A stretch of DNA of 64,000 nt from positions 1 to 64,000 of the forward strand of contig JAJYLX010000004.1 of assembly GCA_021787495.1 (NCBI GenBank), in the 5' to 3' direction. Each line of letters starts with the position of its first letter. Positions within the stretch are counted from its first letter, which is position 1. Below the pieces are notes generated by a model that was not told the origin of the DNA, did not search any database, and saw only the letters and a program-made list of their open reading frames with translations. This DNA is from Microcaldota archaeon (lineage in GTDB: Archaea > Micrarchaeota > Micrarchaeia > Micrarchaeales > Micrarchaeaceae). The position numbers and the translations under genes were made by a program. This document shows positions 1 through 64,000 of the stretch, one piece after another.

Positions 1-1090
1 TGGCGATGCTTATCGAGTGCGTTCCGGCGAACACTGGGCTGGTGTTGTTGTAGTTGACCGTGGCGCCTCCCGAATTGTCGTGCCAGCTGCTGTTGAGCGA
101 ATCCGTGTAGAGCCAGACTGGGGGCGCTGTGATCACGGTTGTTGTCGTGGAGGTGATGCTGTAGACCGTTACGGGCACGAGATGCGTGTATGATGAGTAC
201 CATGTGCCGTTGAACGATATAGCGGTAGAGACCCATTGGTTTGCGACGCCGCTGTAGTCCTTGGTGTCGCCGTTGAGCGGCCACCAGCCTACGAGGCTGC
301 TCGGCACTATCGGGGCGCCCCCTATGCCATCCTGGTAAAGAACGGCTACCTCTGACTGGGAGAGTGATGCATTGTAGATCTGCAGGTTGGAGACAGAGCC
401 GGACAGGCTGTTGCTGACGAGGAAACCGGGATCGTCAACCGGCATCCCTATCTCTAGGCGGCCTCCTGATCCTGCCACCATCCTCAGGTCTCCGGTGTTA
501 TCATTTGCGCGCGCGACAGGTGCTCCATCAATGTAGAGCGTGACGTTGCCGTTACCCCTGGTGAAGGCGATATTATACCACGAGCCCATGTTGATAGGTC
601 CGTTGTAGCTCAGGCTGATCGTGCCGCCGCCCGTGCCGTAAGACGTAAGCGACAGGATGACATGCCCGCTCGGGTTTACCGCAAGTCCCCAGTATGCCGC
701 TCCGGCCCATTCGCTTGCCGCTGTCTGGTTGCCAAGCGTGTCAGTCTCCACCCATACATCCACGGTTATGCTGTTAGTGTTCCACAGCAGCGGGTAACTG
801 GTCTGGTTCAGTGCGTTCGTCTCAAGCCCAGAGCTCCCCGAACCGCTGAACTGCGCCACGAGCTGCGGCGGTTCGTTGTCGCACTGCCCAACAAGGTTTA
901 TGCCGACAATGCCGGTCGGGTATGTGTACCTGGAGACGGTGCACCCGCCGCCCAGAGCCCTGGGGGCGTAGGTTCCCATGTTGAATATGCCGAGCGAGTA
1001 GAGGACCGCTATGACCACGGCTATTATCAGTATCGCCCAGCCGTACGTCATCAGGTACTCCATTGCAGACTGCGACCTGGCCGCTTGCAT
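1..1090 (-). CDS. Class III signal-peptide (pilin-like) surface protein with LamG domain, 3' end outside window
   Basis: Reading the minus strand from an ATG at 1090 gives an open frame that runs off the left edge, so the C-terminus is missing (about 363 residues visible). The N-terminus has the archaeal type IV pilin/archaellin class III signature QSAMEYLMTYGWAIL followed by a hydrophobic stretch, the form processed by prepilin peptidase. Residues from about 85 to 270 look like a LamG/concanavalin A-like lectin domain, with conserved text such as GSWYNIAFTRGNG, LYIDG and VGWWPLNGDTKDYSG. After it a second beta-rich segment begins (PPVWLYTDSLNSSW), resembling carbohydrate-binding modules. Probably a membrane-anchored or pilus-like extracellular adhesin. 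The same N-terminal signature recurs in the gene at 39113-40144, and a LamG fragment lies at 59236-59634. Function is inferred from domains. Confidence 0.8.
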   Translation of the reverse strand, partial: MQAARSQSAMEYLMTYGWAILIIAVVIAVLYSLGIFNMGTYAPRALGGGCTVSRYTYPTGIVGINLVGQCDNEPPQLVAQFSGSGSSGLETNALNQTSYPLLWNTNSITVDVWVETDTLGNQTAASEWAGAAYWGLAVNPSGHVILSLTSYGTGGGTISLSYNGPINMGSWYNIAFTRGNGNVTLYIDGAPVARANDNTGDLRMVAGSGGRLEIGMPVDDPGFLVSNSLSGSVSNLQIYNASLSQSEVAVLYQDGIGGAPIVPSSLVGWWPLNGDTKDYSGVANQWVSTAISFNGTWYSSYTHLVPVTVYSITSTTTTVITAPPVWLYTDSLNSSWHDNSGGATVNYNNTSPVFAGTHSISIA

Positions 1091-1172
1091 AGCCCCTACT
1101 TCGTATACAACATTTTAATGCATTTTGGTATGGTTGATGCAGCGGCGAGCGGAGCCCAGCTATGGCGTGGAG

Positions 1173-1808
1173 TCAACGCGCGCCCTCAATTATCTCGGCC
1201 GCGCCGCGCACCGCTATGAACGCGAAGAGCGCGTACATGAGCACGTAGCCGTAAACCATTGGGTAGGCGTCGATGTAGACGAGCATCAGATAGCCGAACG
1301 TGGCTATCTTGAGGACGTTTATCAGGCCGCGGCTCGCGTTCGACGTGTAGACCGCCTTGGCGAACCTGGTCCTCATGTGCGAGGATGTGCCCCTAGCACC
1401 CATCATGGCGTCCGCGATTGAGTGTATGAAGATGACGGCCATGACTATGAAGAGCGGGATTATGCTCACAGCGGCGAAGACGACCCACATCGCATACTCG
1501 GCGAACCTGTCCCCCGCGACGTCCATCCTCGGGCCGAAGCCTGACTGCTTGGCCGAGATGCTCTTGTACTTCGAGGCGCGGCTCATCGCGAGCCTGTCCC
1601 TGCCGATTGAGGCCCTGGCATAGGTCAGGAAGCCGAGCCTGTAGCCGCTCGCCTGCCATGCGGCCAGGTAACCGTCGACCGCGTCGAGCGCGGTCGCGAC
1701 CACGAAGAGCAGCACGGTAATCAGGGCATCGTACCTGATGACGATAAGGTAGACCACCAGGGCCACGATAAGCATTCTGAGTATCGTGGCGGCATCGGCT
1801 GCGCGCAT
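1173..1808 (-). CDS. CDP-alcohol phosphotransferase family membrane protein
   Basis: A 211-residue polytopic membrane protein. It has the family's metal-binding residues: D42-x2-D45-G46-x2-A49, then G92-x3-D96-x3-D100 (text GPRMDVAGDR). Enzymes of this family transfer an alcohol phosphate from CDP-alcohol (for example CDP-diacylglycerol or CDP-archaeol type donors) to a second alcohol in phospholipid synthesis. Two things are odd: the usual Arg after the first block (DGxxAR) is Ala, and about 42 residues separate A49 from G92 where the family usually has 8-9. That insert is basic and may form a cytoplasmic loop. It follows the gene at 1822-2466 by 13 bp on the same strand, so they are probably co-transcribed. 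The substrate cannot be told from sequence. Confidence 0.65.
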   Translation of the reverse strand: MRAADAATILRMLIVALVVYLIVIRYDALITVLLFVVATALDAVDGYLAAWQASGYRLGFLTYARASIGRDRLAMSRASKYKSISAKQSGFGPRMDVAGDRFAEYAMWVVFAAVSIIPLFIVMAVIFIHSIADAMMGARGTSSHMRTRFAKAVYTSNASRGLINVLKIATFGYLMLVYIDAYPMVYGYVLMYALFAFIAVRGAAEIIEGAR

Positions 1809-1821
1809 TCATCGCACCGGT

Positions 1822-2466
1822 TCAGACGGAGCCGAGCGTTCCCGGTATGGTACGCCCAATGGCTATTCCGCTGCTGTAGGCCGCTAGCAAGCCGGTCCCA
1901 ACCAGCGACCACGCTATTATGGCCATTATGGCAATCGCCACCAGCAGCGTCACGGCGACGCTGACCCTGGTTGTCCTCTGCTGCACCGAGAGCGTTATGA
2001 CCAGCAGCACGAACTCCCAGACGCCTATGAGCACCGCAAAACCTAAACCCACGAACGGTATATAGAGCAGCCAGAACAGTAGGGTCACCGGAGTTATCGC
2101 GCCAGCCACCGCGGCGAACGTCTTCTCATAAGTGGACTTGAATGTCTTGAGGAAGAATCTACCGACCAGTTGGTAGATCGCGGAGTCAATGAAGATGCCA
2201 ATCGGAATGAACACGAACAGCATTAGCGCTATCAGTAGCAGCCCTATGTAGAGCGACCCGTGTGCGCCCATAAGCAGCGTGATGCTTGTCGCGCTCGCGC
2301 CCGCGAAGTACGCGACAGAGAACACTATCGCGGCAAATATCGCGCTGAGTATGGCGACCGTGTAGTAGAATTTCAGAGACTTCCCTATGCTGTAGTTGCC
2401 CTTCGCGTCCCCGGAAGGGTTGAATAGCATGCTGAACCCTTTCTTCAGCCTGTCCACGAATCCCAT
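1822..2466 (-). CDS. Polytopic membrane protein, Yip1-like
   Basis: A 214-residue protein with a short basic N-terminus containing LKKGFSMLFNPSG and about five hydrophobic segments. The layout, an amphipathic start plus five transmembrane helices, resembles the Yip1/DUF1282 membrane family found across archaea and bacteria, whose role there is unclear. A TATA-like box (AATTTATAAA on the plus strand, 2495-2504) lies about 30 bp upstream of the ATG at 2466, so the message would be nearly leaderless. It heads a two-gene unit with the CDP-alcohol phosphotransferase, hinting at a membrane-lipid context. The family call is tentative. Confidence 0.5.
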   Translation of the reverse strand: MGFVDRLKKGFSMLFNPSGDAKGNYSIGKSLKFYYTVAILSAIFAAIVFSVAYFAGASATSITLLMGAHGSLYIGLLLIALMLFVFIPIGIFIDSAIYQLVGRFFLKTFKSTYEKTFAAVAGAITPVTLLFWLLYIPFVGLGFAVLIGVWEFVLLVITLSVQQRTTRVSVAVTLLVAIAIMAIIAWSLVGTGLLAAYSSGIAIGRTIPGTLGSV

Positions 2467-2594
2467 TTGCTCACACTGAGTATTTCATAATGCGAATTTA
2501 TAAACCTACCCACCAAAGCAGATTTGTTCGATGTGTGGTATCTCTTAAGGCGTGGTAGGATGTCACAAGAGTTGACGTCGCCTTGCAGCGGCCG

Positions 2595-4271
2595 TTAGTG
2601 CCGTGCCATCGCCTGCGCCTCCCCCGGCCTGGCGGGCGCCCCATCGGCTGCCAGGCACGCCCCGATGAAGCCATCGAACAGCGGGGCCGGCGAAAGGAAC
2701 CTTGACTTAAACTCCGGGTGGGCCTGCGTCGCGACGAAGAACCTCCGGCCGGGCAGCTCTATGAACTCGACGAGCCTGCCATCCGGGCTCATCCCGGAGA
2801 AGACCATGCCGTGCTCCTGCAGCACGGCGTGGTATTCGGGATTCACCTCGTACCTGTGCCTGTGCCTCTCGGTCACGCTGTCGCGGCCGTATAACGAATG
2901 CACGACGGTGCCGCCCTTCAGGACCGCCGGGTAGGCGCCGAGCCTCATCGTGCCGCCCTTCTTGATCACGCCCTTCTGTTCCGGCAGTATGTCTATAACT
3001 GGATTCTTCGCGCCGGGGTCTATCTCCGTGGTGTGCGCGCCCTCCAGGCCGCAGACGTTCCTCGCGAACTCGACGATCGAGAGCTGGAGGCCGTAGCACA
3101 GCCCCAGGAAGGGCTTGTCGTTCTCCCTGCAGTACCTTATCGCGCTGATCTTCCCCTCGACGCCCGAGGAGCCGAACCCGCCGGGCACTATTATGCCGTC
3201 GTATTGATCGAGTGAGCGCGCGTCGAACTTGTCGGACTCGAGGTCCTTGCTGTTTATCCATTCGAGCCTGAGCCTTGCCTTGTGCTCCGCGCACGCGTGC
3301 CTGAGCGCCTCGTTCACGGATATATAGCTGTCTGCCAGCCTGTAGTCCCCTATGTCCAGGTACTTGCCGACCATGCCCACCCTGACCTCGCGGGCCGCGG
3401 CCGTGATCCCGTCCATCATCCCCCTCCACTCCGTGAAGGTGGCGTCCCTCTTCTTGGCCAGGCCGAGCGTCGCGAGCAGCTTTTCCCCCAGCCCCTCGCC
3501 CTGGAGCTGCAGCGGTATCGCGTAGAGCGAGTTGACAGTCCCGGGGCCGGTCACGTCCGGCATCGAGATGACGTGGTCGGCCACTATCTGCGCGTACTGC
3601 TCGATCTTCTTCTTGCGGGGCTCGTCGAGCGCGTTCTTCCCCCTGCAGAGGATGAAGTCTGGCTGGATGCCGTTCTCGCGGAGCAGCTTAACGGACGTCT
3701 GCGTCGGCTTCGTCTTCATCTCGTCTATGTGGCTCGGTATCGGGAGGTACGTCACGAGCATGTAGCACATGTTGCCCTTCCCGATTTCGTTCTCCATGTT
3801 CTTTATCGAAAAGAGGAACGGTATGTTCTCGTAGTCGCCGACGGTGCCGCCCACTTCGACGATCGCTATGTCGAACCCGGAGCTGGCCTCCACTATCCTG
3901 TCCCTTATCTCGTCCGTTATGTGCGGTATGAGCTGTACTGTCTGGCCCAGGTACCTGCCGCTGCGCTCGTCATCTATCACCTTCTTGTACACCTGCCCGG
4001 TCGTGATGTTGTTCCGCTTCGGTATCGACACGCCGAGGAAGCGCTCGTAGTTGCCGAGGTCCTGGTCGGTCTCGCCTCCGTCGTCCGTCACCCAGACCTC
4101 GCCGTGCTCGGTCGGCCGCATGGTCCCGGCGTCGCAATTTATGTACGGATCTATCTTGATGGCAGTGACGGAGAAGCCGTACTCCTCGAGTATCCTCCCT
4201 ATCGAGGCGGCTGCAACCCCCTTCCCCACCCCGGATATAACGCCGCCCGCTACGATTATGAATTTAGTCAT
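2595..4271 (-). CDS. pyrG: CTP synthase
   Basis: A 558-residue protein that makes CTP from UTP with ATP and glutamine. The N-terminal synthetase domain starts MTKFIIVAGGVISGVGKG (P-loop-like, residues 3-18) and continues with the conserved DPYINCDAGTM block. The C-terminal class I glutamine amidotransferase domain shows GLCYGLQ with the nucleophile Cys and HPEF with the catalytic His/Glu. Length is normal for the family. The frame stays open upstream to 4580, but the ATG at 4271 aligns exactly with the family N-terminus. A CTTATAAGG TATA-like box about 35 bp upstream (near 4305-4314) supports this start. The C-terminus continues about 15 residues past the usual end (ARPGEAQAMARH). Confidence 0.96.
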   Translation of the reverse strand: MTKFIIVAGGVISGVGKGVAAASIGRILEEYGFSVTAIKIDPYINCDAGTMRPTEHGEVWVTDDGGETDQDLGNYERFLGVSIPKRNNITTGQVYKKVIDDERSGRYLGQTVQLIPHITDEIRDRIVEASSGFDIAIVEVGGTVGDYENIPFLFSIKNMENEIGKGNMCYMLVTYLPIPSHIDEMKTKPTQTSVKLLRENGIQPDFILCRGKNALDEPRKKKIEQYAQIVADHVISMPDVTGPGTVNSLYAIPLQLQGEGLGEKLLATLGLAKKRDATFTEWRGMMDGITAAAREVRVGMVGKYLDIGDYRLADSYISVNEALRHACAEHKARLRLEWINSKDLESDKFDARSLDQYDGIIVPGGFGSSGVEGKISAIRYCRENDKPFLGLCYGLQLSIVEFARNVCGLEGAHTTEIDPGAKNPVIDILPEQKGVIKKGGTMRLGAYPAVLKGGTVVHSLYGRDSVTERHRHRYEVNPEYHAVLQEHGMVFSGMSPDGRLVEFIELPGRRFFVATQAHPEFKSRFLSPAPLFDGFIGACLAADGAPARPGEAQAMARH

Positions 4272-4330
4272 GCGACGACCCGTGTTGGTTTGTGCGGCAA
4301 ACCTTATAAGGATTAGCTGCCGCGCGTGCA

Positions 4331-7300
4331 TCACATGAACTTCGTGAGGTCGAACTGGCGCGTCGGCACGCCCTCGCGGTTGCCGAAGATGTTCGCGATC
4401 TCGTCCCTCACGAGGATGAGCCTCTGCTTTATGTATACCTCGAGGCCGTACCTGTCCGCAAGGTCGATCGCCGTGTTCAGGTACTTCTCTATCCCGCCCT
4501 TCGAGATCGTGAGCACGAGCTTCCCGCCGCACCTCCTGCACTTCCCGCTCAGTGGCACGCGGTTGTACTTCGCGTTGCACTGTATGCAGCGGAACGTCTG
4601 CCTGGAGAAGGAGTGCAGGTTGCCTATCAGGTCCGGTATGAAGTGGCTGAGTATCAGCCTCCTCGCCGTGTCCGCCCTGTCCACTGTGTACAGCCTGTCC
4701 ATCAGCGCGAACTGCTCCTCGATCTTCTCGTGCATGGTCTTGAGCTTAACGTAGGTGCACTGCCTCGGAGAGTCGGCTATCGCCGTCGGGCTGCTCACGT
4801 GCGTGAAGAGCAGGTTGTCGTATATCGCCCTGCTGTTCAGCCTCGAGCCGACGCGCTCGACCTGCGCGTCCCCCGGGGCGGCGCCCTGCATGGTCTTGTC
4901 GTAGAACTCCTTGCCGTACCCGGGCACGACCTCCATCTCCCAGACCTCGTCGTCGACCTCCTCGGGCTTAACGTTCGTGGAGAGTATGAGCGGCGTGTCC
5001 ATCGTGCTGCCTATCGTGGTGGGGAGGTAGCGCTTCGAGAAATTTATCAGCGCGTCGAGGAGCAGCATCGTCGTGTCCTCGTCGCCGTCGCAGTTCCTCC
5101 TCCTCGCGGTTATCGTGTACGGGTGCGCGAGGCCTATGTCCGCCGCGGTAAACCCTATCACCCTGTTGAGCACGGCGCATGAGGTGTGTGGCGCGAGCGT
5201 GATGACGCAGTGCCCGACCATGTCCTCCTTGGCCTCGGCGTTGTAGAACCTCTCGAGCCCATAGAACCGGGCCAGCAGCGCGTCGACGAACTTCGCCATG
5301 CGGAGCATGAAATCCCCTTCATTGACGTTCAGTATCACGTCCTGGTGGCGCATCTCCACGAGCTGCGTGTCCTCCATCAGCTCATTGCCCATGTAATCAG
5401 TAGTGTACCCGAGCTGCCTCAGCCTCTCGACGCTGGTGCCAATCTCCTTTGGATAGAAGTGCGTTATGGGGACGTCCGTCGCGTCGAACCTTGCGGTGCC
5501 GTCCTTGAATATGTGGATGCCGTGCCTGCTCCTGAGGATACCCTTCTCGAGGGGCTCGACCTCCTTGCCGTCGCTCATCATCCCCTTCACGCCCTTGATC
5601 AGCTTCGGCATCTGCCCCTCCAGGCCAAGCCTCTTGACCGCGGCTTCCATCATCGACGACAGATCGATGGCGGACTGCTCGTGCGCGCTGGCGGGGCTCG
5701 AGCACCTCTCGCACGTGTTGCCCGATGCCACGACGCTGCCGCACTTCGTGCACGTCTTCTCGATGGTCGCGCGCGCGCCGTGGCGCTCGCACCACTGCGA
5801 TGAGATGCGCTCGTTGCCCACGCTGCACCTGTACCTTGCCATGTCGATCGTCATGCGGGGGCCGCCGAAGCGCTTCTTGTCCGCCAGGTAGGCCTTCGTC
5901 ACGCTCCTCTCGTTTCCGCCATAGCTCCCTATCGGGAAGAGCACGTGCGGCGGGGGGCTCATCAGCCTCTCCCTCGCCTTCTCCGGCCTCCCTATCCTCG
6001 CGCCTATCGGCGTGGAGCGCTGCATTATGACGAACCCCGCTATCCCGCTGAGCAGCTCCGTTGGCTTCGCGTCGGAGTCGAACGCGGTGAGCATGCGCGC
6101 GTCTATGTCGACGCTGTCTCCCTTCGCGAAACCGAGCGACGCGACGAGGCTGCGCGCGTCATCCCCTGCTATCGTCACCGAGCCGTCGCGTTCGACATGC
6201 GGCACGCAGAGCCTCTCCAGCATGGATGCGACCGCTTCCTTCCTTTCGCAGAGCGTTATCTCATCCACAGATCCGAGAGGATTCCCGCCGATGTCCAGCT
6301 TCGCGATGCCGGAGGCGAGCTCCTTGAGCTCCTGGTTGGAGAGCTCGTTGTAGTCGTAGATGTACCTCGGGTGCATCGGGACGCCGTACCTCCTCGACAG
6401 ACCGAGCGCCTCGGAGAAGCTCGCCGGCGCCGGCATCGGCCCGGGATAGCCCGCGGCCTTCAGCTGCTCGTACCAATACTCCTCAACGTAGCTCGTCGGG
6501 GCGAGCGGCGTGCTCGTCTTCTTGAAGTCGCCGAACGTGACGAGGATGTCCCCGACCGCGAGTATCTTCCTTATCCTGCCCCGGTAGCGCCTCGCGTCCT
6601 CCGCGGTGTTTATGCGCAGCGCCGTGCCGTCGTCGAGCTTGACGAACGGGCCCTCGATGCTGTCGACCGGCATCGCGATGCAGCCCTTGCCGGGCTTCTC
6701 GACCTTGAGCTGCGTTCCGCACGCGATGAAGTCGTCGAGCACCATCATCGTGGCCGGGGAGAACCCCTTCGATGCGATGCCGGTGAACCTCGAGCGCCCG
6801 TAGCGCAGCCTGAAAGACCCGGAATGGTGCGGGTAGGCGAGCACCGGCCTGCCCGCGACGAGCTCCTGCAGGAACACCGAGACCTCCTTGCCGGTCTTCT
6901 GCGAGGGCTTGTCGAGCTTGTCCACCTTTATTATGTTGTTGAGCCAGAGCCAGTCCAGGCCGGCGTTCTTCGTGTGCTTCAGCACGCTCTTGGCCTTCTG
7001 GGCTATCCCCTCGCAAACTACGAGCGGCATGCCGCCCCTGACCCTGTTCGTCATCATCTCCGGTGAGCCGTTCGCATCCAGCCTCTGTATGTTGCGGTGG
7101 ACGCTCACCTCCAGCTGCTCTGTCGGCAGGCCGTCGATGCAGACCGGGCAGTTCTCGAGGATCACGCGCATGTCCTCCTCTTTTGGGAGGTACTGCAGCC
7201 TCGCGGCCCTCATGTGATAGAGCATTATCTCCTCGACATCGCGCTCGACCTCGCTCTTCTGCGCCTTGTAGTCGTCTATGCCCAGGATGCGCCTGCCATG

Positions 7301-7765
7301 GTCGCCCAACGCCACGGACAGCGCCGCGCTCGTGCCCCCAGCCCCGCGTATAGGACCTGCATAGATCAGCGCCGCGTACGTCGAACCATCAGGGTTCTTG
7401 TGCAGCTTCACGCCCTGGAACCCCTCTGTCGGGGCGACCAGCACGCCCTCCGTGAGCACGGCTAAGCCCACCCTCACCGCGAGCGTCAGCCTCTTTTCCA
7501 CTGGCGAATCGAACCTGGGGTTGATGCACACCTCCTGCACCATCGAGAACGCGAGCTCCTGCCTGGATTTTATGTCCTTCTTGCGGATCATGTCAGCTAG
7601 GCCGTCTATCCCTATTATGCCCTCGACCCTCGACGCGAAGTCCGGCGCGGGCCTGACCTCCACGAAGGTCTCCGGATCGTAGCCCTTCGACCTCGCCCTC
7701 GACGCGACATCGTACGCTTTCGAGAAATAGGCCGATAGCTCCCCGAAGTACGCGTCGATGTCCAT
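4331..7765 (-). CDS. polC: DNA polymerase D (PolII) large subunit DP2
   Basis: A 1144-residue catalytic subunit of the archaeal family D replicative polymerase. Recognisable DP2 blocks include EGVLVAPTEGFQGVKL, AGPIRGAGGTSAALSV, the catalytic-core text NCDGDEDTTMLLLDALINFS, and a C-terminal zinc-binding stretch CIQCNAKYNRVPLSGKCRRCGG. An internal Cys-rich ribbon (CTKCGSVVASGNTCERC) is also present. Length matches intein-free DP2; I see no intein in the usual sites. The gene follows rpl10e by 33 bp and precedes pyrG by 59 bp on the same strand. The small subunit DP1 is not in the window. Confidence 0.96.
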   Translation of the reverse strand: MDIDAYFGELSAYFSKAYDVASRARSKGYDPETFVEVRPAPDFASRVEGIIGIDGLADMIRKKDIKSRQELAFSMVQEVCINPRFDSPVEKRLTLAVRVGLAVLTEGVLVAPTEGFQGVKLHKNPDGSTYAALIYAGPIRGAGGTSAALSVALGDHGRRILGIDDYKAQKSEVERDVEEIMLYHMRAARLQYLPKEEDMRVILENCPVCIDGLPTEQLEVSVHRNIQRLDANGSPEMMTNRVRGGMPLVVCEGIAQKAKSVLKHTKNAGLDWLWLNNIIKVDKLDKPSQKTGKEVSVFLQELVAGRPVLAYPHHSGSFRLRYGRSRFTGIASKGFSPATMMVLDDFIACGTQLKVEKPGKGCIAMPVDSIEGPFVKLDDGTALRINTAEDARRYRGRIRKILAVGDILVTFGDFKKTSTPLAPTSYVEEYWYEQLKAAGYPGPMPAPASFSEALGLSRRYGVPMHPRYIYDYNELSNQELKELASGIAKLDIGGNPLGSVDEITLCERKEAVASMLERLCVPHVERDGSVTIAGDDARSLVASLGFAKGDSVDIDARMLTAFDSDAKPTELLSGIAGFVIMQRSTPIGARIGRPEKARERLMSPPPHVLFPIGSYGGNERSVTKAYLADKKRFGGPRMTIDMARYRCSVGNERISSQWCERHGARATIEKTCTKCGSVVASGNTCERCSSPASAHEQSAIDLSSMMEAAVKRLGLEGQMPKLIKGVKGMMSDGKEVEPLEKGILRSRHGIHIFKDGTARFDATDVPITHFYPKEIGTSVERLRQLGYTTDYMGNELMEDTQLVEMRHQDVILNVNEGDFMLRMAKFVDALLARFYGLERFYNAEAKEDMVGHCVITLAPHTSCAVLNRVIGFTAADIGLAHPYTITARRRNCDGDEDTTMLLLDALINFSKRYLPTTIGSTMDTPLILSTNVKPEEVDDEVWEMEVVPGYGKEFYDKTMQGAAPGDAQVERVGSRLNSRAIYDNLLFTHVSSPTAIADSPRQCTYVKLKTMHEKIEEQFALMDRLYTVDRADTARRLILSHFIPDLIGNLHSFSRQTFRCIQCNAKYNRVPLSGKCRRCGGKLVLTISKGGIEKYLNTAIDLADRYGLEVYIKQRLILVRDEIANIFGNREGVPTRQFDLTKFM

Positions 7766-7798
7766 CCTACCCCCTGCCCGGAAGCAGAGAAGCGCGGC

Positions 7799-8344
7799 TC
7801 ACTTCGCGCTCACTGCCTGCTGCGAATATGAAAGGTTGACCTTGTACAGGCCCGACAGCTTCGTCGCGGCGCGCCTATACGCCTCCTTGACCACGCCCTT
7901 GTTCTTCGAGGACGTGCTGATTATGAAGACCGGCTGGTTCGCGTTGACGCGCGCCGCCACAGAGGTCGGTCGGCCGAACGACTGGCTCATCCCCCTCGAG
8001 AGACGGTCTGCGCCCGCACCCGTCGCCATCTTGTGCTCCCTTATCACGTTGTGCGGGTAGACCATTACCTTGAAGAAGTACTGCCCCGGTATGTTCACCT
8101 CCAGGTACCTGTTCGCCGCCTGGCGTGCCGACTCGAGGGAGTTGGAGCGTATCTGTATCTTGCCCTGCGTAGTCAGCGCGGCCTCCATGTCGTACGAGCT
8201 GTCGCGCTTGCCCATATCGAATATCAGTATGCTCCTCCTGGGCAGCGCACGGACGAAGTTCTTCTTTTGGTTCTTCAGCGAGTACCTTGACCACGCCTGC
8301 GAGTTCGGCGTCCTGCACGTCCTTGCCGGCCTCAATCTTGCCAT
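7799..8344 (-). CDS. rpl10e: Large-subunit ribosomal protein uL16 (L10e)
   Basis: A 181-residue protein matching archaeal L10e/uL16, a core 50S protein near the A site and peptidyl-transferase centre. Family text includes MARLRPARTCR at the start, VMVYPHNVIREHKMATGAGADR, and a basic, Gly-rich region around the loop facing the tRNA. Start ATG at 8344. A TAAATAG box on the minus strand near 8372-8379 may be its promoter. It is the first gene of a minus-strand run uL16-polC-pyrG and is divergent from the ATPase operon. Confidence 0.93.
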   Translation of the reverse strand: MARLRPARTCRTPNSQAWSRYSLKNQKKNFVRALPRRSILIFDMGKRDSSYDMEAALTTQGKIQIRSNSLESARQAANRYLEVNIPGQYFFKVMVYPHNVIREHKMATGAGADRLSRGMSQSFGRPTSVAARVNANQPVFIISTSSKNKGVVKEAYRRAATKLSGLYKVNLSYSQQAVSAK

Positions 8345-8461
8345 AGTATCACGTGAAAATGCGCAATATCACTATTTAGTAGCAGAATCTATAAAAAGAC
8401 AGCGTAGGTTTGCCGGCATATAATGGCGGCGCAGCGGCGCTGCCGCCAAACGCAACAACAC

Positions 8462-8469
8462 TTATAAAT
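8462..8469 (+). promoter_or_regulatory. TATA box upstream of the A-ATPase operon
   Basis: The text acacTTATAAATgtattc is a good archaeal TATA element. Transcription would start near 8493, leaving either a short leader to an in-frame ATG at 8504 or an 80-nt leader to the better-supported ATG at 8573. Confidence 0.5.
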
Positions 8470-8572
8470 GTATTCTTCAAAATGGTATCGGGAATCTGAA
8501 CAAATGCAGCGACGACTGCAATGGCTCAGGGGTGCCATCAAGCTCCCATGCGTCGCTAATGGGGTGCATTCC

Positions 8573-8899
8573 ATGTCAGCTGACAATATTGATTCGATCA
8601 GGGGGGTCCAGGAGGCCGAGGCGGAGGCCAAGCGCATCATCGAGGACGCGACGAAGCGGCGGGATTCCAGGATTGCCGAAGCGGAGAGGAGGGCGCGCAA
8701 GATAATCGAGGACGCGGAGGCCGATTCCAACGCGGCGGGCGAGGCGGTGCTCAAGAAGGCCGACTCTGAGATATTGGGGATGAGGAAGAGGAGGCTGGCT
8801 GAGGCGGCCAGGGAGGCCGAGAGGCTCAGGAAGTCGAGGCTCAGCAAGCGCGAACTCGACAAGCTCGCAGAGGAAACCGCAAAGTCCATAACGGGATAG
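8573..8899 (+). CDS. atpH: A-type ATPase subunit H (peripheral stalk coiled coil)
   Basis: A 108-residue, highly charged, alpha-helical protein starting MSADNIDSIRGVQEAEAEA. The regular heptad pattern of Ala/Glu/Arg (EAEAEAKRIIEDATKRR) is typical of the peripheral-stalk subunit H/G that pairs with subunit E. The frame is open further upstream (in-frame ATG at 8504). I chose 8573 because the family normally begins just before this coiled coil and a GGGGTG Shine-Dalgarno-like element sits 6 nt upstream. First gene of the ATPase operon. Confidence 0.8.
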   Translation: MSADNIDSIRGVQEAEAEAKRIIEDATKRRDSRIAEAERRARKIIEDAEADSNAAGEAVLKKADSEILGMRKRRLAEAAREAERLRKSRLSKRELDKLAEETAKSITG

Positions 8900-8915
8900 G
8901 GGCAGGTGCATTCAA

Positions 8916-10799
8916 TTGATCCTAAGGAGCGAACCGATGCAAAAGGTCAGGGTCATCTGCCTTGACAGCGACAAGCGCCAGCTCGTTTCGGCGCTGCACG
9001 GCGTTGGCATACTCGACCTGAGGAAGAGCGCGCTGGAGCTGAACGACGACACTGCCGCGGAACACTTCACCGCGCTCGCCGAGGCGAAGGTAAGGCTGGA
9101 CGGGGCGCTCACCGCGTTGAGGGGGCAGAAGGGCAAGAAGGCCGCGGGGCCCCGGCCGGAGAAGCACATCGACGTGGAGAGGCTCATATCTGAGATAGGG
9201 CAGTCGAAACCGATTGACAGGGTGTATGCGCTGGAAAGGGAAAAAAAAGAGATCGCCAGGGAGGCGGCGCGCATCGACCAATCCGAACCCGCGATAATGG
9301 AACTGTCCGGCATAGACGTCGACTTCGACAGGCTGTCGAGCGAGGCGCTCGCTTTCAGGGCCTACGTCGCCCCTGACAGGAAGTCGATCGCGGCGCTCGA
9401 GGGCGAGGTGCGCGCGAAGAGGCTGCCGGCAGAGGCCATCGTGTCGAACGGCAGGGGTCCGCCAAGCCTGCTGCTCGCGCATGAAAAGGGGTTCGACGCG
9501 GACGGCATCGCGAGGAAGCACGGGCTCAGGGAGGTCGACATAACCACGAACAGGATATGGGGCAGGCCGGCCGACACGCTGAGAGGGATGGCGGGCGAGA
9601 AGGAGAGGGGGCGCGCGAGGGCCTCCGAGATAGAGAGGGAGCTGGCCTCTATAGGCGCGGCCCACGGCGGCAGGCTCGCGGCGCTCGACGAGATGCTCGA
9701 CATAGAGCTGACGAAGGCGAAGGTCAGCGAGACGTTCAAGAGGACCGACCGCACAATAATTATAGAGGGGTGGATCCCGAGCAAGGAGGAGGGGGCCTTC
9801 GGGGCCGCGGTCTCGAAGGCCTGCTCAGACAGGCACTACATCGAGCTCGTGAAGGACGGGGAGCTGGCGCCCACGCTCATGAACAGGCCGAAGGCGCTGC
9901 GGCCCTTCGACTACCTGATCAACTTCATGTCGGTCCCGAGGAGCGACGAGCTGGACCCCGCCCTGCCGTTCATGGTCTCGTTCCCCATCCTATACGGCTT
10001 CATGATAAGCGACATAGGCTACGGCGTGATGTCGTTCTTCTTCGCGTGGTACCTGACTAAGATAACGAGCCCCGATGGGCTGGTGTACAACGTCTCGAAG
10101 ATCTGGCAGCTCAGCGCCGTGTCCGCCATCGTCTTCGGCTTCCTGTCCAACCAGTGGTTCGGGCTGCAGCTCAACCAGTATTTCACGACCTTCGTGGGTT
10201 TCGACTGGTTCAAGAGCCTGCCGGTCATACTTGCGGTATCGATACTCTTCGGCATAGCGCAGGTCATCGTGGGCCTGGCCTTCGGCTTCGTCAACAAGTA
10301 CAAGGAGCACAGGAAGGTGGCGCTCGGCAGGCTCTTCTCGATATTCCTGGTGGTGGGGGGCACGCTCGCGATAGCGGGAGGGCTGTTCCACCTCGTCGGC
10401 CCTACTGTCACTCTCGCGTCCGGGATAGTGGCGATAGGGTCGCTGATCGCCGTCGTGGCGCTGAGCGGCGAGGAGGCCGGGGAGGTGACCAACCTGATCT
10501 CGCACCCACTGAGCTACGCCAGGGTGATGGGGTTCGGCCTCGCGAGCGTCGTGCTCGCGATGATAATAGACAAGGCGCTGACGCCGACGCTCGGGAGCGG
10601 GCCGATGGGCATACTCGTGTTCGTCGCCGTGCTCATACCCTTCCTGATACTGCACTTCCTGAACATGATAGTCTCCATGTTCGAAGGCGCAGTGCAGGGG
10701 GCGCGTCTCAACTTCATAGAGTTCTTCACGAAGTTCTATTCCGGGGGAGGCGTGCAGTTCAAGCCGTTCGGCTCGAAGAGGGTTTATACTGAAGAATGA
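8916..10799 (+). CDS. atpI: A-type ATPase subunit I (membrane stator, a-subunit homologue)
   Basis: A 627-residue subunit with a soluble N-terminal half rich in charged coiled coil and a C-terminal half with seven to eight membrane helices, which forms the proton half-channel against the K ring. Family text includes MSVPRSDELDPALPFMVSFPILYGFMISDIGYG (quoted in parts: DELDPALPFMVSFPI, DIGYGVMSFFFAWYL). The start is TTG at 8916, preceded by a GGTG element 7 nt upstream. The family's usual N-terminus (x-RSEPM-x-KV) fits this start better than the ATG at 8937. Located 16 bp after atpH. Confidence 0.93.
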   Translation: MILRSEPMQKVRVICLDSDKRQLVSALHGVGILDLRKSALELNDDTAAEHFTALAEAKVRLDGALTALRGQKGKKAAGPRPEKHIDVERLISEIGQSKPIDRVYALEREKKEIAREAARIDQSEPAIMELSGIDVDFDRLSSEALAFRAYVAPDRKSIAALEGEVRAKRLPAEAIVSNGRGPPSLLLAHEKGFDADGIARKHGLREVDITTNRIWGRPADTLRGMAGEKERGRARASEIERELASIGAAHGGRLAALDEMLDIELTKAKVSETFKRTDRTIIIEGWIPSKEEGAFGAAVSKACSDRHYIELVKDGELAPTLMNRPKALRPFDYLINFMSVPRSDELDPALPFMVSFPILYGFMISDIGYGVMSFFFAWYLTKITSPDGLVYNVSKIWQLSAVSAIVFGFLSNQWFGLQLNQYFTTFVGFDWFKSLPVILAVSILFGIAQVIVGLAFGFVNKYKEHRKVALGRLFSIFLVVGGTLAIAGGLFHLVGPTVTLASGIVAIGSLIAVVALSGEEAGEVTNLISHPLSYARVMGFGLASVVLAMIIDKALTPTLGSGPMGILVFVAVLIPFLILHFLNMIVSMFEGAVQGARLNFIEFFTKFYSGGGVQFKPFGSKRVYTEE

Positions 10800-10811
10800 A
10801 TTGGTGAAAAC

Positions 10812-11048
10812 ATGGCTATAGATATATCGTCCGCGATGGCGGCTCTCGCAGCCGGGATCGCGATAGTGGGCGCCGCAATCGCTACGGCGATGGCGCAGTC
10901 CGCGATAGGAGGCGCAGGCATGGGCCTGCTCGCAGAGAAACCCGAGGAGATGGGGAAGGTTCTCCTGTTCCTCGTGCTGCCCGAGACTATGGTGATATTC
11001 GGGTTCGTCATCGCGATACTGATACTGCTCGGTGCGGGCTTCATCTGA
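10812..11048 (+). CDS. atpK: A-type ATPase subunit K (c-ring proteolipid)
   Basis: A 78-residue proteolipid with two hydrophobic hairpin helices. The carboxylate that carries H+ (or Na+) is in the second helix (LVLPETMVIFGF, Glu within the PET motif), as is usual for archaeal K subunits. Single-hairpin form, so a c-ring of 8-kDa subunits is expected. Start ATG 10812 follows GGTGA with a 4-nt spacer, the same arrangement seen at atpE and atpC. Confidence 0.95.
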   Translation: MAIDISSAMAALAAGIAIVGAAIATAMAQSAIGGAGMGLLAEKPEEMGKVLLFLVLPETMVIFGFVIAILILLGAGFI

Positions 11049-11063
11049 CGCTGCGGTGAACGC

Positions 11064-11618
11064 ATGGCGCTGGACGAGCTGCGCAGGAGAATAGAGCACG
11101 ACGCGAAGGCGGAGGCCTCCAGGATCGACGGGGAGACCGAAGCCGCAGCGGAGCGCATTGTCGAGGGGGCGAGGAGGGAGAGCGCCGAGATTAAGGCGAG
11201 GGTAAGGGAGAGCGCCGAGAAGGAGGCGGAGCTGAAGAGGAAGGACGCGAAGGCCTCCTTGGAGGACGAGGTCGAGACCATGCTTTCGTCCGCGAGGGTA
11301 GAGGCGATCGAGTCCCAGCTCGCCGAGTTCAGCGAGTCCGTCAAGGACAGGCTCTCTCTTCGCGAACGAGAGATAATAAAGTCGGCGATAGCGGAGTTCT
11401 CGAAGGTCGCCAGGCCGGAGCACTCAGTGGTGAGGATAAGCAAGAAGCATGCCGACCTCGTCGGCAAGTCCACCGGGAAGATAGAGCACGACGACATACG
11501 CGGCGCAGTGATCTCCTCGATTGACGGCAAGGTGACGGCCGACGCGACGATAGACGGGCTGGCCGAGACCAACTCGGACGCGATAAGGATGTCGCTCGCG
11601 AGAGGGCTCTTCGGGTGA
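11064..11618 (+). CDS. atpE: A-type ATPase subunit E (peripheral stalk)
   Basis: A 184-residue protein with a long charged helix at residues 1-90 (DELRRRIEHDAKAEASRI) and a globular C-terminal domain, as in the E subunit that forms the outer stalk with H. The ATG follows GGTGA with 4 nt between. Its stop codon TGA lies inside the GGTGA element that serves the next gene, atpC. Confidence 0.9.
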   Translation: MALDELRRRIEHDAKAEASRIDGETEAAAERIVEGARRESAEIKARVRESAEKEAELKRKDAKASLEDEVETMLSSARVEAIESQLAEFSESVKDRLSLREREIIKSAIAEFSKVARPEHSVVRISKKHADLVGKSTGKIEHDDIRGAVISSIDGKVTADATIDGLAETNSDAIRMSLARGLFG

Positions 11619-11622
11619 TTCG

Positions 11623-12681
11623 CTGGGACTCTACAGGAGAGCTGTCAGGTACGGTTATTCGAATACCAGGGCCAAGGCCATGGAGTCGAAGCTGATGGAT
11701 GTGGCCACGATGAGAAGCATAGCGGAGGCCAAGAACACGGGATCGGTGCTGGCGATACTCCTCCAGACGGACTACGGGCAGGCGCTGACGAAGTTCGGCG
11801 GCATGGAGATAAGCCCCGCGATGCTTGACTTCGCGCTGAGCGAGAACCTGGCCGGAAGGCTGAACGCGCTCGCGAGGATAACGCCGAAACGCGACCTGCC
11901 CATAATAAGGGAGATGATATCGCGCTGGGACATGAACGACGTGAAGAGGGTGCTAGAGGCGCTTGACAGGAGACAGCCGTACGACTCCGTATCGAGGTAC
12001 ATAATAGGCGCCGGGGAGTTCCCGCCCGCGGTGCTGCAGCAGGCGATGTCGGAGGGCGGCGTAGAGGGGGCGCTCGCGAGGCTGGCGCACAACGCCCACT
12101 ACAGGCAGGCGCTATCGGGGGCGCTCGCGGCCTACAGGAGGACGGGCAACGTCCTCGATGCGCTCGAGGCGATAGACATGGCGCACTACGCGGAGCGCGC
12201 CACCGTCGTCGACAAGCTGGAGAAGCGGCGCGACTCCGCCGCCGGGCTGATCAGGATGGACATCGACATGAGGAACATAATAACGCTGCTGCGCGCCAAG
12301 AGGGGCGGGCTCAGGTTCCAGCAGGTCGAGAGGAAGCTGGTCGCGAACGGCAACACGCAGATAGCGCAGCTCGCGAAGGCGTATGCGGGCTGCGACGACG
12401 TCGCGTCGTTCGCCGCGAAGCTGGAGGGCTTCGACCTGTCCGGGGCGATAGGGGCTTACAGGAGCGACGGCAACATGATAACGTTCGAGATAAGCATGAG
12501 GAACCAGATATTCAGGACGAGCCGCAGGCTGCTCAGGCAGAGCCTGCTCTCCGTTGGGGCGCTCGTCGATTACGTTTACCTGAAGCAGATAGAGATGTTC
12601 ACGCTAAGGGCGCTCGTCAAGAGCAAGGAGTACGGCCTTACGCAGGACGAGGTTTCGAGGCTGGTCGTATGGAGCCCCTGA
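11623..12681 (+). CDS. atpC: A-type ATPase subunit C, likely CTG start
   Basis: Subunit C (d-type) sits as a funnel between the K ring and the central rotor. The first ATG (11680) would cut off the family N-terminus, because the in-frame text just upstream reads YGYSNTRAKAMESKL, matching the conserved start of subunit C. Between the in-frame stop at 11584-11586 and 11680 there is no ATG, GTG or TTG. There is one CTG, at 11623, spaced exactly 4 nt after GGTGA (11614-11618), the same Shine-Dalgarno geometry as atpK and atpE. I therefore infer initiation at CTG 11623, giving 352 residues. It overlaps atpF by 13 bp. Confidence 0.85.
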   Translation: MGLYRRAVRYGYSNTRAKAMESKLMDVATMRSIAEAKNTGSVLAILLQTDYGQALTKFGGMEISPAMLDFALSENLAGRLNALARITPKRDLPIIREMISRWDMNDVKRVLEALDRRQPYDSVSRYIIGAGEFPPAVLQQAMSEGGVEGALARLAHNAHYRQALSGALAAYRRTGNVLDALEAIDMAHYAERATVVDKLEKRRDSAAGLIRMDIDMRNIITLLRAKRGGLRFQQVERKLVANGNTQIAQLAKAYAGCDDVASFAAKLEGFDLSGAIGAYRSDGNMITFEISMRNQIFRTSRRLLRQSLLSVGALVDYVYLKQIEMFTLRALVKSKEYGLTQDEVSRLVVWSP

Positions 12682-13007
12682 AGAGGTACAAGATAGCGGT
12701 AGTCGGCAACAATCAGCTCGCCATAGGCTTCAAGCTCGCGGGCATAGCGGAGGCGTACGGCGAGACCGGGGCCTGGGAGGCAGAACAGAGGATGCGCGAG
12801 CTGATGCAGCGCGACGACATAGGCCTCATAATAACGACTTCGGCGGTGCTGAGGTCGATACGCGACAGGAAGCTCTCGGAGCGCATAGGGGACAGCGCCC
12901 TGCCGATGGTCGTCGAGGTGCCGGACTACCGGGAGGAGGGGCAGCCCGACACGCTCAGAAGGCTGATAATGAGGGCGATAGGCATTGACATAAGCAAGAA
13001 CGCTTGA
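12669..13007 (+). CDS. atpF: A-type ATPase subunit F (central rotor)
   Basis: A 112-residue Rossmann-like protein. The text [20 protein letters not shown] near the start and a region reading [11 protein letters not shown] in the middle are typical of subunit F, which binds the D subunit in the central shaft. It overlaps the end of atpC by 13 bp, pointing to translational coupling, and is followed 13 bp later by atpA. Confidence 0.92.
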
Positions 13008-13020
13008 TAGGGGTCATCAC

Positions 13021-14820
13021 ATGGGAATCATCGAAAAGGTATCAGGGCCGCTCGTGGTCGCGAAGGACATGCTCGGAAGCAACATGTACGACGTTGTCAA
13101 GGTGGGCAAGGCGAACCTGATAGGGGAGATAATACAGCTCAAGGGGGAGAGCGCGGTGATACAGGTGTACGAGGACACGACCGGCCTGACGCCGGGCGAG
13201 CCCGTCGAATCGACCGGGATGCCGCTGTCGGTAAAGCTCGGGCCGGGGCTGCTCGGCAACATATACGACGGCATACAGCGCCCTCTTAAGTCGCTGGAGA
13301 GGAAGAGCGGCGCGTTCATAGGCAGGGGCATAGCCGCCGATCCCCTCGACGCGAAGAGGAAGTGGAAGTTCGTGCACAACAAGGACGTCAGGAACGGCTC
13401 CGAGGTCAGGGAGGGCGACATACTCGGCCACGTGCAGGAGACCGACTTCATAAAGCACCACATACTGGTGCCGAATGGAGTCAAGGGCAAGGTCAGGCAC
13501 CTGGCGTCCGGGGAGTTCACGGTGGACGACGTCATAGCCGAGATCCAGGACGGCAAGGCGGTGCACAGGATGACGCTCTCGCAGCACAGGTCGGTGAGGA
13601 AGGCGATGCGCGTCAGGCGCAAGTTCAGGGCGGACGAGCCGCTCATAACGGGGCAGAGGATAATAGACACGCTCTTCCCCGTCGCGAAGGGCGGCACCGC
13701 CTCGATACCGGGGCCCTTCGGCGCGGGCAAGACGGTGATGCAGCAATCGGTCGCGAAGTACGCCGACAGCGACATCGTGGTTTACATAGGCTGCGGCGAG
13801 CGCGGCAACGAGATGACCGACGTGCTCACGGAGTTTCCGGAGCTGAAGGACCCGAAGACAGGAAGGCCGCTCATGGAGAGGACGGTGCTGATAGCGAACA
13901 CGAGCAACATGCCCGTCGCGGCGAGGGAGGCCAGCATCTACACGGGCATAACGATAGCCGAATATTACCGCGACATGGGCTACAACGTCGCGATCATGGC
14001 CGATTCCACTTCAAGGTGGGCGGAGGCCATGAGGGAGATCTCGGCGAGGCTGGAGGAGATGCCGGGAGAGGAAGGGTACCCTGCCTATCTCCCGAAGAGG
14101 CTGGCCGAGTACTACGAGCGCAGCGGCAAGGTCGAGAACCTGAACGGCACGACGGGCTCGGTCACGATAATAGGCGCGGTGTCGCCCCCCGGAGGGGACA
14201 TCTCCGAGCCGGTGTCGCAGGGGACGCTCAGGGTCGTGAAGACGTTCTGGTCGCTCGACGCGGCGCTCGCCGGGTCGAGGCACTTCCCAGCGATAAACTG
14301 GCTGAGCAGCTACTCGCTCTACACCGACGCGCTCGAGTACTGGTACGAGAAGAACGTCGGCAAGGAGTTCACTGACGGCAGGAAGGAGGCGATGAGGCTG
14401 CTGCAGCGCGAGGCCGAACTCAAGGACATCGTGCAGCTCGTCGGGGAGGACGCGCTGCCGGACGCGGAGAAGATGCTCCTCGAGATTGGGAGGATGCTCA
14501 GGGAAGACTACCTCAGGCAGAGCGCCTTCGACGACGTCGACGCGTACTCGGGCCTGAGGAAACAGGATGCAATGCTGCGCACGATGCTGCACTTCGCGAG
14601 GGCGGCGGACGAGGCCGTGAAGAACGGCGCCAGCGTCTCCGCCATAACAGGCATGAAGGCGAGGGCGGAGATCTCGAGGATGAAGGGCGTCAAGGACGGC
14701 GAGATAGAGGCCGCCGCGAAGAGGATAGTGGGCCTCGCCGACGCGGAGTTCGCCGCGCTGTCGAAGGAGCTGGACTCCGGCGCGGCCGGGGAAAAGGAGA
14801 TGGCAAAGGGGAAGAAATGA
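13021..14820 (+). CDS. atpA: A-type ATPase catalytic subunit A
   Basis: A 599-residue catalytic subunit with the Walker A motif GPFGAGKT at about residue 230, the family's non-homologous insert before it, and the text [15 protein letters not shown] and YPAYL typical of A subunits. It hydrolyses or makes ATP at the A/B interfaces. No intein is seen in the Walker A region, a common insertion site in archaea. It ends 9 bp before atpB. The start at ATG 13021 fits the family N-terminus ([13 protein letters not shown]). Confidence 0.97.
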
Positions 14821-14829
14821 GGGATTGAC

Positions 14830-16248
14830 ATGAAACTCGACATAAAGTACAACACGATAGAAAGCGTCGCCGGGCCGCTCGTTGTGGTGGGCAAGGTGAA
14901 GAGCGCAGCATACAACGAGATCGTCAGGATACGGCTGGGCAGCGGCGAGGAGAGGCTCGGGCAGGTCCTCGAGACGACAGACCAGCACGCCGTGGTCCAG
15001 GTCTTCGAGCCCACGAACGGGATAGACGTTAAGAACACCTCGGTCAGCTTCCTGGGCGAGACCTTCACGGTAAGGGCGAGCGAGGACATGCTCGGAAGGG
15101 TGTTCGACGGCCAGGGGAGGCCGAAGGACGGCTCCGGCATGATATTGAAGGGGGAGAAGCGCGACATAAACGGCGAGCCCATCAACCCGGCGTCGAGGGC
15201 GATGCCGAGCGACTTCATCGAGACGGGGATCTCGACGATCGACGGGCTGAACACGCTGGTCAGGGGGCAGAAGCTGCCCCTCTTCTCCGGGTCGGGGCTG
15301 CCGCACAACGAGCTGACCGCGCAGATAACCAGGCAGGCGAAGGTCAAGGGCAGCAACGAGAGCTTCGCCGTAGTCTTTGCGGGCATAGGGATAACCTACG
15401 ACGACGCCGAGTACTTCATAGGGGAGTTCAGGAAGACCGGGGCGATGAAGCGCACGGTCTCGTTCATAAACCTGGCGGACGACCCGAGCATCGAGAGGAT
15501 AATAACGCCGAGGCTCGCCCTGACGACAGCGGAGCACCTCGCGTACGACAGGGGCATGCACGTGCTCGTCATACTCAACGACATGACCAACTACGCCGAG
15601 GCGCTGAGGGAGCTCTCGAGCGCGAGGGAGGAGGTGCCGGGAAGGAGGGGCTACCCGGGCTACATGTACACCGACTTCGCTGGCATATACGAGCGCGCCG
15701 GCATACTCAAGGGCAAGAAGGGGAGCATAACACAGCTCAACGTGGTGACGATGCCGAGCGACGACGTCACCCATCCCATCCCGGACCTCACTGGCTACAT
15801 AACCGAGGGGCAGATGTTCCTGAGCAGGGAGCTCTTCAACAAGGGCATCTATCCGCCGATAAACCCGCTGGGCTCGCTGTCAAGGCTGATGAACAACGGC
15901 ATAGGGAAGGGCAAGACCAGGGAGGACCACCGCGGCGTCGCGGACCAGCTCTACGGGGCCTACGCAAGGGCGCAGGACGCCAAGGCGCTCAGCTCGATAG
16001 TCGGGGTTGAGGCGCTGAGCGAGAGCGACAGGCGCTACCTCACGTTCGGGAACGAGTTCGAGGGCAGGTTCGTCAGGCAAGGCCCTTACGAGACCAGGGA
16101 GATAGAGCAGACGCTCTCCATAGGCTGGGACCTCCTGTCCGAACTCCCGGAGAACGAGCTGACCAGGATCAAGGAGGAGTACGTCAAGAGGTACTACGGG
16201 AAGAAAGGCGCGAAAGAGAAGGAAGGGAAGAAGAGTGAGAGGCAATGA
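14830..16248 (+). CDS. atpB: A-type ATPase regulatory subunit B
   Basis: A 472-residue non-catalytic nucleotide-binding-fold subunit. It lacks a true Walker A at the expected position ([15 protein letters not shown]), as usual for B subunits, and carries the conserved [20 protein letters not shown] and [18 protein letters not shown]-type blocks. It alternates with subunit A in the hexamer. Its stop overlaps the ATG of atpD by 4 bp, indicating translational coupling. Confidence 0.97.
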
Positions 16249-16871
16249 TAAGCCCGACGAGGATGAACCTCATAACGACGAAGCGCAGGACGTCTATGGC
16301 GAGGAAGGGCCACAGCGTGCTCAAGAGGAAGCGCGAGGTGCTCGTCATTGAGTTCCTGAAGCTGCTCAGGGAGTCGAAGGGCGACCGCGACGAGCTCAAC
16401 AGGCTGATGCAGGGCGCGTACAGGTCGGTCACCGTGGCGTCTGCGTACATCGGCGACTTCGAGCTGGAGTCGACGGCCCTCCACGTCCCGGAGGCGGAGC
16501 GCATCGGCATAAACCTGAAGGGCGTCATGGGGGTCCGGGTGCCTGAGGTGATAAAGGCCGCGCAGGTAGGCAAGGCGAACTACAGCCTCATGTCCACGAG
16601 CATAGCCGTGGACGACATCAATGGCGCGTTCACCAGGGCGTTGGATTCGGTCGTGGACGTCGCGCAGAGGGAGCTGGGGCTGAGAAGGCTCGTCCTCGAG
16701 ATAGAGAAGGCGAAGAGGAGGGTCAACGCCCTCGAGTACAAGCTCATGCCGGAGCTGAACAGGCGCTCGCGCTACATAACGATGCGCCTCGACGAGATAG
16801 ACCGCGACAGCTTCTCTGCGCTGAAGCACGTAAAGAAGCGGATCGCGAAGGCGCAGGCCGCCGCGCCCTAG
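16245..16871 (+). CDS. atpD: A-type ATPase subunit D (central rotor shaft)
   Basis: A 208-residue protein made largely of two long helices with a short central globular part, as in the rotor shaft subunit D. Family text: [25 protein letters not shown] near the start (shown here as [17 protein letters not shown]) and [16 protein letters not shown] near the end. It overlaps atpB (ATGA). An internal ATG also exists, but the family start lies upstream of it. Last gene of the ATPase operon. Confidence 0.93.
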
Positions 16872-16947
16872 CCGCCCTCGACCGGGGCTTGCGCCAGGGC
16901 CGTGCACCTGCACAGCAACCTATTTTAGCGTATGCATCGATATACTG

Positions 16948-16956
16948 GGAGGTGGT
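16948..16956 (+). promoter_or_regulatory. Strong Shine-Dalgarno site of ftsZ
   Basis: GGGAGGTGG lies 4-5 nt before the ATG at 16960. It is one of the strongest ribosome-binding sites in the window, unlike the many leaderless genes nearby. Confidence 0.6.
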
Positions 16957-16959
16957 ACG

Positions 16960-18000
16960 ATGGAGCTGGTCGACAACGCGATAAACGCGGGGAATTCTAT
17001 TGATTATTCCGACCTGTTCAAGCCGAAGATCATGGTCTGCGGCATAGGGGGAGGTGGCAGTAACACGGTAAACAGGATAAGCGCGCTCAATGTCAGGGGC
17101 GCTGCGCTCGTGGCCGTCAACACGGACAGCAAGCACCTCAACAGCCTGAACCCGTCGATAAAGAAGATACTTATAGGCGGGAGCATGACCCGCGGGCTTG
17201 GCGCCGGCGGCTTCCCCGAGATGGGGAAGAAGGCGGCGGAGTACTCGAGGACCGACATACTCTCGGCCATACACGACTCCAACCTCCTCTTCCTGTGCGC
17301 GGGCATGGGGGGCGGGACCGGCACGGGAGCCGCGCCCGTCGTGGCTGAGGCCGCGAAGGAGCAGGGCGCGATAGTGATAAGCGTCGTCACGTACCCGTTC
17401 TCGCTCGAGAGGGTCAGGCTGAAGGTCGCGAGAGAGGGCATCGCGGAGCTCGGCAAGAAGTCTGACACCGTCATCGTCATAGACAACCAGAAACTCGTCG
17501 ACCTCTACCCGAACCTTGCGATAGAGCAGGCGTTCAAGGTCGCGGACGAGGTGGCGTCGAGGGCTGTCGTGGGCATAACCGAGACGATAACCACGCCCAG
17601 CCTGATCAACCTAGATTTCGCGGACGTCCGCTCGGTCATGAGCTCCGGCGGCCTCGCGATGATAAGCGTGGGCGAGGGCCACGGCTCCGACAGGGTGCGC
17701 GAGGCGATAAACAGCACCCTGAGGAACAAGCTGCTTGACGTGGATTATGAGAACGCGACCGGCGTGCTGTTGCACATAACCGGAGGGCCAGACATGACGC
17801 TCGGCGACGCCAACGCGATAGGTGCGGGCATAACCGGCGCGGCCGCGGCCGACGCGACGATACTCTGGGGCGCCAGGATAGACCCGACCTTCGAGGAGAA
17901 GATACAGGTCATAGCGATATTCACCGGCGTCAGGAGCCCGAGCATCCTGGGGCAGCCGAGCGCCAGGGAGGATGCGGGCTTCGGCCTGGAAGAGATATGA
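16960..18000 (+). CDS. ftsZ: Cell-division GTPase FtsZ
   Basis: A 346-residue tubulin-fold GTPase that polymerises at mid-cell. The tubulin signature GGGTGTGAAP is present (GMGGGTGTGAAPVVAE), the nucleotide-binding loop CGIGGGGSNTVNR is near residue 30, and the T7 loop NLDFADVRSVM supplies the catalytic Asp residues. N-terminal extension of about 20 residues (MELVDNAINAG...) and only a short tail after the core (EDAGFGLEEI). It follows the ATPase operon by 88 bp and has its own strong ribosome-binding site. Confidence 0.97.
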   Translation: MELVDNAINAGNSIDYSDLFKPKIMVCGIGGGGSNTVNRISALNVRGAALVAVNTDSKHLNSLNPSIKKILIGGSMTRGLGAGGFPEMGKKAAEYSRTDILSAIHDSNLLFLCAGMGGGTGTGAAPVVAEAAKEQGAIVISVVTYPFSLERVRLKVAREGIAELGKKSDTVIVIDNQKLVDLYPNLAIEQAFKVADEVASRAVVGITETITTPSLINLDFADVRSVMSSGGLAMISVGEGHGSDRVREAINSTLRNKLLDVDYENATGVLLHITGGPDMTLGDANAIGAGITGAAAADATILWGARIDPTFEEKIQVIAIFTGVRSPSILGQPSAREDAGFGLEEI

Positions 18001-18006
18001 CCGGGG

Positions 18007-18498
18007 TCACGGCTGCTCCTTCGCGGCCTTCTCTTCCCTGCCTATCTTGAGGATCGCGAGCGTGCGGAAATCCTGGATAGTGACGCCGCTGAAGGTCTCA
18101 TGGTCCAGAAGGTATTCCTCGATCTGCCTCGCGGTCTCGGCCGCGACCTTCCACTGCCCTAGCCTCTCCTTGGCCGTGGAGGAATCCGGAGTGCCGAAGG
18201 CCGCCCTGGCGTTGACCCTTATGCACATGGAAAGGTCGTTCGCCGCATAGTCCACAAGCATCAGCGGGCTGGCGCTGCGGCCCGGCACGATGGGCAGCGC
18301 CTTCACCAGCCTTACATATCCGGCAGCGAACTCCTGTATCTCCTCTGTGGAACTCAGGAGGCGCATCGCCCTGACCACCACCTGGGAGCGCCCGTCGTAA
18401 TCTTCAGCTGCCTTCAGTTCGTCCACCAGCCTCGAAGCCGCGGTCCGGCGCTCTTCCGGCCTTGAGGTTTCGTGGAATGGCCTCTTGAATACCATCAT
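18007..18498 (-). CDS. Hypothetical helical protein
   Basis: A 163-residue predicted soluble, mostly helical protein (text SRLVDELKAAEDYDGRSQ, TARQIEEYLLDHETFSG). I do not recognise the family. No membrane segment or signal peptide. A TATA-like element on the minus strand (TATATTATAT near 18525-18540) lies about 27-35 bp upstream of the ATG at 18498, which suggests its own near-leaderless promoter at the end of the rad50-like gene. Convergent with ftsZ, 6 bp apart. Confidence 0.6.
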   Translation of the reverse strand: MMVFKRPFHETSRPEERRTAASRLVDELKAAEDYDGRSQVVVRAMRLLSSTEEIQEFAAGYVRLVKALPIVPGRSASPLMLVDYAANDLSMCIRVNARAAFGTPDSSTAKERLGQWKVAAETARQIEEYLLDHETFSGVTIQDFRTLAILKIGREEKAAKEQP

Positions 18499-18544
18499 TT
18501 CCCCACGGATGAGCTGTGTCCATTCAGATATAATATACCGGCGG

Positions 18545-20845
18545 TTACATGACCGAGATGGACGTGTAGCCGTGCGCGCCCTTGTCGCGGTCGAACTGGT
18601 ACACCGCCGCGTTGGCGATCTGCTTGAGCGCCTCGTCGTGCGTTATGACAAAGACCTGGTCGACCACGCTGGGAAGCGTGCCACCGAGCACCTGCACTAG
18701 CTTGTCGATCCCGTTGCTGTCGATGTTGTGCGTCGGCTCGTCCAGGATTATCCAGCGCAGGTTCGGGACTATCACCATGGAGAGCGCTATCCTCATCGCG
18801 AGGCAGGCGACGCTGCGCTCCCCTCCCGAAGCTATCGCGTCGACGCTCTGCCATGAATCGTTCCCGTTGACGACAAGATTGGCTTGCAGCGAGTAGTCGT
18901 CCTTCCCCGCCTCGAGGCGTATGTTCGCGTAGTCCCCGTATGGGTACAGCTCGGGCCACACGGACTGCATTATCGAGTTGATCGAGTCGACGAGGCGGTT
19001 TCGGAGCTGCGCTTCGGTCTCGATGAGCGCGGCCTTGAACTTGTTCATGTTGGCGAGCATCGCGCGCTTTGAGCTTATCCGCGATTCCATGCGCTCGAAG
19101 TTGTCGAGCATGGTCCTCTTCTCCCTAATCTGCGACGCCATCGCCGAGGCATATTTCCTGTTACCCTCTATTTTCGACGAGACGTCGCTGAGCTGCGCAG
19201 ACACCTTTGTGAACCCGTCCTGCAGCGCGTATATCGCCTTCTCGTCCACCTGCAGGGACGAGGATTCCTGCTCCTTCTGCCCGAGCGACGCGGCGCAGTC
19301 GCTCACCTCCTTGTCGTACGCCCCCTTCCTGTCCAGCTTCTCGAGGGCCGCCTCCATGTCCTTGATGGATTCGCTCACCTTCAGGTACTCCTCCATCTTC
19401 CCCCTTGCGCGGGCGTCCGCGTTCTCGTACGCGACCTTTCCCTCTTCTATGGCCTTGACAGCATCGGCCTTGTCCGCGTCCAGGCCGGCATAGCGCTTGA
19501 TCAATTCCAGCTTGCCCTTCAGCAGGTTCAGTTCCGCCGTCGCGGCCCCCGCCTTCTCTTCCTCAGCCTTCGCGTCCTTCGCGTATGAGCCAACGCCCGC
19601 CTTCAGGGCAGCGATGAGCTGTTCCCTCTGGCTTATGAGCCTCTTGCGGGCCTCATCCCCTAGGTCCTGTTCGCAGAGCGGGCACTTGCCGATATGCTGC
19701 CTGAGCTCGATGAGCCATTTCTCCATCTCCCTGACCTGGCTGTCCGCGGACAGCGACGACGCCTTCAATTCCTGCGCCCTCCTGCTCGACGCGTCTATCC
19801 GTTCCTGCAGGCCCTTTAGCAGCGTGGCGTCCGCGTCCTTCTCCAGCCTTTCCCGGGCCGCGATGTCAGCATTGATGAGGTCGAGGCGCGCCCTCTCCTT
19901 GGATAGCTCGCCTTGGGTCCTCTTCGCAGCTTCGGCGAGTGCGTCCGCCTCCTTTTTGAGCGGCTGCACCCCTGCTTTCGCCGAGCGGTGCCTCTCCCTG
20001 ACGGATGCGTCTATCTTCAGCTCCTCTATCTTCCTCGACTCCTTCTTGAGCGTCTCTATCCTTGAGCGGATGTCAGCGATGTCGGCATCGAGCCTCTTCT
20101 TCTTCGAATAGGCGGCCTTCTTCTCGTTCAGGTCCCTGCCCATGTCCAGGTGCTGCGCCTTCAGCTCCGTTTCCCTCCTCCCCAGCTCGGCGTGCTGCGC
20201 CTCGAGCTCCCTCGACTCCTTGAGGAGCGCCTCCATCTGGGACTTCAGCTCGCCGACCTTCACGGACGCGAGTGCCTCCTCGTCGCTCTTTATGGCGCTC
20301 CTCGTCTGGTTTATCAGGGACGTCGAATTGTCCTCGGCCACGGCAAAGGCGTCGAGGCCGAGCATGCCGTCGATCCCCTTCTTGCGCTCGGCCTTCGTCA
20401 ATTCGAGGAAGTAGTCGAGCCTGTTCTGCTGCGAGTATATGGCCCTGGAGAACGTGTCGTAGTCCACCTTGAGCAGCTCCTGGATGCTCTCAGTCACCCT
20501 CTCGGGCTGCGTCTGCAGGTGCTTCCCGTCCTTCATGAGCGTCGCCATGCTGGACGAATTGGCGCTTATCCTCCTCGACACCGTGTACTCCGAGCCGTCT
20601 AGCTCCAGCTTCAGTATGACCTCGGCGTTCGTCTCCCCTATCGGCCTGCTGGTTATGAGATTCGAGAGGGAGACCCGCTTGCTCGACAGGTCCGGGAAGG
20701 AACCGAACAGCGCGTACGATATCGCGTCGAGCACGGAGCTCTTCCCGGCTCCCATGACTCCCAGGATGACGTTGACGCCCTTCCTGAACTCTATGGTGCT
20801 GGACTTGTGCGTCTTCCAGTTCCTGAGCTCTACGGACTTGATCAT
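18545..20845 (-). CDS. rad50: Rad50-like SMC ATPase
   Basis: A 766-residue SMC/Rad50-type ATPase for double-strand-break processing. The N-terminus MIKSVELRNWKTHKSSTIEF leads into Walker A (GVMGAGKSSVLDAI) and the Q-loop (IYSQQNRLD). Two long coiled coils flank a zinc hook CPLCEQDL, and the C-terminal part has the ABC signature (ASGGERSVACLAMR) and Walker B (WIILDEPTHNID). Shorter than many Rad50 proteins (about 880), so the coils are short. An in-frame ATG exists at 20854, but the minus-strand TATA near 20872-20880 puts the transcript start near 20849, favouring ATG 20845. Mre11 is not adjacent. Confidence 0.9.
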   Translation of the reverse strand: MIKSVELRNWKTHKSSTIEFRKGVNVILGVMGAGKSSVLDAISYALFGSFPDLSSKRVSLSNLITSRPIGETNAEVILKLELDGSEYTVSRRISANSSSMATLMKDGKHLQTQPERVTESIQELLKVDYDTFSRAIYSQQNRLDYFLELTKAERKKGIDGMLGLDAFAVAEDNSTSLINQTRSAIKSDEEALASVKVGELKSQMEALLKESRELEAQHAELGRRETELKAQHLDMGRDLNEKKAAYSKKKRLDADIADIRSRIETLKKESRKIEELKIDASVRERHRSAKAGVQPLKKEADALAEAAKRTQGELSKERARLDLINADIAARERLEKDADATLLKGLQERIDASSRRAQELKASSLSADSQVREMEKWLIELRQHIGKCPLCEQDLGDEARKRLISQREQLIAALKAGVGSYAKDAKAEEEKAGAATAELNLLKGKLELIKRYAGLDADKADAVKAIEEGKVAYENADARARGKMEEYLKVSESIKDMEAALEKLDRKGAYDKEVSDCAASLGQKEQESSSLQVDEKAIYALQDGFTKVSAQLSDVSSKIEGNRKYASAMASQIREKRTMLDNFERMESRISSKRAMLANMNKFKAALIETEAQLRNRLVDSINSIMQSVWPELYPYGDYANIRLEAGKDDYSLQANLVVNGNDSWQSVDAIASGGERSVACLAMRIALSMVIVPNLRWIILDEPTHNIDSNGIDKLVQVLGGTLPSVVDQVFVITHDEALKQIANAAVYQFDRDKGAHGYTSISVM

Positions 20846-20954
20846 GGAAAACATTCAGTAATGGGCGAGAAAGGATATAATGCTTTCATAGATCCCTCTG
20901 TGTGCCGGTTTCGGATGCGGACCGCAACGTTTTTATGCACCCGGACGCCTGTGA

Positions 20955-20966
20955 ATATTTATATAT
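20955..20966 (+). promoter_or_regulatory. TATA box of the gene at 20996
   Basis: An ATTTATATATTA element lies about 35 bp upstream of the ATG at 20996, giving a predicted transcript start near 20988 and a leader of fewer than 10 nt. Confidence 0.55.
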
Positions 20967-20995
20967 TACGGGCACCGACCTGTCTGTGTGATGAT

Positions 20996-21487
20996 ATGGT
21001 AGAGAAACAGGCAAGGAACATACACCAGACCTTGATAGAACTGACAGGGGAACTGTTGCGGACAGTCAACAAATATTATGGGGCTGTGAAGGAGGCGCAG
21101 GCCGAATATGCGAGGAACATCAGCGCAGCGGTCACCGCAAAAACAAAAGAGATGGCCAGGGCTATCGATACTGATGATTCGGATGACGGCAAAAGGATGA
21201 AGGATATCCTGCTAAGCCTGCGCGAGGGCGGCTGCATGCCAACAGAAAGCCCGTTCTTAGTTAGGGGGCTGAGCGAGCTAGAGTCCATAAAGTTGGTGAA
21301 ACCGGATGTGAACCCAGCATCGCTTTATGCAGACATCGATACTTATGAAACTGACCCGACGGTTTATGTTCTTACCGATATCGGCAGAATTGTAGCTAAT
21401 AGGATTGCCAGTGGGGACTATAATGAGGAGGCAGTAGCAACGGATAAGAGAGTGAAGGGATCGGCAATCGGAAGGCGCGATGGGTGA
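20996..21487 (+). CDS. Hypothetical helical protein
   Basis: A 163-residue predicted soluble protein with a long N-terminal helix (TLIELTGELLRTVNKYYGAV) and a C-terminal part that looks winged-helix-like (YVLTDIGRIVANRIASG resembles the end of a wHTH or HTH-like domain). I do not recognise the family. The frame is open upstream to 20807, but ATG 20996 fits the strong TATA box. Lower GC than its neighbours. It lies between the rad50-like and EF-1beta genes, which are on the other strand. Confidence 0.6.
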   Translation: MVEKQARNIHQTLIELTGELLRTVNKYYGAVKEAQAEYARNISAAVTAKTKEMARAIDTDDSDDGKRMKDILLSLREGGCMPTESPFLVRGLSELESIKLVKPDVNPASLYADIDTYETDPTVYVLTDIGRIVANRIASGDYNEEAVATDKRVKGSAIGRRDG

Positions 21488-21500
21488 GATACGCAGGCCC

Positions 21501-21746
21501 TCAGATGAGCGTCTCCTGCTCGACCTCTATCTCGCTGACGCCCTCTATCCTCCGTATCCTCTCCTCTATCTCTGAGGAATTGGCGCTGGCGTTGTCGTAG
21601 ATGAACATGACCTTTATGGCCTTCATCCCGAACGCGAGCTCCTCAGTCTTGAGGTCGTGGGGTTTCAGCTTCTTTATGCCCGCCATCACAGGGTCGAGCT
21701 TGCCTTCCTCTGTGTAGACCTTGAATATCACACTGACATCGGACAT
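21501..21746 (-). CDS. ef1b: Elongation factor 1-beta (aEF-1B)
   Basis: An 81-residue protein matching the small archaeal EF-1beta, the GDP/GTP exchange factor for aEF-1A. It has the family's ferredoxin-like pattern: VSVIFKVYTEEG at the start, LAFGMKAIKVMFIYDN in the middle and RRIEGVSEIEVEQ at the end. Length is slightly below the usual 85-90 residues. The zinc-ribbon gene 21751-21909 lies immediately upstream (4 bp gap); this pairing is known from other archaea. Confidence 0.88.
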   Translation of the reverse strand: MSDVSVIFKVYTEEGKLDPVMAGIKKLKPHDLKTEELAFGMKAIKVMFIYDNASANSSEIEERIRRIEGVSEIEVEQETLI

Positions 21747-21750
21747 GGGA

Positions 21751-21909
21751 TCACGGGCCCTCGAAGCTGCACTCTGAGCACCTGTACGTGTTTGTCGTCT
21801 CGCGGCAGTGGTAGCACCTGATTATGGTGCCCTTCCCGCACTTCGGGCACTTGAACTCCGTGTAGCTGCTCGTGAGCCTGCCGCACGATATGCATGTCTT
21901 GCCCGGCAT
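21751..21909 (-). CDS. Small zinc-ribbon protein (HVO_2753-like)
   Basis: A 52-residue protein with four CxxC knuckles: CISC, CPKC, CYHC and CSEC, enough for two zinc ribbons. It starts MPGKTCISCGRL at the ATG at 21909 and ends EGP, 4 bp before the EF-1beta start. Small archaeal zinc-finger proteins of this type (DUF1610/HVO_2753-like) commonly sit next to EF-1beta, and the pair is likely co-transcribed. Role unknown; RNA or translation-related binding is plausible. Confidence 0.8.
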   Translation of the reverse strand: MPGKTCISCGRLTSSYTEFKCPKCGKGTIIRCYHCRETTNTYRCSECSFEGP

Positions 21910-21937
21910 TGTCTGGACCATCCAATCATCTGGGCGG

Positions 21938-24037
21938 CTACCTGCGCCTCCTTTTGTGCGCGACGCGCCGCTTCCTCATCATTGAGGACTTGAAGTTATA
22001 TAAGTATATCGTCGTGACCAGAAGTATGACGACCGCGACTATGAGCACCACTATGATAAGCTCCAGCATGCCGATTACCTGCGAGAGTGACTGGCCGAAC
22101 GCCCCGGGCGAGCCAATCGCGCCTCCCATGCCCTGGCTGTTGACCGAAACGAACGCCGAGAGCGACGCCACGACTGCCGGGTTGTAGGCGCTGTCGGTGA
22201 CGGTGGCGCAGTAGTAGGTGCTATTGTCCGGGCGCACCGTTATCGAGGAGGACGTGCCGTTGACAGTGTACTTCTTGTAGAGCTGGCCCGATCCCGAGGA
22301 GCATTGCGAGCTAGAGGTGTACCAGTCCACCGTGTACGGCGGAGTGCCGCCCTGCCACGTGATGTTCAGCGTGATGCCCTGGCCTCTGTCTATCGTGAAG
22401 AAGCCCGGCTGGATGGGCGCCGAGAAGTTCGAACTTATAATCTTGTAGTCGTCCGACATCGCCTGGGCGAGCTGGGCGAGCTGGTAGGCCTGCGTCGCAT
22501 ATGAAATACTATCGTTCGTGGCGTTGCCGGCCTGGTATGCGTAGAACCTGGCCTCGTTGGAGAACTGCAGCGCCCAGATCCCAAACGTCGAGTTGTCCGC
22601 CATCGACAGCGCGGCGCCGCTGAGCTGCTGGACTGTCACGTTGGTGGGCAGCGGCCTCGAAAGGACAATCGCATACGATGCCGCGAGCAGGGCCAGCGGA
22701 TAGTTCATATCGTCGTATGCGGCCTTTGCCGTGATTGCGTACATGCCACCGTACTGCTGCGCCTGCGAGACCATGCTGCCCGCAAGTCGGCTGATTCCTG
22801 GCACCGAGGTCACATTGCCGCCGAGGCCCGATGCGGCGCCGTACATATACTGCGCGGAACTGCACCACGCGGTCGCCTGAGCGATGCCGCTTATTATGCC
22901 AGAGACCTGGTCGCTGTCAATCCCTGTTGAGGAGTTGAACAGCGCGGCGTCGCTCGAGAGAGTGTAAAGGCCCCACTGCTGGCGCAGTTCCCCTCCGAGC
23001 ACATACTCGTAGTTCGTGGTAGTTAGGTTCGGGGCGCTCAGCGAGTTGCAGTACGACGTGGTGCTGTTGAGCAGCGATGAGGCTGACTGGACGCTCTCTC
23101 CAGCATGGGCGAAGAGGAAGGCGTTTATGTAATCGAGGAACGCTAGATCTGCGCCGAGATACAGGTAGCCCTTGCCGGCTATGGCAACGCTCTGGTTGAA
23201 CACCTTCGACATCTGAGCCTGTGCGCCCGACATGCCCCGCACTGACGACAGACTGTCCAGCTCGTTGCGCGTGAAGTTGAACGTGAAGTTCGCGAGGCCT
23301 GAGAACTGCTTAATGGTGCATTGCCCTGAGCAGCTCGTGCCTCCCTGCGGCACGTTAAGGTCATAGTCCGTGAAGAAACTATACTTCGTGGCGTTGCCCG
23401 ATAGGAGCGATGGCTTGGATAGGTACCTTATCGCCTCAGAAATGTTCGAGATCTGGACGATCGGCATGCCCAGATAGTCCTGCGCTATCAGGTAAAGCTC
23501 GCTCTCGAAGCCCGTGTCACCTGCGTACGGCACCAGCATGAACGATAGCCCATTGGAATGCGCAGCGCTTGCCTTGTCGTACACGCCGCCTATCTGACCG
23601 ACGCTCCCGTTCGTTGATATTGTCCCGGTAACGGTGAAGTTGGCAGGCAGCCCATTTCTGTCCAGAGCCGACACGGCGAGCAGTGCCATCGCCAGCCCTC
23701 CGCTCGGCCCTGAAACGTTGACCGCCCCTGATATGTTGTATGTGAAATTGTAGTCCGACTCGTTCCTCCCTAAATATGCTGATGCTGCATAGGCTGCCTC
23801 CTTTGCGGAGAATGCAGTAGACCGCCCGACCTGCGATGGCCCAGTGACTGACACGATCCCGTTGCCCGTCGTCACGGTGAGCGATATAGTCGTTATCGTC
23901 CCCGTGTTGTTCTCAAGTATGACCGCCGGGGCGTATATGTTTGACGTCCCGACGACAGTCGCAGACGCGTACGAAACGGCCGCCAGAGCGGCGAATATTA
24001 ACAGCAGAAGCTGCAACGCCCTTGAGATCCCCGTCAT
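21938..24037 (-). CDS. Secreted, membrane-anchored S16 (Lon-like) protease
   Basis: A 699-residue protein with a signal peptide (RALQLLLLIFAALAAVSYASA), an S16 peptidase domain at about residues 30-200 and a C-terminal transmembrane helix with a basic tail (KSSMMRKRRVAHKRRRR). The Lon-type catalytic dyad is visible: Ser112 in SGPSGGLAM and Lys155 in GGVYDKASAAH. No AAA+ domain is present, so it is an ATP-independent extracytoplasmic protease, as in archaeal COG1750-like proteins. Residues 200-560 are helical and of unknown role, and a beta-rich segment precedes the anchor. The frame is open to 24112, but ATG 24037 directly precedes the signal peptide. Same strand as the presenilin-like gene 77 bp upstream. 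Confidence 0.8.
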   Translation of the reverse strand: MTGISRALQLLLLIFAALAAVSYASATVVGTSNIYAPAVILENNTGTITTISLTVTTGNGIVSVTGPSQVGRSTAFSAKEAAYAASAYLGRNESDYNFTYNISGAVNVSGPSGGLAMALLAVSALDRNGLPANFTVTGTISTNGSVGQIGGVYDKASAAHSNGLSFMLVPYAGDTGFESELYLIAQDYLGMPIVQISNISEAIRYLSKPSLLSGNATKYSFFTDYDLNVPQGGTSCSGQCTIKQFSGLANFTFNFTRNELDSLSSVRGMSGAQAQMSKVFNQSVAIAGKGYLYLGADLAFLDYINAFLFAHAGESVQSASSLLNSTTSYCNSLSAPNLTTTNYEYVLGGELRQQWGLYTLSSDAALFNSSTGIDSDQVSGIISGIAQATAWCSSAQYMYGAASGLGGNVTSVPGISRLAGSMVSQAQQYGGMYAITAKAAYDDMNYPLALLAASYAIVLSRPLPTNVTVQQLSGAALSMADNSTFGIWALQFSNEARFYAYQAGNATNDSISYATQAYQLAQLAQAMSDDYKIISSNFSAPIQPGFFTIDRGQGITLNITWQGGTPPYTVDWYTSSSQCSSGSGQLYKKYTVNGTSSSITVRPDNSTYYCATVTDSAYNPAVVASLSAFVSVNSQGMGGAIGSPGAFGQSLSQVIGMLELIIVVLIVAVVILLVTTIYLYNFKSSMMRKRRVAHKRRRR

Positions 24038-24114
24038 GTGACCACAGAGCTTTTTGCAAAAGCATGTTTTTATACATTTGCGCTGCGCTTCGGTTTCCCT
24101 TATGCGCGACAAAG

Positions 24115-25083
24115 TCAGTGGAAGATCAGGAAGTATAGCCCCAGGAAGACCATTATCCCGAGCAGGAGAGGTGGTATCGCGGGCAGCGCCCTCTTGAACC
24201 TCCTGAGTATGAACATGGTGAGCAGCAGGCCGAATATGGAGCCGAGCACCATGAAGAGGCTGAGCGTGAACGAGAATGTCGAGGCGGCCGCGGACACGGA
24301 GACCATCAGAGGCATGGCCAGGTCGCCGGTGCCGAGCTCTATCCTAGCCGCGACGGGCACCAGCCTCTCGCCTATTATCGGGGCGAACCTGGCGCGCGCC
24401 TTCCTGTCCTTCCTGTATGCCTCAGCCACCTCCTTGTTGACCGACTTGCTTGGGAGCCCCTCGACCTCATCGACGCCTATCAGCAGCGCGAGGTTGTTCG
24501 TCTCGGCTATCCGCGCGAGCGACAGCATATGCTTCGTTATGAACACCGCGATGAAGTCGTACACCGCGAGCAGGGCCATGAAGAGGAGGGCAATCCAGAA
24601 GGTGAACGTCAGCCCGAACAGCAACCCTACCCCAGCTGCGGATATCATCGCGGTCGCGTTCCTCAGCCGCTGCCACTTGTTTTTTGCTATGACGAGCAGG
24701 GCGGCGGCCGCGGCCGCAAGGACCGCGTCGAGGCCGAACGGCAGCCCGAACAGCGACGCTGAATACGGATACTGCGGCAGCGAGAGCACCACGGCGAAGA
24801 CTATGAACGACGAGACAAAGACCACGAAGGCCTCGAGGATCCTGAAGAGCTTGTCGGTGCTGAACATCCTGAACAGCAGTATCAGTATCAGGCTGAACGC
24901 CACGATGTACGCTATGTAGAACAGCAATGACGTATATGAATTGAACAGCGCGGCGCTCTGCACGGTCTGCAGCGTAGCACCGCTGAGCGAAACCACCCCG
25001 AGCAGCAGGCCGAAGAACTGGACGATCATGAACATTGCGAGTATCTGTATCAGTTGCCTGTACTCTATAACCTTGAATGCCAA
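24115..25083 (-). CDS. Presenilin/signal-peptide-peptidase family GxGD membrane protease
   Basis: A 322-residue protein with about nine hydrophobic segments. The intramembrane aspartyl-protease signature is complete: YD at Y175-D176 (LLAVYDFIAVF), GxGD at G251-D254 (ELGTGDLAMPLM), and a PAL-like PAI at 301-303 before the last helix. These proteases cut transmembrane helices. It is followed on the same strand by a secreted S16 protease, forming a likely membrane-proteolysis unit. A TATA-like element is shared in the intergenic region with the divergent 25202 gene (near 25137-25147). Confidence 0.85.
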   Translation of the reverse strand: MAFKVIEYRQLIQILAMFMIVQFFGLLLGVVSLSGATLQTVQSAALFNSYTSLLFYIAYIVAFSLILILLFRMFSTDKLFRILEAFVVFVSSFIVFAVVLSLPQYPYSASLFGLPFGLDAVLAAAAAALLVIAKNKWQRLRNATAMISAAGVGLLFGLTFTFWIALLFMALLAVYDFIAVFITKHMLSLARIAETNNLALLIGVDEVEGLPSKSVNKEVAEAYRKDRKARARFAPIIGERLVPVAARIELGTGDLAMPLMVSVSAAASTFSFTLSLFMVLGSIFGLLLTMFILRRFKRALPAIPPLLLGIMVFLGLYFLIFH

Positions 25084-25201
25084 CGGGTCACCCTACGATT
25101 TAAGCAGAACCAACAATAGAGGTTAGCAACGCAAGGCTATAAAATACAGTATGGGTTTGGGCGGGTGAACAGCCAAATACCTTGCAGTCCAATGTCTAAC
25201 C

Positions 25202-25972
25202 ATGAAGACAGGCCTGATGAGGAGGCTCGCCGGCTACCTCAGCTCGTACAGCGAGGATTATTCGGTGGTGTCAGACAAGCGAAGGATAACGCTCGTGAGG
25301 AACAAGGGCAACGGCGAGATAGCTGTGCTGTACAACGGCTTCACCTACTCGAGGCTGCCGGAGAGGGGCCTTTTCACGCGCTCCTACTGGGACTACTTCC
25401 TGCCGTTCGGCGCCATGTCGGAAAGCCCGAGGCTGCTCATGATAGGCCTGGGAGGCGGCACCGTCGCCCGGCAGATGGAGGGCACGTTCGGGAACGCGAG
25501 CATGGACATAGTAGAGATAGACAGGGACATGGCCGACATAGCGCGGAGGCTGTACCCATCGATGAGGTCGAACGTGATAATCGGGGACGGTCTCAGGTTC
25601 GTAAAGACGGTGCGCGGAAGCTACGACGCCATCATACTGGACGCTTATTCCGACCTGGACATACCAAGGGCGTTCATGGCCGACGAGTTCATAGGCGACG
25701 CATACAACGCGCTGAAGGAGAGAGGAATACTGGGGATAAACTACGCGCAGAGCTCGTTGAAGAAGGAGGAGCTGCACGACTTCTCAGAGAGGCTGGGCAG
25801 GCTGTTCGGCGTCTACCGCATGCGCGTTGGGTTCATGTCGGACAACACGATCCTGCTGTGCGGCAAGCGCATGGCGAGGGACGAGATCGTCGCGCTCGCC
25901 AGGGCGATGCCTAAGGCTAGTGGCTCGAAGCACATCCTCGACGGATACAGGGGCATGGACGCCTTCAAGTGA
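25202..25972 (+). CDS. Spermidine synthase-like methyltransferase-fold enzyme
   Basis: A 256-residue Rossmann-fold protein. It has the aminopropyltransferase/SAM-binding glycine loop LLMIGLGGGTVARQ, the acidic strand end IVEIDRDMADIARR, and a downstream YDAIILDAYSD motif. This matches SpeE-like proteins, which transfer aminopropyl or methyl groups. It lacks the usual N-terminal beta-barrel in full, having a short strand-rich region (ITLVRNKGNGEIAVLYNG). Whether it makes polyamine cannot be said. Divergent from the presenilin-like gene. Confidence 0.7.
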   Translation: MKTGLMRRLAGYLSSYSEDYSVVSDKRRITLVRNKGNGEIAVLYNGFTYSRLPERGLFTRSYWDYFLPFGAMSESPRLLMIGLGGGTVARQMEGTFGNASMDIVEIDRDMADIARRLYPSMRSNVIIGDGLRFVKTVRGSYDAIILDAYSDLDIPRAFMADEFIGDAYNALKERGILGINYAQSSLKKEELHDFSERLGRLFGVYRMRVGFMSDNTILLCGKRMARDEIVALARAMPKASGSKHILDGYRGMDAFK

Positions 25973-25976
25973 GGCG

Positions 25977-26228
25977 TCAGAGGCTCCGCGTGTCTATAAT
26001 TATGTAGTCAGCGACGGACGATATCGCCGAGCGCGGTACGCGCAGCTCGTTCCCGTCCGGACTCAGCTTCTTCGCGAGGGAGCTCGTGACGTCGGGCTCG
26101 AGCACGAGGGTGTTTATCCTCCCTGTAACGCTGTCCACCTCTGCGTCTATGAACTTGCCCAGGTCGTAGCCGTTCAGGCTGAGGACCTTCTTGCCCATCA
26201 GCTGCCTCGCAATCACGTATTTTACCAT
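25977..26228 (-). CDS. PRC-barrel domain protein
   Basis: An 83-residue beta-rich protein that spans a single PRC-barrel domain: GKKVLSLNGYDLGKFIDAEV, GRINTLVLEPD and ELRVPRSAISSVADYIII. Such archaeal stand-alone PRC-barrel proteins are common. Roles in RNA metabolism and, in some archaea, in anchoring the FtsZ division ring (CdpB proteins) are known. ftsZ is 8 kb away, so any link is only speculation. Convergent with the 25202 gene, 4 bp apart. Confidence 0.8.
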   Translation of the reverse strand: MVKYVIARQLMGKKVLSLNGYDLGKFIDAEVDSVTGRINTLVLEPDVTSSLAKKLSPDGNELRVPRSAISSVADYIIIDTRSL

Positions 26229-26328
26229 ATGGTCACCTGCTTACGTTTCGATGGAAAGGAATTAAAAGGCTTTGTCGGCACAGAATTAACGGCACTCTGG
26301 CCCAAAAGGGCGGCAGTATGGTGTTTTC

Positions 26329-26778
26329 ATGGCCTTCAAGGTAAGGGAGATGAGGCGTTCGGACGCGCGCGCAGTGTATGCACTGGGAAGAGGAGTGAGG
26401 GAGCTCTACGGGTCAGAGGGCGGCGGCTGGTACCCTGAAGAGGCGCTGCTCAACTGGCTGGGTCACAAGCGCGACGACATACTGTTGGTGTGCGAGAAGG
26501 ATGGCAGGGTCATAGGGTTCTCGCTCACGTACGTGCACTACAGGATGTGGGCGCTCATGGACAGCATAGCGGTCGACGAGGGCGAGCGGAGGGGCGGCGC
26601 CGCGACCGCGATGATAAGGGAGACGATGAGAAGGATGGACAAGCTAGGCATAGTCTACGCCCAGTGCTATGTCAACACGACGAACAGGGGCATGCTCAGG
26701 CTGATGAGGAAGCTGAAGTTCAACGTCGGCAGCAGCTTCTACAGCTGCGATATGCTGTTCCCGAAGAACTTCATGTGA
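26329..26778 (+). CDS. GNAT-family N-acetyltransferase
   Basis: A 149-residue GNAT-fold protein. It has an N-terminal VREMRRSDARAVYAL strand-helix, a central strand ALMDSIAVDEGERRGGAA that leads into the acetyl-CoA pyrophosphate loop (R/Q-x-x-G-x-A form: RRGGAATAMI), and a C-terminal NRGMLRLMRKLKFNVG. RimI-like enzymes of this size acetylate proteins or small molecules; the substrate is not evident. The gene stands alone between a PRC-barrel gene and the kinase-like gene. Confidence 0.8.
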   Translation: MAFKVREMRRSDARAVYALGRGVRELYGSEGGGWYPEEALLNWLGHKRDDILLVCEKDGRVIGFSLTYVHYRMWALMDSIAVDEGERRGGAATAMIRETMRRMDKLGIVYAQCYVNTTNRGMLRLMRKLKFNVGSSFYSCDMLFPKNFM

Positions 26779-26810
26779 TTCCCACCCTGCAGGAACGCGT
26801 TTGCGACGCG

Positions 26811-27743
26811 TCAGCCATATAAGCCGAGAAACCTGTCTAGCGACAATCTGCTGAAAGTTTCATACCTACTCAAAGTCGCATGTGCGCCATTTATCTTTTT
26901 ATGTCTCGCCAGCCATGGGATTGCGTTCAGGTACCTGAATTTGATAAAATAATAAATTGCTTTTTTCTCTTCCTGGTTCAGACTAAAGTACCTTTGGTAT
27001 TCCCTTAGAAAAAGGGAGATGTCCCTCTTCATCACCCTGTCGCTGGTTATGAAGTTATCGGCTATAAAGACAGCCGGCTCATAGACGAGATAACCCCTAT
27101 GCGCGTCGTCCCAATCCGTAATGGCTGAGATTTTGCCGTCCTTGTACAGGATGTTGTGGCCGAGGTCCGCATGGATAATCCCTTTCCTTAATTTATCTTT
27201 TTTGATGGCCCTGAGACTATCGTGAAGCTCGTCTTCGTAGTGTTTTATGCCGTTTAGGTCAAAACCGTTTATTTCTTTGTCCCAAAAAATGACGCTTCTG
27301 AACGGATCGCCCCATTTTGGCACCAATCCGCTCCTCAAGCGCAGTTTAAGCAGGGTCTTATCCAGAACTCCTATCAGATGCGCTACGTTTCTTATCTCAC
27401 TTCCGGGCAGGGCGCCATCCAGGGGTTTCCCGTAAGCGAATTCTTGTATTGTGATGCGTTTTCCGTTTCGCAGGACAAATAGCCTTCCGTGTTTTGTTCT
27501 TATCAGCTTGGCCGACGGGAGAGCGTGCTCAGAAACGAATTCTATAATTCGAAGGATGTACACAAAGCGGCCGGGCGTTACGCCTTCGTGGACTTTCAAG
27601 ACGAACTTGCCCGATGAGGTATCAAGAAAGTAAACGCTATTATCGTTTGACCTTGCGGGTCTATGGGAGACGTATTTGCCTATCTCGTACCGCTTCAGTA
27701 TGTCCTCAAAATCGCTCTTGGAGAGTACCGTTATCATGACCAT
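26811..27743 (-). CDS. Aminoglycoside phosphotransferase/homoserine kinase-like kinase
   Basis: A 310-residue APH-fold kinase-like protein. It shows the phosphotransferase catalytic loop HADLGHNILYKDG (H-x-D-x4-N) followed by the metal-binding Asp in SAITDWDDAHRGYLVYE, with an N-terminal ATP-binding lobe (GKFVLKVHEG). This arrangement matches the choline/homoserine/aminoglycoside kinase group. Its AT content is higher than most flanking genes, suggesting recent acquisition or relaxed codon use. The substrate is unknown; resistance is not implied. Confidence 0.75.
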   Translation of the reverse strand: MVMITVLSKSDFEDILKRYEIGKYVSHRPARSNDNSVYFLDTSSGKFVLKVHEGVTPGRFVYILRIIEFVSEHALPSAKLIRTKHGRLFVLRNGKRITIQEFAYGKPLDGALPGSEIRNVAHLIGVLDKTLLKLRLRSGLVPKWGDPFRSVIFWDKEINGFDLNGIKHYEDELHDSLRAIKKDKLRKGIIHADLGHNILYKDGKISAITDWDDAHRGYLVYEPAVFIADNFITSDRVMKRDISLFLREYQRYFSLNQEEKKAIYYFIKFRYLNAIPWLARHKKINGAHATLSRYETFSRLSLDRFLGLYG

Positions 27744-27789
27744 ATCGGGCTTTCGCTAGGAATATTTGAATAACCATATACCTAAAATC

Positions 27790-27863
27790 GGGCATGGCGG
27801 GATTTGAACCCGCAACCAACAGCTCCGGAAGCTGCCATGCTGACCAAGTTACACTACATGCCC
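27790..27863 (-). tRNA. tRNA-Arg (anticodon CCG)
   Basis: The minus strand folds as a 74-nt cloverleaf. The acceptor GGGCATG pairs with CATGCCC, and the anticodon stem GCAGC/GCTGT holds the loop TTCCGGA (anticodon CCG, decoding CGG). The T arm is GCGGG-TTCAAAT-CCCGC. CCA is not encoded. No intron is seen. It lies 10 bp from tRNA-Lys on the same strand. Confidence 0.93.
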
Positions 27864-27873
27864 ATGGGTATGC

Positions 27874-27947
27874 GGGCCCGGTGGGATTTGAACCCACGAC
27901 TTAGAGGTTAAAAGCCTCCCACTCTGGCCAAGCTGAGTTACGAGCCC
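27874..27947 (-). tRNA. tRNA-Lys (anticodon TTT)
   Basis: The minus strand gives a 74-nt cloverleaf with acceptor GGGCTCG/CGGGCCC, anticodon stem GGAGG/CCTCT around the loop CTTTTAA (anticodon TTT), and T arm GTGGG-TTCAAAT-CCCAC. CCA is not encoded and no intron is seen. Probably co-transcribed ahead of tRNA-Arg(CCG). Confidence 0.95.
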
Positions 27948-27988
27948 CTGGTGATAATTGCACTCAATGCTATTTATCAGTAGCGATG

Positions 27989-28258
27989 TCATCTCCTCCT
28001 GCGCCAGTCGTGCGTCACGACCATCGACACGACGAGCGCTATGGCGAACCAGAAAACGACGTCTATCGCGAGGTTCGTGTAGTTGTAGGTCGTGGTAGGG
28101 GGATACGTGACCAGGTTGTAGAGCCACGCTATCGGCCAGCCGTACCAGGCCGCGCCCACGAGCTGCGCGGGCGTGACGTTGATTATGCCGCTGAGCAGCG
28201 ACGCGGCTATCCCGAACGCGATGTCTCCGATGTAGACCTTCACATGCATGGGAACCAA
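27989..28258 (-). CDS. Small membrane protein, hypothetical
   Basis: An 89-residue protein with three hydrophobic stretches (IAFGIAASLLSGI, VGAAWYGWPIAWLYNLV, IDVVFWFAIALVVSMVV) and a basic C-terminus HDWRRRR. No family recognised. The ATG at 28258 is used; a second in-frame ATG lies three codons downstream (28249). A short unlinked ORF between the tRNA pair and the endonuclease IV gene on the same strand. Confidence 0.55.
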   Translation of the reverse strand: MVPMHVKVYIGDIAFGIAASLLSGIINVTPAQLVGAAWYGWPIAWLYNLVTYPPTTTYNYTNLAIDVVFWFAIALVVSMVVTHDWRRRR

Positions 28259-28304
28259 TCTCTGGATAGGCTTTTATACCAACATGAATGCTGCGCTGCG
28301 CGCG

Positions 28305-29165
28305 TCAGGCGATGCCCATCGCCCTTCTCACGGCCAGCAGGTCGGCCTCCATGTCGCGCTCGGCCGCTACGGGAACCTCCATGACGAAGCAGTCGGTCCC
28401 CAGCCTGTTAGCCGAGAAGAAGTTGGAGAACCCCCTCTGCCCTATGTAGCCCTTCCCGATGTTCCAGTGCCTGTCCTTGCCGCTGCCCAACGGGAACCTG
28501 GAGTCGTTCAGGTGCAGGAGCTTGACCCTTCCCAAGCCAACGTATTCCTCTATCTCACCCATGAGGCGCTCCGTCCCCTCCTTCGTGGAGATGTCGTACC
28601 CTGCGGCGAAGGCGTGGCAGGTGTCCAGGCAGACGCCGACCCTGCCATCCCCCGCCGTGTCGATTATCCTCCCTATCTCGCCGAAGCTTGAGCCGACGCT
28701 GTTGTTGTACCCCGCAGAGTTCTCCAGCAATAGCTCGACGTCGCCGTGCGCGGAAAGGACGCTGCCGATCGAGTCCTCGATGCCGGTGAGCGCTGCCTCC
28801 AGGCCGCTCCCTAGATGAGAGCCTATGTGCACCACGAGGTAATGCACTCCCGCGAGCGAGCAGTTGCGGATGTTGCCCTTCAGCGAGGCTATCGTCTTGG
28901 AGCGTATCTCGCTCCTTGGTGAGCTGGGATTGCACAGGTAGGGCGCATGGGCGAACGGGATTGTGCCGGACTGGCTTACCAGGTCCCTGAACCGCTCGGC
29001 CTCGTCCGCCGCTATCTCGTTGACGGCCCAGGAGCGCGAGCTGGTCACGAACAGCTGGAAGGCGCCGTACCGCATCTCCATCGCCTCCCTCGCGGCGTTA
29101 GATATGCCCCCCTGTATCGAGAGATGGAAGCCGATCCGCGCATTTTCATAGCCCATCACTACCAC
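28305..29165 (-). CDS. nfo: Endonuclease IV (AP endonuclease)
   Basis: A 286-residue TIM-barrel AP endonuclease that cuts 5' of abasic sites in base-excision repair. The tri-zinc site motifs are present: FAHAPYL, VVHIGSH, LLLENSAG, VCLDTCHAFAAGYD, LLHLNDS and DRHWNIGKG. Length is normal. In-frame starts at 29165 and ATG 29156 are both possible (text MVVMGYENARIGFH); the family N-terminus fits either. It is divergent from the histone-fold gene, with 65 bp between them. Confidence 0.95.
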   Translation of the reverse strand: MVVMGYENARIGFHLSIQGGISNAAREAMEMRYGAFQLFVTSSRSWAVNEIAADEAERFRDLVSQSGTIPFAHAPYLCNPSSPRSEIRSKTIASLKGNIRNCSLAGVHYLVVHIGSHLGSGLEAALTGIEDSIGSVLSAHGDVELLLENSAGYNNSVGSSFGEIGRIIDTAGDGRVGVCLDTCHAFAAGYDISTKEGTERLMGEIEEYVGLGRVKLLHLNDSRFPLGSGKDRHWNIGKGYIGQRGFSNFFSANRLGTDCFVMEVPVAAERDMEADLLAVRRAMGIA

Positions 29166-29230
29166 TAATGCTGGCAGTAAAGATTGGTTTAAAAAGCTTA
29201 ATATAAAGTAATAATCCGCTTTGGGGTGTA

Positions 29231-29587
29231 GTGGTGCAAGAGAAGAGGTTCAGCTATTACGATATAGAGCAGTTCCTCAGGGAGGCAGGGGCGGGGCGCA
29301 TAAACGAGAAGGCGATCAAGAGCTTCGAGGAGGAGCTGAAGGACACGGTGTCCGAGCTCGTGGAGCGCGCCGAGGTCTATGCGAACCACGCCGGAAGGAC
29401 GCGCATGGTCACCAACTCCGACATCGACATGGCGGTCTCGTGCGGCGCCAGGCGCGCCCCAATACCCAAACCGCGGCGCAGGATAAGGCTGAAATCTGGG
29501 AATGACAGGAAAAGGCGCGAGAGCCCAGTGCTGAACGCCTCTGATTTTATCACGGTCCCAATCTTGCAGGCGAGGGGTAAAATCTAG
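29231..29587 (+). CDS. Archaeal histone-fold protein with C-terminal tail
   Basis: A 118-residue protein. Residues 8-73 form a single histone fold like archaeal HMf-type histones: INEKAIKSFEEELKDTV for helix 2 and AGRTRMVTNSDIDMAVS for the last loop and helix. About 45 residues follow the fold, basic and proline-rich at first (PIPKPRRRIRLKSGNDRKRR), then a hydrophobic end (NASDFITVPILQARGKI). Typical archaeal histones have no tail. The start is GTG at 29231; an AT-rich TATA region (AATATAAAG, near 29199-29207) lies about 27 bp upstream, implying a nearly leaderless message. Confidence 0.8.
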   Translation: MVQEKRFSYYDIEQFLREAGAGRINEKAIKSFEEELKDTVSELVERAEVYANHAGRTRMVTNSDIDMAVSCGARRAPIPKPRRRIRLKSGNDRKRRESPVLNASDFITVPILQARGKI

Positions 29588-29620
29588 CCTATATAAAAGC
29601 CTTGGCTCTGATTAAGGTGT

Positions 29621-30376
29621 ATGAAGCTTTATGACAAGGCGCTTTACTACGAAATAGCCTTCGAATACGTCAACCCGAAGAGACAGGCCGACCTGTTTGA
29701 GAGATTCATAGACAAGTTCAGCAGGATTAAGGTAAGAAGGTTCCTTGATATCTGCTGCGGACCTGCAGTGCAGCTCAGGGAACTGGCCAAGCGCGGGTAT
29801 GAGTGCGTCGGCCTAGACATGAGCAAGGGGATGCTTGATTATGTAAATGAGAGGGCAGGGAAGGAACGCGTCAGGATCGAGACGGTCAGCGCCGATGCCA
29901 AACACTTCAGGATCAAAAGGCCCGTGGACTTCGCCTTCATCATGGTGGGCACGATAAATTACCTGCCGAAGAGCAACCGTGACATGTTGGAGCACCTCGA
30001 CTCGGTGGCGGCATCGCTGAAGAGCGGGGGGCTTTACGTCATGGAGAACTTCTGGGTCAACCCACCGAGGCCGGAGAGGTGGACGGGAAGGAGGGATGGC
30101 ATAACCGTAAAGAATTACTGGGATTTCAAGATGAAAGACTACCTGAACCAGCTCGGCACCCAGTACTGGACCGTGAAAGTAGATGATAACGGCAAGAGGT
30201 ACACGCTCTACGATATAAACGACCGCAAGGTGATTATGCCGCAGGAGTTCGTCACGCTTGTCAGGCTGAATGGGAAATTCGAGTTCTTGGGGTTCTTTGA
30301 GCACTCAAGCGTTAAGAGGATGAAAATCGGTGGAAAGGATAGTGATAACAACTTCGTCGTGCTGAGAAAAAGGTGA
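29621..30376 (+). CDS. SAM-dependent methyltransferase
   Basis: A 251-residue class I methyltransferase. The SAM-binding loop is RFLDICCGPAVQL, with the acidic residue at the next strand end in CVGLDMSKGML, and VSADAKHF as the adenine-contacting motif. Post-motif text YVMENFWVNPP is unlike small-molecule families I can name. The substrate is unknown. First of three plus-strand genes (two methyltransferases and a HAD phosphatase). Confidence 0.8.
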   Translation: MKLYDKALYYEIAFEYVNPKRQADLFERFIDKFSRIKVRRFLDICCGPAVQLRELAKRGYECVGLDMSKGMLDYVNERAGKERVRIETVSADAKHFRIKRPVDFAFIMVGTINYLPKSNRDMLEHLDSVAASLKSGGLYVMENFWVNPPRPERWTGRRDGITVKNYWDFKMKDYLNQLGTQYWTVKVDDNGKRYTLYDINDRKVIMPQEFVTLVRLNGKFEFLGFFEHSSVKRMKIGGKDSDNNFVVLRKR

Positions 30377-30421
30377 GCAGCAATAGAGAAATGCACTAAA
30401 CCACACAGGCCCAAGAGGGGG

Positions 30422-31066
30422 TTGTACATCTTCACAGATGGCATAAGCTACTTCAAGACGGACGAAGACTCGATATGGGGCAAGGTTGATGAGGCCACTT
30501 TGAGACTGCCCAGGTCCGCGAGAATAAAGGGCAGGTGGCTTAATGTCGCCGCTGGCGATGGCCGCTACAACCTCTATCTTCTCAGGAAGGCAGACATTGT
30601 CGTGACCTCTGACATAGACAGGGGCGCGCTTAGCAAGCTGTTCCATTACACGCCAGACAGATACAAACAGAAGCTCATGACCAAGGCGTTCGACGTGACC
30701 GAGAGGTTCCCGTTCAAGGCGGAGGCGTTCGATGGCGTATTCTGTACCGGAGTACTGCACCTCTTTCCGCGTCCAATGCTCAAGAGGATCGCCAAGGAGA
30801 TAGATAGGGTGCTCAGGCCGGGAGGCACGATCATACTCGACTTCGCCATGGACATTCGGAGGACGTCGCATGATGGAAGGAACATCACGGTCGGTTCTGA
30901 ACCGCGGTATGCCCTCGGCGGCGGAAAGAGACTGCTGGGTGATATGTTTTTGGGTTACAAGGTAAAAATGATTGAATCAAGGGTGGACAGCTCTGTAGAG
31001 GGCAGCCCACCACACAGGTTTCGGTGCAACTTCATACTGCCGGTTGCCACTAAGATGAGTGCATGA
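30422..31066 (+). CDS. SAM-dependent methyltransferase
   Basis: A 214-residue class I methyltransferase with SAM loop LNVAAGDGRYNLYLL, acidic strand end VVTSDIDRGA, and a later strand VLRPGGTIILDFAMDI. The start at TTG 30422 follows a GAGGGGG ribosome-binding-like element. No closer ATG matches the N-terminus. Its stop overlaps the next gene by 4 bp (coupled to the HAD phosphatase). The substrate is not evident. Confidence 0.75.
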   Translation: MYIFTDGISYFKTDEDSIWGKVDEATLRLPRSARIKGRWLNVAAGDGRYNLYLLRKADIVVTSDIDRGALSKLFHYTPDRYKQKLMTKAFDVTERFPFKAEAFDGVFCTGVLHLFPRPMLKRIAKEIDRVLRPGGTIILDFAMDIRRTSHDGRNITVGSEPRYALGGGKRLLGDMFLGYKVKMIESRVDSSVEGSPPHRFRCNFILPVATKMSA

Positions 31067-31623
31067 AGAGGATAGTGTTCATCGACGGGGATGGGACGCT
31101 ATGGTACCCAAGTAAGACGAAGTACAATGACGTTCCATGGTGGGTCTATGAGAACCCGCAGACGAAAGGCAACCCACTTACGCACCTTACACTCATACCG
31201 AACGTGAAGGTAGAGCTCAGGAAACTGAGGTCAAGCGGGATGATTCTCGTACTCCTGTCCACGCAGCCGGGGAATACGAAAGCGGAAAGACTGGAAAGCC
31301 TGATGCGCAAGGTCAGGCACTTCAGGCTTGAGAGATACTTCGACGAGTTCAGGGCCGCGCGGCGCGGCCCCAGACCCAAAGGCAGGTTCACCCCTGACAG
31401 AAAGGACCTCGAAATGCTGGATGTGCTGAAAAGGAGGGGAATCCCGAAGTCCCAAGCCCTGATGGTCGGCGACTCATATGCCAACGACTATCTTCCCGCG
31501 AGGGGGGCGGGCGTGGACGCGCTGCTGGTCAACAACTTCAGGCACATCGAAGGCAGCAAGTGGTACAACAGGGTAAGGAGAAAGGAGAGATATCTCGGCA
31601 GCGTGCTCAAGTACGTGAAGTAG
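31063..31623 (+). CDS. HAD-superfamily phosphatase
   Basis: A 186-residue haloacid dehalogenase-fold hydrolase. Motif I FIDGDGTLW gives the nucleophile Asp, motif II is VLLSTQ, and motif IV is MVGDSYANDYLPARGAG. A Lys in the KSQALM region is consistent with motif III. It resembles phosphatases such as HisB-N/Cof-like or magnesium-dependent phosphatases. Starts inside the end of the upstream methyltransferase gene (ATGA). Confidence 0.8.
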   Translation: MKRIVFIDGDGTLWYPSKTKYNDVPWWVYENPQTKGNPLTHLTLIPNVKVELRKLRSSGMILVLLSTQPGNTKAERLESLMRKVRHFRLERYFDEFRAARRGPRPKGRFTPDRKDLEMLDVLKRRGIPKSQALMVGDSYANDYLPARGAGVDALLVNNFRHIEGSKWYNRVRRKERYLGSVLKYVK

Positions 31624-31626
31624 GGA

Positions 31627-32172
31627 CTAATCCCTCTTCGTGTGATTTAAGACTATGCGCATCCTCTGGCCGACGGGCATGGGGGGCACCATGACAACCT
31701 CGTACCCCAAGCTCTGGTACACGTCAAAAGTTATCCTGCTAAACTCAACCTGCTTACCACCTTCAGTCCTTGAGTCATCGAACTTTATTGGCAGAGGCTC
31801 TAAGAAGAACACTTTCCTGTATCTCCCGGAGCTGACGGCCTCTATATAGCTAGTGTTCACCCTGGCCAAGCGCAGGTATGGTATGCTGTCCGGAACCCCC
31901 CTGTCGAATAGGCACGGCCTGTCTTTTGGCGCTCTCTGCTCTGACACCAGCTGAGCCTTCAATATGCCGAGCTGGAATTCCCTTTCGTCCTTCCTAAGCA
32001 CGGATATAGGTATGTCGTTATGCTTCTCCAGGAATGTCATTGCAGCCTCGGGCACGGTGTCATAGCCTAAGCCGGCAATGCGCCTTAACAGCGTGGTCTT
32101 GCCAGACGCGGGCGCACCGGTTAGCACATACCAGTCAGGCTTGCCATTTACAACGCCTTTATCATGAGGCAT
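31627..32172 (-). CDS. P-loop nucleotide kinase/AAA_28-like ATPase
   Basis: A 181-residue P-loop protein with Walker A TGAPASGKTTLLRRI, a following text YDTVPEAAM, and CLFDRGVPDSIPYLRL resembling the AAA_28 (PF13521, NadR/Ttd14-like) group. In other organisms AAA_28 is sometimes fused to a CYTH domain; here a separate CYTH gene lies 2.4 kb away. The start is ATG 32172. It is convergent with the HAD gene (3 bp apart). Confidence 0.7.
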   Translation of the reverse strand: MPHDKGVVNGKPDWYVLTGAPASGKTTLLRRIAGLGYDTVPEAAMTFLEKHNDIPISVLRKDEREFQLGILKAQLVSEQRAPKDRPCLFDRGVPDSIPYLRLARVNTSYIEAVSSGRYRKVFFLEPLPIKFDDSRTEGGKQVEFSRITFDVYQSLGYEVVMVPPMPVGQRMRIVLNHTKRD

Positions 32173-32328
32173 TTCAACCGGATATGTAGCTGCTTACAAA
32201 ATATATACGCATTTTCTGCAACCACGTCAATGTACGAATATATGCGGTGGCATCCTTGCGCTGAAAACAGCCTTGCACGGCAGCCATAAATAGGTAAAGT
32301 TGGATTCTGATAGCGTCGGAGTGTCAGC

Positions 32329-32829
32329 ATGACAAAAAAAGATACGTGCGGCCTCGGCACGTATGCATGTGTCTTCAACAGGGGCTTCACCAAGGTGCTG
32401 CTGCTGAAGCGCAACGCGAAGAAGAGAAAAATGTGGGGCGCAACGTGGGGCAATGTGGGCGGCAAGGTCGAGTTCGGCGAGACCTCGCGCCAGGCATGCG
32501 CAAGGGAGATGCGCGAGGAGATAGGGCTCAGCGTCAGGCCGTCCGACCTCATCCTCATGGAGGTGAGGGAATTCCCGCACTTCAGGCCGCACGTATTCGG
32601 CATATCATTCATCTATGCCGTCTCGATCAGCGAGAGGTCGAGGATAAGGCTTAACGCGGCCGCGGACACGCCGGAATCGGACGCCTACCAGTGGTTCGAC
32701 ATCGACAGGCTGCCGGATAGCATGCTGGACACGAGGAGGGACATGGTGGCTTGGGCACGCGCGGCAAGGATGATTGCGCACAGAGCTGATAAGCATGGAC
32801 GTGGCATTCATAGTCGCCCTGCTGCCTGA
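32329..32829 (+). CDS. Nudix hydrolase
   Basis: A 166-residue Nudix protein with the box G-x5-E-x7-REUxEExGU: GGKVEFGETSRQACAREMREEIGL (given here in parts, GGKVEFGET and REMREEIGL). Members cleave nucleoside diphosphates linked to other groups, including (d)NTP sanitising. The start is ATG 32329, after AT-rich upstream sequence. The 3' end overlaps the next ORF (32795) by 35 bp, suggesting coupling. Confidence 0.85.
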   Translation: MTKKDTCGLGTYACVFNRGFTKVLLLKRNAKKRKMWGATWGNVGGKVEFGETSRQACAREMREEIGLSVRPSDLILMEVREFPHFRPHVFGISFIYAVSISERSRIRLNAAADTPESDAYQWFDIDRLPDSMLDTRRDMVAWARAARMIAHRADKHGRGIHSRPAA

Positions 32830-33388
32830 CGGGCGGCTATCGCGGGAGATAGCTGCGCTATCGGATAGGATGGCAAAGGAGTATGGAATCCGCGCCACAC
32901 ATGTCAAACTGCCGCCGCACCTTTCCCTCTTCTTCCGGGACAGGATGCGTGCCGCTGACGCCAAGAGGGTCTCAAAGCTGCTCGAATCGGACTGCATGAA
33001 GCTTACGCCATTCACGGTTGGCATGGACGGGATTGGTTATTTCACCAAGGCGCACGGCCGCACCGAGTACACAGTCTACCTGAGAGTGGGCATCGACAGC
33101 GAACTGCTAGAGCTGCACCGGCTCGTCGACTCCAGGACAAGGGCGTATGCGAAGGTGAGGTTCAAGGCGTTCGTGCCGCACGTTACCGTCGCGCACGACG
33201 GATTGGACAAAACGGGATTCCTCGCAATAAATAGGGATTACGAGGGCTTCAGGTTCAGGCGCAGCTTCGAGGCGAAGGTGCTATCCGTCGGCGTGCAAAA
33301 GGATGATGCCAGCCAGTGGAGGTTCAAAGAGTTCGATTTTTCCGCTAGATCAGCGCCGCGAACTTCAGCCCGAACGCGAGCGCTATGA
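32795..33388 (+). CDS. 2'-5' RNA ligase/cyclic phosphodiesterase (LigT-like)
   Basis: A 197-residue protein with the two signature HxS/T motifs of the 2H phosphoesterase superfamily: PHLSLFF (about residue 46) and PHVTVAH (about residue 131). These bind and cleave 2',3'-cyclic or 2'-5' linkages. I use ATG 32795 (MDVAFIVAL) rather than the upstream TTG at 32774. Its 3' end overlaps the convergent gene at 33345 by 44 bp, and the C-terminal residues (RSAPRTSARTRAL) may therefore be a readthrough tail. Confidence 0.78.
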   Translation: MDVAFIVALLPDGRLSREIAALSDRMAKEYGIRATHVKLPPHLSLFFRDRMRAADAKRVSKLLESDCMKLTPFTVGMDGIGYFTKAHGRTEYTVYLRVGIDSELLELHRLVDSRTRAYAKVRFKAFVPHVTVAHDGLDKTGFLAINRDYEGFRFRRSFEAKVLSVGVQKDDASQWRFKEFDFSARSAPRTSARTRAL

Positions 33389-34385
33389 AGAGGCCCTCGA
33401 TGCAGAACATCGTGACCGAGACCTGCCACTCCTTCATCTTCCCCATGTTCATTATTATGTGGGTCCAGCTGTAGATCTTGCGGCCGTACGGCGGCCTCAT
33501 CGTGCCGTCGCTCTGGAGCCTGCCGAGATCTGTCACGTCGAACCTCTTGCGCGCGTGCAGGAAGAACTCAACTATCCACGGTATGAAGATGATTATGCCG
33601 AACGACTCCATGTTGCCCATGACCATCAGCGCGACGATGGCGGTGCCGGCGAAGTAGCTGAAGCTGTCGCCCCCGTATATCCTGGACGGGTAGAAGTCGA
33701 AGACAAACGTCGCGAGCAGGGCGGCCAGAAGCACCGACGAGAGCAGCAGCCCGGTGTACAGGTTGAATGCGAGCGAGTAGAGGAACATCCCGAAGACCGC
33801 CATGGAGGCCGTGCCAGTCTGTATCCCGTTGAACCCACCAAGCAGGTTGAATGCGTTCGCGCCGAAGATTATCGCGAGCGGCACTATTATGAGCGGGTAC
33901 AGCACGCCGAAGTTTACCATGCCGAGGAACGGTATGGAGATCGTGGAGACGCCGGCATTAACAGCCATGAGGGGGATTGCGCCTATCAGGGTGAGCAGGG
34001 GCTTGTGCCACTGCTTCAGCCCTACCCGCGTGTCCTGCATGCCTGTAGTGTGCGTCGCCTTCGACCTGACGTTGATGTCGTCGAGGAAGCCGACGAACGC
34101 TACGAGAAGCACCGCGAGGACTGTGGCGAATAGGTACTCAAGCGAAGCGACGGGCACGTAGAAGTTGAAGCTGCTGCCGAAGACGTACACAAGCATGCCG
34201 ATTGCGAAGCCGAACGCGGTCGCGATCCCCAGGCTCGACGGAACGGTCGGCTTGTGCCTCTTGTTTATGTCATGCGTGGTCACGCCGCACTCGCCCATGT
34301 ACCACATGACGAACTTAACTGCGACGAGCGTTATCGCGAACGCTATGACCGACGGTACGAGCACTGTGAGGAAGCTGTGCGCCAT
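33345..34385 (-). CDS. Polyisoprenyl-phosphate GlcNAc-1-phosphate transferase (MraY/AglH family)
   Basis: A 346-residue polytopic membrane protein, about ten hydrophobic segments, with the family's catalytic signatures: FVGFLDDI (DDxxD-like first Asp pair), NAFNLLGGFNG, YPSRIYGGDSFSYFAGT and a nearby His. It transfers a UDP-linked sugar phosphate onto dolichyl or undecaprenyl phosphate, the first step of N-glycan or similar lipid-linked oligosaccharide synthesis in archaea. It ends 44 bp inside the convergent LigT-like gene. Confidence 0.9.
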   Translation of the reverse strand: MAHSFLTVLVPSVIAFAITLVAVKFVMWYMGECGVTTHDINKRHKPTVPSSLGIATAFGFAIGMLVYVFGSSFNFYVPVASLEYLFATVLAVLLVAFVGFLDDINVRSKATHTTGMQDTRVGLKQWHKPLLTLIGAIPLMAVNAGVSTISIPFLGMVNFGVLYPLIIVPLAIIFGANAFNLLGGFNGIQTGTASMAVFGMFLYSLAFNLYTGLLLSSVLLAALLATFVFDFYPSRIYGGDSFSYFAGTAIVALMVMGNMESFGIIIFIPWIVEFFLHARKRFDVTDLGRLQSDGTMRPPYGRKIYSWTHIIMNMGKMKEWQVSVTMFCIEGLFIALAFGLKFAALI

Positions 34386-34450
34386 CTTATCCCCGGAAGC
34401 CTACACTTATTATAGGCTTATGAAACATACCTTATTTAACTTAAGCAAAT

Positions 34451-34523
34451 GCCCCAGTAGTATAACTTGGACAGAACGCGGGCTTGCGGAGCCTGTAATG
34501 CGGGTTCAAATCCCGCCTGGGGC
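34451..34523 (+). tRNA. tRNA-Arg (anticodon GCG)
   Basis: A 73-nt cloverleaf: acceptor GCCCCAG/CTGGGGC, anticodon stem CGGGC/GCCTG enclosing TTGCGGA (anticodon GCG, decoding CGC/CGU), and T arm GCGGG-TTCAAAT-CCCGC. CCA is not encoded. It is 19 bp upstream of the CYTH gene on the same strand, with only a TTATTTAAC box ahead of it. Confidence 0.93.
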
Positions 34524-34541
34524 GTTAGATCCGTGAGACCG

Positions 34542-35060
34542 ATGGACCACATAAACATAGAGATAAAGGCCAGATGTCAGGACCCGGGCAGGCTAAGGGC
34601 GATCCTGAGATCTGAGAATGCGGACTTTAAGGGAACCGATCACCAGATAGACACGTATTTCAAGGTGAATATGGGCAGGCTCAAGCTTAGGGAGGGCGAC
34701 ATCGAGAACCATCTAATCTTCTACGAAAGGGAAGATCAGAACGGGCCGAAGCAATCAAACGTAACGCTTTACAATACCGTCAAGGGCAGCGGTATAAAGG
34801 AGATACTGGCAAGGTCTCTCGGAGTCCTTTTTGTCGTCGATAAGGTAAGAGAGATCTATTTTATAGGCAATGTCAAGTTCCATCTCGACTCTGTCAACCG
34901 CCTCGGCACGTTCATGGAGATAGAGGCGATAGATATCGGTGGCAAGACAAGGGAGGAGCTCCTTGGGCAGTGCAACAGCTATATGGGGCTCCTCGGCATA
35001 AAGGAGGATGACCTGCTAAGCGGGTCATACAGCGACATGCTCATGGAAGGAAGGGCTTGA
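34542..35060 (+). CDS. CYTH-domain protein (class IV adenylate cyclase/triphosphatase-like)
   Basis: A 172-residue protein with the CYTH tunnel-fold motif near the start: DHINIEIKARC (E-x-K) and a run of charged strands LKLREGDIENHLIFYERED, then VKFHLDSVNRLGTFMEIEA. These proteins bind triphosphates, as in thiamine triphosphatase, RNA triphosphatase or AC-IV. The start at ATG 34542 fits the conserved N-terminus; the longer frame overlaps the tRNA and is rejected. Same strand as tRNA-Arg(GCG). Confidence 0.75.
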   Translation: MDHINIEIKARCQDPGRLRAILRSENADFKGTDHQIDTYFKVNMGRLKLREGDIENHLIFYEREDQNGPKQSNVTLYNTVKGSGIKEILARSLGVLFVVDKVREIYFIGNVKFHLDSVNRLGTFMEIEAIDIGGKTREELLGQCNSYMGLLGIKEDDLLSGSYSDMLMEGRA

Positions 35061-35095
35061 AGCGCTCTCCATATATAGCGTTACTTATGGCTCTT

Positions 35096-35692
35096 TCAAT
35101 GGCCGCGTACAGGGCCGGACCTCAGCGCGGCCATGGCCCCATCTATCTGCAAATGGAGCGAGGTGAGAGTCCCGTTGTTGTCCAGCCCCATGTCCGCCAT
35201 CGCTATGCACTTGATGAGCTGCTGCTTTGCGGGATCAGCGTTGGTAAGCTCCCTCTCCTCCTTCGCTACGAAGTCCTCGAAGCTACCCACATCGCCGTGC
35301 TTGCTCGGGTCGCTCCTGACGCGCTCCACAGTCCGCTCAAAGCGCATGCGCTGCTCGGCATGGACCTCGAATATTGTGCCGCCGTTCGATTTGATCAGCT
35401 CGATCTCGGCGGGATTGCGCAGCGACGTTATGACCAAATCATTCGACTTCGACGAGTTTATGACTCTCCTGCACCAATAGTCGAACCCGAACCTCTGGCG
35501 CATCTCGTTCGCTATCTCGACCATCACATTCCTGTCGAGCGGATTCAGGTTCCTGCCCCTGACCTCCTCCCTGACCTCCTGGCCGAGGTCCCTGTAGTCG
35601 AATCCGTAATGTTCGGCTAGGTAGATTGCGACGGTGTCCTTCCCAGAGCCGTTGAGCCCGACCACTCCGACGAGCATGCATCCACCGTTCAC
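35096..35692 (-). CDS. Nucleotide kinase of the dephospho-CoA kinase/AAA_18 type
   Basis: A 198-residue P-loop kinase with Walker A VVGLNGSGKDTVAIYLA and the basic lid-like text RRVINSSKSNDLVITSLR. It resembles archaeal predicted nucleotide kinases (dephospho-CoA kinase-like COG0237/COG1936 group). The GTG at 35692 overlaps the upstream Nudix stop as GTGA, typical of coupled starts; an ATG five codons later (35677) is the alternative. Confidence 0.72.
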   Translation of the reverse strand: MNGGCMLVGVVGLNGSGKDTVAIYLAEHYGFDYRDLGQEVREEVRGRNLNPLDRNVMVEIANEMRQRFGFDYWCRRVINSSKSNDLVITSLRNPAEIELIKSNGGTIFEVHAEQRMRFERTVERVRSDPSKHGDVGSFEDFVAKEERELTNADPAKQQLIKCIAMADMGLDNNGTLTSLHLQIDGAMAALRSGPVRGH

Positions 35693-36201
35693 CGTGAGAA
35701 CGCCCTTATCGCCTGGGCGACCTCCTCTCCTATCCCTTCTATGCAGTCGTATCTTGCGACCTCCCCTTCATTGACCCACGCGTAGTCCGTGAAGCCTCCC
35801 TTCTCGGGCTTCACCTCCCCGGACCTGTACTTGGCGGCGAACTTGATGAGCACTACCGGGACCTCGTCCGGCCTTATGAAGGCGACGCTGTTTATGTAGA
35901 CCAGCTCGTCGCCGATCTCTATCCCTGCCTCCTCCATTGCCTCCCTCTTGAGGAGCCTCTCGACCGCGTCCTGGAAGTCGAGCACGTCGCCGTTGAGCCT
36001 CGTCGGCTTCTTCGGGTCAATGTCCTTCCATTCCAGCTTCCCCCCAGGCACCGCATACTTGCCGGGATGCACCTTCTCGCGCATGTCGCGCTTCAGTATG
36101 AGGCAGCGCCCGTCGCTCTCCCTGTACGGCACGACGTTCGCCACGAAGTAGAATAGCTTCTCTCTCTTGGCGTTGTCCAGGCTGATATTAGTCGCCGCCA
36201 T
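35689..36201 (-). CDS. Nudix hydrolase
   Basis: A 170-residue Nudix protein with box PGGKLEW...REAMEEAGIEIGD: G(G)K-x-E pattern, then R-E-x2-E-E-x-G, with about 30 residues between GGKLEW and the helix, longer than the strict box. It may be a diverged or insert-bearing Nudix box. The ATG at 36201 (MAATNIS) follows a purine-rich GTGGGGAAG; the longer frame to 36270 is not supported. Its 3' end overlaps the kinase-like gene (GTGA). Confidence 0.75.
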   Translation of the reverse strand: MAATNISLDNAKREKLFYFVANVVPYRESDGRCLILKRDMREKVHPGKYAVPGGKLEWKDIDPKKPTRLNGDVLDFQDAVERLLKREAMEEAGIEIGDELVYINSVAFIRPDEVPVVLIKFAAKYRSGEVKPEKGGFTDYAWVNEGEVARYDCIEGIGEEVAQAIRAFSR

Positions 36202-36277
36202 CTTCCCCACTACTAAAGATTCCACGGCAAAAAATAAAAGCATCACGGAAAGCGCGGCGCAGCATCGCAAGCGTTAA

Positions 36278-37811
<1,534 letters not shown>

Positions 37812-38098
37812 CCGCCTGCCGGGTCACCTGCCATCCCATTACCTCCCATACTTGGGCTCTCCTGATATTTAGCGCCTTCTTGGGCGGTGGGGCTGCGACG
37901 ATTGGGGAACTGACAAATAGGCGCAAAGCGAAGACAGACCTGTTAAGTAACGAATTTATAAAAAGGTCTTAATGAGGAAAAGGTGTAACTTTCATGCAAA
38001 TGGAATAAAATAAGCCTTTCTGAGATCAAATGTCAACTTCCTAGCCGATGCAACACTAAAACCTATTATGCCTTGCCTGAGATTTGGATGGGATTGGG
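37812..38098. other. Intergenic region between guaB and the 38099 gene
   Basis: This 287-bp stretch contains no ORF I can support. It has a TATA-like element AATTTATAAA at 37954-37963 that would start a transcript near 37990, leaving a leader of about 110 nt to ATG 38099. No tRNA or strong hairpin is visible. Confidence 0.5.
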
Positions 38099-39046
38099 AT
38101 GCGGGGAAACAAGGGCCACATACTGACCGTGCTCGTGTTCATAGGCAGCATAATGGCGCTGCTGTACGCCGTGTTCTACATACAGCAAATCTCGGTGGCC
38201 GTCGGGATAGACTCGGGCGTCTACGCGGCCAGCAGGGCGTACAACATAACGCTCAGCGCTGCCGACATCGGATATATCGGCAACCTGCCGTCGCTCAGCC
38301 TCGCCCTGCAGCTCAGCTACCTCATGCTGGTGCTGGCGCTCATAACGTTCGCGTTCGCCGTGCTGCAGCTCTTCCAGACGAGAAGGGGGGCGAGCAGCAT
38401 GTCGATCATAGGCGCGTCGCTCTTCTACGCGGCCCTGGCGTACATACTGGAGACGGGGTTCAGCTTCGCCGAACCTTACCAGTACTTTGCGCTTGCTGTG
38501 CTCGGGGCGGCGCTGGCGGCCGGCCCAGCCCTTTACATGACCGCGATCGACAAACCAGCGAAGGGCGCGAGGATGGCGAGGAACATAAGCGTCAACCCTC
38601 TCACGCCGTACAGCAACATGCTGAAGCTGTCTGGGGAACTGGGCGCGAAGATGCACGGCAACCTGCGCATACTTGATATGCATTTCGACTCCGCGGGCCT
38701 CAAGAACCTCGCGGCGATGCTCAATGGCAACGAGCGCAACTACACCGGCGTCAGCGTTCTGACGAAGAGGGACAGGCTGGACGGCGCGCTGATGAAGGAG
38801 TGCCGGGACTTCAGCGAGGAGCTGCACAACTCCGGCGTCGAGTTCGACGTGAGGGTGATGAACGGCGAGGACGCCGCCATGCAGCACGAGCGCCTGATGC
38901 TGGACGGAAGCCACGCGTACAAGATACCGCCGCTCAACATAATCAACAAGAAGAGCGAACATATAGTCAGCATCGCGCGGAACGAGGCCGCGAAGCGCTT
39001 CAACTATGTGTGGGAGAGGGGCACCAAGCTGGACAACGTTTCCTGA
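38099..39046 (+). CDS. Membrane protein with C-terminal PLD-like (MIT_C-like) domain
   Basis: A 315-residue protein. Residues 8-160 have four to five hydrophobic helices (ILTVLVFIGSIMALLYAVFYI, LSYLMLVLALITFAFAVL, SIIGASLFYAALAYILE, LAVLGAALAAGPALYM; quoted in short segments). The cytoplasmic C-terminal half runs LRILDMHFDSAGLKNLAAM, GVSVLTKRDRLDGALM, SGVEFDVRVMNGED and HERLMLDGSHAYKIPP. This order, ending in H-x-R-x-x-x-D-G, resembles the phospholipase D-like domain found at the C-terminus of MIT proteins. The match is by eye and tentative. I chose ATG 38099; a TTG at 38084 would add five residues. Confidence 0.55.
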   Translation: MRGNKGHILTVLVFIGSIMALLYAVFYIQQISVAVGIDSGVYAASRAYNITLSAADIGYIGNLPSLSLALQLSYLMLVLALITFAFAVLQLFQTRRGASSMSIIGASLFYAALAYILETGFSFAEPYQYFALAVLGAALAAGPALYMTAIDKPAKGARMARNISVNPLTPYSNMLKLSGELGAKMHGNLRILDMHFDSAGLKNLAAMLNGNERNYTGVSVLTKRDRLDGALMKECRDFSEELHNSGVEFDVRVMNGEDAAMQHERLMLDGSHAYKIPPLNIINKKSEHIVSIARNEAAKRFNYVWERGTKLDNVS

Positions 39047-39112
39047 GGCACGGTGCTTGCGATGCCGGCCATGGCGGGCTGCGGGCGAAGCGCGCAAGGC
39101 CCGGCTCCCGGT

Positions 39113-40144
39113 TTATCCCGCGGGCGGCGATATCGCCACGGCGCTCAGCCCCGCGGGATCACATATGTCTGTCCAGTCCACCGCCAGCTCGTACGTGCCA
39201 TTGGCGAAGTTCACGGTCGTAGGGCCGTACTGCGTGGGTGGCTCGCCCTTCCATGCTACGCCGTTGAAGACGCTATGCCATGTCCCTCCCGAAGCTGGCC
39301 TGTAGAATATCTCCGTCCCATCATCCGAGATTATCGTGAAGTTGTAGTTGCCGTTCAGGTTCACGTACGCTATCGCGCTGTAGCCGTGCGACGAGTATGG
39401 CTTGGTGCACGAGGCGTTGTCCGCGGCGAGCAGCTTCGATGGGAAGACTGTGGTCTCAATGCCGAAGTATATGTCGTTCATGTGATAATCGGTGCTGAAG
39501 CTGTAGGCCTCGGCGTTGTTCTTGAGCAGCGATTCCCATGTCGTGTGCTCCTTCACGGTCACGCCTACTGGCAGCTCCGGGTTCGCCGTGACCGAAGAAT
39601 ACGGCAGTAGGTCCACGTTGCTGCTCGACGGCTGCCATACGGTGACGTTCCACAGCACGCTCACATATGATACGGTGAGGAAGCCCTTGGCGTAGTTCTG
39701 CTGCAGCCCTGTCACCGCCCCCTGGTCATAGAATATCCAGAGGTCGTAGCTCGACGAGCTGCCGAAGTTGGTGTTGAGCAGCGGGCACTGGAACGTGAGC
39801 GTCATCGTCTGTCCGGGCTGAACAGGTATCCTCGTCGTCTCTTCGCTGGGGTACTTGCTCGACGGGGTGATGTTGCAGAGCAGCCCGGTTATCGTTATTG
39901 GCGCGGGGCCGAAGTAGCCGAACGTTATCGTGAGGGCGCCGTCGGAGTTGAGCTGCGGGTTGGAGCAGAGGAAGGGCGGGTTCTGCAGGCAGACCAGAGG
40001 CAGCGGGGTGCTGTTGAACACCCCGAGGAAATAAAGTATGCCCAATACCACAGCTATTATCAGGATGGCCCAGCCGTACGTCATGAGGTATTCCATCGCG
40101 GACTGCGCCTTGCCCGCCCGCGCATGTCTGTCGCCTGTCAGCAT
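39113..40144 (-). CDS. Class III signal-peptide (pilin-like) protein with PA14-like domain
   Basis: A 343-residue secreted protein. The N-terminus has the same class III signature as the gene at 1-1090 (AQSAMEYLMTYGWAIL), then a hydrophobic helix and an extracellular beta-rich region with many Asn-x-Ser/Thr sequons. Residues 260-340 resemble a PA14 domain (YNFTIISDDGTEIFYRP, GTYELAVDWTD), a carbohydrate-binding or adhesin module. It is probably a surface adhesin or pilus-tip subunit. Start ATG 40144 lies 35 bp from the left end of the mobile island. The 12 residues before the KAQSAM signature make an unusually long leader. Confidence 0.75.
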   Translation of the reverse strand: MLTGDRHARAGKAQSAMEYLMTYGWAILIIAVVLGILYFLGVFNSTPLPLVCLQNPPFLCSNPQLNSDGALTITFGYFGPAPITITGLLCNITPSSKYPSEETTRIPVQPGQTMTLTFQCPLLNTNFGSSSSYDLWIFYDQGAVTGLQQNYAKGFLTVSYVSVLWNVTVWQPSSSNVDLLPYSSVTANPELPVGVTVKEHTTWESLLKNNAEAYSFSTDYHMNDIYFGIETTVFPSKLLAADNASCTKPYSSHGYSAIAYVNLNGNYNFTIISDDGTEIFYRPASGGTWHSVFNGVAWKGEPPTQYGPTTVNFANGTYELAVDWTDICDPAGLSAVAISPPAG

Positions 40145-40178
40145 CAGATATGTGAGCTACCGCAGCTTAAAAGCCTTT

Positions 40179-40197
40179 CCTTGTAGCGAGCTTTGCT
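40179..40197 (+). repeat. Left copy of a 19-bp direct repeat bounding the island
   Basis: CCTTGTAGCGAGCTTTGCT is identical to 46128-46146. The two copies bracket about 5.9 kb that carries a transposase and a restriction-modification set. It could be an attachment site or a long target duplication. Confidence 0.8.
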
Positions 40198-40250
40198 CAG
40201 ATAGTCGCTCATAAAGTCCACTTTCTGAGCAGATGAAGGACTTTTTGAGC
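40195..40250 (+). repeat. Left cluster of 12-bp repeats (consensus GACTTtnTGAGC)
   Basis: Four copies. Two are inverted: 40195-40206 (GCTCAGATAGTC) and 40207-40218 (GCTCATAAAGTC). Two are direct: 40219-40230 (CACTTTCTGAGC) and 40239-40250 (GACTTTTTGAGC). The first three abut without a gap. The inverted copies make the left end mirror the right cluster at 46073-46122. Likely recombinase or transposase binding sites. Confidence 0.75.
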
Positions 40251-40322
40251 AGATTCGTTTACCAACGTAGCCCAAAGTATGACGTATAAACCTATCTCGA
40301 CCTATATGCTCTCGGTGGTATC

Positions 40323-40508
40323 ATGTCAAAATACCGAGTAAGTTTCAAGAGACAAGGAACAGGCGGGGATACAAGAGAATACGGCATAATCGTAGAAGCA
40401 GATAGCTTAGGCGATGCTGAACCCAAAGCAGTTAGAGAGATACAGAACAGGCACGCAAAGGGCTTCCTGACCGAGAATAACATAATCAAGATAGAGCAGG
40501 TCGAATAG
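40323..40508 (+). CDS. Small hypothetical protein
   Basis: A 61-residue protein (MSKYRVSFKRQGTGGDTREY) with no recognised family. A TATA-like CGTATAAA near 40283-40290 and a GGTGG ribosome-binding-like element just before the ATG support it as real. Its stop TAG overlaps a GTG codon by one base (TAGTG) just before the next small ORF. It may be an accessory gene of the island. Confidence 0.5.
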   Translation: MSKYRVSFKRQGTGGDTREYGIIVEADSLGDAEPKAVREIQNRHAKGFLTENNIIKIEQVE

Positions 40509-40516
40509 TGATTTTC

Positions 40517-40702
40517 ATGGATGATTATACCAAGAACTTCTGGATTACTATGGGAATTTCAGGGTTATTCAGCCTCGCAGGAGGCTACGCGGCAGCAAAG
40601 GCGACTGGTCAGAAATTCGGAATAGGAGAAGCACTACTCTCGGCAGGTGCTGGTGCTTCTACTGGCGCACTTATCTACAAGGCCACAGTCAAGAGGAAAT
40701 GA
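40517..40702 (+). CDS. Small membrane protein, hypothetical
   Basis: A 61-residue protein rich in Gly/Ala with two potential membrane segments (WITMGISGLFSLAGGYAAA and EALLSAGAGASTGALIY) and a basic end. Alternative start GTG 40508 overlaps the upstream stop; ATG 40517 is used. Convergent with the transposase gene, overlapping it by 14 bp. No family recognised. Confidence 0.45.
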   Translation: MDDYTKNFWITMGISGLFSLAGGYAAAKATGQKFGIGEALLSAGAGASTGALIYKATVKRK

Positions 40703-41942
40703 GCGTCGGCTCTATCTTCAACTCATACATCGCACTTATCAGTACCGTAATATTGTAAGCTATCAGCTTGCATAGCACCTCGTTGGTCTGCGAGACGAAG
40801 GTCTTGTTCTTGACGCTGTCCCCGAACTTCGCCTTTACCGCAAAGAAGGTGGTCTCGACATTGCTCCTATTATGGTAGTGTTCGAGGAACTCGTCCTGAT
40901 GCAACTGGAAATAGTGGAAAGCCCTGCGCCATACCCTTGCCCTATTCCCAGTATTGCCTCGTGCGGTTGTACCGCTTCTGTAAGGTATGTAAGCTGTTCC
41001 GCCTATCTCATGTACTGCGTTGTAGTTTGCCATGCTGTTGTATGCCTTGTCAGCCGATAGCTCATTAACATTGAAACCTATCTCTATCGTATTGTTAAGC
41101 ATGGGTATCATCTGAGGGCAGTCAGGGCTGTTCTCGTCCATGATTATGGCATCCGTTATGATATTCGTGGTGTTACCAGTCATGGCATGGCACTTTATCC
41201 ACTTGTGCTCTCTCTTTGTCTTGTGCTTCTGTTCACAGTAGTCGCTGAACCTCGAAGTCCTGAACCCTGTCGAGTCAGGGCTGAACTTGGTCTCTATGCC
41301 CTTCAACGGCGCAGCCGTGATGTGCAGAAGGTCGGTCAGGATTGGCGTTACCCTCATGTCGTTCAGGGTTATGTTCACGATGTTGTAGCTGGGTGCTTTC
41401 CCTATCTGCTCCTTCTGCTGTGCATCCTCATAGCGGGAGTGCGCCCTCCTGCTGGACTGCATGGAATAGACCTTGTCTATGGCGCAGAAGATGGCCGTCC
41501 TTTTAGGTACGCTCGGTCTTCCGAAGTGATAAGGCTCTTCTGGCATATTCTCCACGAGGTCTTTCAAGAGCGTCCTGAACAGGTGGCCTTCCTCGACCTG
41601 AGCCTTAGTGTAGTCAGGCCAGTCCTGAGAGTAGGTAATCCTTTTGGTGGCCGTGATAGTGGCTGTGCCGTCTTGGTTCATAGTCTTGGTTATCGTTATC
41701 TCCACGGCGAATATGTGCTTGCACTTTATTCCTCTCTCGACGAAATCAGGGCAGGTGCATGTGCTTTTGTCTATCCTAAGCATGACCTCATACTGCCTAT
41801 TACTCGACTGAGAAGGAACGAGCCACTTATAGCCGTCCCTGACGACCTTCTTGGTCTTGGCAATCTGTATGCCCTTCTGCTTCCTTACCTGCAAGAGTTC
41901 TTGGAGTTGCATAGATATCATCTTTAGGTGCCTAATGCACAA
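40689..41942 (-). CDS. SWIM-domain DDE-type transposase
   Basis: A 417-residue transposase-like protein. Residues 65-85 form a SWIM zinc motif (STCTCPDFVERGIKCKHIF: CxC...CxH). The catalytic core shows a D in PDSTGFRTSRFSD, a second D in ELSADKAYNS and an E in NRSNVETTFFAVKAK, consistent with a DDE/RNase H-like transposase. Three in-frame ATGs (41942, 41921, 41912) could start it. The palindromic TATA at 41959-41978 puts a transcript start near 41942, so 41942 is used with caution. The family within the IS groups is not certain. Confidence 0.72.
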   Translation of the reverse strand: MCIRHLKMISMQLQELLQVRKQKGIQIAKTKKVVRDGYKWLVPSQSSNRQYEVMLRIDKSTCTCPDFVERGIKCKHIFAVEITITKTMNQDGTATITATKRITYSQDWPDYTKAQVEEGHLFRTLLKDLVENMPEEPYHFGRPSVPKRTAIFCAIDKVYSMQSSRRAHSRYEDAQQKEQIGKAPSYNIVNITLNDMRVTPILTDLLHITAAPLKGIETKFSPDSTGFRTSRFSDYCEQKHKTKREHKWIKCHAMTGNTTNIITDAIIMDENSPDCPQMIPMLNNTIEIGFNVNELSADKAYNSMANYNAVHEIGGTAYIPYRSGTTARGNTGNRARVWRRAFHYFQLHQDEFLEHYHNRSNVETTFFAVKAKFGDSVKNKTFVSQTNEVLCKLIAYNITVLISAMYELKIEPTLISS

Positions 41943-42018
41943 TATAGTATTAGGTGCCTAAAGGTATATATACCTTTACATTAGGTGCCTATTGCATTAT
42001 AAAGCTTTCGGCACCTAA
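41924..42018. promoter_or_regulatory. Symmetric four-box operator and divergent promoter
   Basis: Four copies of TTAGG-TG-CCTAA or its inverse: 41924-41935, 41950-41961, 41981-41992 (last base T) and 42007-42018 (inverted, TTCGGCACCTAA). Spacing is 26, 31 and 26 bp. A perfect 20-bp palindrome TAAAGGTATATATACCTTTA (41959-41978) lies at the centre and contains a TATA readable on both strands. It separates the transposase (minus) and AbrB-like gene (plus), so it is a likely shared, self-regulated promoter. Confidence 0.8.
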
Positions 42019-42027
42019 ATACACATT

Positions 42028-42828
42028 ATGAAGCTTCAAAAACGTCTTTCACGAAAGGTTGGTAAAAAGGAATATGTAAAGTGGGTTATCACTGTTCCCC
42101 CTAATGAAATAGAAAGGTTAGGCTGGGATGAAGGTCAGAAGCTGAAAACAGAGGTAAGCGATGTAGGTTTAGTAATAAAGAAAAGTTCAGAACCCTCATA
42201 TCAAGATTTTAAGACTAAAATCTCTGAATTACTTAGAGAGAAATCGCAAGGCTTAACATGGAATGAAATTAAAGAAAAATTAAAACTTGAGATAAAGGTA
42301 CCAAACAATAGGTGGGTCAGAAAGTTAGAAGATGATGTTTCGCTGCGCAGAATGAACTACAACGGGCAAAAATACTGGTACCTTGATAAAAATGGCATAA
42401 CTGTTTATACGATAGGCTATGAAGGTCGTTCGATAGAGGAGTTTATGGGCATTCTAAAGATGCATAATATAGAATGCTTGATAGATGTACGAGAATTGCC
42501 ATTAAGCAGGAAAAATGGATTTTCAAAATCTATACTGAGTAAGAAATTAGAAGATAAAAATATCATATATAGACATTTTCCTGAACTTGGTTCTCCGAGA
42601 GAGATAAGGCATGAATTATGGGGTGGTGGCAATTATGAGAAATTCTTTAAGGCATATTCCGAGTGGCTTTCGTCACCACATGCCAAGACATATATTGGAG
42701 ATGTTGAGGGTTGGTCTCATGTAAAAACCACTGCCATAATGTGCTTTGAGAAGGACGTTGAAAAATGCCACAGAAGCATCATAAAGAAAAGATTAATCCA
42801 AGATGGATTCAAAGTCGTGGATATATGA
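42028..42828 (+). CDS. AbrB-like DNA-binding/DUF488 fusion protein
   Basis: A 266-residue protein. Residues 1-55 look like an AbrB/MazE swapped-hairpin (YVKWVITVPPNEIERLGWDEG, quoted in part as VITVPPNEIERLGW). Residues 60-120 have helix-turn-helix-like text (GLTWNEIKEKLKLEI). The rest is DUF488: ITVYTIGYEGRSIEEF, LIDVRELPLSRKNGFSK and IMCFEKDVEKCHRS. The TATA at 41997-42004 makes it leaderless from ATG 42028. Probably a regulator of the operator beside it; DUF488 function is unknown. Its stop overlaps the next gene (ATGA). Confidence 0.78.
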   Translation: MKLQKRLSRKVGKKEYVKWVITVPPNEIERLGWDEGQKLKTEVSDVGLVIKKSSEPSYQDFKTKISELLREKSQGLTWNEIKEKLKLEIKVPNNRWVRKLEDDVSLRRMNYNGQKYWYLDKNGITVYTIGYEGRSIEEFMGILKMHNIECLIDVRELPLSRKNGFSKSILSKKLEDKNIIYRHFPELGSPREIRHELWGGGNYEKFFKAYSEWLSSPHAKTYIGDVEGWSHVKTTAIMCFEKDVEKCHRSIIKKRLIQDGFKVVDI

Positions 42829-43616
42829 CCTATCAAAAGCACGACCTGCTACTTATTGTAGAGACTTATCCGAATCTGAGTAAAAAGTACGATAAAACAG
42901 TATGTATGGCTGGAATAGATATGAAATCCTATGAATGGATGCGAATATATCCAGTGCCATTTTTTGATATACCTGTAGAGAAAAGACCACATAAATGGGA
43001 GCGGTTAGAGATTTTTACAGAACGCAATTTATCTGAGAAATTAAAGAGAAAAGAAAGTAACAGAATAGATTATACAAAGATTAGAAAATTGGGTGGTATT
43101 TCGACAAAGAATGCATGGTCTGATAGAAATAATATCGTATATAAGAATATAGCACCGTCAATCGAGTTCTTGGAAGAAGCATCCAAAGTAGACAGGACTT
43201 CTTTAGGTTTTATAAAACCAAAATACATAACTGACTTTTACGTGGAACCAATAGCAAATGCACGAGATTGGGAGAGAGAACTTGTAGAAGGAACTCAAAA
43301 AACTTTATTCAATGCCGTTTATAGAAGTCCGATTGAGAAAATACCATACAGATTCGCATATAAATTCCGTTGTAATGATGGGTGTAGAGGCCATGATTTA
43401 ATGGTGGAGGACTGGGAATTATTTGCACTTTATAGGGGTTTAATCAAGAGAGGAGACGACGAGCAAACCGCAATGCAAAAGTGCATATACAAATACAAAG
43501 ATGAATTCTTATCTAAGAAAGATATTGGATTTTTTGTGGGAACTGAAAGCCGTTGGAATAAATGGTTGATAATTGGTGTTTATTATCCACCTAAAACAAA
43601 TTCTATACAGACTTGA
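42825..43616 (+). CDS. Partner protein of the DUF488 fusion, unknown family
   Basis: A 263-residue AT-rich-coded protein starting MTYQKHDLLLIVETYP at ATG 42825, overlapping the upstream stop by 4 bp, so translationally coupled. It has mixed alpha/beta text (KTVCMAGIDMKSYEWMRIY, YRFAYKFRCNDGCRGHDLMV) and a Cys/His cluster CNDGCRGH. It may belong to proteins with dual OB-type folds that occur beside DUF488 genes, but this identification is from memory and uncertain. No clear catalytic motif. Confidence 0.6.
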   Translation: MTYQKHDLLLIVETYPNLSKKYDKTVCMAGIDMKSYEWMRIYPVPFFDIPVEKRPHKWERLEIFTERNLSEKLKRKESNRIDYTKIRKLGGISTKNAWSDRNNIVYKNIAPSIEFLEEASKVDRTSLGFIKPKYITDFYVEPIANARDWERELVEGTQKTLFNAVYRSPIEKIPYRFAYKFRCNDGCRGHDLMVEDWELFALYRGLIKRGDDEQTAMQKCIYKYKDEFLSKKDIGFFVGTESRWNKWLIIGVYYPPKTNSIQT

Positions 43617-43707
43617 TATTATGAAAAGCCTTAAAAGCTTGAACTGCGCAATACGATTACAAAATGCGAATGGCAATCGCTCTATAAGACAGCCAACTGC
43701 TTCTGGG

Positions 43708-44082
43708 TCAAGGGTAGGATGTGGTCATAAAAGTTAGCGTATGCTTTAATGTAGAGCTTATCTTATCCGCCGTCAATTGATGCTCCCAAACATGCAGAAT
43801 TTTCCAGCCATCCTTCTTTAACCGCAGGTCTTTTGCTTTTGCACGCTGCAAGTTTTTCTTGAGCTTGGGCACCCAATACCTTTTATTGCTCTTGGGTATG
43901 TGGCTATGCAAAGGGCAGCCATGCCAGAAGCACCCATCTATGAAAATTGCAAGTTTCAGGTTAGGGAAGGCAATATCTATCCGCTCTTTTCCGTAGTTGA
44001 CCCTATATTTAAGCCCAGCAGAATGCAGAGCTTTCCTAAAGGCGATTTCGGGCCTTGTGTCCCTGTATCTTATCTTGGACAT
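43708..44082 (-). CDS. vsr: Very short patch repair endonuclease (Vsr)
   Basis: A 124-residue protein. Family text: IDIAFPNLKLAIFIDGCFWHGCPLHSH and PKLKKNLQRAKAKDLRLKK (quoted in parts). The CFWHGCP zinc/active-site loop and the D in FIDGCFW are present. Vsr nicks T:G mismatches arising from deamination of 5-methylcytosine, so it fits the C5 methyltransferase encoded nearby. Start ATG 44082; convergent with the gene at 42825-43616. Confidence 0.92.
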   Translation of the reverse strand: MSKIRYRDTRPEIAFRKALHSAGLKYRVNYGKERIDIAFPNLKLAIFIDGCFWHGCPLHSHIPKSNKRYWVPKLKKNLQRAKAKDLRLKKDGWKILHVWEHQLTADKISSTLKHTLTFMTTSYP

Positions 44083-44162
44083 TATCCGTGACCTTACGGT
44101 CTTGCTAAAGCGGTCTATCGAAACACCATCATTTATTTAACTTTGGGCATGTCTATATAAGT

Positions 44163-45017
44163 ATGGCAAATAACATATTGAGCGCCATTTACGGCATAGC
44201 CCAATACCGCAAGAATAGCATAGCGGACTATGCCTCCATTTACAAAAATAGGATAAATTCTGTTGGGGAAGGGCTTGAAATATACATCAAAGATGCATTG
44301 GCTGGCTCTTTGGGCAAATCTCAAGCCGAATGCGAGAGCAGTTATCATAGCACCTTCTCTTGGAGGGGCACACAGAACAATCCGCCTGATGTGATACTCA
44401 AGCATGGGGACGCCTTTGAAGTAAAGAAGATAGAAGGCAGGTCAAGCGCTTTGCAGCTTAACAGTTCACCACCTAAAAATATGTTGCATTCGGCAGACCC
44501 AAGGGTAACAAAGGATTGCAGGAATTGTGAAGAGAGACCATGGGAAAAAAAGGATTTGTTTTATGTGGTTGGCAGTGTCCAGAATAGAAGGATAAATTAT
44601 CTCTTTTTTGTGCATGGTCTGTGTTATGCGGCAGACGAATCTGTTTATAGCAGAATACACAGCCCACTTAAAAAGGATATAGGTGCGCTGATAAAAGCAA
44701 AGGGGCTGGAAGGGAAGGAAACAATAGAGCTTGGAAATGTGACTAAAGTAGACCCACTTGGGATTACAGATTTGCGAATCAGGGGAATGTGGATTATACA
44801 AAACCCAGTTCAGGTATTCAAAAAGTTTTCACCCATACTTCCTAATAAAGAATTTTCTTTGGCAGCAATCATGACTGAAGAAAAGTATAGGTCATTTGGA
44901 AAAGCAGCAGGCAGCTTAGAGGCAGATAAGCGGGTCAAGGTCACCGACATAAAGGTTGACAACCCAAACAATCCAGCAAAAGAGATTTCAGCAAAGCTTT
45001 TGCAATTGTGGTGGTAA
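44163..45017 (+). CDS. NgoPII-type type II restriction endonuclease
   Basis: A 284-residue protein resembling the NgoPII family of type II endonucleases (GGCC specificity in known members). The PD-(D/E)xK core fits PPDVILKHGDAFEVKKIEG (D...E-V-K). The family text LNSSPPKNMLHS follows. It starts at ATG 44163 and ends just before the methyltransferase start. Specificity is inferred from family, not shown here. Confidence 0.85.
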   Translation: MANNILSAIYGIAQYRKNSIADYASIYKNRINSVGEGLEIYIKDALAGSLGKSQAECESSYHSTFSWRGTQNNPPDVILKHGDAFEVKKIEGRSSALQLNSSPPKNMLHSADPRVTKDCRNCEERPWEKKDLFYVVGSVQNRRINYLFFVHGLCYAADESVYSRIHSPLKKDIGALIKAKGLEGKETIELGNVTKVDPLGITDLRIRGMWIIQNPVQVFKKFSPILPNKEFSLAAIMTEEKYRSFGKAAGSLEADKRVKVTDIKVDNPNNPAKEISAKLLQLWW

Positions 45018-45018
45018 A

Positions 45019-46074
45019 ATGAGAATTGTATCCCTCTTTTCAGGCGCAGGGGGCTTAGATTTAGGTTTCGAGCAGGCAGGTTTTGAGATTGTCTATGCGA
45101 ATGATTTTGACAAAGCCTGCTGGGAAACTTATGAGAGGAACCACGGGATAAAACTGGATGGTCGCTCCATAACGGAGATAAGGTCAAGCCAGATACCAAA
45201 AGCAGACGGCATAATAGGAGGCCCTCCTTGCCAAAGCTGGAGCCTTGCAGGTATGATGAAGGGCATAAAGGACGCCAGAGGCAAGCTGTTTTACGAATAC
45301 ATACGGATAATAAGGGACAAGAAGCCCATGTTTTTCGTGGCTGAGAATGTGCCTGGCATAATATCAAGCACTCATTTTGGCGAATTTAAGAAGATAGTAG
45401 AGGGCTTTGCCTCACTGGGCTACGATGTCACATACAAGCTGCTTGATGCAAGGGACTATGGGGTTCCGCAAGAGCGCAAGCGTGTGATAATCGTGGGCTA
45501 CAAAAAGGCTTTGGGGAAGAAATTTGAGTTTCCAGAGCCGACGCACTCTAAAAAGCCCATGCGCTTGCTTTCGGGGAAAATGACCAAATCTTGGGTTACG
45601 CTGAAAGACGCAATAGGGGATTTGAAGGATGCAAAGCATGCTGGGCTAAAGAATGCTGCAAACGATGGTTTGAGAATCTCAAATAATGAATACATGAATG
45701 GCGGATTCTCGACGATATACATGTCAAGGAACAGGCTAAAGGGATGGGAATGCCAGTCCTTTACCATACAGGCAGGCGGCAGGCATGCTCCTCTCCATCC
45801 AGATTCGGCAAAGATGCAAAAAGTAAGGGAAAACAAGTATGTGTTCTTAGGGGATACATACAGGAGGCTATCAGTAAGGGAATGCGCCAGAATACAGACC
45901 TTCCCAGACAGCTTTACATTCTATTATAAGAACGTGAGCGACGGCTATAAAATGATAGGGAATGCTGTCCCAGTATCGCTGGCAAAGGCAATAGCCTTGA
46001 AGATAAAAGAAGACCTTTCTATCCCAGCCGTTAACAGGAGCAGAAAAGTGCGTCGCATAAGAGCTAAGCCTTGA
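45019..46074 (+). CDS. DNA (cytosine-5)-methyltransferase
   Basis: A 351-residue C5 methyltransferase. Motif I is LFSGAGGLDLGF, motif IV is GGPPCQSWS with the catalytic Cys, motif VI is ENVPG, motif VIII is QERKRVIIVG, and motifs IX-X are RLSVRECARIQTFPD and GNAVP. The target-recognition region lies between VIII and IX. It starts at ATG 45019, one base after the endonuclease stop. With the NgoPII-like nuclease and Vsr it makes a complete R-M set, likely protecting GGCC. Confidence 0.95.
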   Translation: MRIVSLFSGAGGLDLGFEQAGFEIVYANDFDKACWETYERNHGIKLDGRSITEIRSSQIPKADGIIGGPPCQSWSLAGMMKGIKDARGKLFYEYIRIIRDKKPMFFVAENVPGIISSTHFGEFKKIVEGFASLGYDVTYKLLDARDYGVPQERKRVIIVGYKKALGKKFEFPEPTHSKKPMRLLSGKMTKSWVTLKDAIGDLKDAKHAGLKNAANDGLRISNNEYMNGGFSTIYMSRNRLKGWECQSFTIQAGGRHAPLHPDSAKMQKVRENKYVFLGDTYRRLSVRECARIQTFPDSFTFYYKNVSDGYKMIGNAVPVSLAKAIALKIKEDLSIPAVNRSRKVRRIRAKP

Positions 46075-46122
46075 CTTTCTGAGCAACTTTCAGACTTTAT
46101 GAGCAAGATTGACTTCCTGAGC
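46073..46122 (+). repeat. Right cluster of 12-bp repeats (consensus GACTTtnTGAGC)
   Basis: Three direct copies: 46073-46084 (GACTTTCTGAGC), 46093-46104 (GACTTTATGAGC) and 46111-46122 (GACTTCCTGAGC), with 8- and 6-bp spacers. They mirror the inverted copies at 40195-40218, so the island ends behave as terminal inverted repeats. The first copy overlaps the methyltransferase stop. Confidence 0.75.
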
Positions 46123-46127
46123 AAAGC

Positions 46128-46146
46128 CCTTGTAGCGAGCTTTGCT
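46128..46146 (+). repeat. Right copy of the 19-bp direct repeat bounding the island
   Basis: CCTTGTAGCGAGCTTTGCT, identical to 40179-40197. Just upstream AGCAAAGC can pair with the GCTTTGCT at its end to make a small hairpin (46122-46146). Confidence 0.8.
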
Positions 46147-46360
46147 GATAAGGGACATAATAGTAGGGAGTTGACAAATTATAAGCCTTCGCACTTCCGC
46201 TAATACGGAAGCTTCAATTTCTATAATATTTTATACCCTGCTGGAGGGTCTGTTCCATCCCCGGCGTGAAGGCCGGCCGGATTTCCCAAACCCTTCAGAC
46301 CACCCACTCTTAAATATTTTGATGCGCACAAATAGCATTGTCGCAACGGATGTGATTATC
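46147..46360. other. Intergenic region right of the island
   Basis: This 214-bp stretch holds no supported ORF. It has two short hairpins, CTTCCG-CTAATA-CGGAAG (about 46194-46211) and ACCCT-GCTGG-AGGGT, an AT-rich TATA-like run (TCTATAATATTTTATACC), and a second box (TTAAATATTTT, 46310-46320) that would serve the next gene. Confidence 0.45.
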
Positions 46361-47008
46361 ATGGTAGTGGCCAACAGGAGCATGGCAGATGCAACGAGGG
46401 GCGGGCAGGCCGGACACAAGGGCGAGAGCCTGGAACACTCTTGGTCATTTAGGGACTGGTCCGAAAGGAAGGACATCGGCGGCGCATTCCTGAAAAAGAG
46501 GGAGATTGAAGGGCTAAACGAGGCGCTCGGCGCCAAGAAGTTCGCGCAGCTGGCATGGTTCGGCGAGGTCGGGGACCTATGGGGCTGCGTGAAGGACCGC
46601 GGGAAAGAAGAAGGCATGGAGCTGCTGGCGCATTTCGCGGCGGTAATCGATTGCTTCCCCGCTATCAGCCATTTCACCGACAAGGCGGCCGCCAGGGCCG
46701 CCGCGAAGGCCGTGACGCTGTCCTATGCTGTGACGGTAAACAAATATGCAGACGACGCCGTCGCGGTGCAGGTCTCGGACTGGATAGCCAGGGCCGCCAA
46801 GAGGGGCGACGACGTCATTGACGGCGTGGAACGCGTCTTCAGGGACAACGGGGTCGTGGCGGCGATAAACAAGCTCGGTCCTGACAAGGGCGGCCAGGCC
46901 GCGTTCAGGCTGGGAAAGATCGCGCTCGAGGAAGCCGAAGCCCGGCACAAGGCCGGCAGCGGAATGGGCGGCATCGTGCAGGAAGTGGCGCGGAAGCTGA
47001 AGGGCTGA
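46361..47008 (+). CDS. Hypothetical helical protein
   Basis: A 215-residue, mostly helical soluble protein (MVVANRSMADATRGGQ start), with text such as FRDWSERKDIGGAFLKKRE and AHFAAVIDCFPAISHF. I do not recognise it. The open frame extends to TTG 46319 and ATG 46322, but the TATA-like TTAAATATTTT near 46310-46320 favours a start around 46361. Host-like GC-rich codon use, so outside the island. Confidence 0.6.
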   Translation: MVVANRSMADATRGGQAGHKGESLEHSWSFRDWSERKDIGGAFLKKREIEGLNEALGAKKFAQLAWFGEVGDLWGCVKDRGKEEGMELLAHFAAVIDCFPAISHFTDKAAARAAAKAVTLSYAVTVNKYADDAVAVQVSDWIARAAKRGDDVIDGVERVFRDNGVVAAINKLGPDKGGQAAFRLGKIALEEAEARHKAGSGMGGIVQEVARKLKG

Positions 47009-47016
47009 CGGGGCGG

Positions 47017-48153
47017 TCAGCGGCCAGAGAGGCCGAGCTTCCTGAAGAGCCTGTCATAGAACTTCTTGACCCCCGAGGTCTGGAAGATGCCCAGCCTTTC
47101 GCGGTCCCTTATGAACGAGCCTGGGGAGTCAGAGTTCATTATCTGCGTGAGTGCCCTGGGTATCCCGACCTCGTGCTCCACCACGCACATCGCCTTTATG
47201 TCTTCAGGTATCGGCGAATAGTCCGGCAGGACGACAGGCACGCCCAGCGACAGGCTCTCGAGCGTGACTATGCTGAGCCCCTCGCGCTCAGACATGTTGA
47301 GGAGCGCCTTGCAGCCCGACAGCCTCGCGTAGAGCCCCCTGGTCGTCGGTATGGGCTTGACGAGCTTGACCCTGTCCTGCAGCTTCAGCGCCCTTGTCAG
47401 CTTGGCTATGTAGACCCTCTCCGGGCCGTCGCCTATTATCAGCCCGTGCAGCCTTGGCACGCTCCTTGAGACCTCGGCGAACTCGTAGAGCCACTTGTCC
47501 AGCCTCTTCTCCTTGATGAACCTCCCGGCGAATGCGATCGTGTTGCCCCTCCGCTTCGCCTTGGACCTGACCGACTCTATCAGCGCCGCGTCGAGCACGG
47601 GGGCGAAGACCTCTATCCTTTCCGGGCTGATGTGCATTATGTCCTGCAGCCTGCGCTTCGTGTCGTAGGAGTTGGCTATGTAGGCGTCGGCGCGCATGAC
47701 CGCGTTCGAGAAGAACGAGCCGAGCGGCCCGAAGACCGGCCCGGCGTACTTGCGCCAGTACTCCGCGTCCCACACCTCGGCGACGTGCATGACGACCTTG
47801 CACCCGGTGAGCAGGCCGTACAGCCTTATTATTGGTATCTGCAGGTAGGGGAAGGCGTCTATGACCACGACGTCGAACCTCTCCCTGTATATGCGGAAGC
47901 TCGTCAGGGCGAACATCATCGCCTTGCGTATCGAGCGCCTCCTGTGCAGGTACATGGTCTCGCGCGATGCGGGCCAGTAGGCGTGGAAGCGCACCCTGTT
48001 GCGCGTGAACTCCGGCCTCATGCCCGGCCAGAGCATCGTGTAGTAGTGCACCTCGTGCTCCTTGGCCAGCCCCTCTGATTCGATCTTGTCTATCTTCTCT
48101 ATCCCCCCGGCATGCCATGGGTATGGGAAGTCATAGACGAATGCGATCCTCAT
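47017..48153 (-). CDS. GT-B glycosyltransferase (GT4-like)
   Basis: A 378-residue glycosyltransferase of the GT4/GT-B type. The N-terminal part reads RIAFVYDFPYPWHAGGIEK with the Gly-rich acceptor-site loop, and the C-terminal part has the donor-binding AFAGRFIKEKRLD, LIIGDGPERV, and E-x7-E motif EREGLSIVTLESLSLG. It likely adds sugars to a surface glycan or lipid. The start is ATG 48153, family-like; two further in-frame ATGs (48159, 48189) lie upstream. Convergent with the 46361 gene, 8 bp apart. Confidence 0.9.
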   Translation of the reverse strand: MRIAFVYDFPYPWHAGGIEKIDKIESEGLAKEHEVHYYTMLWPGMRPEFTRNRVRFHAYWPASRETMYLHRRRSIRKAMMFALTSFRIYRERFDVVVIDAFPYLQIPIIRLYGLLTGCKVVMHVAEVWDAEYWRKYAGPVFGPLGSFFSNAVMRADAYIANSYDTKRRLQDIMHISPERIEVFAPVLDAALIESVRSKAKRRGNTIAFAGRFIKEKRLDKWLYEFAEVSRSVPRLHGLIIGDGPERVYIAKLTRALKLQDRVKLVKPIPTTRGLYARLSGCKALLNMSEREGLSIVTLESLSLGVPVVLPDYSPIPEDIKAMCVVEHEVGIPRALTQIMNSDSPGSFIRDRERLGIFQTSGVKKFYDRLFRKLGLSGR

Positions 48154-48277
48154 GCTCATCTCTTCAGCGCAGCTCGGCCCGGATACCAAACCTTATCATG
48201 TCATGGCCCATGCTTGCATTCGCAGCGAAGGCTTTTATAGTTGACAGAATGCTTGTAGCAACCGAGCCGTGCCGGGC

Positions 48278-49231
48278 TCATGTCGATGCGGAGCGCAACT
48301 TTGAAAGGTCTTTTCTGATGACCTGCATCAGCTTAGGCTCCTCGTGGTACTCATTGCGCCTGACTGCCTGCGATACCCGCAGCATGTCTGTATCAGGCAC
48401 ATACGGAGAAAGTGTGCTTCTCCGCAACCACAGATGTGCCATCACGTCATTAGAGATCCCATCGTGCTCACGCTTCAGCTGCCTGAACACGTCTATAACC
48501 GCGATATACCTTCGCACTGAGTACCCTGCCAAAGCCGGATTCTTTAGTATTTCAGCCCTGATCATTTCAGAATCGATCCCAATCAAGTTACCTACCCTGT
48601 TAAGTTTTTGTGAGACTCTCTCGTGGTTCAGACCCGCGAACGAGGGGAATGACGAGACGATCTTTGAGACCTGCTGGTCGGTGAAGCCGTACGCAGCCTT
48701 TATGCCCTTGATGACGCGCTCATGATTATAACCCGCGAACGAGGGGAATGACGAGACGATCTTTGAGACCTGCTGGTCGGTGAAGCCGTACGCAGCCTTT
48801 ATGCCCTTGATGACGCGCTCATGGTCCAGACCCGCGAACGAGGGGGATGACGAGACGATCTTTGAGACCTGCTGGTCGGTGAAGCCGTACGCAGCCTTTA
48901 TGCCCTTGATGACGCGCTCATGGTCCAGACCCGCGAACGAGGGGGATGACGAGACGATCTTTGAGACCTGCTGGTCGGTGAAGCCGTATGCGGCCTTTAT
49001 GCCCTTGATGACGCGCTCATGATTATAACCCGCGAACGGGGGGAATGCGGATATAATCTTTAGTGTATCGGTAATTGTTATACTGTATATATTGGAAATT
49101 CTGACTATTCTACCGGTTAGCTCAGTGGCCGTCCTGTTCTGGCAACGGCTTTTGAAGCTTTCGTCTTGGGACAGCTCAATAGCTGCCGCATGGTCGAAGC
49201 CCACCTCTACCAGCATATCTACAAACGACAT
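48278..49231 (-). CDS. Helical repeat protein with near-identical mTERF-like repeats
   Basis: A 317-residue protein built around four nearly identical 33-residue units plus flanking degenerate ones. A unit reads VSKIVSSxPSFAGxxHERV then IKGIKAAYGFTDQQ. The pattern (hydrophobic-rich IV-x2-x-PSF, then a second helix ending with GF-x-DQQV) is like mTERF motifs, whose tandem repeats bind nucleic acid in eukaryotic organelles. A TATA centred near 49257 places the start of the message at the ATG, so it is leaderless. The DNA units are also near-identical (99 bp), suggesting recent expansion. Confidence 0.6.
   Translation of the reverse strand: MSFVDMLVEVGFDHAAAIELSQDESFKSRCQNRTATELTGRIVRISNIYSITITDTLKIISAFPPFAGYNHERVIKGIKAAYGFTDQQVSKIVSSSPSFAGLDHERVIKGIKAAYGFTDQQVSKIVSSSPSFAGLDHERVIKGIKAAYGFTDQQVSKIVSSFPSFAGYNHERVIKGIKAAYGFTDQQVSKIVSSFPSFAGLNHERVSQKLNRVGNLIGIDSEMIRAEILKNPALAGYSVRRYIAVIDVFRQLKREHDGISNDVMAHLWLRRSTLSPYVPDTDMLRVSQAVRRNEYHEEPKLMQVIRKDLSKLRSAST
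48620..49040 (-). repeat. 99-bp tandem repeat tract inside the mTERF-like gene
   Basis: Four 99-bp units nearly identical at DNA level, differing mainly at the SSF/SSS and YN/LD codons. High identity suggests recent unequal crossing-over. The tract stays in frame, so it is coding, not CRISPR. Confidence 0.85.
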
Positions 49232-49399
49232 ATACGTGTTGCAGTTTCAGAGATATATATAGGTTTTCTCTTTGGCTGTCGATTGACGAATCTATGCTGC
49301 GCGAAGAACCGGTGCTGCGCTTCAGCAAACCAAAGCATGGGCGGATTTTGCCGATATGTCAGGCATGTCAAGCAACTCTTAGGATGCAAATCATGTCTG

Positions 49400-51127
49400 C
49401 TACCTCTTGATCGCCTTGAGCAGCCTATCGGTCGGCAGCGTGTTGAGCACCCTGTCCGGAGTCAGCCAGCCCCTCCTTGCCGTCCCCACGCCGTAGCGCA
49501 GCATCTGGTAGTGAGCTGTGCTGTGCGCATCGCTGTTTATCGAGAACCTGACCTTATACTTTGATGCAAGCAATATATTCGTATCGTTCAGGTCGAGTCT
49601 GTTCGGCCAGGAGTTTATCTCGAGCGCCACGCCGTTGTCCTCGCATGCCTGCGCCACTCTGCCGAGGTCCATCGCAAAGCCCTCGCGCTCGTTGATGAGC
49701 CTGCCTGTGGGGTGCCCGAGTATGTGGATCAGGCCGCTCCCTATCGCCTTGACGACGCGGTCGGTCATCTCCCTTTCTGGCATCCTGAACGAGGCGTGGA
49801 CCGAGCCCACGACGCACTCCATCGACCTCAGCGTCTCCTTCGACAGGTCCAGGCTTCCGTCCTTGAGTATGTCGCACTCGGCGCCCTTGAGCACCCTGAA
49901 TCCTTTCAGGGAATCGTTCAGCCTGTCGACCTTCTTGTCGAATGCGGCGAACTGGCGGTCACTCATGCCCTTCGCTATCCTGAGGCTCTGCGTGTGGTTT
50001 GTGGTGGCAATGTACGAGAAACCCGTCTTCTGCGCTGCGTCCGCCATTTCCTCTATGGTGTTCGCCCCGTCTGTCTCCCTTGTGTGGGTGTGCAGGTCTC
50101 CCTTCAGGTCACTCATCTCAACTAGAGTTGGGATCTTGTGGTGCAATGCGAGCTGTATCTCCCCTCTCGCCTCGCGCATCTCCGGAGGGACGTACTGCAT
50201 GCCGAGCTTCGCGTATATGTCGCGCTCGTCGTCGCTCGCGATCATCCTCCCATCCCTCGTGAACAGCCCGTACTCGTTGAGCTTGTAGCCCTTCTTTATC
50301 GCTATGGTGCGCGTCTCGATGTTGTGCTGCTTGTTCCCTATGAAGTACTGCAGCGCGGCGCCGAAGCTCTCCTGCGGCAGCACCCTGAGGTCGCACGTGA
50401 CCCCTATGTTGAGCGAGACCGTGCTCCTCGTCGACCCCCTGCTGACCACGCCCGTCACATCCTTCATCGAGGTGAAGACGTCCATCGCCTTCTCTGGGGT
50501 CTTGGAGATCGCCAGTATGTCCAGGTCCCCTACTGTCTCCTTCATCCTCCTCGTGGAACCGGCTATCACGGCCTTGCTCACCGTGCCGCTCTCCTGCAGT
50601 GCGCGCACTATTGCCTCGGCGGCTGGCAGCCCCACGCCGAGCAGTATCCTGCCCTTGCTCGACTCACGTATCCGCATGCTCTTCGAGAACATCTCCTCGC
50701 TCTTCGAGCCGAAGCCCTCTATCGACGATATTCTGTGCGAGTCTATCGCCCCCTTCAGGTCCTGTAGGTTCCTTATGCCGAGCCTCTTGTACAGCGTCAC
50801 CGCCTTCTTGGCGCCCATGCCCTCGAGCGAGAGCAGCCCCTTGAAGTCTATCGGGTACCTCCTCTTCAGCTCGTCGTACTTCTTCATGTGCCCGGTCCTG
50901 ATGAACTCCTCGATCTTCCCCGCTATGCCGGGGCCGATTCCGGGGAACTCCATTATCGCCTTCACGCCCCCCCGCCTGTAGACGTTCTCTATGGGCTCCT
51001 GTATCGACATCAGCGTCAGCGCCGCGTTCTTGTACGCCCTGACCTCGAAGCGCGTCGTCTTGGTCTCCTCTATGCTGAGCATCGCTGCTATCTCGTCCAG
51101 CATGTCGGCAATTACCCGGTTTTCCAT
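49400..51127 (-). CDS. polX: DNA polymerase X with PHP domain
   Basis: A 575-residue PolX. The N-terminal polymerase part has an HhH-like segment VKAIMEFPGIGPGIAGKIEEFI and GSTRRMKETVGDLDIL (catalytic GS-x9-D-x-D motif). The C-terminal PHP domain reads LKGDLHTHTRETDG (HxH) with later HILGHPTGR and INSDAHS motifs. PolX with PHP fills gaps in base-excision repair and has a 3'-5' nuclease. Start chosen at ATG 51127 (MENRVIADML); 51145 adds six residues. Confidence 0.93.
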   Translation of the reverse strand: MENRVIADMLDEIAAMLSIEETKTTRFEVRAYKNAALTLMSIQEPIENVYRRGGVKAIMEFPGIGPGIAGKIEEFIRTGHMKKYDELKRRYPIDFKGLLSLEGMGAKKAVTLYKRLGIRNLQDLKGAIDSHRISSIEGFGSKSEEMFSKSMRIRESSKGRILLGVGLPAAEAIVRALQESGTVSKAVIAGSTRRMKETVGDLDILAISKTPEKAMDVFTSMKDVTGVVSRGSTRSTVSLNIGVTCDLRVLPQESFGAALQYFIGNKQHNIETRTIAIKKGYKLNEYGLFTRDGRMIASDDERDIYAKLGMQYVPPEMREARGEIQLALHHKIPTLVEMSDLKGDLHTHTRETDGANTIEEMADAAQKTGFSYIATTNHTQSLRIAKGMSDRQFAAFDKKVDRLNDSLKGFRVLKGAECDILKDGSLDLSKETLRSMECVVGSVHASFRMPEREMTDRVVKAIGSGLIHILGHPTGRLINEREGFAMDLGRVAQACEDNGVALEINSWPNRLDLNDTNILLASKYKVRFSINSDAHSTAHYQMLRYGVGTARRGWLTPDRVLNTLPTDRLLKAIKR

Positions 51128-51196
51128 AAATGGATAATGAAGCAAAGGATATTAACGCGAGCCCCGCGTGCGGCAGTGCGGGGCGGCCAATAAAAA

Positions 51197-51210
51197 TGCA
51201 TATATATCTA
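51197..51210 (+). promoter_or_regulatory. TATA box of the 51235 gene
   Basis: GCATATATATCTAAAA lies about 30 bp upstream of ATG 51235 and fits a transcript start near 51230. Confidence 0.5.
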
Positions 51211-51234
51211 AAAGTGAGAATATCCTGTGATTTC

Positions 51235-52050
51235 ATGAGCAAAACCAAGGACTTCAGGACCACCCACGCCAACGGCGATGTCTTCCTCAACATGATGGAG
51301 AGGAGGGGAGGGTTCAACCTCACTGCCATGTACAACACTACTGGCGACAGCTCGACACATGAGGGGCTCTTGAGGCTGATGAACTCGACCGTGCTCCAGG
51401 ACCGTGGCGAGTTCCTCATGCACCATACCACGGCAGATGTGAGGTTCGTGGTCAGGGGACTAGGGTATATAGTCGGGGAGACCCTCGCATTCAACAGAAG
51501 CATGAAGGACCAGACTACTCAGGACGTGGCCGGACAGATATTGGGGGCGCTGAGCTGGCTCGACGGCAGCTCCATGAGGTCCACTATGAACGACCTGAGG
51601 GGCATACTCAACACAGCCAACAGGCGTAGGGGCTGGGAGATGGCGGACGTCAGGGACATCGTCGTTGGCTCCGCGTGCCTTGTCGAGGTGGCCAAGGACG
51701 TGAGGGGCACGAAGGAATCCATCCGCGCGGCGAACGACTCCCTGCAGATCGTGAAGCATGCGGCCGAGTACGCGAAGGACTCGAAGACCGCGCTCGGAGT
51801 CATCTGGATGCTCGAGAACATAAAACCCGCCAGGCTGGAGAAGCTGGCCTGGGACGTGGGTGAGATGAAGGACATCTTCTCAGACGACAGCAGGGTGCTT
51901 TCCGGCATGTTCGACATGCTGCTCAAGGAGGGCGGAGTGGACAGGCTGAGGAGGCTCGGCGCGAATATGAGACGCTCGAACAACTTCGCCAACAAGAAGG
52001 ACGACATTGACATGGAGATAAGGAAAGCGCTCCTGAGAAGGGAGAAGTGA
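51235..52050 (+). CDS. Hypothetical protein
   Basis: A 271-residue soluble protein (MSKTKDFRTTHANGDVFLNM) with mostly helical text in the C-terminal two thirds, such as RLEKLAWDVGEMKDIF and SKTALGVIWMLENI. No family recognised. The frame is open upstream to 51130, but ATG 51235 fits a strong TATA (51197-51210). Host-like GC. It is divergent from polX. Confidence 0.6.
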   Translation: MSKTKDFRTTHANGDVFLNMMERRGGFNLTAMYNTTGDSSTHEGLLRLMNSTVLQDRGEFLMHHTTADVRFVVRGLGYIVGETLAFNRSMKDQTTQDVAGQILGALSWLDGSSMRSTMNDLRGILNTANRRRGWEMADVRDIVVGSACLVEVAKDVRGTKESIRAANDSLQIVKHAAEYAKDSKTALGVIWMLENIKPARLEKLAWDVGEMKDIFSDDSRVLSGMFDMLLKEGGVDRLRRLGANMRRSNNFANKKDDIDMEIRKALLRREK

Positions 52051-52104
52051 CCGGCGACGGCTGCTTAAATATTTAAGCCTTCCCAGCCTTATAGTGACGA
52101 GTCA

Positions 52105-52491
52105 ATGATCAAGCTCAAGCGTGTCTACGAGCATGCTGACATCACCGATGGCGACAGGGTGCTCGTCGAGAGGTCGTGGCCGCGCGGCATAAGGAGGAGC
52201 ACGACCAACATCGACTACTGGATACGCGACCTCGGCCCGAGCGAGGAGCTGAAGCGCTGGTTCCTCCACAACCCCTCGCAGTGGGCGGAGTTCAAGGCGA
52301 GATACAAGAAGGAGCTCCTCGAGGGGAAGGCGCTCAAGAAGCTGATAAGCTACATAGGGGACAAGGACCCCGTGACCCTCCTCTACATGTCGCACGATGC
52401 GAGGCACAACGACGCTGCCGTGCTCATAGAGGTGCTGGACTCCAGGCTCGCCAAGCAGATAATGGCCCATAACGGCACCCACTACGGCTGA
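52105..52491 (+). CDS. DUF488 family protein (YeaO-like)
   Basis: A 128-residue stand-alone DUF488 of the YeaO type: IKLKRVYEHADITDGDRVLVERSWPRGIRR near the start (in parts), LGPSEELKRWFLHNPSQWAEF and VTLLYMSHDARHNDA. Biochemical role unknown. It is unrelated in detail to the DUF488 part of the island fusion. First gene of a run DUF488-PIN-rpo7-spt4. Confidence 0.85.
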   Translation: MIKLKRVYEHADITDGDRVLVERSWPRGIRRSTTNIDYWIRDLGPSEELKRWFLHNPSQWAEFKARYKKELLEGKALKKLISYIGDKDPVTLLYMSHDARHNDAAVLIEVLDSRLAKQIMAHNGTHYG

Positions 52492-52495
52492 TTAG

Positions 52496-52879
52496 TTGAA
52501 GGCGGCGCTGATTGACACGAGCTCCATCCTCTTCGCACTGAGGTACAGGAAGGACCTGTTCGAGCGGCTTGGCGAGCAGTTCCCCGACTGCAAACCCGTG
52601 ATATCGAGGGGGGTCGTTGGGGAGCTGAAGGCGATGGGCGCCAACAGGGGCAAGAGGGGCGCGCTGGCGAGACTGGCCCTCATGATGTTAAAGTCTAAAA
52701 AGGTTGAGATACATAATATTGGGATAGACCCGGACAGGTGGATTCAGCGGCAGGCGGCGAGGAGCAGGGGCCGCATGGTCGTGACGAACGACAGTGAGCT
52801 CGCGAGGAAGGCGAGCGCCATCGGCGCCAGGTGCTTCAAGGTATCCAGGTCCGGCTCTATAAAGAGATATTTGTGGTGA
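52496..52879 (+). CDS. PIN-domain protein (VapC/FCF1-like)
   Basis: A 127-residue PIN nuclease-fold protein. Acidic residues are at AALIDTSSILFALR (D7), VVGELKAMG (E) and RMVVTNDSELARKA (ND-x2-E), the usual pattern for the metal site. It may be an FCF1-like rRNA processing protein or a VapC-like toxin; no antitoxin is seen. Start TTG at 52496, 4 bp after the DUF488 stop. Confidence 0.72.
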   Translation: MKAALIDTSSILFALRYRKDLFERLGEQFPDCKPVISRGVVGELKAMGANRGKRGALARLALMMLKSKKVEIHNIGIDPDRWIQRQAARSRGRMVVTNDSELARKASAIGARCFKVSRSGSIKRYLW

Positions 52880-52883
52880 ACCA

Positions 52884-53468
52884 ATGTATTCGATTTACAC
52901 GGTGAAGGACACGTTCTCCCTGCCTCCAGAGGACTTCGGCAAGGAGGTAGAGGCCGTAGCGGAGGCGGTGCTGCAGCGGAAGTACGAGGGCAAGGTGGAC
53001 AAGGAGATGGGCATAATCGTGGCGGTGTTCAACGTGAGCAACGTCAGCGACGGCGTCATCTATCCAGGGGATCCCGCCACAAGGCACGACGCCGGGTTCG
53101 AGGTGCTCGCCTTCATGCCGAAGGTGGACGAGGTCGTGTGCGGCGAGGTCAGCGAGCTGACGGATTTCGGGGCGTTCGTGCGCATAGGCCCGATGGATGG
53201 GCTTGTGCACGTCTCGCAGATAGCGAACGAGTTCCTCTCCTTTGACAGGAAGACGCAGACGTTCATCACAAGGCAGAAGAAGCTGATGCTCAAGAAGGGC
53301 GACATAGTCTACGCAAAGATCTCCACGGTCAGCATGAAGGGCTCCGTGAAGGACTCCAAGATCGCGCTGACGATGAAGCAGGAGGGATTCGGCAAGGGCG
53401 AGTGGCTGAAGTCGCAGCTCGCGGCAGCAAGGCAGAAGGAGAGAGGAGGAGGCTCCAGGAGGAGATGA
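52884..53468 (+). CDS. rpo7: RNA polymerase subunit Rpo7 (E')
   Basis: A 194-residue homologue of eukaryotic Rpb7. The N-terminal RNP-like domain starts MYSIYTVKDTFSLPPEDFG, and the C-terminal S1/OB domain reads VCGEVSELTDFGAFVRIG and GLVHVSQIANEF. It forms the stalk of the polymerase with Rpo4 (not seen here). The GGGSRRR tail is a basic extension. Followed 4 bp later by spt4. Confidence 0.95.
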   Translation: MYSIYTVKDTFSLPPEDFGKEVEAVAEAVLQRKYEGKVDKEMGIIVAVFNVSNVSDGVIYPGDPATRHDAGFEVLAFMPKVDEVVCGEVSELTDFGAFVRIGPMDGLVHVSQIANEFLSFDRKTQTFITRQKKLMLKKGDIVYAKISTVSMKGSVKDSKIALTMKQEGFGKGEWLKSQLAAARQKERGGGSRRR

Positions 53469-53472
53469 TCGC

Positions 53473-53664
53473 GTGGGGGACGAGAAAGCCTGCAAGAAGT
53501 GCGGCATGATAATAAGCCATGGCGACACCTGCCCGGTCTGCGGCTCGAAGGAGCTGACCAACAAATGGAACAGCTACATCATAGTCATAAACGCGGAGAA
53601 GTCGCAGATAGCGCAGAAGCTCGGCATCAGCATAAACAGCACGTTCGCAGTCGATGCAAGATAG
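53473..53664 (+). CDS. spt4: Transcription elongation factor Spt4 (RpoE'')
   Basis: A 63-residue zinc-ribbon protein, GTG start: KACKKCGMIISHGDTCPVCGS (four Cys; given in part) then NKWNSYIIVINAEKSQIAQK. This matches archaeal Spt4, the Spt5 partner that contacts RNA polymerase. Archaeal Spt4 is usually beside rpo7, as here. The GTG at 53473 follows GGAGATGAT. Confidence 0.92.
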   Translation: MGDEKACKKCGMIISHGDTCPVCGSKELTNKWNSYIIVINAEKSQIAQKLGISINSTFAVDAR

Positions 53665-53882
53665 CGGTTCTTTGGCAAGAGAAATAGGGCTCAAGGTCGT
53701 GGGCTTCAATCTGAAGGAGCTTGAGACGAGACTGAAGAAGCTGGGCGCCAGGTCCCATGGGATTCTGCCGTCGTCCGACTACAATTACATAGAGACCAAG
53801 CGCAGGACCCAGGATACACGGCCTGGACTACGACAGAATAATGGAAGAGTTCTCGCGCAAGCTCAAAAAGATGCTAACCTGA
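53654..53882 (+). pseudogene. Short ORF with a probable frameshift
   Basis: The frame from ATG 53654 reads MQDSGSLAREIGLKVVGFN and ELETRLKKLGARSHGILP, with a protein-like pattern up to about YNYIETKRR. The +1 frame then carries GPRIHGLDYDRIMEEFSRK and a stop at 53880-53882. The most economical reading is one short protein (about 75 residues) broken by a one-base shift near 53798-53812. No family is recognised. It lies directly after spt4 and overlaps it by 11 bp. Low confidence. Confidence 0.4.
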
Positions 53883-53948
53883 TGTGGTTCTCTCTGCAAT
53901 GCCCTTGTTTGCCTTCTGCCATTGATGGCGCCTTACATACCACCGCGA

Positions 53949-54659
53949 TCATTTCCCGTCTTCGCGGGCCTCATCGGGCCTCTTCTCCTCCCTCCTGTAC
54001 TGCTCCTCGACGTTGACGTTGTTCACGCCCTTCATTGTCTCGAGCACCGCCCCTACGAACCCCGCCTTGTCGACAAAGTACGCCTCGTCCTTCTTCTTGT
54101 CCGGGCCGTACGTGACAGATAAGGTGCCGCCCTGCAGCCTCATCGCCGTAGGCTCCACGCCGTACGCGCGGCTGAGCGAGTTCGCCTTCTCGTCGTCCGT
54201 CTTGGGATTGCCGACAACCCTTACGTCGTAGACTATGTCGTGCCCCGCGTACGGGTGGTTCGCATCTATCGTAACCCTACCGGAATTCACGCTGCGCACC
54301 GTGGCCATCACGCCGTCGAGGTCGACCCTCATTCCAGGGTACGGGTCGACGCCGCGCTCGCGCATGTCCGCGAGGCGCATGACCCTCACATAGCCGTCGC
54401 TGCGCTGGCCGAAGGCATCGTCCGGCTTGAACGTGAGCTTCTGCTCCTGCCCGACTGACATGCTCCTCAGCTCCCTGTCGAGGCCCTTTATCGTGCGGTT
54501 GAATCCGAGTATGATCAGCTTCCTGCCGTAGCGAGCGTGCTCATGGTAGATGCCCGCGTCCCTGGCGGCCTTCTCGTCCGTGGTCTCGATGAGCACGTTG
54601 CCGTTAGCGTCATATGCGCTGTATTCCACTTCTATGAAATCCCCGTCTGAAAATGCCAT
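53949..54659 (-). CDS. FKBP-type peptidyl-prolyl isomerase (SlyD-like)
   Basis: A 236-residue SlyD-like FKBP. It has a split FKBP fold around an IF-domain insert: DGDFIEVEYSAYDANGNVLIETT, then IILGFNRTIKGLDREL and VGQEQKLTFKPDDAFG, with a NHPYAGHDIVYDVRV block. A C-terminal domain (SLSRAYGVEPTAMRLQ) with a charged tail is extra. It assists protein folding as a cis-trans prolyl isomerase and chaperone. Start ATG 54659. Confidence 0.9.
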   Translation of the reverse strand: MAFSDGDFIEVEYSAYDANGNVLIETTDEKAARDAGIYHEHARYGRKLIILGFNRTIKGLDRELRSMSVGQEQKLTFKPDDAFGQRSDGYVRVMRLADMRERGVDPYPGMRVDLDGVMATVRSVNSGRVTIDANHPYAGHDIVYDVRVVGNPKTDDEKANSLSRAYGVEPTAMRLQGGTLSVTYGPDKKKDEAYFVDKAGFVGAVLETMKGVNNVNVEEQYRREEKRPDEAREDGK

Positions 54660-54732
54660 CCAATCACGTAGTATTTTATGGGTTTACGGGAAATAAGTTA
54701 TTAATAGTATTCACGTTGACAACGGTGCAGCC

Positions 54733-55341
54733 ATGGACGAGAAGAAGAAGAGAATGGTAATGCTGTTGGGCTCGGTGTTCGTTCTGGTCATCTTCATAAC
54801 GAGCTACGCCGGGAGCGGGGGCGGCTTCCCGTCGAGCAGCGGCGGGAACAGCAGCAAGAACAATACCACGGGTACCCAATATCCAGCTTTCGGCGCGGCG
54901 AACGCGATCGTGGTCGGCTACGGCAACTCCACCACAGTGAGGGTAGTGAACTCCAGCGCGTCGAACACGGTCACGGCGCTGATGTCCGCCATGCAGGCCA
55001 ACGGCCTGATAACCGAGTACAACCCGATAGGCGACATAATAAGCGTATATCTCAACAGGACGAGCGCCTACGCGATGCAATCAGTGCTCGCAAACATGAT
55101 AGCCAGCAACACCATAGCGTTCTCGGCCACGGAGTACGTGAGGCTGCCGGCAACGGTGCGGCTCACTCTCGCCAGCGTGCAGCAGTCCGTCCCGGTGCGG
55201 TTCCCATCGTCGAGGTACGCGCTCCAGAGGAGCATCCTTGACGCGCCGAATTCCACGGTCAGGGTAAGCATAAGCGCGGAGATAACCTACAATGCCGGCT
55301 CCTACGCCGCTGTAGGCAACACTACCTTGAGGGCGGGCTGA
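54733..55341 (+). CDS. Membrane-anchored secreted protein, hypothetical
   Basis: A 202-residue protein with an N-terminal transmembrane helix (KKKRMVMLLGSVFVLVIFI) and a Ser/Gly/Asn-rich linker, then a soluble part. It is probably membrane-bound with most of the protein outside. No family recognised. Its stop TGA overlaps the ATG of gltX by one base (TGATG), so the two genes are coupled, which is notable for an unrelated pair. Confidence 0.6.
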   Translation: MDEKKKRMVMLLGSVFVLVIFITSYAGSGGGFPSSSGGNSSKNNTTGTQYPAFGAANAIVVGYGNSTTVRVVNSSASNTVTALMSAMQANGLITEYNPIGDIISVYLNRTSAYAMQSVLANMIASNTIAFSATEYVRLPATVRLTLASVQQSVPVRFPSSRYALQRSILDAPNSTVRVSISAEITYNAGSYAAVGNTTLRAG

Positions 55342-57056
55342 TGCTGAGCGGACGCGAGCATGGGGAGGTCTACAGGTTCGCGGTCAAGAACGCGCACGAC
55401 TACGGCAGCGCGAGCCTCTCGAACGTGCTGAACAGGGCGCTCTCCGCCTTCCCCGAACGCAGAAAGGACGTCAAGGGCTTCGCGAAGGACGTCGGCGCGG
55501 TGGTCGATGAGGTCAACGCGCTGGGCACGGCCAGGCTCGGCGAGGAGTATAAGAAATTCGAGGCCGAATTCGCCGAGGAAAAGAGGGAGAAGGAGGAACA
55601 GGGCAAGCCGAAGTTCGCGATCGAGGGTGCGGAGCAGGGCAACGTCGTCACCCGATTCCCCCCGGAGCCGGGGGGCTACATCCAGGTCGGCAATGCCAAG
55701 CAGTGCCTGATGAGCGACGAGATTGCAAGGATATATGGGGGCAGGATATACCTTGATTTCGACGACACCAACCCGGAGAAGTGCCGCCAGAAGTATGTGG
55801 AGGGTATAATGCGCGACACTGAGTGGCTCGGCGTCAGGTTCGCGAAGGTCTATTATTCGAGCGATTTCATCGAGACGGTGTATGACTACGGCCGCAAGCT
55901 TATCGAGAGGGGCATGGCGTACGCCTGCTCCTGCAGCCAGGAGTCAATGAGGGATGGCAGGCGCAACAGCCGCGGCTGCGCGCACAGGAACCGCGGCAAG
56001 GGCGAGAGCCTGCAGATATTCGGCGACATGCTGGACAAGAAGTACGCCGACGGGGAGATGACGCTCAGGCTGAAGGGAGACATGGAATCCGGGAACGACA
56101 CGCTCCGCGACCCGACGCTCTTCAGGATAAAGACCATCAGCCATTTCCGCCACGGCGACAAGTACGTCGTCTGGCCCACGTACCACATGAACACGCCGAT
56201 AATCGACAGCATAAACGGCGTGACCGACATAATCCGCAGCAAGGAGTACGAGAAGTGGACGGACGTGCACGTCATGATGCTGGACGCGCTCGGGCTCAGG
56301 GTGCCAAGGATACACTACGAGGCAAGGCTGAGGATAGAGGGCAACACGACCGCAAAGAGGGAGATAAGGGCGCTGATAGCGGGCGGCATGATAGGCGGCT
56401 GGGACGATCCCAGGCTCATGACCATAGTCGCGCTGAGGAGGAGGGGCATACAGCCGGAGGCCATCCGCAGCTTCGTGCTCAGGTTCGGCATGAGCAAGAT
56501 GGACGGCTTCGCACGGATTGACATGCTCCTGGCGGAAAACAAAAGGGTGATAGACCCGATGGCAAAGCACTTGTTCTTCGTCGAGAATCCGGTCAGGCTG
56601 GAGATAGACGGTAGCCCCAGCATCGCCGCCAGGCTGAAGCTGGGCCGCAACTCCGATGAGTTCAGGGAGTATGAGACCACGGGGGCGTTCTATATACCGT
56701 CCGCGGACGCGAGGTCCATGAAGCCCGGCGACAGGGTGACGCTGAAGGACCTTGCCGACGTCGGCGTAGTGTCCGCGGGAAGCAAGGTGACGACCATCGC
56801 CGACGGAAGCGGGGGCAGGGGCAGGATAGTGCAGTGGGTCCCAGATGATTCCTACGTCGAGTGCACGGTCATGGTGCCGGGGCCGCTGCTCGGCAGCGAC
56901 GGCAATGTGCTGGAGGACAGCCTTAGGGTGGTGAAGGGCTATGTCGAGGCCTATGCCAGCAACCTAGACGAGCACGACATAGTGCAGTTCGAACGCTTCG
57001 GCTACTGCATACTCGACAGCAAGGACGAGATGCGCTTCATCTTCATATCGAAGTGA
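55341..57056 (+). CDS. gltX: Glutamyl-tRNA synthetase with altered class I signatures
   Basis: A 571-residue GluRS of the archaeal/eukaryotic type (GlxRS). Core text: FPPEPGGYIQVGNAKQC, YLDFDDTNPEKCRQKYVE, VWPTYHMNTPIIDSINGVTD and GGWDDPRLMTIVALRRRGI. The HIGH motif reads QVGN in place of HIGH/HIGN, and the KMSKS-equivalent, usually SKRK or STSK in this family, reads AKRE. All other blocks and the length look normal. This could reflect a diverged but active enzyme or one with changed ATP chemistry. N-terminal extension of about 100 residues precedes the catalytic core, as usual in archaeal GluRS. Confidence 0.92.
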   Translation: MLSGREHGEVYRFAVKNAHDYGSASLSNVLNRALSAFPERRKDVKGFAKDVGAVVDEVNALGTARLGEEYKKFEAEFAEEKREKEEQGKPKFAIEGAEQGNVVTRFPPEPGGYIQVGNAKQCLMSDEIARIYGGRIYLDFDDTNPEKCRQKYVEGIMRDTEWLGVRFAKVYYSSDFIETVYDYGRKLIERGMAYACSCSQESMRDGRRNSRGCAHRNRGKGESLQIFGDMLDKKYADGEMTLRLKGDMESGNDTLRDPTLFRIKTISHFRHGDKYVVWPTYHMNTPIIDSINGVTDIIRSKEYEKWTDVHVMMLDALGLRVPRIHYEARLRIEGNTTAKREIRALIAGGMIGGWDDPRLMTIVALRRRGIQPEAIRSFVLRFGMSKMDGFARIDMLLAENKRVIDPMAKHLFFVENPVRLEIDGSPSIAARLKLGRNSDEFREYETTGAFYIPSADARSMKPGDRVTLKDLADVGVVSAGSKVTTIADGSGGRGRIVQWVPDDSYVECTVMVPGPLLGSDGNVLEDSLRVVKGYVEAYASNLDEHDIVQFERFGYCILDSKDEMRFIFISK

Positions 57057-57070
57057 CCCTGCAGCCTTGG

Positions 57071-57547
57071 TCACTCGTCCCTTGTTCCCACCGGCCCTGG
57101 AAGCGGCGCTTTGTGGTCCTTGTTGTAGTCCACCAGCCTCTTAATCGCAACGTACACGTGCCTTATCAGCTCTGCTTCCTCACGGCCTACCTTAGAGCCA
57201 TGGCGGTCATCATACATGAGTCGCACAAAGGCGATCCTATTGTTGAGTGTCTCCATCGTGCCTTCCCCGGGCACCGCTTGGGTGGCGGGTTCAGAGTCGC
57301 CATCCCTTCTGGGCATCGGCACGTGCATCTGCCTCCTGTTGTAGTTTAGCAGCTCGCGCATCGCGCTATTCGCGCCTTCGACCAGCCTGGTCTCCTTGTG
57401 GTCCGTCCCGGCGCCATCACGGTTGTCGCATATGAACTTGAGGTCGAACAGCGTGGTTCCCATCTTATCGATTGCGGTCTGGGCGGCCGCGGCGGCGTCA
57501 CCCTCCTTCCCAGAAACCTGGACGCGTATATGCCTCCTGCTCATCAC
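57071..57547 (-). CDS. Hypothetical protein with internal duplication
   Basis: A 158-residue protein. Two halves resemble each other: residues around 30-78 (FDLKFICDNRDGAG, AMRELLNYNRRQ, MHVPMP) and around 98-152 (RIAFVRLMYDDRHGS, AIKRLVDYNKDH, KAPLPG). This suggests a two-repeat fold. No family recognised. ATG 57547 has a second Met next to it. An AT-rich block (ATATATAACG, 57580-57590) is a possible promoter. Confidence 0.55.
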   Translation of the reverse strand: MMSRRHIRVQVSGKEGDAAAAAQTAIDKMGTTLFDLKFICDNRDGAGTDHKETRLVEGANSAMRELLNYNRRQMHVPMPRRDGDSEPATQAVPGEGTMETLNNRIAFVRLMYDDRHGSKVGREEAELIRHVYVAIKRLVDYNKDHKAPLPGPVGTRDE

Positions 57548-57614
57548 CTCATTCCTCGCTTTGGGCTTCAGTTCAAGCTCATATATAACGCTTTTGTTTA
57601 ATATAGCGGCGGCG

Positions 57615-58271
57615 CTAAAGCTTCTTCAGCACGGCGAACAGGTGCAGGCTGTCAAACGGCTCTATGTCCACCTTCTCCTCGACAGAGAAGAGGCCCTCCA
57701 GCGAGGCGAGCTCCTCCCTGAAGACCTGCCCTGGCTCTTTCGATATGTCGATGCTCTGCGACTTTATTATGAAGTAGGCGTAGCCGCCCCTCTTCAGCAG
57801 GGACGCGTTCCTCCTCAGAATCTCGGATTGGTTCCTTGCCGACACGTCCTGATAGATGACGTCGCAGCTGCCGACCATGCCGGCATACGCGTCGACGTCA
57901 TTCGCATCGTACAGCAATGGAAGCATGTTCTGCCTGCGTTCGCATACGGGTATCAACTCCCGCATGTTCCGTTCGGAGAACTCGACGCAGAAGACGGTGC
58001 CGCTGTGCGCTATGTCGCTTACATGGCTGGCGGTCGTGCCGGTCGCTGCGCCTAGATAGAGGACAACCGTGGAACTGCCTATGTGCATGCCCTTCATTCC
58101 TTTGAGTATCGCGGCTGCGAGCTTGCTCCTGTACGGGTTCCAGAGCCTGTACTCCTTCCCATCGGACTGCACGAGTTCCTCTCCGTATACCCTGCTGCCC
58201 TTTGCAGAATTGAGCGTGGCAAGCTTGCCCCCGATGCTGTACACTCCATCGAACAGTTCCTTGAGAGGCAT
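57615..58271 (-). CDS. flpA: Fibrillarin-like rRNA/tRNA 2'-O-methyltransferase
   Basis: A 218-residue fibrillarin: VYGEELVQSDGKEYRLWNPYRSKLAAAI and VLYLGAATGTTASHVSDI (SAM site), DVIYQDVSARNQSEI and YAYFIIKSQSID. It is the methyltransferase subunit of archaeal box C/D RNPs. Its usual partner Nop5 is not next to it here. Length is typical. It is followed on the minus strand by the hypothetical gene at 57547. Start ATG 58271; eL21 lies 20 bp upstream on the same strand. Confidence 0.95.
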   Translation of the reverse strand: MPLKELFDGVYSIGGKLATLNSAKGSRVYGEELVQSDGKEYRLWNPYRSKLAAAILKGMKGMHIGSSTVVLYLGAATGTTASHVSDIAHSGTVFCVEFSERNMRELIPVCERRQNMLPLLYDANDVDAYAGMVGSCDVIYQDVSARNQSEILRRNASLLKRGGYAYFIIKSQSIDISKEPGQVFREELASLEGLFSVEEKVDIEPFDSLHLFAVLKKL

Positions 58272-58291
58272 CCGCGCCCACCCTGGACTCG

Positions 58292-58585
58292 CTACCCCTT
58301 AACGACCCTCTCAAGGTGCCTGACCGGCACGACGAGCGTCTTGGTTGAGTTCATGTTTCTCACCTCGACCACATAGGCCGAGCCCCTTCTCTCTGTGACC
58401 GTGCCGATCTTGCCCCTGTACCTCGGGTGCGGTATGTCCCTGAATGAGCCCTTCGGCACTATCGCGATCTTGTCCCCGACGCTGAACTCCTTGATGAGCG
58501 CATCTATGCTGAGCGACGATGGCTTGTGGTGCCTTGCGAGGTGCCTCGAACGGCCACTGAACAGCCCGCCTGATCTCTTTGGCAT
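58292..58585 (-). CDS. rpl21e: Large-subunit ribosomal protein eL21
   Basis: A 97-residue protein: MPKRSGGLFSGRSRHLARHH start, VGDKIAIVPKGSFRDIPHPRYRGKIGTV in the middle (in parts), VVPVRHLERV at the end. Normal size for archaeal eL21. The frame is open upstream to 58618, but ATG 58585 fits the family. It is divergent from tbp and shares the TATA region at 58621-58629. Confidence 0.93.
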   Translation of the reverse strand: MPKRSGGLFSGRSRHLARHHKPSSLSIDALIKEFSVGDKIAIVPKGSFRDIPHPRYRGKIGTVTERRGSAYVVEVRNMNSTKTLVVPVRHLERVVKG

Positions 58586-58618
58586 TGTATCACTAACAGA
58601 AGAAGTTAGGTTGCGCAA

Positions 58619-58630
58619 CGTATTTATAGT
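58619..58630. promoter_or_regulatory. Bidirectional TATA element between eL21 and tbp
   Basis: CGTATTTATAGT reads as a TATA box on both strands. Plus: predicted start near 58652 for ATG 58660. Minus: near 58598 for ATG 58585. Both would be short-leader messages. Confidence 0.6.
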
Positions 58631-58659
58631 TTCGTAGAGAGGCTCCTGCGGTTATTCTC

Positions 58660-59010
58660 ATGGCGAAACCGAGCGTTCATGTCGGGTCACCGAGGTACGT
58701 GCACGTCAAGCTGAAGCCCACATACGAGGTCGTCAACCTCGTGGCGAGCGCCGAGCTGAATCTGGAACTCGACCTTTACGGCCTCGCGAAGCTGTCGAGG
58801 GACGTCGACTACGAGCCAGAGCAGTTCCCTGGAGCGATCTTCAAGGTCAATGAACCGAAGCTCAAGGCCGCTCTGCTGCTCTTCAATTCCGGGAAGATAA
58901 TATGCACCGGCGCCAAGACGAAGGAGGACGTGGAGAAGGCCGTCGACCATGCCGTGCAGCTCGTCAAGCGCTACACAAACCAACGCGGCGGCAAGGGCCG
59001 CGGTATGTGA
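58660..59010 (+). CDS. tbp: TBP-like protein with a single TBP repeat
   Basis: A 116-residue protein. Residues 25-108 match one repeat of the TATA-box-binding protein fold: EVVNLVASAELNLELDL, DVDYEPEQFPGAIFKVNEP and LLLFNSGKIICTGAKTKEDV, with the two intercalating Phe positions kept (EQF and LLLF). The normal protein is about 180-190 residues with two such repeats. Here the frame ends with a basic tail (YTNQRGGKGRGM), and the following sequence is not TBP-like in any frame. It could act as a homodimer or be a paralogue of a full TBP elsewhere. Its own TATA lies 30 bp upstream. Confidence 0.85.
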   Translation: MAKPSVHVGSPRYVHVKLKPTYEVVNLVASAELNLELDLYGLAKLSRDVDYEPEQFPGAIFKVNEPKLKAALLLFNSGKIICTGAKTKEDVEKAVDHAVQLVKRYTNQRGGKGRGM

Positions 59011-59027
59011 GCAGGGCGTAAATGGGC

Positions 59028-59040
59028 TTTTATTTTTCTA
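59028..59040 (+). terminator. Poly-T terminator after tbp
   Basis: TTTTATTTTTCTA, 18 bp after the tbp stop, fits an archaeal oligo-T terminator. Confidence 0.45.
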
Positions 59041-59087
59041 TTAGAGGCAGTTAAGAGGGTTTAAATACCTTCCAGTCTAAATAGATA

Positions 59088-59225
59088 CCGCGCGAATTTG
59101 GGTTTCATGCTAGTTCTGTAACAACCCTATTCTCATCCACCCGGGGCGCATCTCTGATGCGTCCCGACATTTCCTTCCCTTAGCAGCTGCTTGCGCTGCA
59201 GCCTGTAGCGTAGGAAAGAATCGGA
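59088..59225 (+). ncRNA. Candidate structured RNA
   Basis: A strong TATA (TTTAAATA, 59060-59067) lies upstream of about 140 bp with several helices: GGGCGCATC-TCT-GATGCGTCC, a GCAGC...GCTGC stem, and TTTCCT pairing with AGGAAA to enclose the second stem. It does not look like tRNA, 5S, SRP or RNase P RNA. Direction is taken from the TATA. Identity unknown. Confidence 0.3.
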
Positions 59226-59235
59226 CAAACAGGGA

Positions 59236-59634
59236 TTACGTCGGTGTGTAATCCGATCTCCACATGCTATTGTAGTCGACGTCGATGAGTACGCCGCCCT
59301 GGCCGTTCCCTGAATAGTCGTTCGCGTTGCCATTCAGCGGATACCACCCGACGAGGTGCTGGAGGTCTATCTGGGCGTCGCCGAAGCCCTTCTGGTACAA
59401 TCCCAAAATCTCGTTGGCCGTCAGCGAGACATTATAAATCTGGAGGTTCGACACCGAGCCGTAGAACCGGTCGCTCCCGCAGAAGCACGAGCCTATGGAC
59501 TGCATGTTGTTGTAGAATGAGTTCGAGTACTGGACGTTGTTGGTCGGTATGCTGACCTGCTTGCCGTTGAAGTAGAGCGTTATGGTGTTCTGCGTCGACC
59601 AAGCCGCGGCGACCTGGTAGAAACTGCCGATCAT
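59236..59634 (-). pseudogene. Truncated LamG-domain remnant
   Basis: The frame reads QVAAAWSTQNTITLYFNGK, SVSNLQIYNVSLTANEIL and HLVGWYPLNGNANDYSGN, the C-terminal part of a LamG domain like the gene at 1-1090. An in-frame stop TAG lies only five codons before the ATG at 59634, and there is no class III signal peptide or N-terminal half. It is probably a decayed fragment of a pilin-like LamG gene rather than a functional protein. Confidence 0.7.
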
Positions 59635-59675
59635 CAGGTTTGAATCCTGCTAGGATGTGCATGCTTGCAGGTGGA

Positions 59676-61739
59676 CTACTCCGCGTCCCTCCTTACTATC
59701 CTTATGACGCCGGGCTTGGGGGTGAAAACATCGCCGCTCCTCTCCAGCTCGTTTATGTATTTCATGGCCGTCTGGCTGTCCATGCCGGCCTTCTCGGCCT
59801 CCTCCATCACCCTCTGCATCTTCGCGCTGCCCTCCTTCTCCTCCAGATTCTTGATTATCGAGAGCATCGAATTGAGGCGGTCGACCTTCTCCCTCGGCAT
59901 GCCTGTCAGTATCGTGTCTATGTCGCGCCTTCCGCCCCTGTCGATTGCTAGGGTCTTGAGCATGTACTCCGAGAGCGCGATTGCGCGCTCGGCGTCGCTT
60001 ACCTCCACTATGTCGGCCAGCCTCGTCTTCGCGCTGGCCTCAGCCATCCTCACAAGGCCTTCTATCTGCCTCGGGGTTATCGGGACAGCGCCCTGCTTGG
60101 CCCCGGTCTTCCTGAGCTCGACGTAATATTCTTTGATTCTTACCCCAGCCTCGGGTCCCAGCCTCGGCATCACGCCCTTCCTAGCGTAGGCGATGTACTT
60201 CCTCAGGAATTCGGTGTCTATCGGCGGTGCCTTGACCTGCTCGAAGTCCTGCATCTCCGCAATCTGCGCGCCTGCCGCCTCGTGCTGCAGCAGTATGTGC
60301 CCGGCTATGTCCCTGTCCTGCTTCGGGTCCATGACATCTTTTATCGGGAATATAAGGTCGAACCTCGAGAGCAGCGTAGGCGGTATGTCGAACTGCTCTG
60401 CCGGGTAGATATTTTGGTCGAACCTTCCGTACTTCGGGTTGGCCGCGGCAAGGACCGCGGCGCGAGCGTTGAACGTCGCGATTATGCCTGCCTTGGCGAC
60501 GCTTATCGTCTGGGATTCGAGCGCCTCGTGCAGCGCGGCACGGTCCTCCTCGTTTATCTTGTCGAACTCGTCGATGCATACGATCCCGCCGGATCCCAGG
60601 ACCAGCGCCCCCGCCTTGAGTGTCCATCCTCCATCGGAAAAGTCGTCCCTCTCGGCGACGGCTGTCATTCCTCCTCCAGTGATGGACTTGCCGCTGACAT
60701 ATATGCCCTTTGGCACGAGCTTTGAGACGGATTGCAAGACCCTCGTCTTTGCGCTTCCGGGATCGCCTATGAGAAGTATGTGCATGTCGCTCCTTATCAG
60801 GCCGCCGTCGACTAGGCGCTTGCCCGGGGTTCCACCGAAAAGCTGCAGCGCCACCGCCTGCTTTATCTCCTTGAACCCGTATATCGAGGGGGCGATAGAT
60901 ATCGCCACCTTGTCGAATATCTCAGGATCCTTTGAGAGCTCCCTTATCTTCCTCTCCTCCTCGTCGGTTATATTGAGCTCCGCGAACTCCTTCTGCTTCG
61001 GCACTATCGAGACGGTGTCGAGGAACATGGTGTAGAGGTTCTTCTCGAGCTTGCCGCGCTGGTTGCGCCTCGGGCGTATGCGCAGTATGCCTGTAAGCTC
61101 TATCCTGTCGCCCGGTATGACCGTGTTTACGAGATCATCCTCTATCCAGACCTCAAGCTGCCACGTCGGCGTATTGCCCCTCAGCCTCTCAAGCGGATCC
61201 TGCACCGCTATCTTCTGCAAGTTTATGAACTTCGACTCCTCAGGCACCGCCTTCATCGAGGGGCGCTTGCACTGTGGGCAGCGTTCAGGCATCTCGTTCT
61301 TGTCTATGTTGATGCTCACCGTCGCGGAGCAGAAAGTGCACTTATACACGCCGACCTTGACCTTCGGATTTATCTCCGACCTCTTGACTATCAGGCCGTC
61401 GAGCTGTATCAGCCTGCTTATGTACTTCGAGCCCACGTCCTGTACGAGAGGGTTGTTGGTCTCCTGCCCGAAGAAGCGCACATGCGCCTCGAAGCCATCC
61501 TGGAGCACGAACTCCATCCTCTCCTTGAGCGATTCGGCCGCGGCGTCAAGCACGATGTCCGGGGTAAGCAGGAGCTGGTCGGCCAGCTCAGGGTCGAACT
61601 TCTCCAGGTCCTTGAAATTGACCGCGAGGCTGAGCTTGTCTGGGTAGGACGTCATGAGCGACTCTATCTGCTCCTTGTAGTACCTGTCGAAGAACTCGTC
61701 GAACTTTACCTTCATGCCCTCCATGACGGCGTCTGCCAT
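59676..61739 (-). CDS. mcm: Replicative helicase MCM
   Basis: A 687-residue MCM. The N-terminal OB domain has a zinc ribbon (CTFCSATVSINIDKNEMPERCPQC; given as CTFC...CPQC). The AAA+ core has Walker A GDPGSAKTRVLQ, Walker B IVCIDEFDKI and the arginine finger LLSRFDLIF, and the C-terminus is winged-helix-like. No intein. I use ATG 61739, since the minus-strand TATA (CTTTTATAAG, 61766-61776) puts the transcript start near 61745. The longer frame to 61784 overlaps the promoter. Confidence 0.97.
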   Translation of the reverse strand: MADAVMEGMKVKFDEFFDRYYKEQIESLMTSYPDKLSLAVNFKDLEKFDPELADQLLLTPDIVLDAAAESLKERMEFVLQDGFEAHVRFFGQETNNPLVQDVGSKYISRLIQLDGLIVKRSEINPKVKVGVYKCTFCSATVSINIDKNEMPERCPQCKRPSMKAVPEESKFINLQKIAVQDPLERLRGNTPTWQLEVWIEDDLVNTVIPGDRIELTGILRIRPRRNQRGKLEKNLYTMFLDTVSIVPKQKEFAELNITDEEERKIRELSKDPEIFDKVAISIAPSIYGFKEIKQAVALQLFGGTPGKRLVDGGLIRSDMHILLIGDPGSAKTRVLQSVSKLVPKGIYVSGKSITGGGMTAVAERDDFSDGGWTLKAGALVLGSGGIVCIDEFDKINEEDRAALHEALESQTISVAKAGIIATFNARAAVLAAANPKYGRFDQNIYPAEQFDIPPTLLSRFDLIFPIKDVMDPKQDRDIAGHILLQHEAAGAQIAEMQDFEQVKAPPIDTEFLRKYIAYARKGVMPRLGPEAGVRIKEYYVELRKTGAKQGAVPITPRQIEGLVRMAEASAKTRLADIVEVSDAERAIALSEYMLKTLAIDRGGRRDIDTILTGMPREKVDRLNSMLSIIKNLEEKEGSAKMQRVMEEAEKAGMDSQTAMKYINELERSGDVFTPKPGVIRIVRRDAE

Positions 61740-61765
61740 GTCCCCACGGAGCGATTTCTGTGCGC

Positions 61766-61776
61766 ACTTATAAAAG
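61766..61776 (-). promoter_or_regulatory. TATA box of mcm
   Basis: Minus-strand CCTTTTATAAG centred about 32 bp upstream of ATG 61739; it implies a nearly leaderless message and helps fix the start. Confidence 0.6.
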
Positions 61777-61835
61777 GCTTCCACTCTTTGCGGAATATCG
61801 GCTGTGATGCGGCATGTTTCCGGCCGGTACCGCGG

Positions 61836-62942
61836 TCAGAATATCCCGAACCTCTTCTTCTTCGTGTCCAGTTCCTCGAACCTCTTTATGAGGTCGCGCT
61901 GCTCCTTCGTCATCGACTTCGGCATCTCTATCCTAACGGTAACGACCTCGTCGCCATAGCCGGTGCGCTTGAAGCGCGGCATACCCTTCCCCCTGATGAG
62001 TACCTCGGTGCCATCGGCCGTCCCTTCTGATATCTCTATTTTCTGGTCGCCCGACAGCGTCGGCACCGACACGGTGCCGCCCAGCAGCGCAGTATAGAAC
62101 GGTATACGCGCCTCGACGCGCACGTGCTCGCCCTCGCGATTGAACATGCCATCCTGCCCTATGTGGGCCTCGATGTACAGGTCGCCAGTCCTCCTGGCGC
62201 CGAAGTCGCCCATGCCGGCGAGCCTCAGCTGCATGCCGTCGTCAACGCCCTTCGGTATTGAGACCGTTATCGTCTGCTCGCTGACCTTGCGGCCATGGCC
62301 TCCGCACTCCCTGCAGGGATGCTCGAGCGACTTCCCTGAACCGCCGCACTTCGGGCACTGGGTCACGGTCTGCATGGCGCCGAACGGCGTCCTAATCGTG
62401 GAGGAGACCTGCCCCCTTCCGCCGCACTTCGGGCACGCCAGCACCTTGCTGCCGGGCTCGGCGCCGTTGCCGTTGCAGCGCTCGCACTTCATGACATGCC
62501 TGAGCCTTATCCTCTTGTCCGCGCCCGAGTACGCCTCCTGCAGCGTCATGTCCACCCTCGCGAGTATGTCGTTGCCGACATCGCCCCTCTGCTGCCCGGC
62601 GCCGAAGCCGAACATGCTGCCGAAGATATCGTTGATGTCGCCGCTGCCGAAACCGAAGCCCATGTCGCGGAAGACCTTGTTGAAGTCGAAGTCGCGGAAT
62701 ATGTCCTGCTGCGTGTATCTCCGGCTGAAGCCCTCCGGCCCGTACGCATCATACTGCCTGCGTTTCTCCGGGTCGCTCAGTACCGCATAGCTCTCGTTGA
62801 TCTCTTTGAACCTCTCCTCAGCCGATGAATCCTTGTTGCGATCGGGGTGGTACTTCAGCGCCAACTCCCTGTACGCCTTCTTGATCTCATCCTGGCTGGC
62901 GCTCTTGCCGACCCCAAGCACCTCATAGAAATCCTTGGCCAT
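61836..62942 (-). CDS. dnaJ: Co-chaperone DnaJ
   Basis: A 368-residue DnaJ: J-domain with KYHPDRNKD (HPD), a Gly/Phe region, and a zinc domain with four CxxCxGxG repeats ([32 protein letters not shown]) and the C-terminal substrate-binding part. It stimulates DnaK ATPase. It follows dnaK by 4 bp on the same strand. Length is near typical; the C-terminal end is shorter than in E. coli. Confidence 0.97.
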
Positions 62943-62946
62943 CGGT

Positions 62947-64000
62947 TCACTTCTCTACCTTGAAGTCCGCATCCGACGCGCCCGGCTGGTCGGGGCCGCT
63001 GTCAGGGCCGCCCTGGTCCTGGCCGGGCTGGCCCTGCTGGCCTCCGTACATGCTCTTGCCTATCTCCTGGAGCGATGCGGCGAGTTCCTCACTTAGGGTC
63101 TTCATGGCGACGTAGTCGCCGTCCTTTATCGCCTTCTCGAGAGCGTCCTTTGCCTTCGTTACCTTGTCCGCCACGTCGCCCGGAACCTTGTCCTTGTACT
63201 CCTTGATGGTCTTCTCCGCCGTGTACAGCATCGACTCCGCGCTGTTCCTCGTCTCTATGTTCCCCCTCTCCTTCTTGTCCTGCTCCTCGTACTGCTTCCA
63301 CTCACCCATCTTCCTCTCTATCTCGTCCTTGCTCATCTTGTTCGGGGCGACGATGTCCATGCTCTGTGCCTTGCCCGTGGCCTTATCCTTCGCCGTCACG
63401 TGCAGTATGCCATTGCTGTCGATGTCGAACGTCACCTCTATTTGCGGCATCCCTCTCGGGGCCGGTGGTATCCCGGTGAGCTGGAACCTGCCGAGCGGTA
63501 TGTTGTCCTTCGCCATTGCGCGCTCGCCCTGCACGACGTTTATGTCAACGACGGTCTGGCTGTCGTCCGCGGTGCTGAATATCTGCGACTTCTTCACAGG
63601 TATGGTCGTGTTCCTGTCTATGATGCTCGTCGAAACACCGCCGAGGGTCTCGATGCTGAGCGTGAGCGGCGTCACGTCCAAGAGGACGATGTCCTTCACC
63701 TCCCCCGTGAGCACGCCCGCTTGCACCGCGGCGCCAAGGGCGACCGCCTCCATCGGGTCCACGCCCCTCTCGGCCTTCTTCCCGAGGAGCTGCTCGACGT
63801 AGCGCTGCACTATCGGCATCCTTGTCGGCCCCCCTATCAGTATGACCTTGTCGACGCCGCTCGGCTCTAGCTTCGCGTCCTTGAGCGCCTGCATGACGGG
63901 CTTCGTGGACTTCTCTATTATGGGCACGACGAGGCTCTCCAGCTTCGCCCTGCTGAGCTTGTACGTGAAGTTCACCGGCCCGGCCTTGCCCTGCGCCAGG
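62947..64000 (-). CDS. dnaK: Chaperone DnaK (Hsp70), N-terminal part outside window
   Basis: The C-terminal part of DnaK (about 351 residues visible), running off the right edge at 64000. It has [18 protein letters not shown] (end of the ATPase domain), [20 protein letters not shown] (linker and start of the substrate domain), and [20 protein letters not shown] at the end. It is followed by dnaJ. An internal GTG at 63975 is not the start; the frame continues to the edge (LAQGKAGPV). Confidence 0.97.

Follow-up and report, generated by a model that had tools for sequence, protein, structure and literature searches.

The gene pair described here, found in a window of 64,000 nucleotides from a Microcaldota archaeon (the window being the whole stretch of DNA that was analysed), is a variant of PDC-M19, an already catalogued defence candidate. 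Two features are added to what is catalogued: in the family, a likely sliding-clamp motif at the C-terminus of the partner protein, and in the window copy, the likely capture of an insertion element's repressor. The explanation that best accounts for the whole, to which we give about an even chance, is that of a mobile two-gene module acting against invading or competing replicons. The fixed partner with its predicted DNA-binding fold, together with the clamp tail of the bacterial members, makes the function of DUF488 a testable question. In the window, moreover, a candidate defence gene seems to have taken over an insertion element's regulatory module in frame, and such capture would be a concrete route for defence systems to gain new control.

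The window also encodes the DP2 polymerase large subunit and MCM, its host being an archaeon, and comes from an assembly of 852,337 bases with 86.5% completeness. The two overlapping ORFs proposed by a sequence-only reading are both intact (Table 1), the length given for ORF2 being counted from the ATG within its overlap with the stop codon of ORF1.

Table 1. Positions of the gene pair, its domains and the surrounding features in the window
Feature	Position	Strand	Basis or remark
Island	39040..46861		missing from two same-genus genomes; also holds Vsr, NgoPII-type endonuclease, C5 methylase
SWIM zinc finger + DDE transposase	40689..41942	-	divergent from ORF1, control region in common
Operator-like palindrome TTAGGTGCCTAA, copy 1	41924..41935		pattern scan
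Operator-like palindrome, copy 2	41950..41961		pattern scan
Operator-like palindrome, copy 3, 1 mismatch	41981..41992		pattern scan
Operator-like palindrome, copy 4, minus-strand reading, 1 mismatch	42007..42018		pattern scan
ORF1 (PADLOC PDC-M19A)	42028..42828	+	AbrB-like / winged-helix / DUF488 fusion, 266 aa, frame open
AbrB-like module, residues 1-57 of ORF1	42028..42198	+	related to regulator of SWIM-DDE transposase element
Winged helix-turn-helix, residues 58-119 of ORF1	42199..42384	+	model
DUF488 domain, residues 121-266 of ORF1	42388..42825	+	Pfam, invariant columns, model
ATGA start/stop overlap of ORF1 and ORF2, 4 nt	42825..42828	+	sequence
ORF2 (PADLOC PDC-M19B)	42825..43616	+	263 aa, predicted tandem OB fold, frame open

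A catalogued pair and its predicted folds

The two genes are almost certainly a PDC-M19 pair: in PADLOC-DB, ORF1 matches PDC-M19A over residues 120-259 (PDLC04505, 3.3e-38), and ORF2 matches PDC-M19B over almost its full length (PDLC04508, 5.3e-63). In PHROGs, each protein falls into a family of unknown function. The partner, which the earlier reading had called unknown, is thus already catalogued, as PDC-M19B and as PHROG 25907; ORF2 itself has no match in Pfam or NCBIfam. A literature search by name returned no paper naming PDC-M19 and no functional test of it. As far as the accessible text of the literature searched goes, a search joining clamp binding and anti-phage activity returned no paper on the DUF488/OB pair among those listed, and neither the QxxLF tail of the partner nor the capture of AbrB from a transposase element was met. 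PDC candidates are the product of a guilt-by-embedding screen and, in the accessible text of its source, most are without experimental validation (PMC12988326).

The assignment of the DUF488 domain in the earlier reading stands, with a Pfam match far above the cut-off (PF04343, 6.8e-28, 98.2 bits for a cut-off of 22.2, residues 135-256), joined by a match to the active DUF488-N3 subclade (DUF488-N3a, PF22751, 2.7e-7, 31.3 bits for a cut-off of 27). To our knowledge DUF488 is widespread and without established function; Burroughs and Aravind reportedly placed it in the rhodanese-phosphatase superfamily in 2023, predicting DNA-end processing, and their work may already cover the pairing with an OB protein. 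The alignment of DUF488 domains used for the structure (36 of the fetched sequences) contains 18 invariant columns, all of them kept in the window copy: GYEG, D153, R155, S160, K162, G164, K167, Y181, G188, R194, C239, E241 and C247-H248-R249. The AlphaFold2 model of ORF1 (pLDDT 83.7 overall, about 69-79 in residues 1-120 and at least 86 beyond) has three parts: residues 2-52 form beta hairpins, 58-119 a winged helix and 125-265 an alpha/beta domain. Structural comparison of the DUF488 domain with VIA-align gives CbiL (Z 9.7), diphthine synthase (9.2), laforin (8.8), KAP (8.5) and the archaeal phosphatase SsoPTP (8.1), so that tetrapyrrole methylases score slightly above phosphatases, which weighs against the explanation favoured here. 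DUF488 is likely a cysteine enzyme; that its role is DNA-end processing is conceivable, if rather doubtful.

Structure prediction, suggested in the earlier reading as a way of finding OB folds in the partner, yielded a model with tandem OB folds from 49 aligned sequences, taken from the fetched partners (pLDDT 87.9, pTM 0.86). Among solved structures, Foldseek ranks RPA, nucleotide-excision and telomere end-binding proteins highest (E 3e-4 and weaker) and the HIN-200 DNA sensors close behind, and VIA-align returns LEF-3 (Z 8.1, 6.7 Å over 179), RPA70 1jmc (Z 6.6, 4.5 Å over 183) and several HIN domains (Z near 6). ORF2 very probably consists of two predicted OB folds in tandem, and the structural matches support that much and nothing beyond it. 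The CxxxCxxH cluster noticed in ORF2 is present, as FRCNDGCRGHD, and is a variable trait among relatives: C-x3/4-C-x2-H is kept in five of the nine sequences of one partner alignment, and the proteobacterial partner rows inspected in a second alignment are without it.

Linkage, layout and the C-terminal tail of the partner

Counting from the partner alone, DUF488 lies next to it in 108 of the 110 fetched loci (78/80 genome, 22/22 viral and 8/8 phylum loci, the latter being the other phylum genomes having the partner), a pairing beyond chance. The two exceptions are both genome loci, L090 and L079, which ends 59 bases past the partner. Among the plasmid and phage records examined, DUF488 sits beside the partner in seven of eight, the eighth, Sulfolobus islandicus pSOG2 (L002), having no DUF488 domain in the entire record. 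A DUF488 remnant of 34 codons (positions 7881-7982, 73.5% identity) lies there between an integrase and an intact partner, a broken pair. In all, 118 partners were counted, from 8 plasmid/phage records (of 30 hits), 8 phylum, 79 genome and 22 viral loci, and the window. Left out of the counts were L030-L038 (longer copies of counted loci, L038 being the window), L040 (the same as L008) and L039 (another DUF488 locus of the window genome, which has no partner). L021, L080, L090, L095, L136, L140 and L141 were kept though truncated or apparently misframed, and the viral set apparently holds near-copies (L122/L123, L128/L129, L133/L134 and L137/L138).

The pair is carried by phages and conjugative plasmids and is sporadic in the phylum, where the partner occurs in 9 of 295 genomes, window included. 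Scans of viral sequences with the window partner alone, or with an alignment of its phylum relatives, found no relative, and ORF1 matched none of the plasmid/phage records at 80% coverage (0/101 and 0/7). In Gordonia phages the pair stands between an annotated immunity repressor and an integrase, and in phage Eviarto (L003, 5030-7277) gp43 is the partner and gp42 the DUF488 protein, right after the HTH protein annotated as immunity repressor. Gene 44 had also been considered as the DUF488 gene of Gordonia phages and was rejected in favour of gene 42; in phage Nymphadora, the product of that gene is annotated as a 'HipA toxin' and is actually a DUF488 protein. The window genome has two further DUF488 genes, and yet a single partner gene, that of the pair: one, in the window (52105-52491, +), belongs to the inactive N3i subclade (PF22752, 6.5e-34), and the other is a solo gene of 175 aa (G000:C6:74280-74645, -).

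The two genes are convergent in 90 of 115 pairs and codirectional in the remainder. In 49 of the 90 convergent pairs, from bacterial and phage loci, the 3' ends overlap by exactly 44 nt, so that in those pairs the clamp-like tail of the partner is antisense to the end of DUF488. Mapped on a 44-partner tree, the layout needs to change only twice. Phylum relatives and Sulfolobales plasmids form a supported clade (97/97) from which the window partner, on a long branch of 2.11 changes per column, is excluded; this argues against simple descent within the phylum, the placement of so long a branch being unsure.

What does the tail of the partner do? The motif QxxLF lies within the last 12 residues of 81 of the 118 partners and at the exact C-terminal end of 73. 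The other mechanically called ORFs of these loci that reach 120 aa, 2913 in number and many of them not real genes, give 5 and 0. Stricter controls gave none in 115 DUF488 proteins and none in picked neighbours (0/147, 0/111 and 0/79, that is 0/337). The motif persists after thinning to 90, 70 and 50% identity (64/85, 33/45 and 6/11). A looser tail pattern fits 90 partners, of which 89 have L at position 4 and 44 have S at position 3. It is also found in 7 of the 24 codirectional pairs, nine of which are archaeal, with ends QLSLF, QLKLF and QLRLF, and is therefore more than a by-product of the antisense overlap. In the accessible text of the sources, the usual bacterial clamp-binding motif is QL[S/D]LF, more generally QxxLF, and is C-terminal in PolC too (PMC12309361), while transposases use clamp-binding motifs, of the PCNA form in archaea (PMC4549789). 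Bacterial partners thus probably bind the sliding clamp, as far as motif statistics can indicate. By host, QxxLF occurs in 81 of 107 bacterial and phage partners vs 0 of 11 archaeal ones (Fisher p 9e-7, relatedness ignored). ORF2 ends in IQT, which is neither a QxxLF clamp motif nor a PCNA motif, and two Sulfolobales partners have a degenerate PCNA-like end only. Clamp tethering therefore cannot account for the window copy, and QxxLF informs on the family, not on this copy.

A clamp motif of this kind, typical of replication and repair proteins in the accessible text of PMC12309361, would also suit a replication-fork or DNA-end repair accessory serving the upkeep of the mobile elements themselves, in which the OB protein, acting through the clamp, would cover or mark DNA ends at the replication fork and DUF488 would clean the damaged end. 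The RPA-like fold of the partner and the carriage of the pair on plasmids and phages are likewise consistent with such an accessory, which we nonetheless consider unlikely, as the sporadic presence, the match to a defence candidate and the swapped repressor-like modules better fit an accessory module of conflict. At the opposite end, could the window pair be an inert passenger, left behind by transposition, whose function was lost in the archaeal host? The long branch of its partner, the missing clamp or PCNA motif and the unusual AbrB-DUF488 fusion all point that way, but neither frame is broken and the window copy retains all the DUF488 columns that do not vary across the 36 sequences, which makes such decay very unlikely.

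The AbrB-like front and its operator-like array

The N-terminus of ORF1 matches the Pfam family MazE_antitoxin below its cut-off (PF04014, 0.038, 14.4 bits for a cut-off of 24.7), and the AbrB-like label, already given in the earlier reading, holds on account of relatives and the model instead: this part is 55-66% identical to standalone ORFs of 53-60 aa in four relatives, and is modelled with paired beta hairpins. Among the VIA-align matches listed for ORF1, none is an AbrB protein for residues 1-57, one domain filling the list. In the model, the HTH-like middle takes the form of a winged helix, with residues 57-123 resembling the RNA polymerase III winged helix 8iue_P (Z 9.2, rmsd 2.2 Å, 66 residues).

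When 301 phylum genomes were searched with ORF1 residues 1-120, 7 gave a match, which in the six other than the window genome was confined to the AbrB part. In three of these six, G007 (55 aa), G058 (58 aa) and G298 (60 aa), a standalone AbrB gene and a SWIM-DDE transposase (fragmentary in G058) point away from each other, and TTAGGTGCCTAA-type palindromes lie between the two, as in the window. In the other three, G210, G087 and G079, the stretch fetched showed no SWIM-DDE transposase, and G210 and G079 each have a single palindrome, with one mismatch. Among the 30 transposase loci fetched, the palindrome (up to one mismatch) occurs only in the three that have AbrB, namely the window, G007 and G058. 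Across the window genome it is found, at up to one mismatch, only four times, all within 41924-42018, and the reversed control gives none. Translation of the transposase probably begins at a Met located a few codons into the ORF, in which case palindrome copy 1 would be non-coding.

AbrB is fused to DUF488 in the window only among these loci. Most simply, the repressor gene of the element would have lost its stop codon and so been turned into the front part of the DUF488 gene; with the repressor fused in frame, one array would govern both the transposase and the pair. The array would be bound by the AbrB-like part, and there is a good chance that this part is autoregulatory in the window. Elsewhere in the family, the front of DUF488 is swapped: a Saccharolobus plasmid has ParB_N and HTH_ParB there, phylum relatives have SocA_Panacea (scoring above cut-off in L015, and below it in L016 as well as in viral L126), a viral contig has HTH_59 and a Streptomyces plasmid XRE, while many members have no N-terminal module.

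Such fronts may call to mind a toxin-antitoxin-like arrangement, in which the toxic component would be either DUF488 or the OB protein, with the AbrB, Panacea, XRE or ParB part repressing the operon and keeping the toxin in check. Several fronts are of kinds common in antitoxins (SocA_Panacea in L015, XRE in L007, AbrB-like in the window), the palindromes are operator-like, and a phage DUF488 carries the 'HipA toxin' annotation. Against this stand the many bacterial DUF488 proteins lacking the module and the frequent location of the two genes on opposite strands, so that the repressor part is no obligatory antitoxin, and we hold this arrangement to be distinctly improbable.

The island, the proposed mechanism and comparison with known systems

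The pair is embedded in a zone of lower G+C (about 40000 to 46500), with about 36% for the pair, 40-48% for the restriction genes and mostly 55-65% in the flanks. In the same-genus genome G080, the island is replaced by about 1.1 kb, and in G092 about 1.3 kb stands instead, across a slightly wider interval. The restriction-modification set seen beside the pair by the sequence-only reading was indeed found there, compactly arranged (43708-46074), with a Vsr-like endonuclease, an NgoPII-type endonuclease and a C5 methylase. Farther along (48278-49231, -), a 317-aa protein that matches Pfam mTERF (4e-12) carries 4.2 near-identical tandem repeats of 99 bp (33 aa), which is notable for an archaeon; it is apparently missing from both same-genus genomes at that place, the flanking matches in G080 being about 22 bases apart.

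That the pair regulates the neighbouring restriction-modification genes, as had also been envisaged, would be in keeping with its DNA-binding N-terminus and with the genes lying side by side. The operator-like sites, however, are confined to the region that separates the transposase from ORF1, with no further copy in the assembly at up to one mismatch, and the difference in G+C makes a separate arrival possible, so that a regulatory role of this kind is extremely improbable. The other part of the same proposal, a role in conflict or defence, remains the leading reading, in view of the PDC-M19 match, the foreign island, the carriage by phages and plasmids and the OB folds; that the pair is a defence system appears to us an evenly balanced proposition.

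A search for conserved pairs in defence islands, proposed earlier, shows the pairing to be conserved, but its neighbours are mixed, with no constant defence gene. The 147 nearest bacterial proteins combine defence-like and housekeeping genes (GNAT 6, ResIII 5, UvrD 3, TnsA-like 3, phage lysozyme 3, citrate transporter 3), without a measurable gradient between near and far, a mixture that neither bears out nor dispels the objection, raised in the earlier reading, of a mainly metabolic context. PADLOC families are alike in number near (193 from 147 proteins) and far (187 from 111), and as these counts tally families, not proteins, they show no enrichment either way. No third constant gene was found among the 147 nearest genome-locus proteins or the 79 near proteins of 15 viral loci (79 of 82 scanned, with three L128 rows left out, and a neighbour list without L123, L129, L134, L136, L138, L140 and L141). 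The families listed for those 79 include one integrase, one repressor and two anti-repressors. In Sulfolobales plasmids, a third gene resembling PD-(D/E)XK (L002 8852-9358 and L009 7855-8346) was considered and discarded, since Pfam gave no such match. The missing constant defence gene and near/far gradient in bacteria count against defence, and the prevalent convergent layout is unusual for co-expressed defence genes.

Under the preferred reading, the pair would move horizontally and act against invading or competing replicons. The tandem OB partner would bind DNA, probably single-stranded DNA or DNA ends as its predicted fold suggests, and in bacteria its C-terminal motif would tether it to replicating DNA through the sliding clamp. 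The partner would thereby bring to DNA the DUF488 enzyme, of phosphatase/rhodanese-like fold, whose conserved cysteine may process a nucleotide or DNA-end group and so block propagation of the target. The N-terminal module of DUF488 would be a swappable DNA-binding part, most simply a self-regulator, and in the window the AbrB-like front and the operator array would control transposase and pair together. A bolder version, in which a replication-coupled immune module uses an RPA/HIN-like sensor on the bacterial clamp to deliver the cysteine enzyme to the ends of invader DNA, the archaeon having fused to it the AbrB and operators of an insertion element, seems to us unlikely.

How does the pair compare with known systems? 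Both window proteins match PADLOC PDC-M19 and their genes are adjacent, as the ATGA overlap illustrates, but the first 144 positions of the best PDC-M19A profile are unmatched in ORF1, where the front is AbrB-like and winged-helix instead. Toward DUF488-N3a (PF22751), ORF1 keeps the cysteine and CHR motifs, in a match that spans only residues 183-257. Within the rhodanese-phosphatase superfamily, dual-specificity and archaeal phosphatases are near the DUF488 fold (Z 8.1-8.8), for a Z of 9.7 with the CbiL methylase. RPA70, telomere end-binding and HIN-200 proteins share with ORF2 two tandem OB folds, and bind DNA; with an identity of about 5-14% and Z of about 5-8, the likeness is one of fold arrangement only. 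DuOB (PF22557) also has a tandem OB fold in common with ORF2, by model: it matches 2 of the 49 partners, weakly (best 0.0017), and ORF2 not at E up to 1. In the Saccharolobus plasmid pBEU9E1, ParB is fused to DUF488, and the fusion has an OB partner of the same type as that of the window. In the accessible text of PMC12704722, an archaeal ParB-CTPase fold fused to DUF488-HTH is reported to bind CTP, and there ParB and HTH take the place of the AbrB-like and winged-helix parts of ORF1.

What the first reader, a model, noticed from the sequence alone, without database searches (positions are those of the whole stretch)
48278..49231. mTERF-like tandem repeat protein in an archaeon
Four almost identical 33-residue helix-pair units with a PSF-x-GF-x-DQQV pattern resemble mTERF motifs, a nucleic-acid-binding repeat family known mainly from eukaryotic organelles. 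Repeat identity at DNA level implies recent expansion, so copy number may vary between strains. The gene is leaderless and stands alone.
Basis: partly seen in the sequence, partly recalled or inferred. Interest (0 to 1): 0.7.

Follow-up and report, generated by a model that had tools for sequence, protein, structure and literature searches.

The report
Archaeal mTERF-fold tandem-repeat protein
A small archaeon carries a stand-alone gene for a protein built from nearly identical copies of the mTERF unit, the spiral nucleic-acid-binding module known mainly from mitochondria and chloroplasts, and the residues that differ between copies lie where human MTERF1 touches DNA.

Summary
ORF 48278-49231 (-) encodes 317 aa with a 99-bp tandem repeat; two units are identical base for base. 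The mTERF reading is supported. Pfam mTERF scores 46.1 bits (cut-off 23.1); column-shuffled repeats do not hit it. A confident AlphaFold2 model (pLDDT 90) shows three-helix 33-residue units with a proline capping the central helix, and matches human MTERF1 over nearly its whole length (Z 16.3, well above TAL effectors at 7.8). Relatives with diverged units occur across Micrarchaeota, and mTERF proteins also occur in a second archaeal phylum. The gene sits in a ~1.2 kb insertion between two genes that are adjacent or overlapping in both congeners. New here: in five independently expanded archaeal arrays, near-identical units always differ at the residue before the motif proline (P-1) and five after it (P+5), flanking the central helix that faces DNA in MTERF1. 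I infer a sequence-specific double-stranded DNA binder whose specificity is set by unit number and these residues. RNA binding is the main rival. Bacterial mTERF-like DNA binders (pTERF) were published in 2024, so this is a new archaeal variant of a known kind. No binding was tested.

The parts
48278..49231 (-). whole gene, 317 aa mTERF-fold tandem repeat protein
49253..49262 (-). TATA-like box CTATATATAT, 21 nt before the ATG (leaderless-type promoter)
   Evidence: sequence
49085..49231 (-). N-terminal helical part, aa 1-49, conserved in relatives L044, L046, L047
48986..49084 (-). degenerate first unit, aa 50-82
48887..48985 (-). repeat unit aa 83-115 (three helices 86-95, 97-101, 104-115)
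48788..48886 (-). repeat unit aa 116-148, identical in DNA to the preceding one
48689..48787 (-). repeat unit aa 149-181, differs at P-1 (S/F), P+5 (L/Y), P+6 (D/N)
48590..48688 (-). repeat unit aa 182-214, its second half diverged
48281..48589 (-). C-terminal part aa 215-317: last mTERF-like unit plus family-specific cap (SPYVPxTxxLR)
48168..49432 (.). stretch without a match in two congeners, where the flanking genes are adjacent or overlapping (breakpoints approximate)

Best explanation
It is an archaeal member of the mTERF repeat family: a superhelix of 33-residue three-helix units that most likely wraps along the major groove of double-stranded DNA and recognises a short sequence, acting as a regulator or roadblock of transcription. 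Unit number sets the site length. The residues beside the motif proline (P-1, P+5, also P+1 and P+4), which flank the short central helix, tune recognition unit by unit, and unit duplication followed by changes at these residues makes new specificities. Shown here: sequence, predicted fold, family relation, pattern of variation, insertion site. Inferred: nucleic-acid binding, preference for DNA, the recognition role of the variable residues, the regulatory role.
For: PF02536 at 46.1 bits, with none in three shuffled-unit controls; L044 with diverged units 42.7, L008 68.3, L007 135.2 bits. AlphaFold2 pLDDT 90, three helices per unit; MTERF1 best by Foldseek and by VIA Z 16.3 over 269-273 residues; independent model of L044 gives Z 16.9. 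A profile of the diverged family finds MTERF1 and mS93 in the PDB. MTERF1 has 33-residue three-helix motifs with a proline capping the central helix, and reads bases with R251 among others (PMC4705650); from the alignment, R251 is P+9, F243 is P+1 and F322 is P+4, the zone that varies here. R at P+9 is kept in all six proline-anchored units of the window protein. P-1 and P+5 vary in all five independent arrays. Paralogue L002 in the same genome joins three HTH-like segments to the repeats. pI 9.55. Bacterial pTERF1 and pTERF2 bind DNA sequence-specifically, pTERF1 with Kd 1.87 nM.
Against: No binding data. Several mTERF proteins act on rRNA or sit in mitoribosomes (MTERF4, mS93), and these are also among the matches. 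The HTH fusion is seen in one paralogue only, with sub-cut-off HTH scores. The placement test treats all positions as equally free to vary; if only about half are free, my estimate of the probability of two shared positions rises from 1.5e-5 to about 0.01.
Confidence: 0.6

Rival explanations
1. Same mTERF fold, but the ligand is RNA: a ribosome-assembly or RNA-processing factor like MTERF4 or the mitoribosomal mTERF proteins.
For: mS93 and MTERF4-NSUN4 structures are among the matches, and mS93 is the best sequence match of the family profile.
Against: Patchy accessory distribution (6 of 85 family genomes by sequence; absent from both congeners) does not suit a core ribosome factor; HTH-like fusion in L002; MTERF1 scores clearly above MTERF4 (Z 16.3 versus 9.1).
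Confidence: 0.22
2. A TALE-like protein: the repeats descend from, or share recent ancestry with, TAL effector repeats.
For: phmmer of the whole protein hits TAL effector chains at E 5e-21; NCBIfam AvrBs3 at E 7e-6; structural Z 7.8.
Against: A single unit finds no TALE, nor does relative L044 or the family profile, so the score comes from multiplying identical units; three helices per unit; MTERF1 Z is twice as high.
Confidence: 0.05
3. A generic helical solenoid (ARM or HEAT like) that binds a protein partner, the mTERF likeness being convergent.
For: Helical repeats give middling structural scores easily (note); no ligand is known.
Against: The mTERF chains stand well above every other fold in both models; sequence profiles agree independently; conserved capping proline in all units.
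Confidence: 0.1

Closest known systems
Human MTERF1 and the eukaryotic mTERF family (PF02536)
   Same: 33-residue three-helix unit, proline capping the central helix, superhelix of about eight units over the whole length (Z 16.3); Pfam score above cut-off
   Different: Archaeal host; tandem units nearly identical in DNA; family-specific C-terminal cap; 13-16% sequence identity to MTERF1; no organelle
pTERF1 and pTERF2, prokaryotic mTERF-like DNA-binding tandem repeat proteins of Bacteria (Hu et al. 2024, PMC11417379)
   Same: Tandem mTERF-like units in a prokaryote; 3-11 units there, 3 to 9 or more here; proposed reprogrammability
   Different: Those are all bacterial, mostly Bacillota, and pTERF1 is said to lack the conserved proline and hydrophobic positions; the archaeal units keep the proline. 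Sequences were not compared directly.
TAL effectors and TALE-like repeats (dHax3, BurrH)
   Same: Helical units of similar length in a DNA-wrapping superhelix; variable residues concentrated at a loop
   Different: Two helices per unit instead of three; no sequence relation beyond repeat-multiplied scores; Z 7.8 versus 16.3

Membership tests
mTERF (PF02536) | Profile score above the curated cut-off | tested here: met
   46.1 bits against 23.1; identical repeats inflate scores (VP4_helical also passes), but column-shuffled controls give no mTERF and diverged relatives L044, L007, L008 pass
mTERF (PF02536) | About 33-residue unit of three helices | tested here: met
   Helices of 10, 5 and 12 residues per unit, pLDDT about 95
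mTERF (PF02536) | Conserved proline capping the central helix | tested here: met
   Present in all six units; P97 is the first residue of helix 97-101
mTERF (PF02536) | Hydrophobic residues at motif positions 11, 18 and 25 (proline at 8) | tested here: inconclusive
   Window unit has A, V, A; relative L005 has L, I, F
mTERF (PF02536) | Superhelical fold of MTERF1 | tested here: met
   VIA Z 16.3, model 1-311; second model Z 16.9; predicted, not solved
mTERF (PF02536) | Nucleic-acid binding and a role in transcription, splicing or ribosome assembly | not testable with these tools
   needs experiment
pTERF (bacterial mTERF-like) | Sequence relation to pTERF1 and pTERF2 | not tested
   their sequences were not in the text held
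TALE / TALE-like | Two-helix unit | tested here: not met
   three helices per unit
TALE / TALE-like | Sequence relation at the level of single units or family profile | tested here: not met
   no TALE hit with one unit, L044 or profile A2, although the whole array scores E 5e-21

The most novel reading that the evidence does not exclude
Archaea hold a further modular DNA-reading repeat system besides TALE and zinc fingers: mTERF arrays in which a residue pair beside the motif proline (P-1 and P+5) acts as a recognition code and arrays evolve by unit duplication and change at that pair.
Probability: 0.25. Interest if true: 0.85.

Novelty: new variant of a known kind. Interest (0 to 1): 0.62.

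Why it matters
mTERF proteins are studied almost wholly in organelles, and bacterial examples were reported only in 2024. Archaeal members with near-identical tandem units place the fold in the other prokaryotic domain and make its origin testable. Natural arrays that differ at few residues per unit are close to a ready-made experiment on how mTERF units read sequence, and could give a programmable DNA-binding scaffold if a code exists.

Tried and rejected
TALE ancestry from the E 5e-21 hit: rejected after single-unit, relative, profile and shuffled controls. The residue-by-residue alignment to TAL effector chains was not printed. Other Pfam hits above cut-off (VP4_helical, DUF3601, Integrase_Zn, NUP50) and PHROGs hits taken as repeat-multiplied chance: short stretches, unrelated names, and shuffled units also throw up such hits (DUF2112). 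Virus, phage and plasmid carriage: no relative in viral contigs, plasmids or phages; viral fold library has no match at E 0.001. Conserved gene partner: none seen. Per-array excess of amino-acid over silent change: not seen overall (pN/pS 0.25-0.90), so the claim rests on where changes lie, not on their rate. L055 by profile-profile comparison with the window family: no significant match, so the link between these subgroups rests on PF02536 alone.

Full report
OBSERVATION. The ORF at 48278-49231 (-) codes for 317 aa. A 99-bp tandem array of 4.2 copies at 95% identity lies within it. Units 83-115 and 116-148 are identical in DNA; unit 149-181 differs by 6 nt in three codons, all non-silent: S/F before the proline (P-1), L/Y at P+5 and D/N at P+6. 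The ATG follows a TATA-like CTATATATAT by 21 nt with no room for a long leader, so a leaderless transcript is plausible (sequence only).

FAMILY. Pfam's mTERF model matches at 46.1 bits against a cut-off of 23.1. Identical repeats multiply chance scores, as hits to a rotavirus spike domain and others show, so I made controls. Permuting the columns of the unit identically in all copies gives no mTERF hit in three trials. Relatives whose units have diverged still match: L044 42.7 bits, L008 68.3, L007 135.2, L017 68.1 bits over model positions 6-277.

DISTRIBUTION. By sequence, 6 of 85 genomes of the family hold a relative, counting the window's own; that genome has two paralogues, L002 with three HTH-like segments before the repeats and L003. 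The named relatives found in GTDB contigs are four Candidatus Micrarchaeota MAGs and one uncultured archaeon. PF02536 is above cut-off in 24 of 295 genomes of the phylum and in none of 14 control genomes. A wider sample found it in a genome of another archaeal phylum (G326, 78.8 bits), and 3 of 156 genomes of that phylum have it. The held literature has no paper naming mTERF together with Micrarchaeota or DPANN.

STRUCTURE. AlphaFold2 on six related sequences gives mean pLDDT 90 and three helices per unit, of 10, 5 and 12 residues, with the proline at the start of the short central helix. The best PDB matches are human MTERF1 (Foldseek E 8e-6; VIA Z 16.3, rmsd 4.8 over 273 residues, model 2-311), then MTERF3, the Tetrahymena mitoribosomal protein mS93, and MTERF4. 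TAL effectors follow at Z 7.8. An independent model of L044 gives MTERF1 at Z 16.9. This matches the published description of MTERF1 as eight 33-residue three-helix motifs with a proline capping each central helix (PMC4705650).

TALE LIKENESS. The whole protein hits TAL effector chains at E 5e-21, but one unit alone does not, nor do L044 or the family profile, which instead finds mS93 and MTERF1. I take the hit as one weak unit-level likeness multiplied by identical units.

GENOMIC SETTING. In both congeners the flanking PolX-like and glycosyltransferase genes are adjacent: in G001 they overlap (CTCAAGAGATGAGC), in G002 they are a few bases to a few tens of bases apart. The window's stretch of about 1.2 kb has no counterpart there. 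The simplest reading is an insertion in this lineage. Relatives have different neighbours and no relative was found in the virus, phage or plasmid collections.

VARIABLE RESIDUES. In recently expanded arrays I asked where near-identical units differ. In four independent ones (window, G058, G034, G178) amino-acid changes cluster between P-2 and P+6: 15 of 28 variable positions (P 0.0002 for random placement; with the second G034 array 20 of 35, and 0.001 after allowing for the choice of stretch). Silent changes do not cluster as much (9 of 29, Fisher 0.03). Two positions, P-1 and P+5, vary in all four (P 0.0005). A fifth array, from the other phylum and found after the pattern was noted, also varies at both (all five, P 1.5e-5). 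This null lets every position vary; if only about half can, my own estimate is about 0.01. Mapping by the alignment and the residue range puts MTERF1's F243 at P+1, F322 at P+4 and the base-reading R251 at P+9, so the variable zone is the part of the unit that faces DNA in MTERF1. That these residues set specificity is inference.

MECHANISM. The best-supported reading is a sequence-specific double-stranded DNA binder acting as a regulator or roadblock, evolving by unit duplication and change at P-1/P+5. RNA binding is the main alternative, because MTERF4 and mitoribosomal mTERF proteins do that. The accessory distribution, basic charge (pI 9.55), HTH fusion in a paralogue and the DNA-binding bacterial pTERF proteins favour DNA.

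NOVELTY. mTERF-like tandem DNA binders in bacteria are published (pTERF, PMC11417379); its text reports bacterial hosts only. The archaeal family, its canonical motif proline, its recent expansions and the P-1/P+5 pattern appear to be new, within the limits of the held literature.

Noticed in passing
L002:706-2154 (own genome, contig C8): Paralogue of 482 aa with three N-terminal HTH-like segments fused to diverged mTERF-like units and the same C-terminal cap.
   Followed up: partly
L005 and L013 (G058, single contig of 928,770 bases): An mTERF array of more than ten 32-residue units is cut by the ends of the contig: it runs off the last base and resumes at base 1, so the record is probably circular and opened inside the repeat.
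   Followed up: no
L057:1150-2385, L032:1312-2427, L030:1390-1929: A different archaeal helical repeat family (units like GLTDRKIASQASLLGRDPETIKNNHQYLKTL) that matches PF02536 weakly and varies in a short loop between units.
   Followed up: no
window 48230-48240: TATA-like CTATAAAAGCC between the repeat gene and the glycosyltransferase gene, which overlaps its upstream gene in congener G001; the insertion may have brought or required a new promoter.
   Followed up: no
L015 (G005), L029 (G276): mTERF matches with in-frame stops, possibly decaying genes (82.2 bits with two stops; 29.8 bits with two TGA).
   Followed up: no
L020, L043 (G034): Two mTERF arrays with near-identical units in one genome, plus a third partial one at a contig end; arrays tend to lie at contig ends, so unit counts in MAGs may be wrong.
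   Followed up: partly

Follow-up and report, generated by a model that had tools for sequence, protein, structure and literature searches.

Single-lobe TATA-box-binding proteins of Micrarchaeota and the probable assembly of their saddle from two subunits

The single-lobe gene and its surroundings

The window, by which we mean the whole stretch of 64,000 nucleotides analyzed here, contains a gene for a TATA-box-binding protein (TBP) with one lobe, referred to below as paralogue A (Table 1). Its open reading frame starts with the ATG at 58660 and its stop codon ends at 59010. When the whole genome was searched in six frames with the TBP family profile PF00352, the lobe was matched on a stop-free stretch at 86.9 bits (5.2e-25), above the curated cut-off of 22.9 bits. 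This single match was accompanied by no adjoining second TBP repeat in any frame, in agreement with the one-repeat TBP proposed in an earlier note on this DNA. Apart from the lobe, the ORF encodes only a short tail at the N terminus and a basic one at the C terminus, and no enzymatic domain fused to the lobe, as in RNase HIII and the glycosylases, was found in it. With one lobe in 116 residues instead of two in tandem in one chain, paralogue A is therefore not a canonical TBP, though its dimer probably works like one. The TATA-like element and the terminator-like poly-T that the earlier note had pointed out are both present.

Table 1. Features of the TBP locus in the window and position of the second single-lobe gene
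Feature	Position	Strand	Evidence or remark
Single-lobe TBP gene (paralogue A), 116 aa	58660..59010	+	ORF; PF00352 5.2e-25; PDB TBPs by sequence (8.9e-37) and by fold
TBP lobe of paralogue A (PF00352 positions 2-84 of 85)	58723..58971	+	PF00352 profile match; AF2 model
TATA-like element TATTTATA	58621..58628	+	32-39 bases upstream of the paralogue A ATG; read from the sequence
T-rich stretch after the paralogue A stop, possible terminator	about 59028..59039	+	Sequence
Presumed rpl21e (ribosomal protein eL21), divergent neighbour; context, not part of the TBP	58292..58582	-	Marks the TBP locus by conserved synteny
Paralogue B, second single-lobe TBP, 118 aa	Source genome (G000), contig C5 (L002), 1477-1833	-	PF00352, 70.5 bits

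The divergent neighbour is presumably rpl21e, a name that we gave it on recognising its sequence. TATA-like motifs were found in 61 of the 69 homologous intergenic regions between rpl21e and the TBP gene, against 29.6 expected from single-base shuffling; among the promoters of the window alone, the enrichment was weak (7 of 33, with 3.7 expected). The lobe also carries a two-residue loop insertion at residues 66-70 (PKLKA), which all three species of its genus share and which, in an alignment made by eye, other relatives lack.

The residues by which TBP is expected to work are present in paralogue A. The DNA-contact positions, assigned by reference to yeast TBP, include the central Asn (N26) and the intercalating Phe pair (F56 and F75). 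The stirrup pair for TFB/TFIIB is formed by E52 and E54, and a TFB gene lies on contig C5; the contact of TBP Glu with TFIIB/TFB is described in PMC7221094. N26, V28, F56, F75, E52, and E54 were invariant across 47/47 A-type lobes. Within the genus, 35-44 of the 243 lobe bases of paralogue A differ, with dN of 0.005-0.022 and dS above 1, a saturated value of which only the order of magnitude counts, while dN of paralogue B is 0.016-0.036. These rates indicate that both genes are under purifying selection, which is strong for A, and a dN/dS far below 1 rules out decay of the half-TBP gene. The gene had earlier been judged intact and functional-looking, and its low dN/dS, its conservation across the phylum, and its retained contact residues all bear this out.

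In the AF2 model of paralogue A, mean pLDDT in blocks of 10 residues was 88-96 for residues 31-110 and 67 for residues 21-30, the first strand, which we take to be located at the junction between lobes. By Foldseek, the modeled lobe resembles one half of solved TBPs, with about 80 columns aligned at 1.3-1.7 Å rmsd to most of them, and 44/44 matches with E ≤0.001 were TBP chains or complexes. The partner factor, TFB, is of the normal kind: it has two cyclin repeats in 15/15 genomes tested and a zinc ribbon in 12/12 of those read. In the window's order, the TFBs (L204, L205, L206, L207, L208, L210, and L211) have an extension of ~25-90 residues N-terminal to the zinc ribbon, charged and of low complexity, which is absent from the other Micrarchaeota TFBs read and could be related to the unusual TBP.

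Distribution of the half-TBPs and the second paralogue

The source genome is a Micrarchaeota MAG of 852 kb that is 86% complete. A search for another TBP, as the earlier note had advised, yielded in its whole six-frame translation one further PF00352 match, paralogue B, which is again single-lobe, lies outside the window, and is unlinked to paralogue A. No two-lobe TBP was found in this 86% complete genome by that search, nor in four relatives assembled as a single contig (G010, G011, G026, and G032), which have two unlinked half-TBPs and no other TBP type. The suggestion that the gene complements a full TBP elsewhere is thus not upheld. One of these relatives is Ca. Micrarchaeum A_DKE (NZ_CP060530.1, a complete chromosome). 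In the genus of the window, the central Asn (N26), conserved otherwise, is replaced by Cys in paralogue B, so that B might have another role; F56, F75, and E52 are kept everywhere in B, and E54 nearly always. In the B loci checked, rpl21e was not found beside the gene. A and B form separate clades in the lobe tree, B with support of 100/100. Because both fall inside the Micrarchaeota lobe clade, B cannot be taken for a lost N or C half of a canonical TBP, and the tree rules out that A and B together represent those two halves.

The single-lobe TBP is a lineage-wide form. In a species-level genome collection, a single-lobe ORF was present at 80/80 named loci, these being the top 80 of at least 501, so that this sample leans toward close relatives. 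In a phylum sample of 116 genomes, all from one class, the single-lobe TBP occurs in 10 of the 18 families having a TBP (f1, f2, f8, f9, f10, f11, f13, f14, f15, and f17); the two-lobe families are f3, f4, f5, f6, f7, f12, f16, and f18, and TBP sequences were read for each of the 18. The half-length gene, which had been proposed as something to look for in related genomes, was thus found throughout the phylum, both other species of the genus included, and on these grounds a sequencing frameshift hiding a second repeat is ruled out.

The window's family, f1, comprises 37 genomes including the source, and exactly two TBP matches were obtained in 31 of them; all those whose sequences were read are single-lobe. 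Of the 23 genomes of its sister family, f2, 15 have one single-lobe TBP and no other, among them the single-contig G039 and the 3-contig G037; the remainder are six genomes with A and B, one with a tandem of A lobes, and one without a TBP. The tandem (L118) is at the end of contig C39 of G059 and consists of two A lobes joined in frame by a linker. As its copies are identical at 96/96 bases where both are present, and the contig ends there, it is either a newly formed two-lobe TBP or an artefact of assembly. In some f11 genomes there are three genes for single-lobe TBPs, which fall into two clades (L075, L103, and L104 of G082; L073 and L107 of G087), apparently by a duplication independent of that of A and B. 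A canonical two-lobe TBP (L041) was met in one Micrarchaeota MAG, on the 8 kb contig C43 of G012. It groups in the lobe tree with other archaea and not with Micrarchaeota, and is therefore a likely contaminant, perhaps coming from the host. Matches to haloarchaeal plasmid TBPs were all below 60% identity.

Duplication history of the lobe

Among the 80 named loci, themselves the top 80 of at least 501, rpl21e adjoins the single-lobe TBP in most cases, and it also adjoins the two-lobe TBPs of the two-lobe families listed above. Because this divergent neighbour is common to both, paralogue A is orthologous to the two-lobe TBPs: the single-lobe TBP and the two-lobe TBP of other Micrarchaeota are the same gene. 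The two-lobe proteins of f3-f7, f12, f16, and f18 share with paralogue A the rpl21e locus, the lobe clade, and the FPGAI and FKNGK motifs, but their lobes are fused.

In the lobe tree, all Micrarchaeota lobes, whether single, N, or C, are separated by one branch (99/97.9) from their N and C counterparts in other archaea, against a small reference set of three solved TBPs and one contig TBP. Placing the Micrarchaeota N lobes with the reference N lobes was rejected (AU p 0.0092), as was placing the C lobes with the reference C lobes (AU p 0.0214), and with them the possibility that the two-lobe TBPs of the phylum keep the old duplication. The two lobes of a Micrarchaeota two-lobe TBP are 48-78% identical to each other, vs 42-54% in the reference archaea, and their duplication is apparently younger than the canonical one. 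The simplest reading of the trees would be a single-lobe ancestor in Micrarchaeota followed by re-duplication to a two-lobe TBP, a signal that gene conversion between lobes could imitate. In the RpoB tree, whose backbone is weak, the two-lobe families fall into three groups among the single-lobe ones; two-lobe genomes held as one RpoB clade were not rejected (p 0.255), and the re-duplications may number from one to three.

A resemblance to a hypothetical ancestral TBP had been suggested. This holds for the form of the protein; in origin it may be a relic older than both lobes or come by secondary reduction from an N or a C half, the lobe tree being unrooted between N and C lobes (AU p 0.333 for a clade of the reference N lobes). 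Canonical two-lobe TBPs occur across other archaea and in eukaryotes, and for this reason it is likelier that the phylum lost one lobe than that it never had two. That the one-lobe TBP of Micrarchaeota is older than the duplication that gave all other archaea and eukaryotes their two lobes, and so would be a living homodimeric proto-TBP, with the two-lobe TBP arising independently at least once more in the phylum, seems to us rather improbable.

A probable two-subunit saddle and its counterparts

In all solved complexes of TBP with TATA DNA that are known to us, the box is occupied by two lobes. If each chain has a single lobe, a second chain would have to join it, as A2 in the species with A only and as A:B or A2 in f1. 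We consider it quite likely that the one-lobe form is the general TBP of this organism and that the saddle is built from two single-lobe subunits, A2 where there is one gene and probably A:B in f1; dimerisation, TATA binding, and subunit composition are what we infer for the half-TBPs. The two subunits would join through the face that links both lobes of an ordinary TBP, and the resulting saddle would reach into the TATA-box minor groove with two intercalating Phe pairs and present a Glu-containing stirrup to TFB. In one-gene relatives the saddle would be an A2 homodimer with both stirrups symmetric, and, if A2 is truly symmetric, the direction of transcription would have to come from the contact of TFB with the BRE alone. 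In f1, an A:B heterodimer would restore the asymmetry of the lobes, possibly alongside A2, and since the diverged B is kept almost everywhere in this family, the working saddle there is probably A:B. The homodimeric saddle envisaged in the earlier note is thus likely for the one-gene relatives, whereas in the source genome, because of its second half-TBP, a heterodimer is at least as likely.

The role of B is where other explanations come closest. A and B might be obligate halves of a split TBP, neither of which works alone, like the other split genes of tiny archaea. Both are present together in 31 of the 37 f1 genomes, unlinked and under purifying selection, and in separate clades, but B does not represent the lost half of a canonical TBP, and in the 15 f2 genomes with A only, A alone must suffice, which leaves a strict heterodimer a possibility that we hold to be unlikely. 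Of about the same modest standing is the idea that B is a specialised partner or regulator outside the general saddle and that A2 is the general TBP in the window's species too. The higher dN of B, its N26C replacement in the window's genus, its absence from most f2 genomes, and its position outside the rpl21e locus agree with such a role, but B keeps the DNA and TFB contacts described above and is retained nearly everywhere in f1.

A lobe might instead act as a monomer and occupy only half of a TATA box, the rest of the promoter being gripped by TFB. The two lobes of all solved complexes that we know of speak against this, although DNA glycosylases use single TBP-type domains. A single domain of this type also acts in RNase H3, according to PMC4132731, but fused pairs of lobes at the same locus in relatives suggest that two lobes are needed, and we regard a working monomer as very unlikely. 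Scarcely credible is an artefact, in which a full-length TBP would be hidden by misassembly or contamination: the source is an incomplete MAG, and the related MAG G012 does carry a canonical two-lobe TBP, but this clusters with other archaea, and the half-length gene recurs at the 80 named loci (the best 80 of at least 501) and on single-contig chromosomes, by which a misassembled or hidden full TBP is largely refuted. The two-subunit saddle remains our preferred reading.

TBP is usually regarded as a universal two-lobe, pseudo-symmetric factor that was duplicated before archaea and eukaryotes. Here, a half-TBP is the only TBP in many members of a phylum, in which one-gene, two-gene, and re-fused forms are found at one locus. 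In living cells of Micrarchaeota, among them Ca. Micrarchaeum A_DKE, a strain in culture, both the homodimeric ancestor that has been postulated and the question of why the lobes are asymmetric become testable. Full-text searches of open papers turned up no description of half-TBPs as the TBP of Micrarchaeota; as the searches covered open papers only, priority is uncertain. Brindefalk et al. reportedly described monopartite TBP-domain proteins in some archaea in 2013 (NAR). The earlier note had left it open whether such a form was known, and the methods of PMC7221094 do mention that archaea have single-lobe TBP versions, in line with Brindefalk et al. 2013.

Among known systems, the protein is close to the canonical archaeal TBPs of M. 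jannaschii (2z8u), S. acidocaldarius (1mp9), and P. woesei (1pcz/1ais), with which it shares the sequence and fold of the lobe, the DNA-contacting Phe, Asn, and Val, and the TFB-contacting Glu; these have two fused, diverged lobes (42-54% identical), whereas the window protein has one. The TBP-type domains of RNase HIII and DNA glycosylases are likewise single copies of this fold, but they are fused to enzymes and remote in sequence, while the window protein stands alone and matches TBP itself. The archaeal single-lobe TBPs of PMC7221094 are also stand-alone lobes; as far as we are aware, only their existence is noted there, whereas here the half-TBP is the sole TBP of a lineage, with paralogues, a conserved neighbour, and re-duplication.
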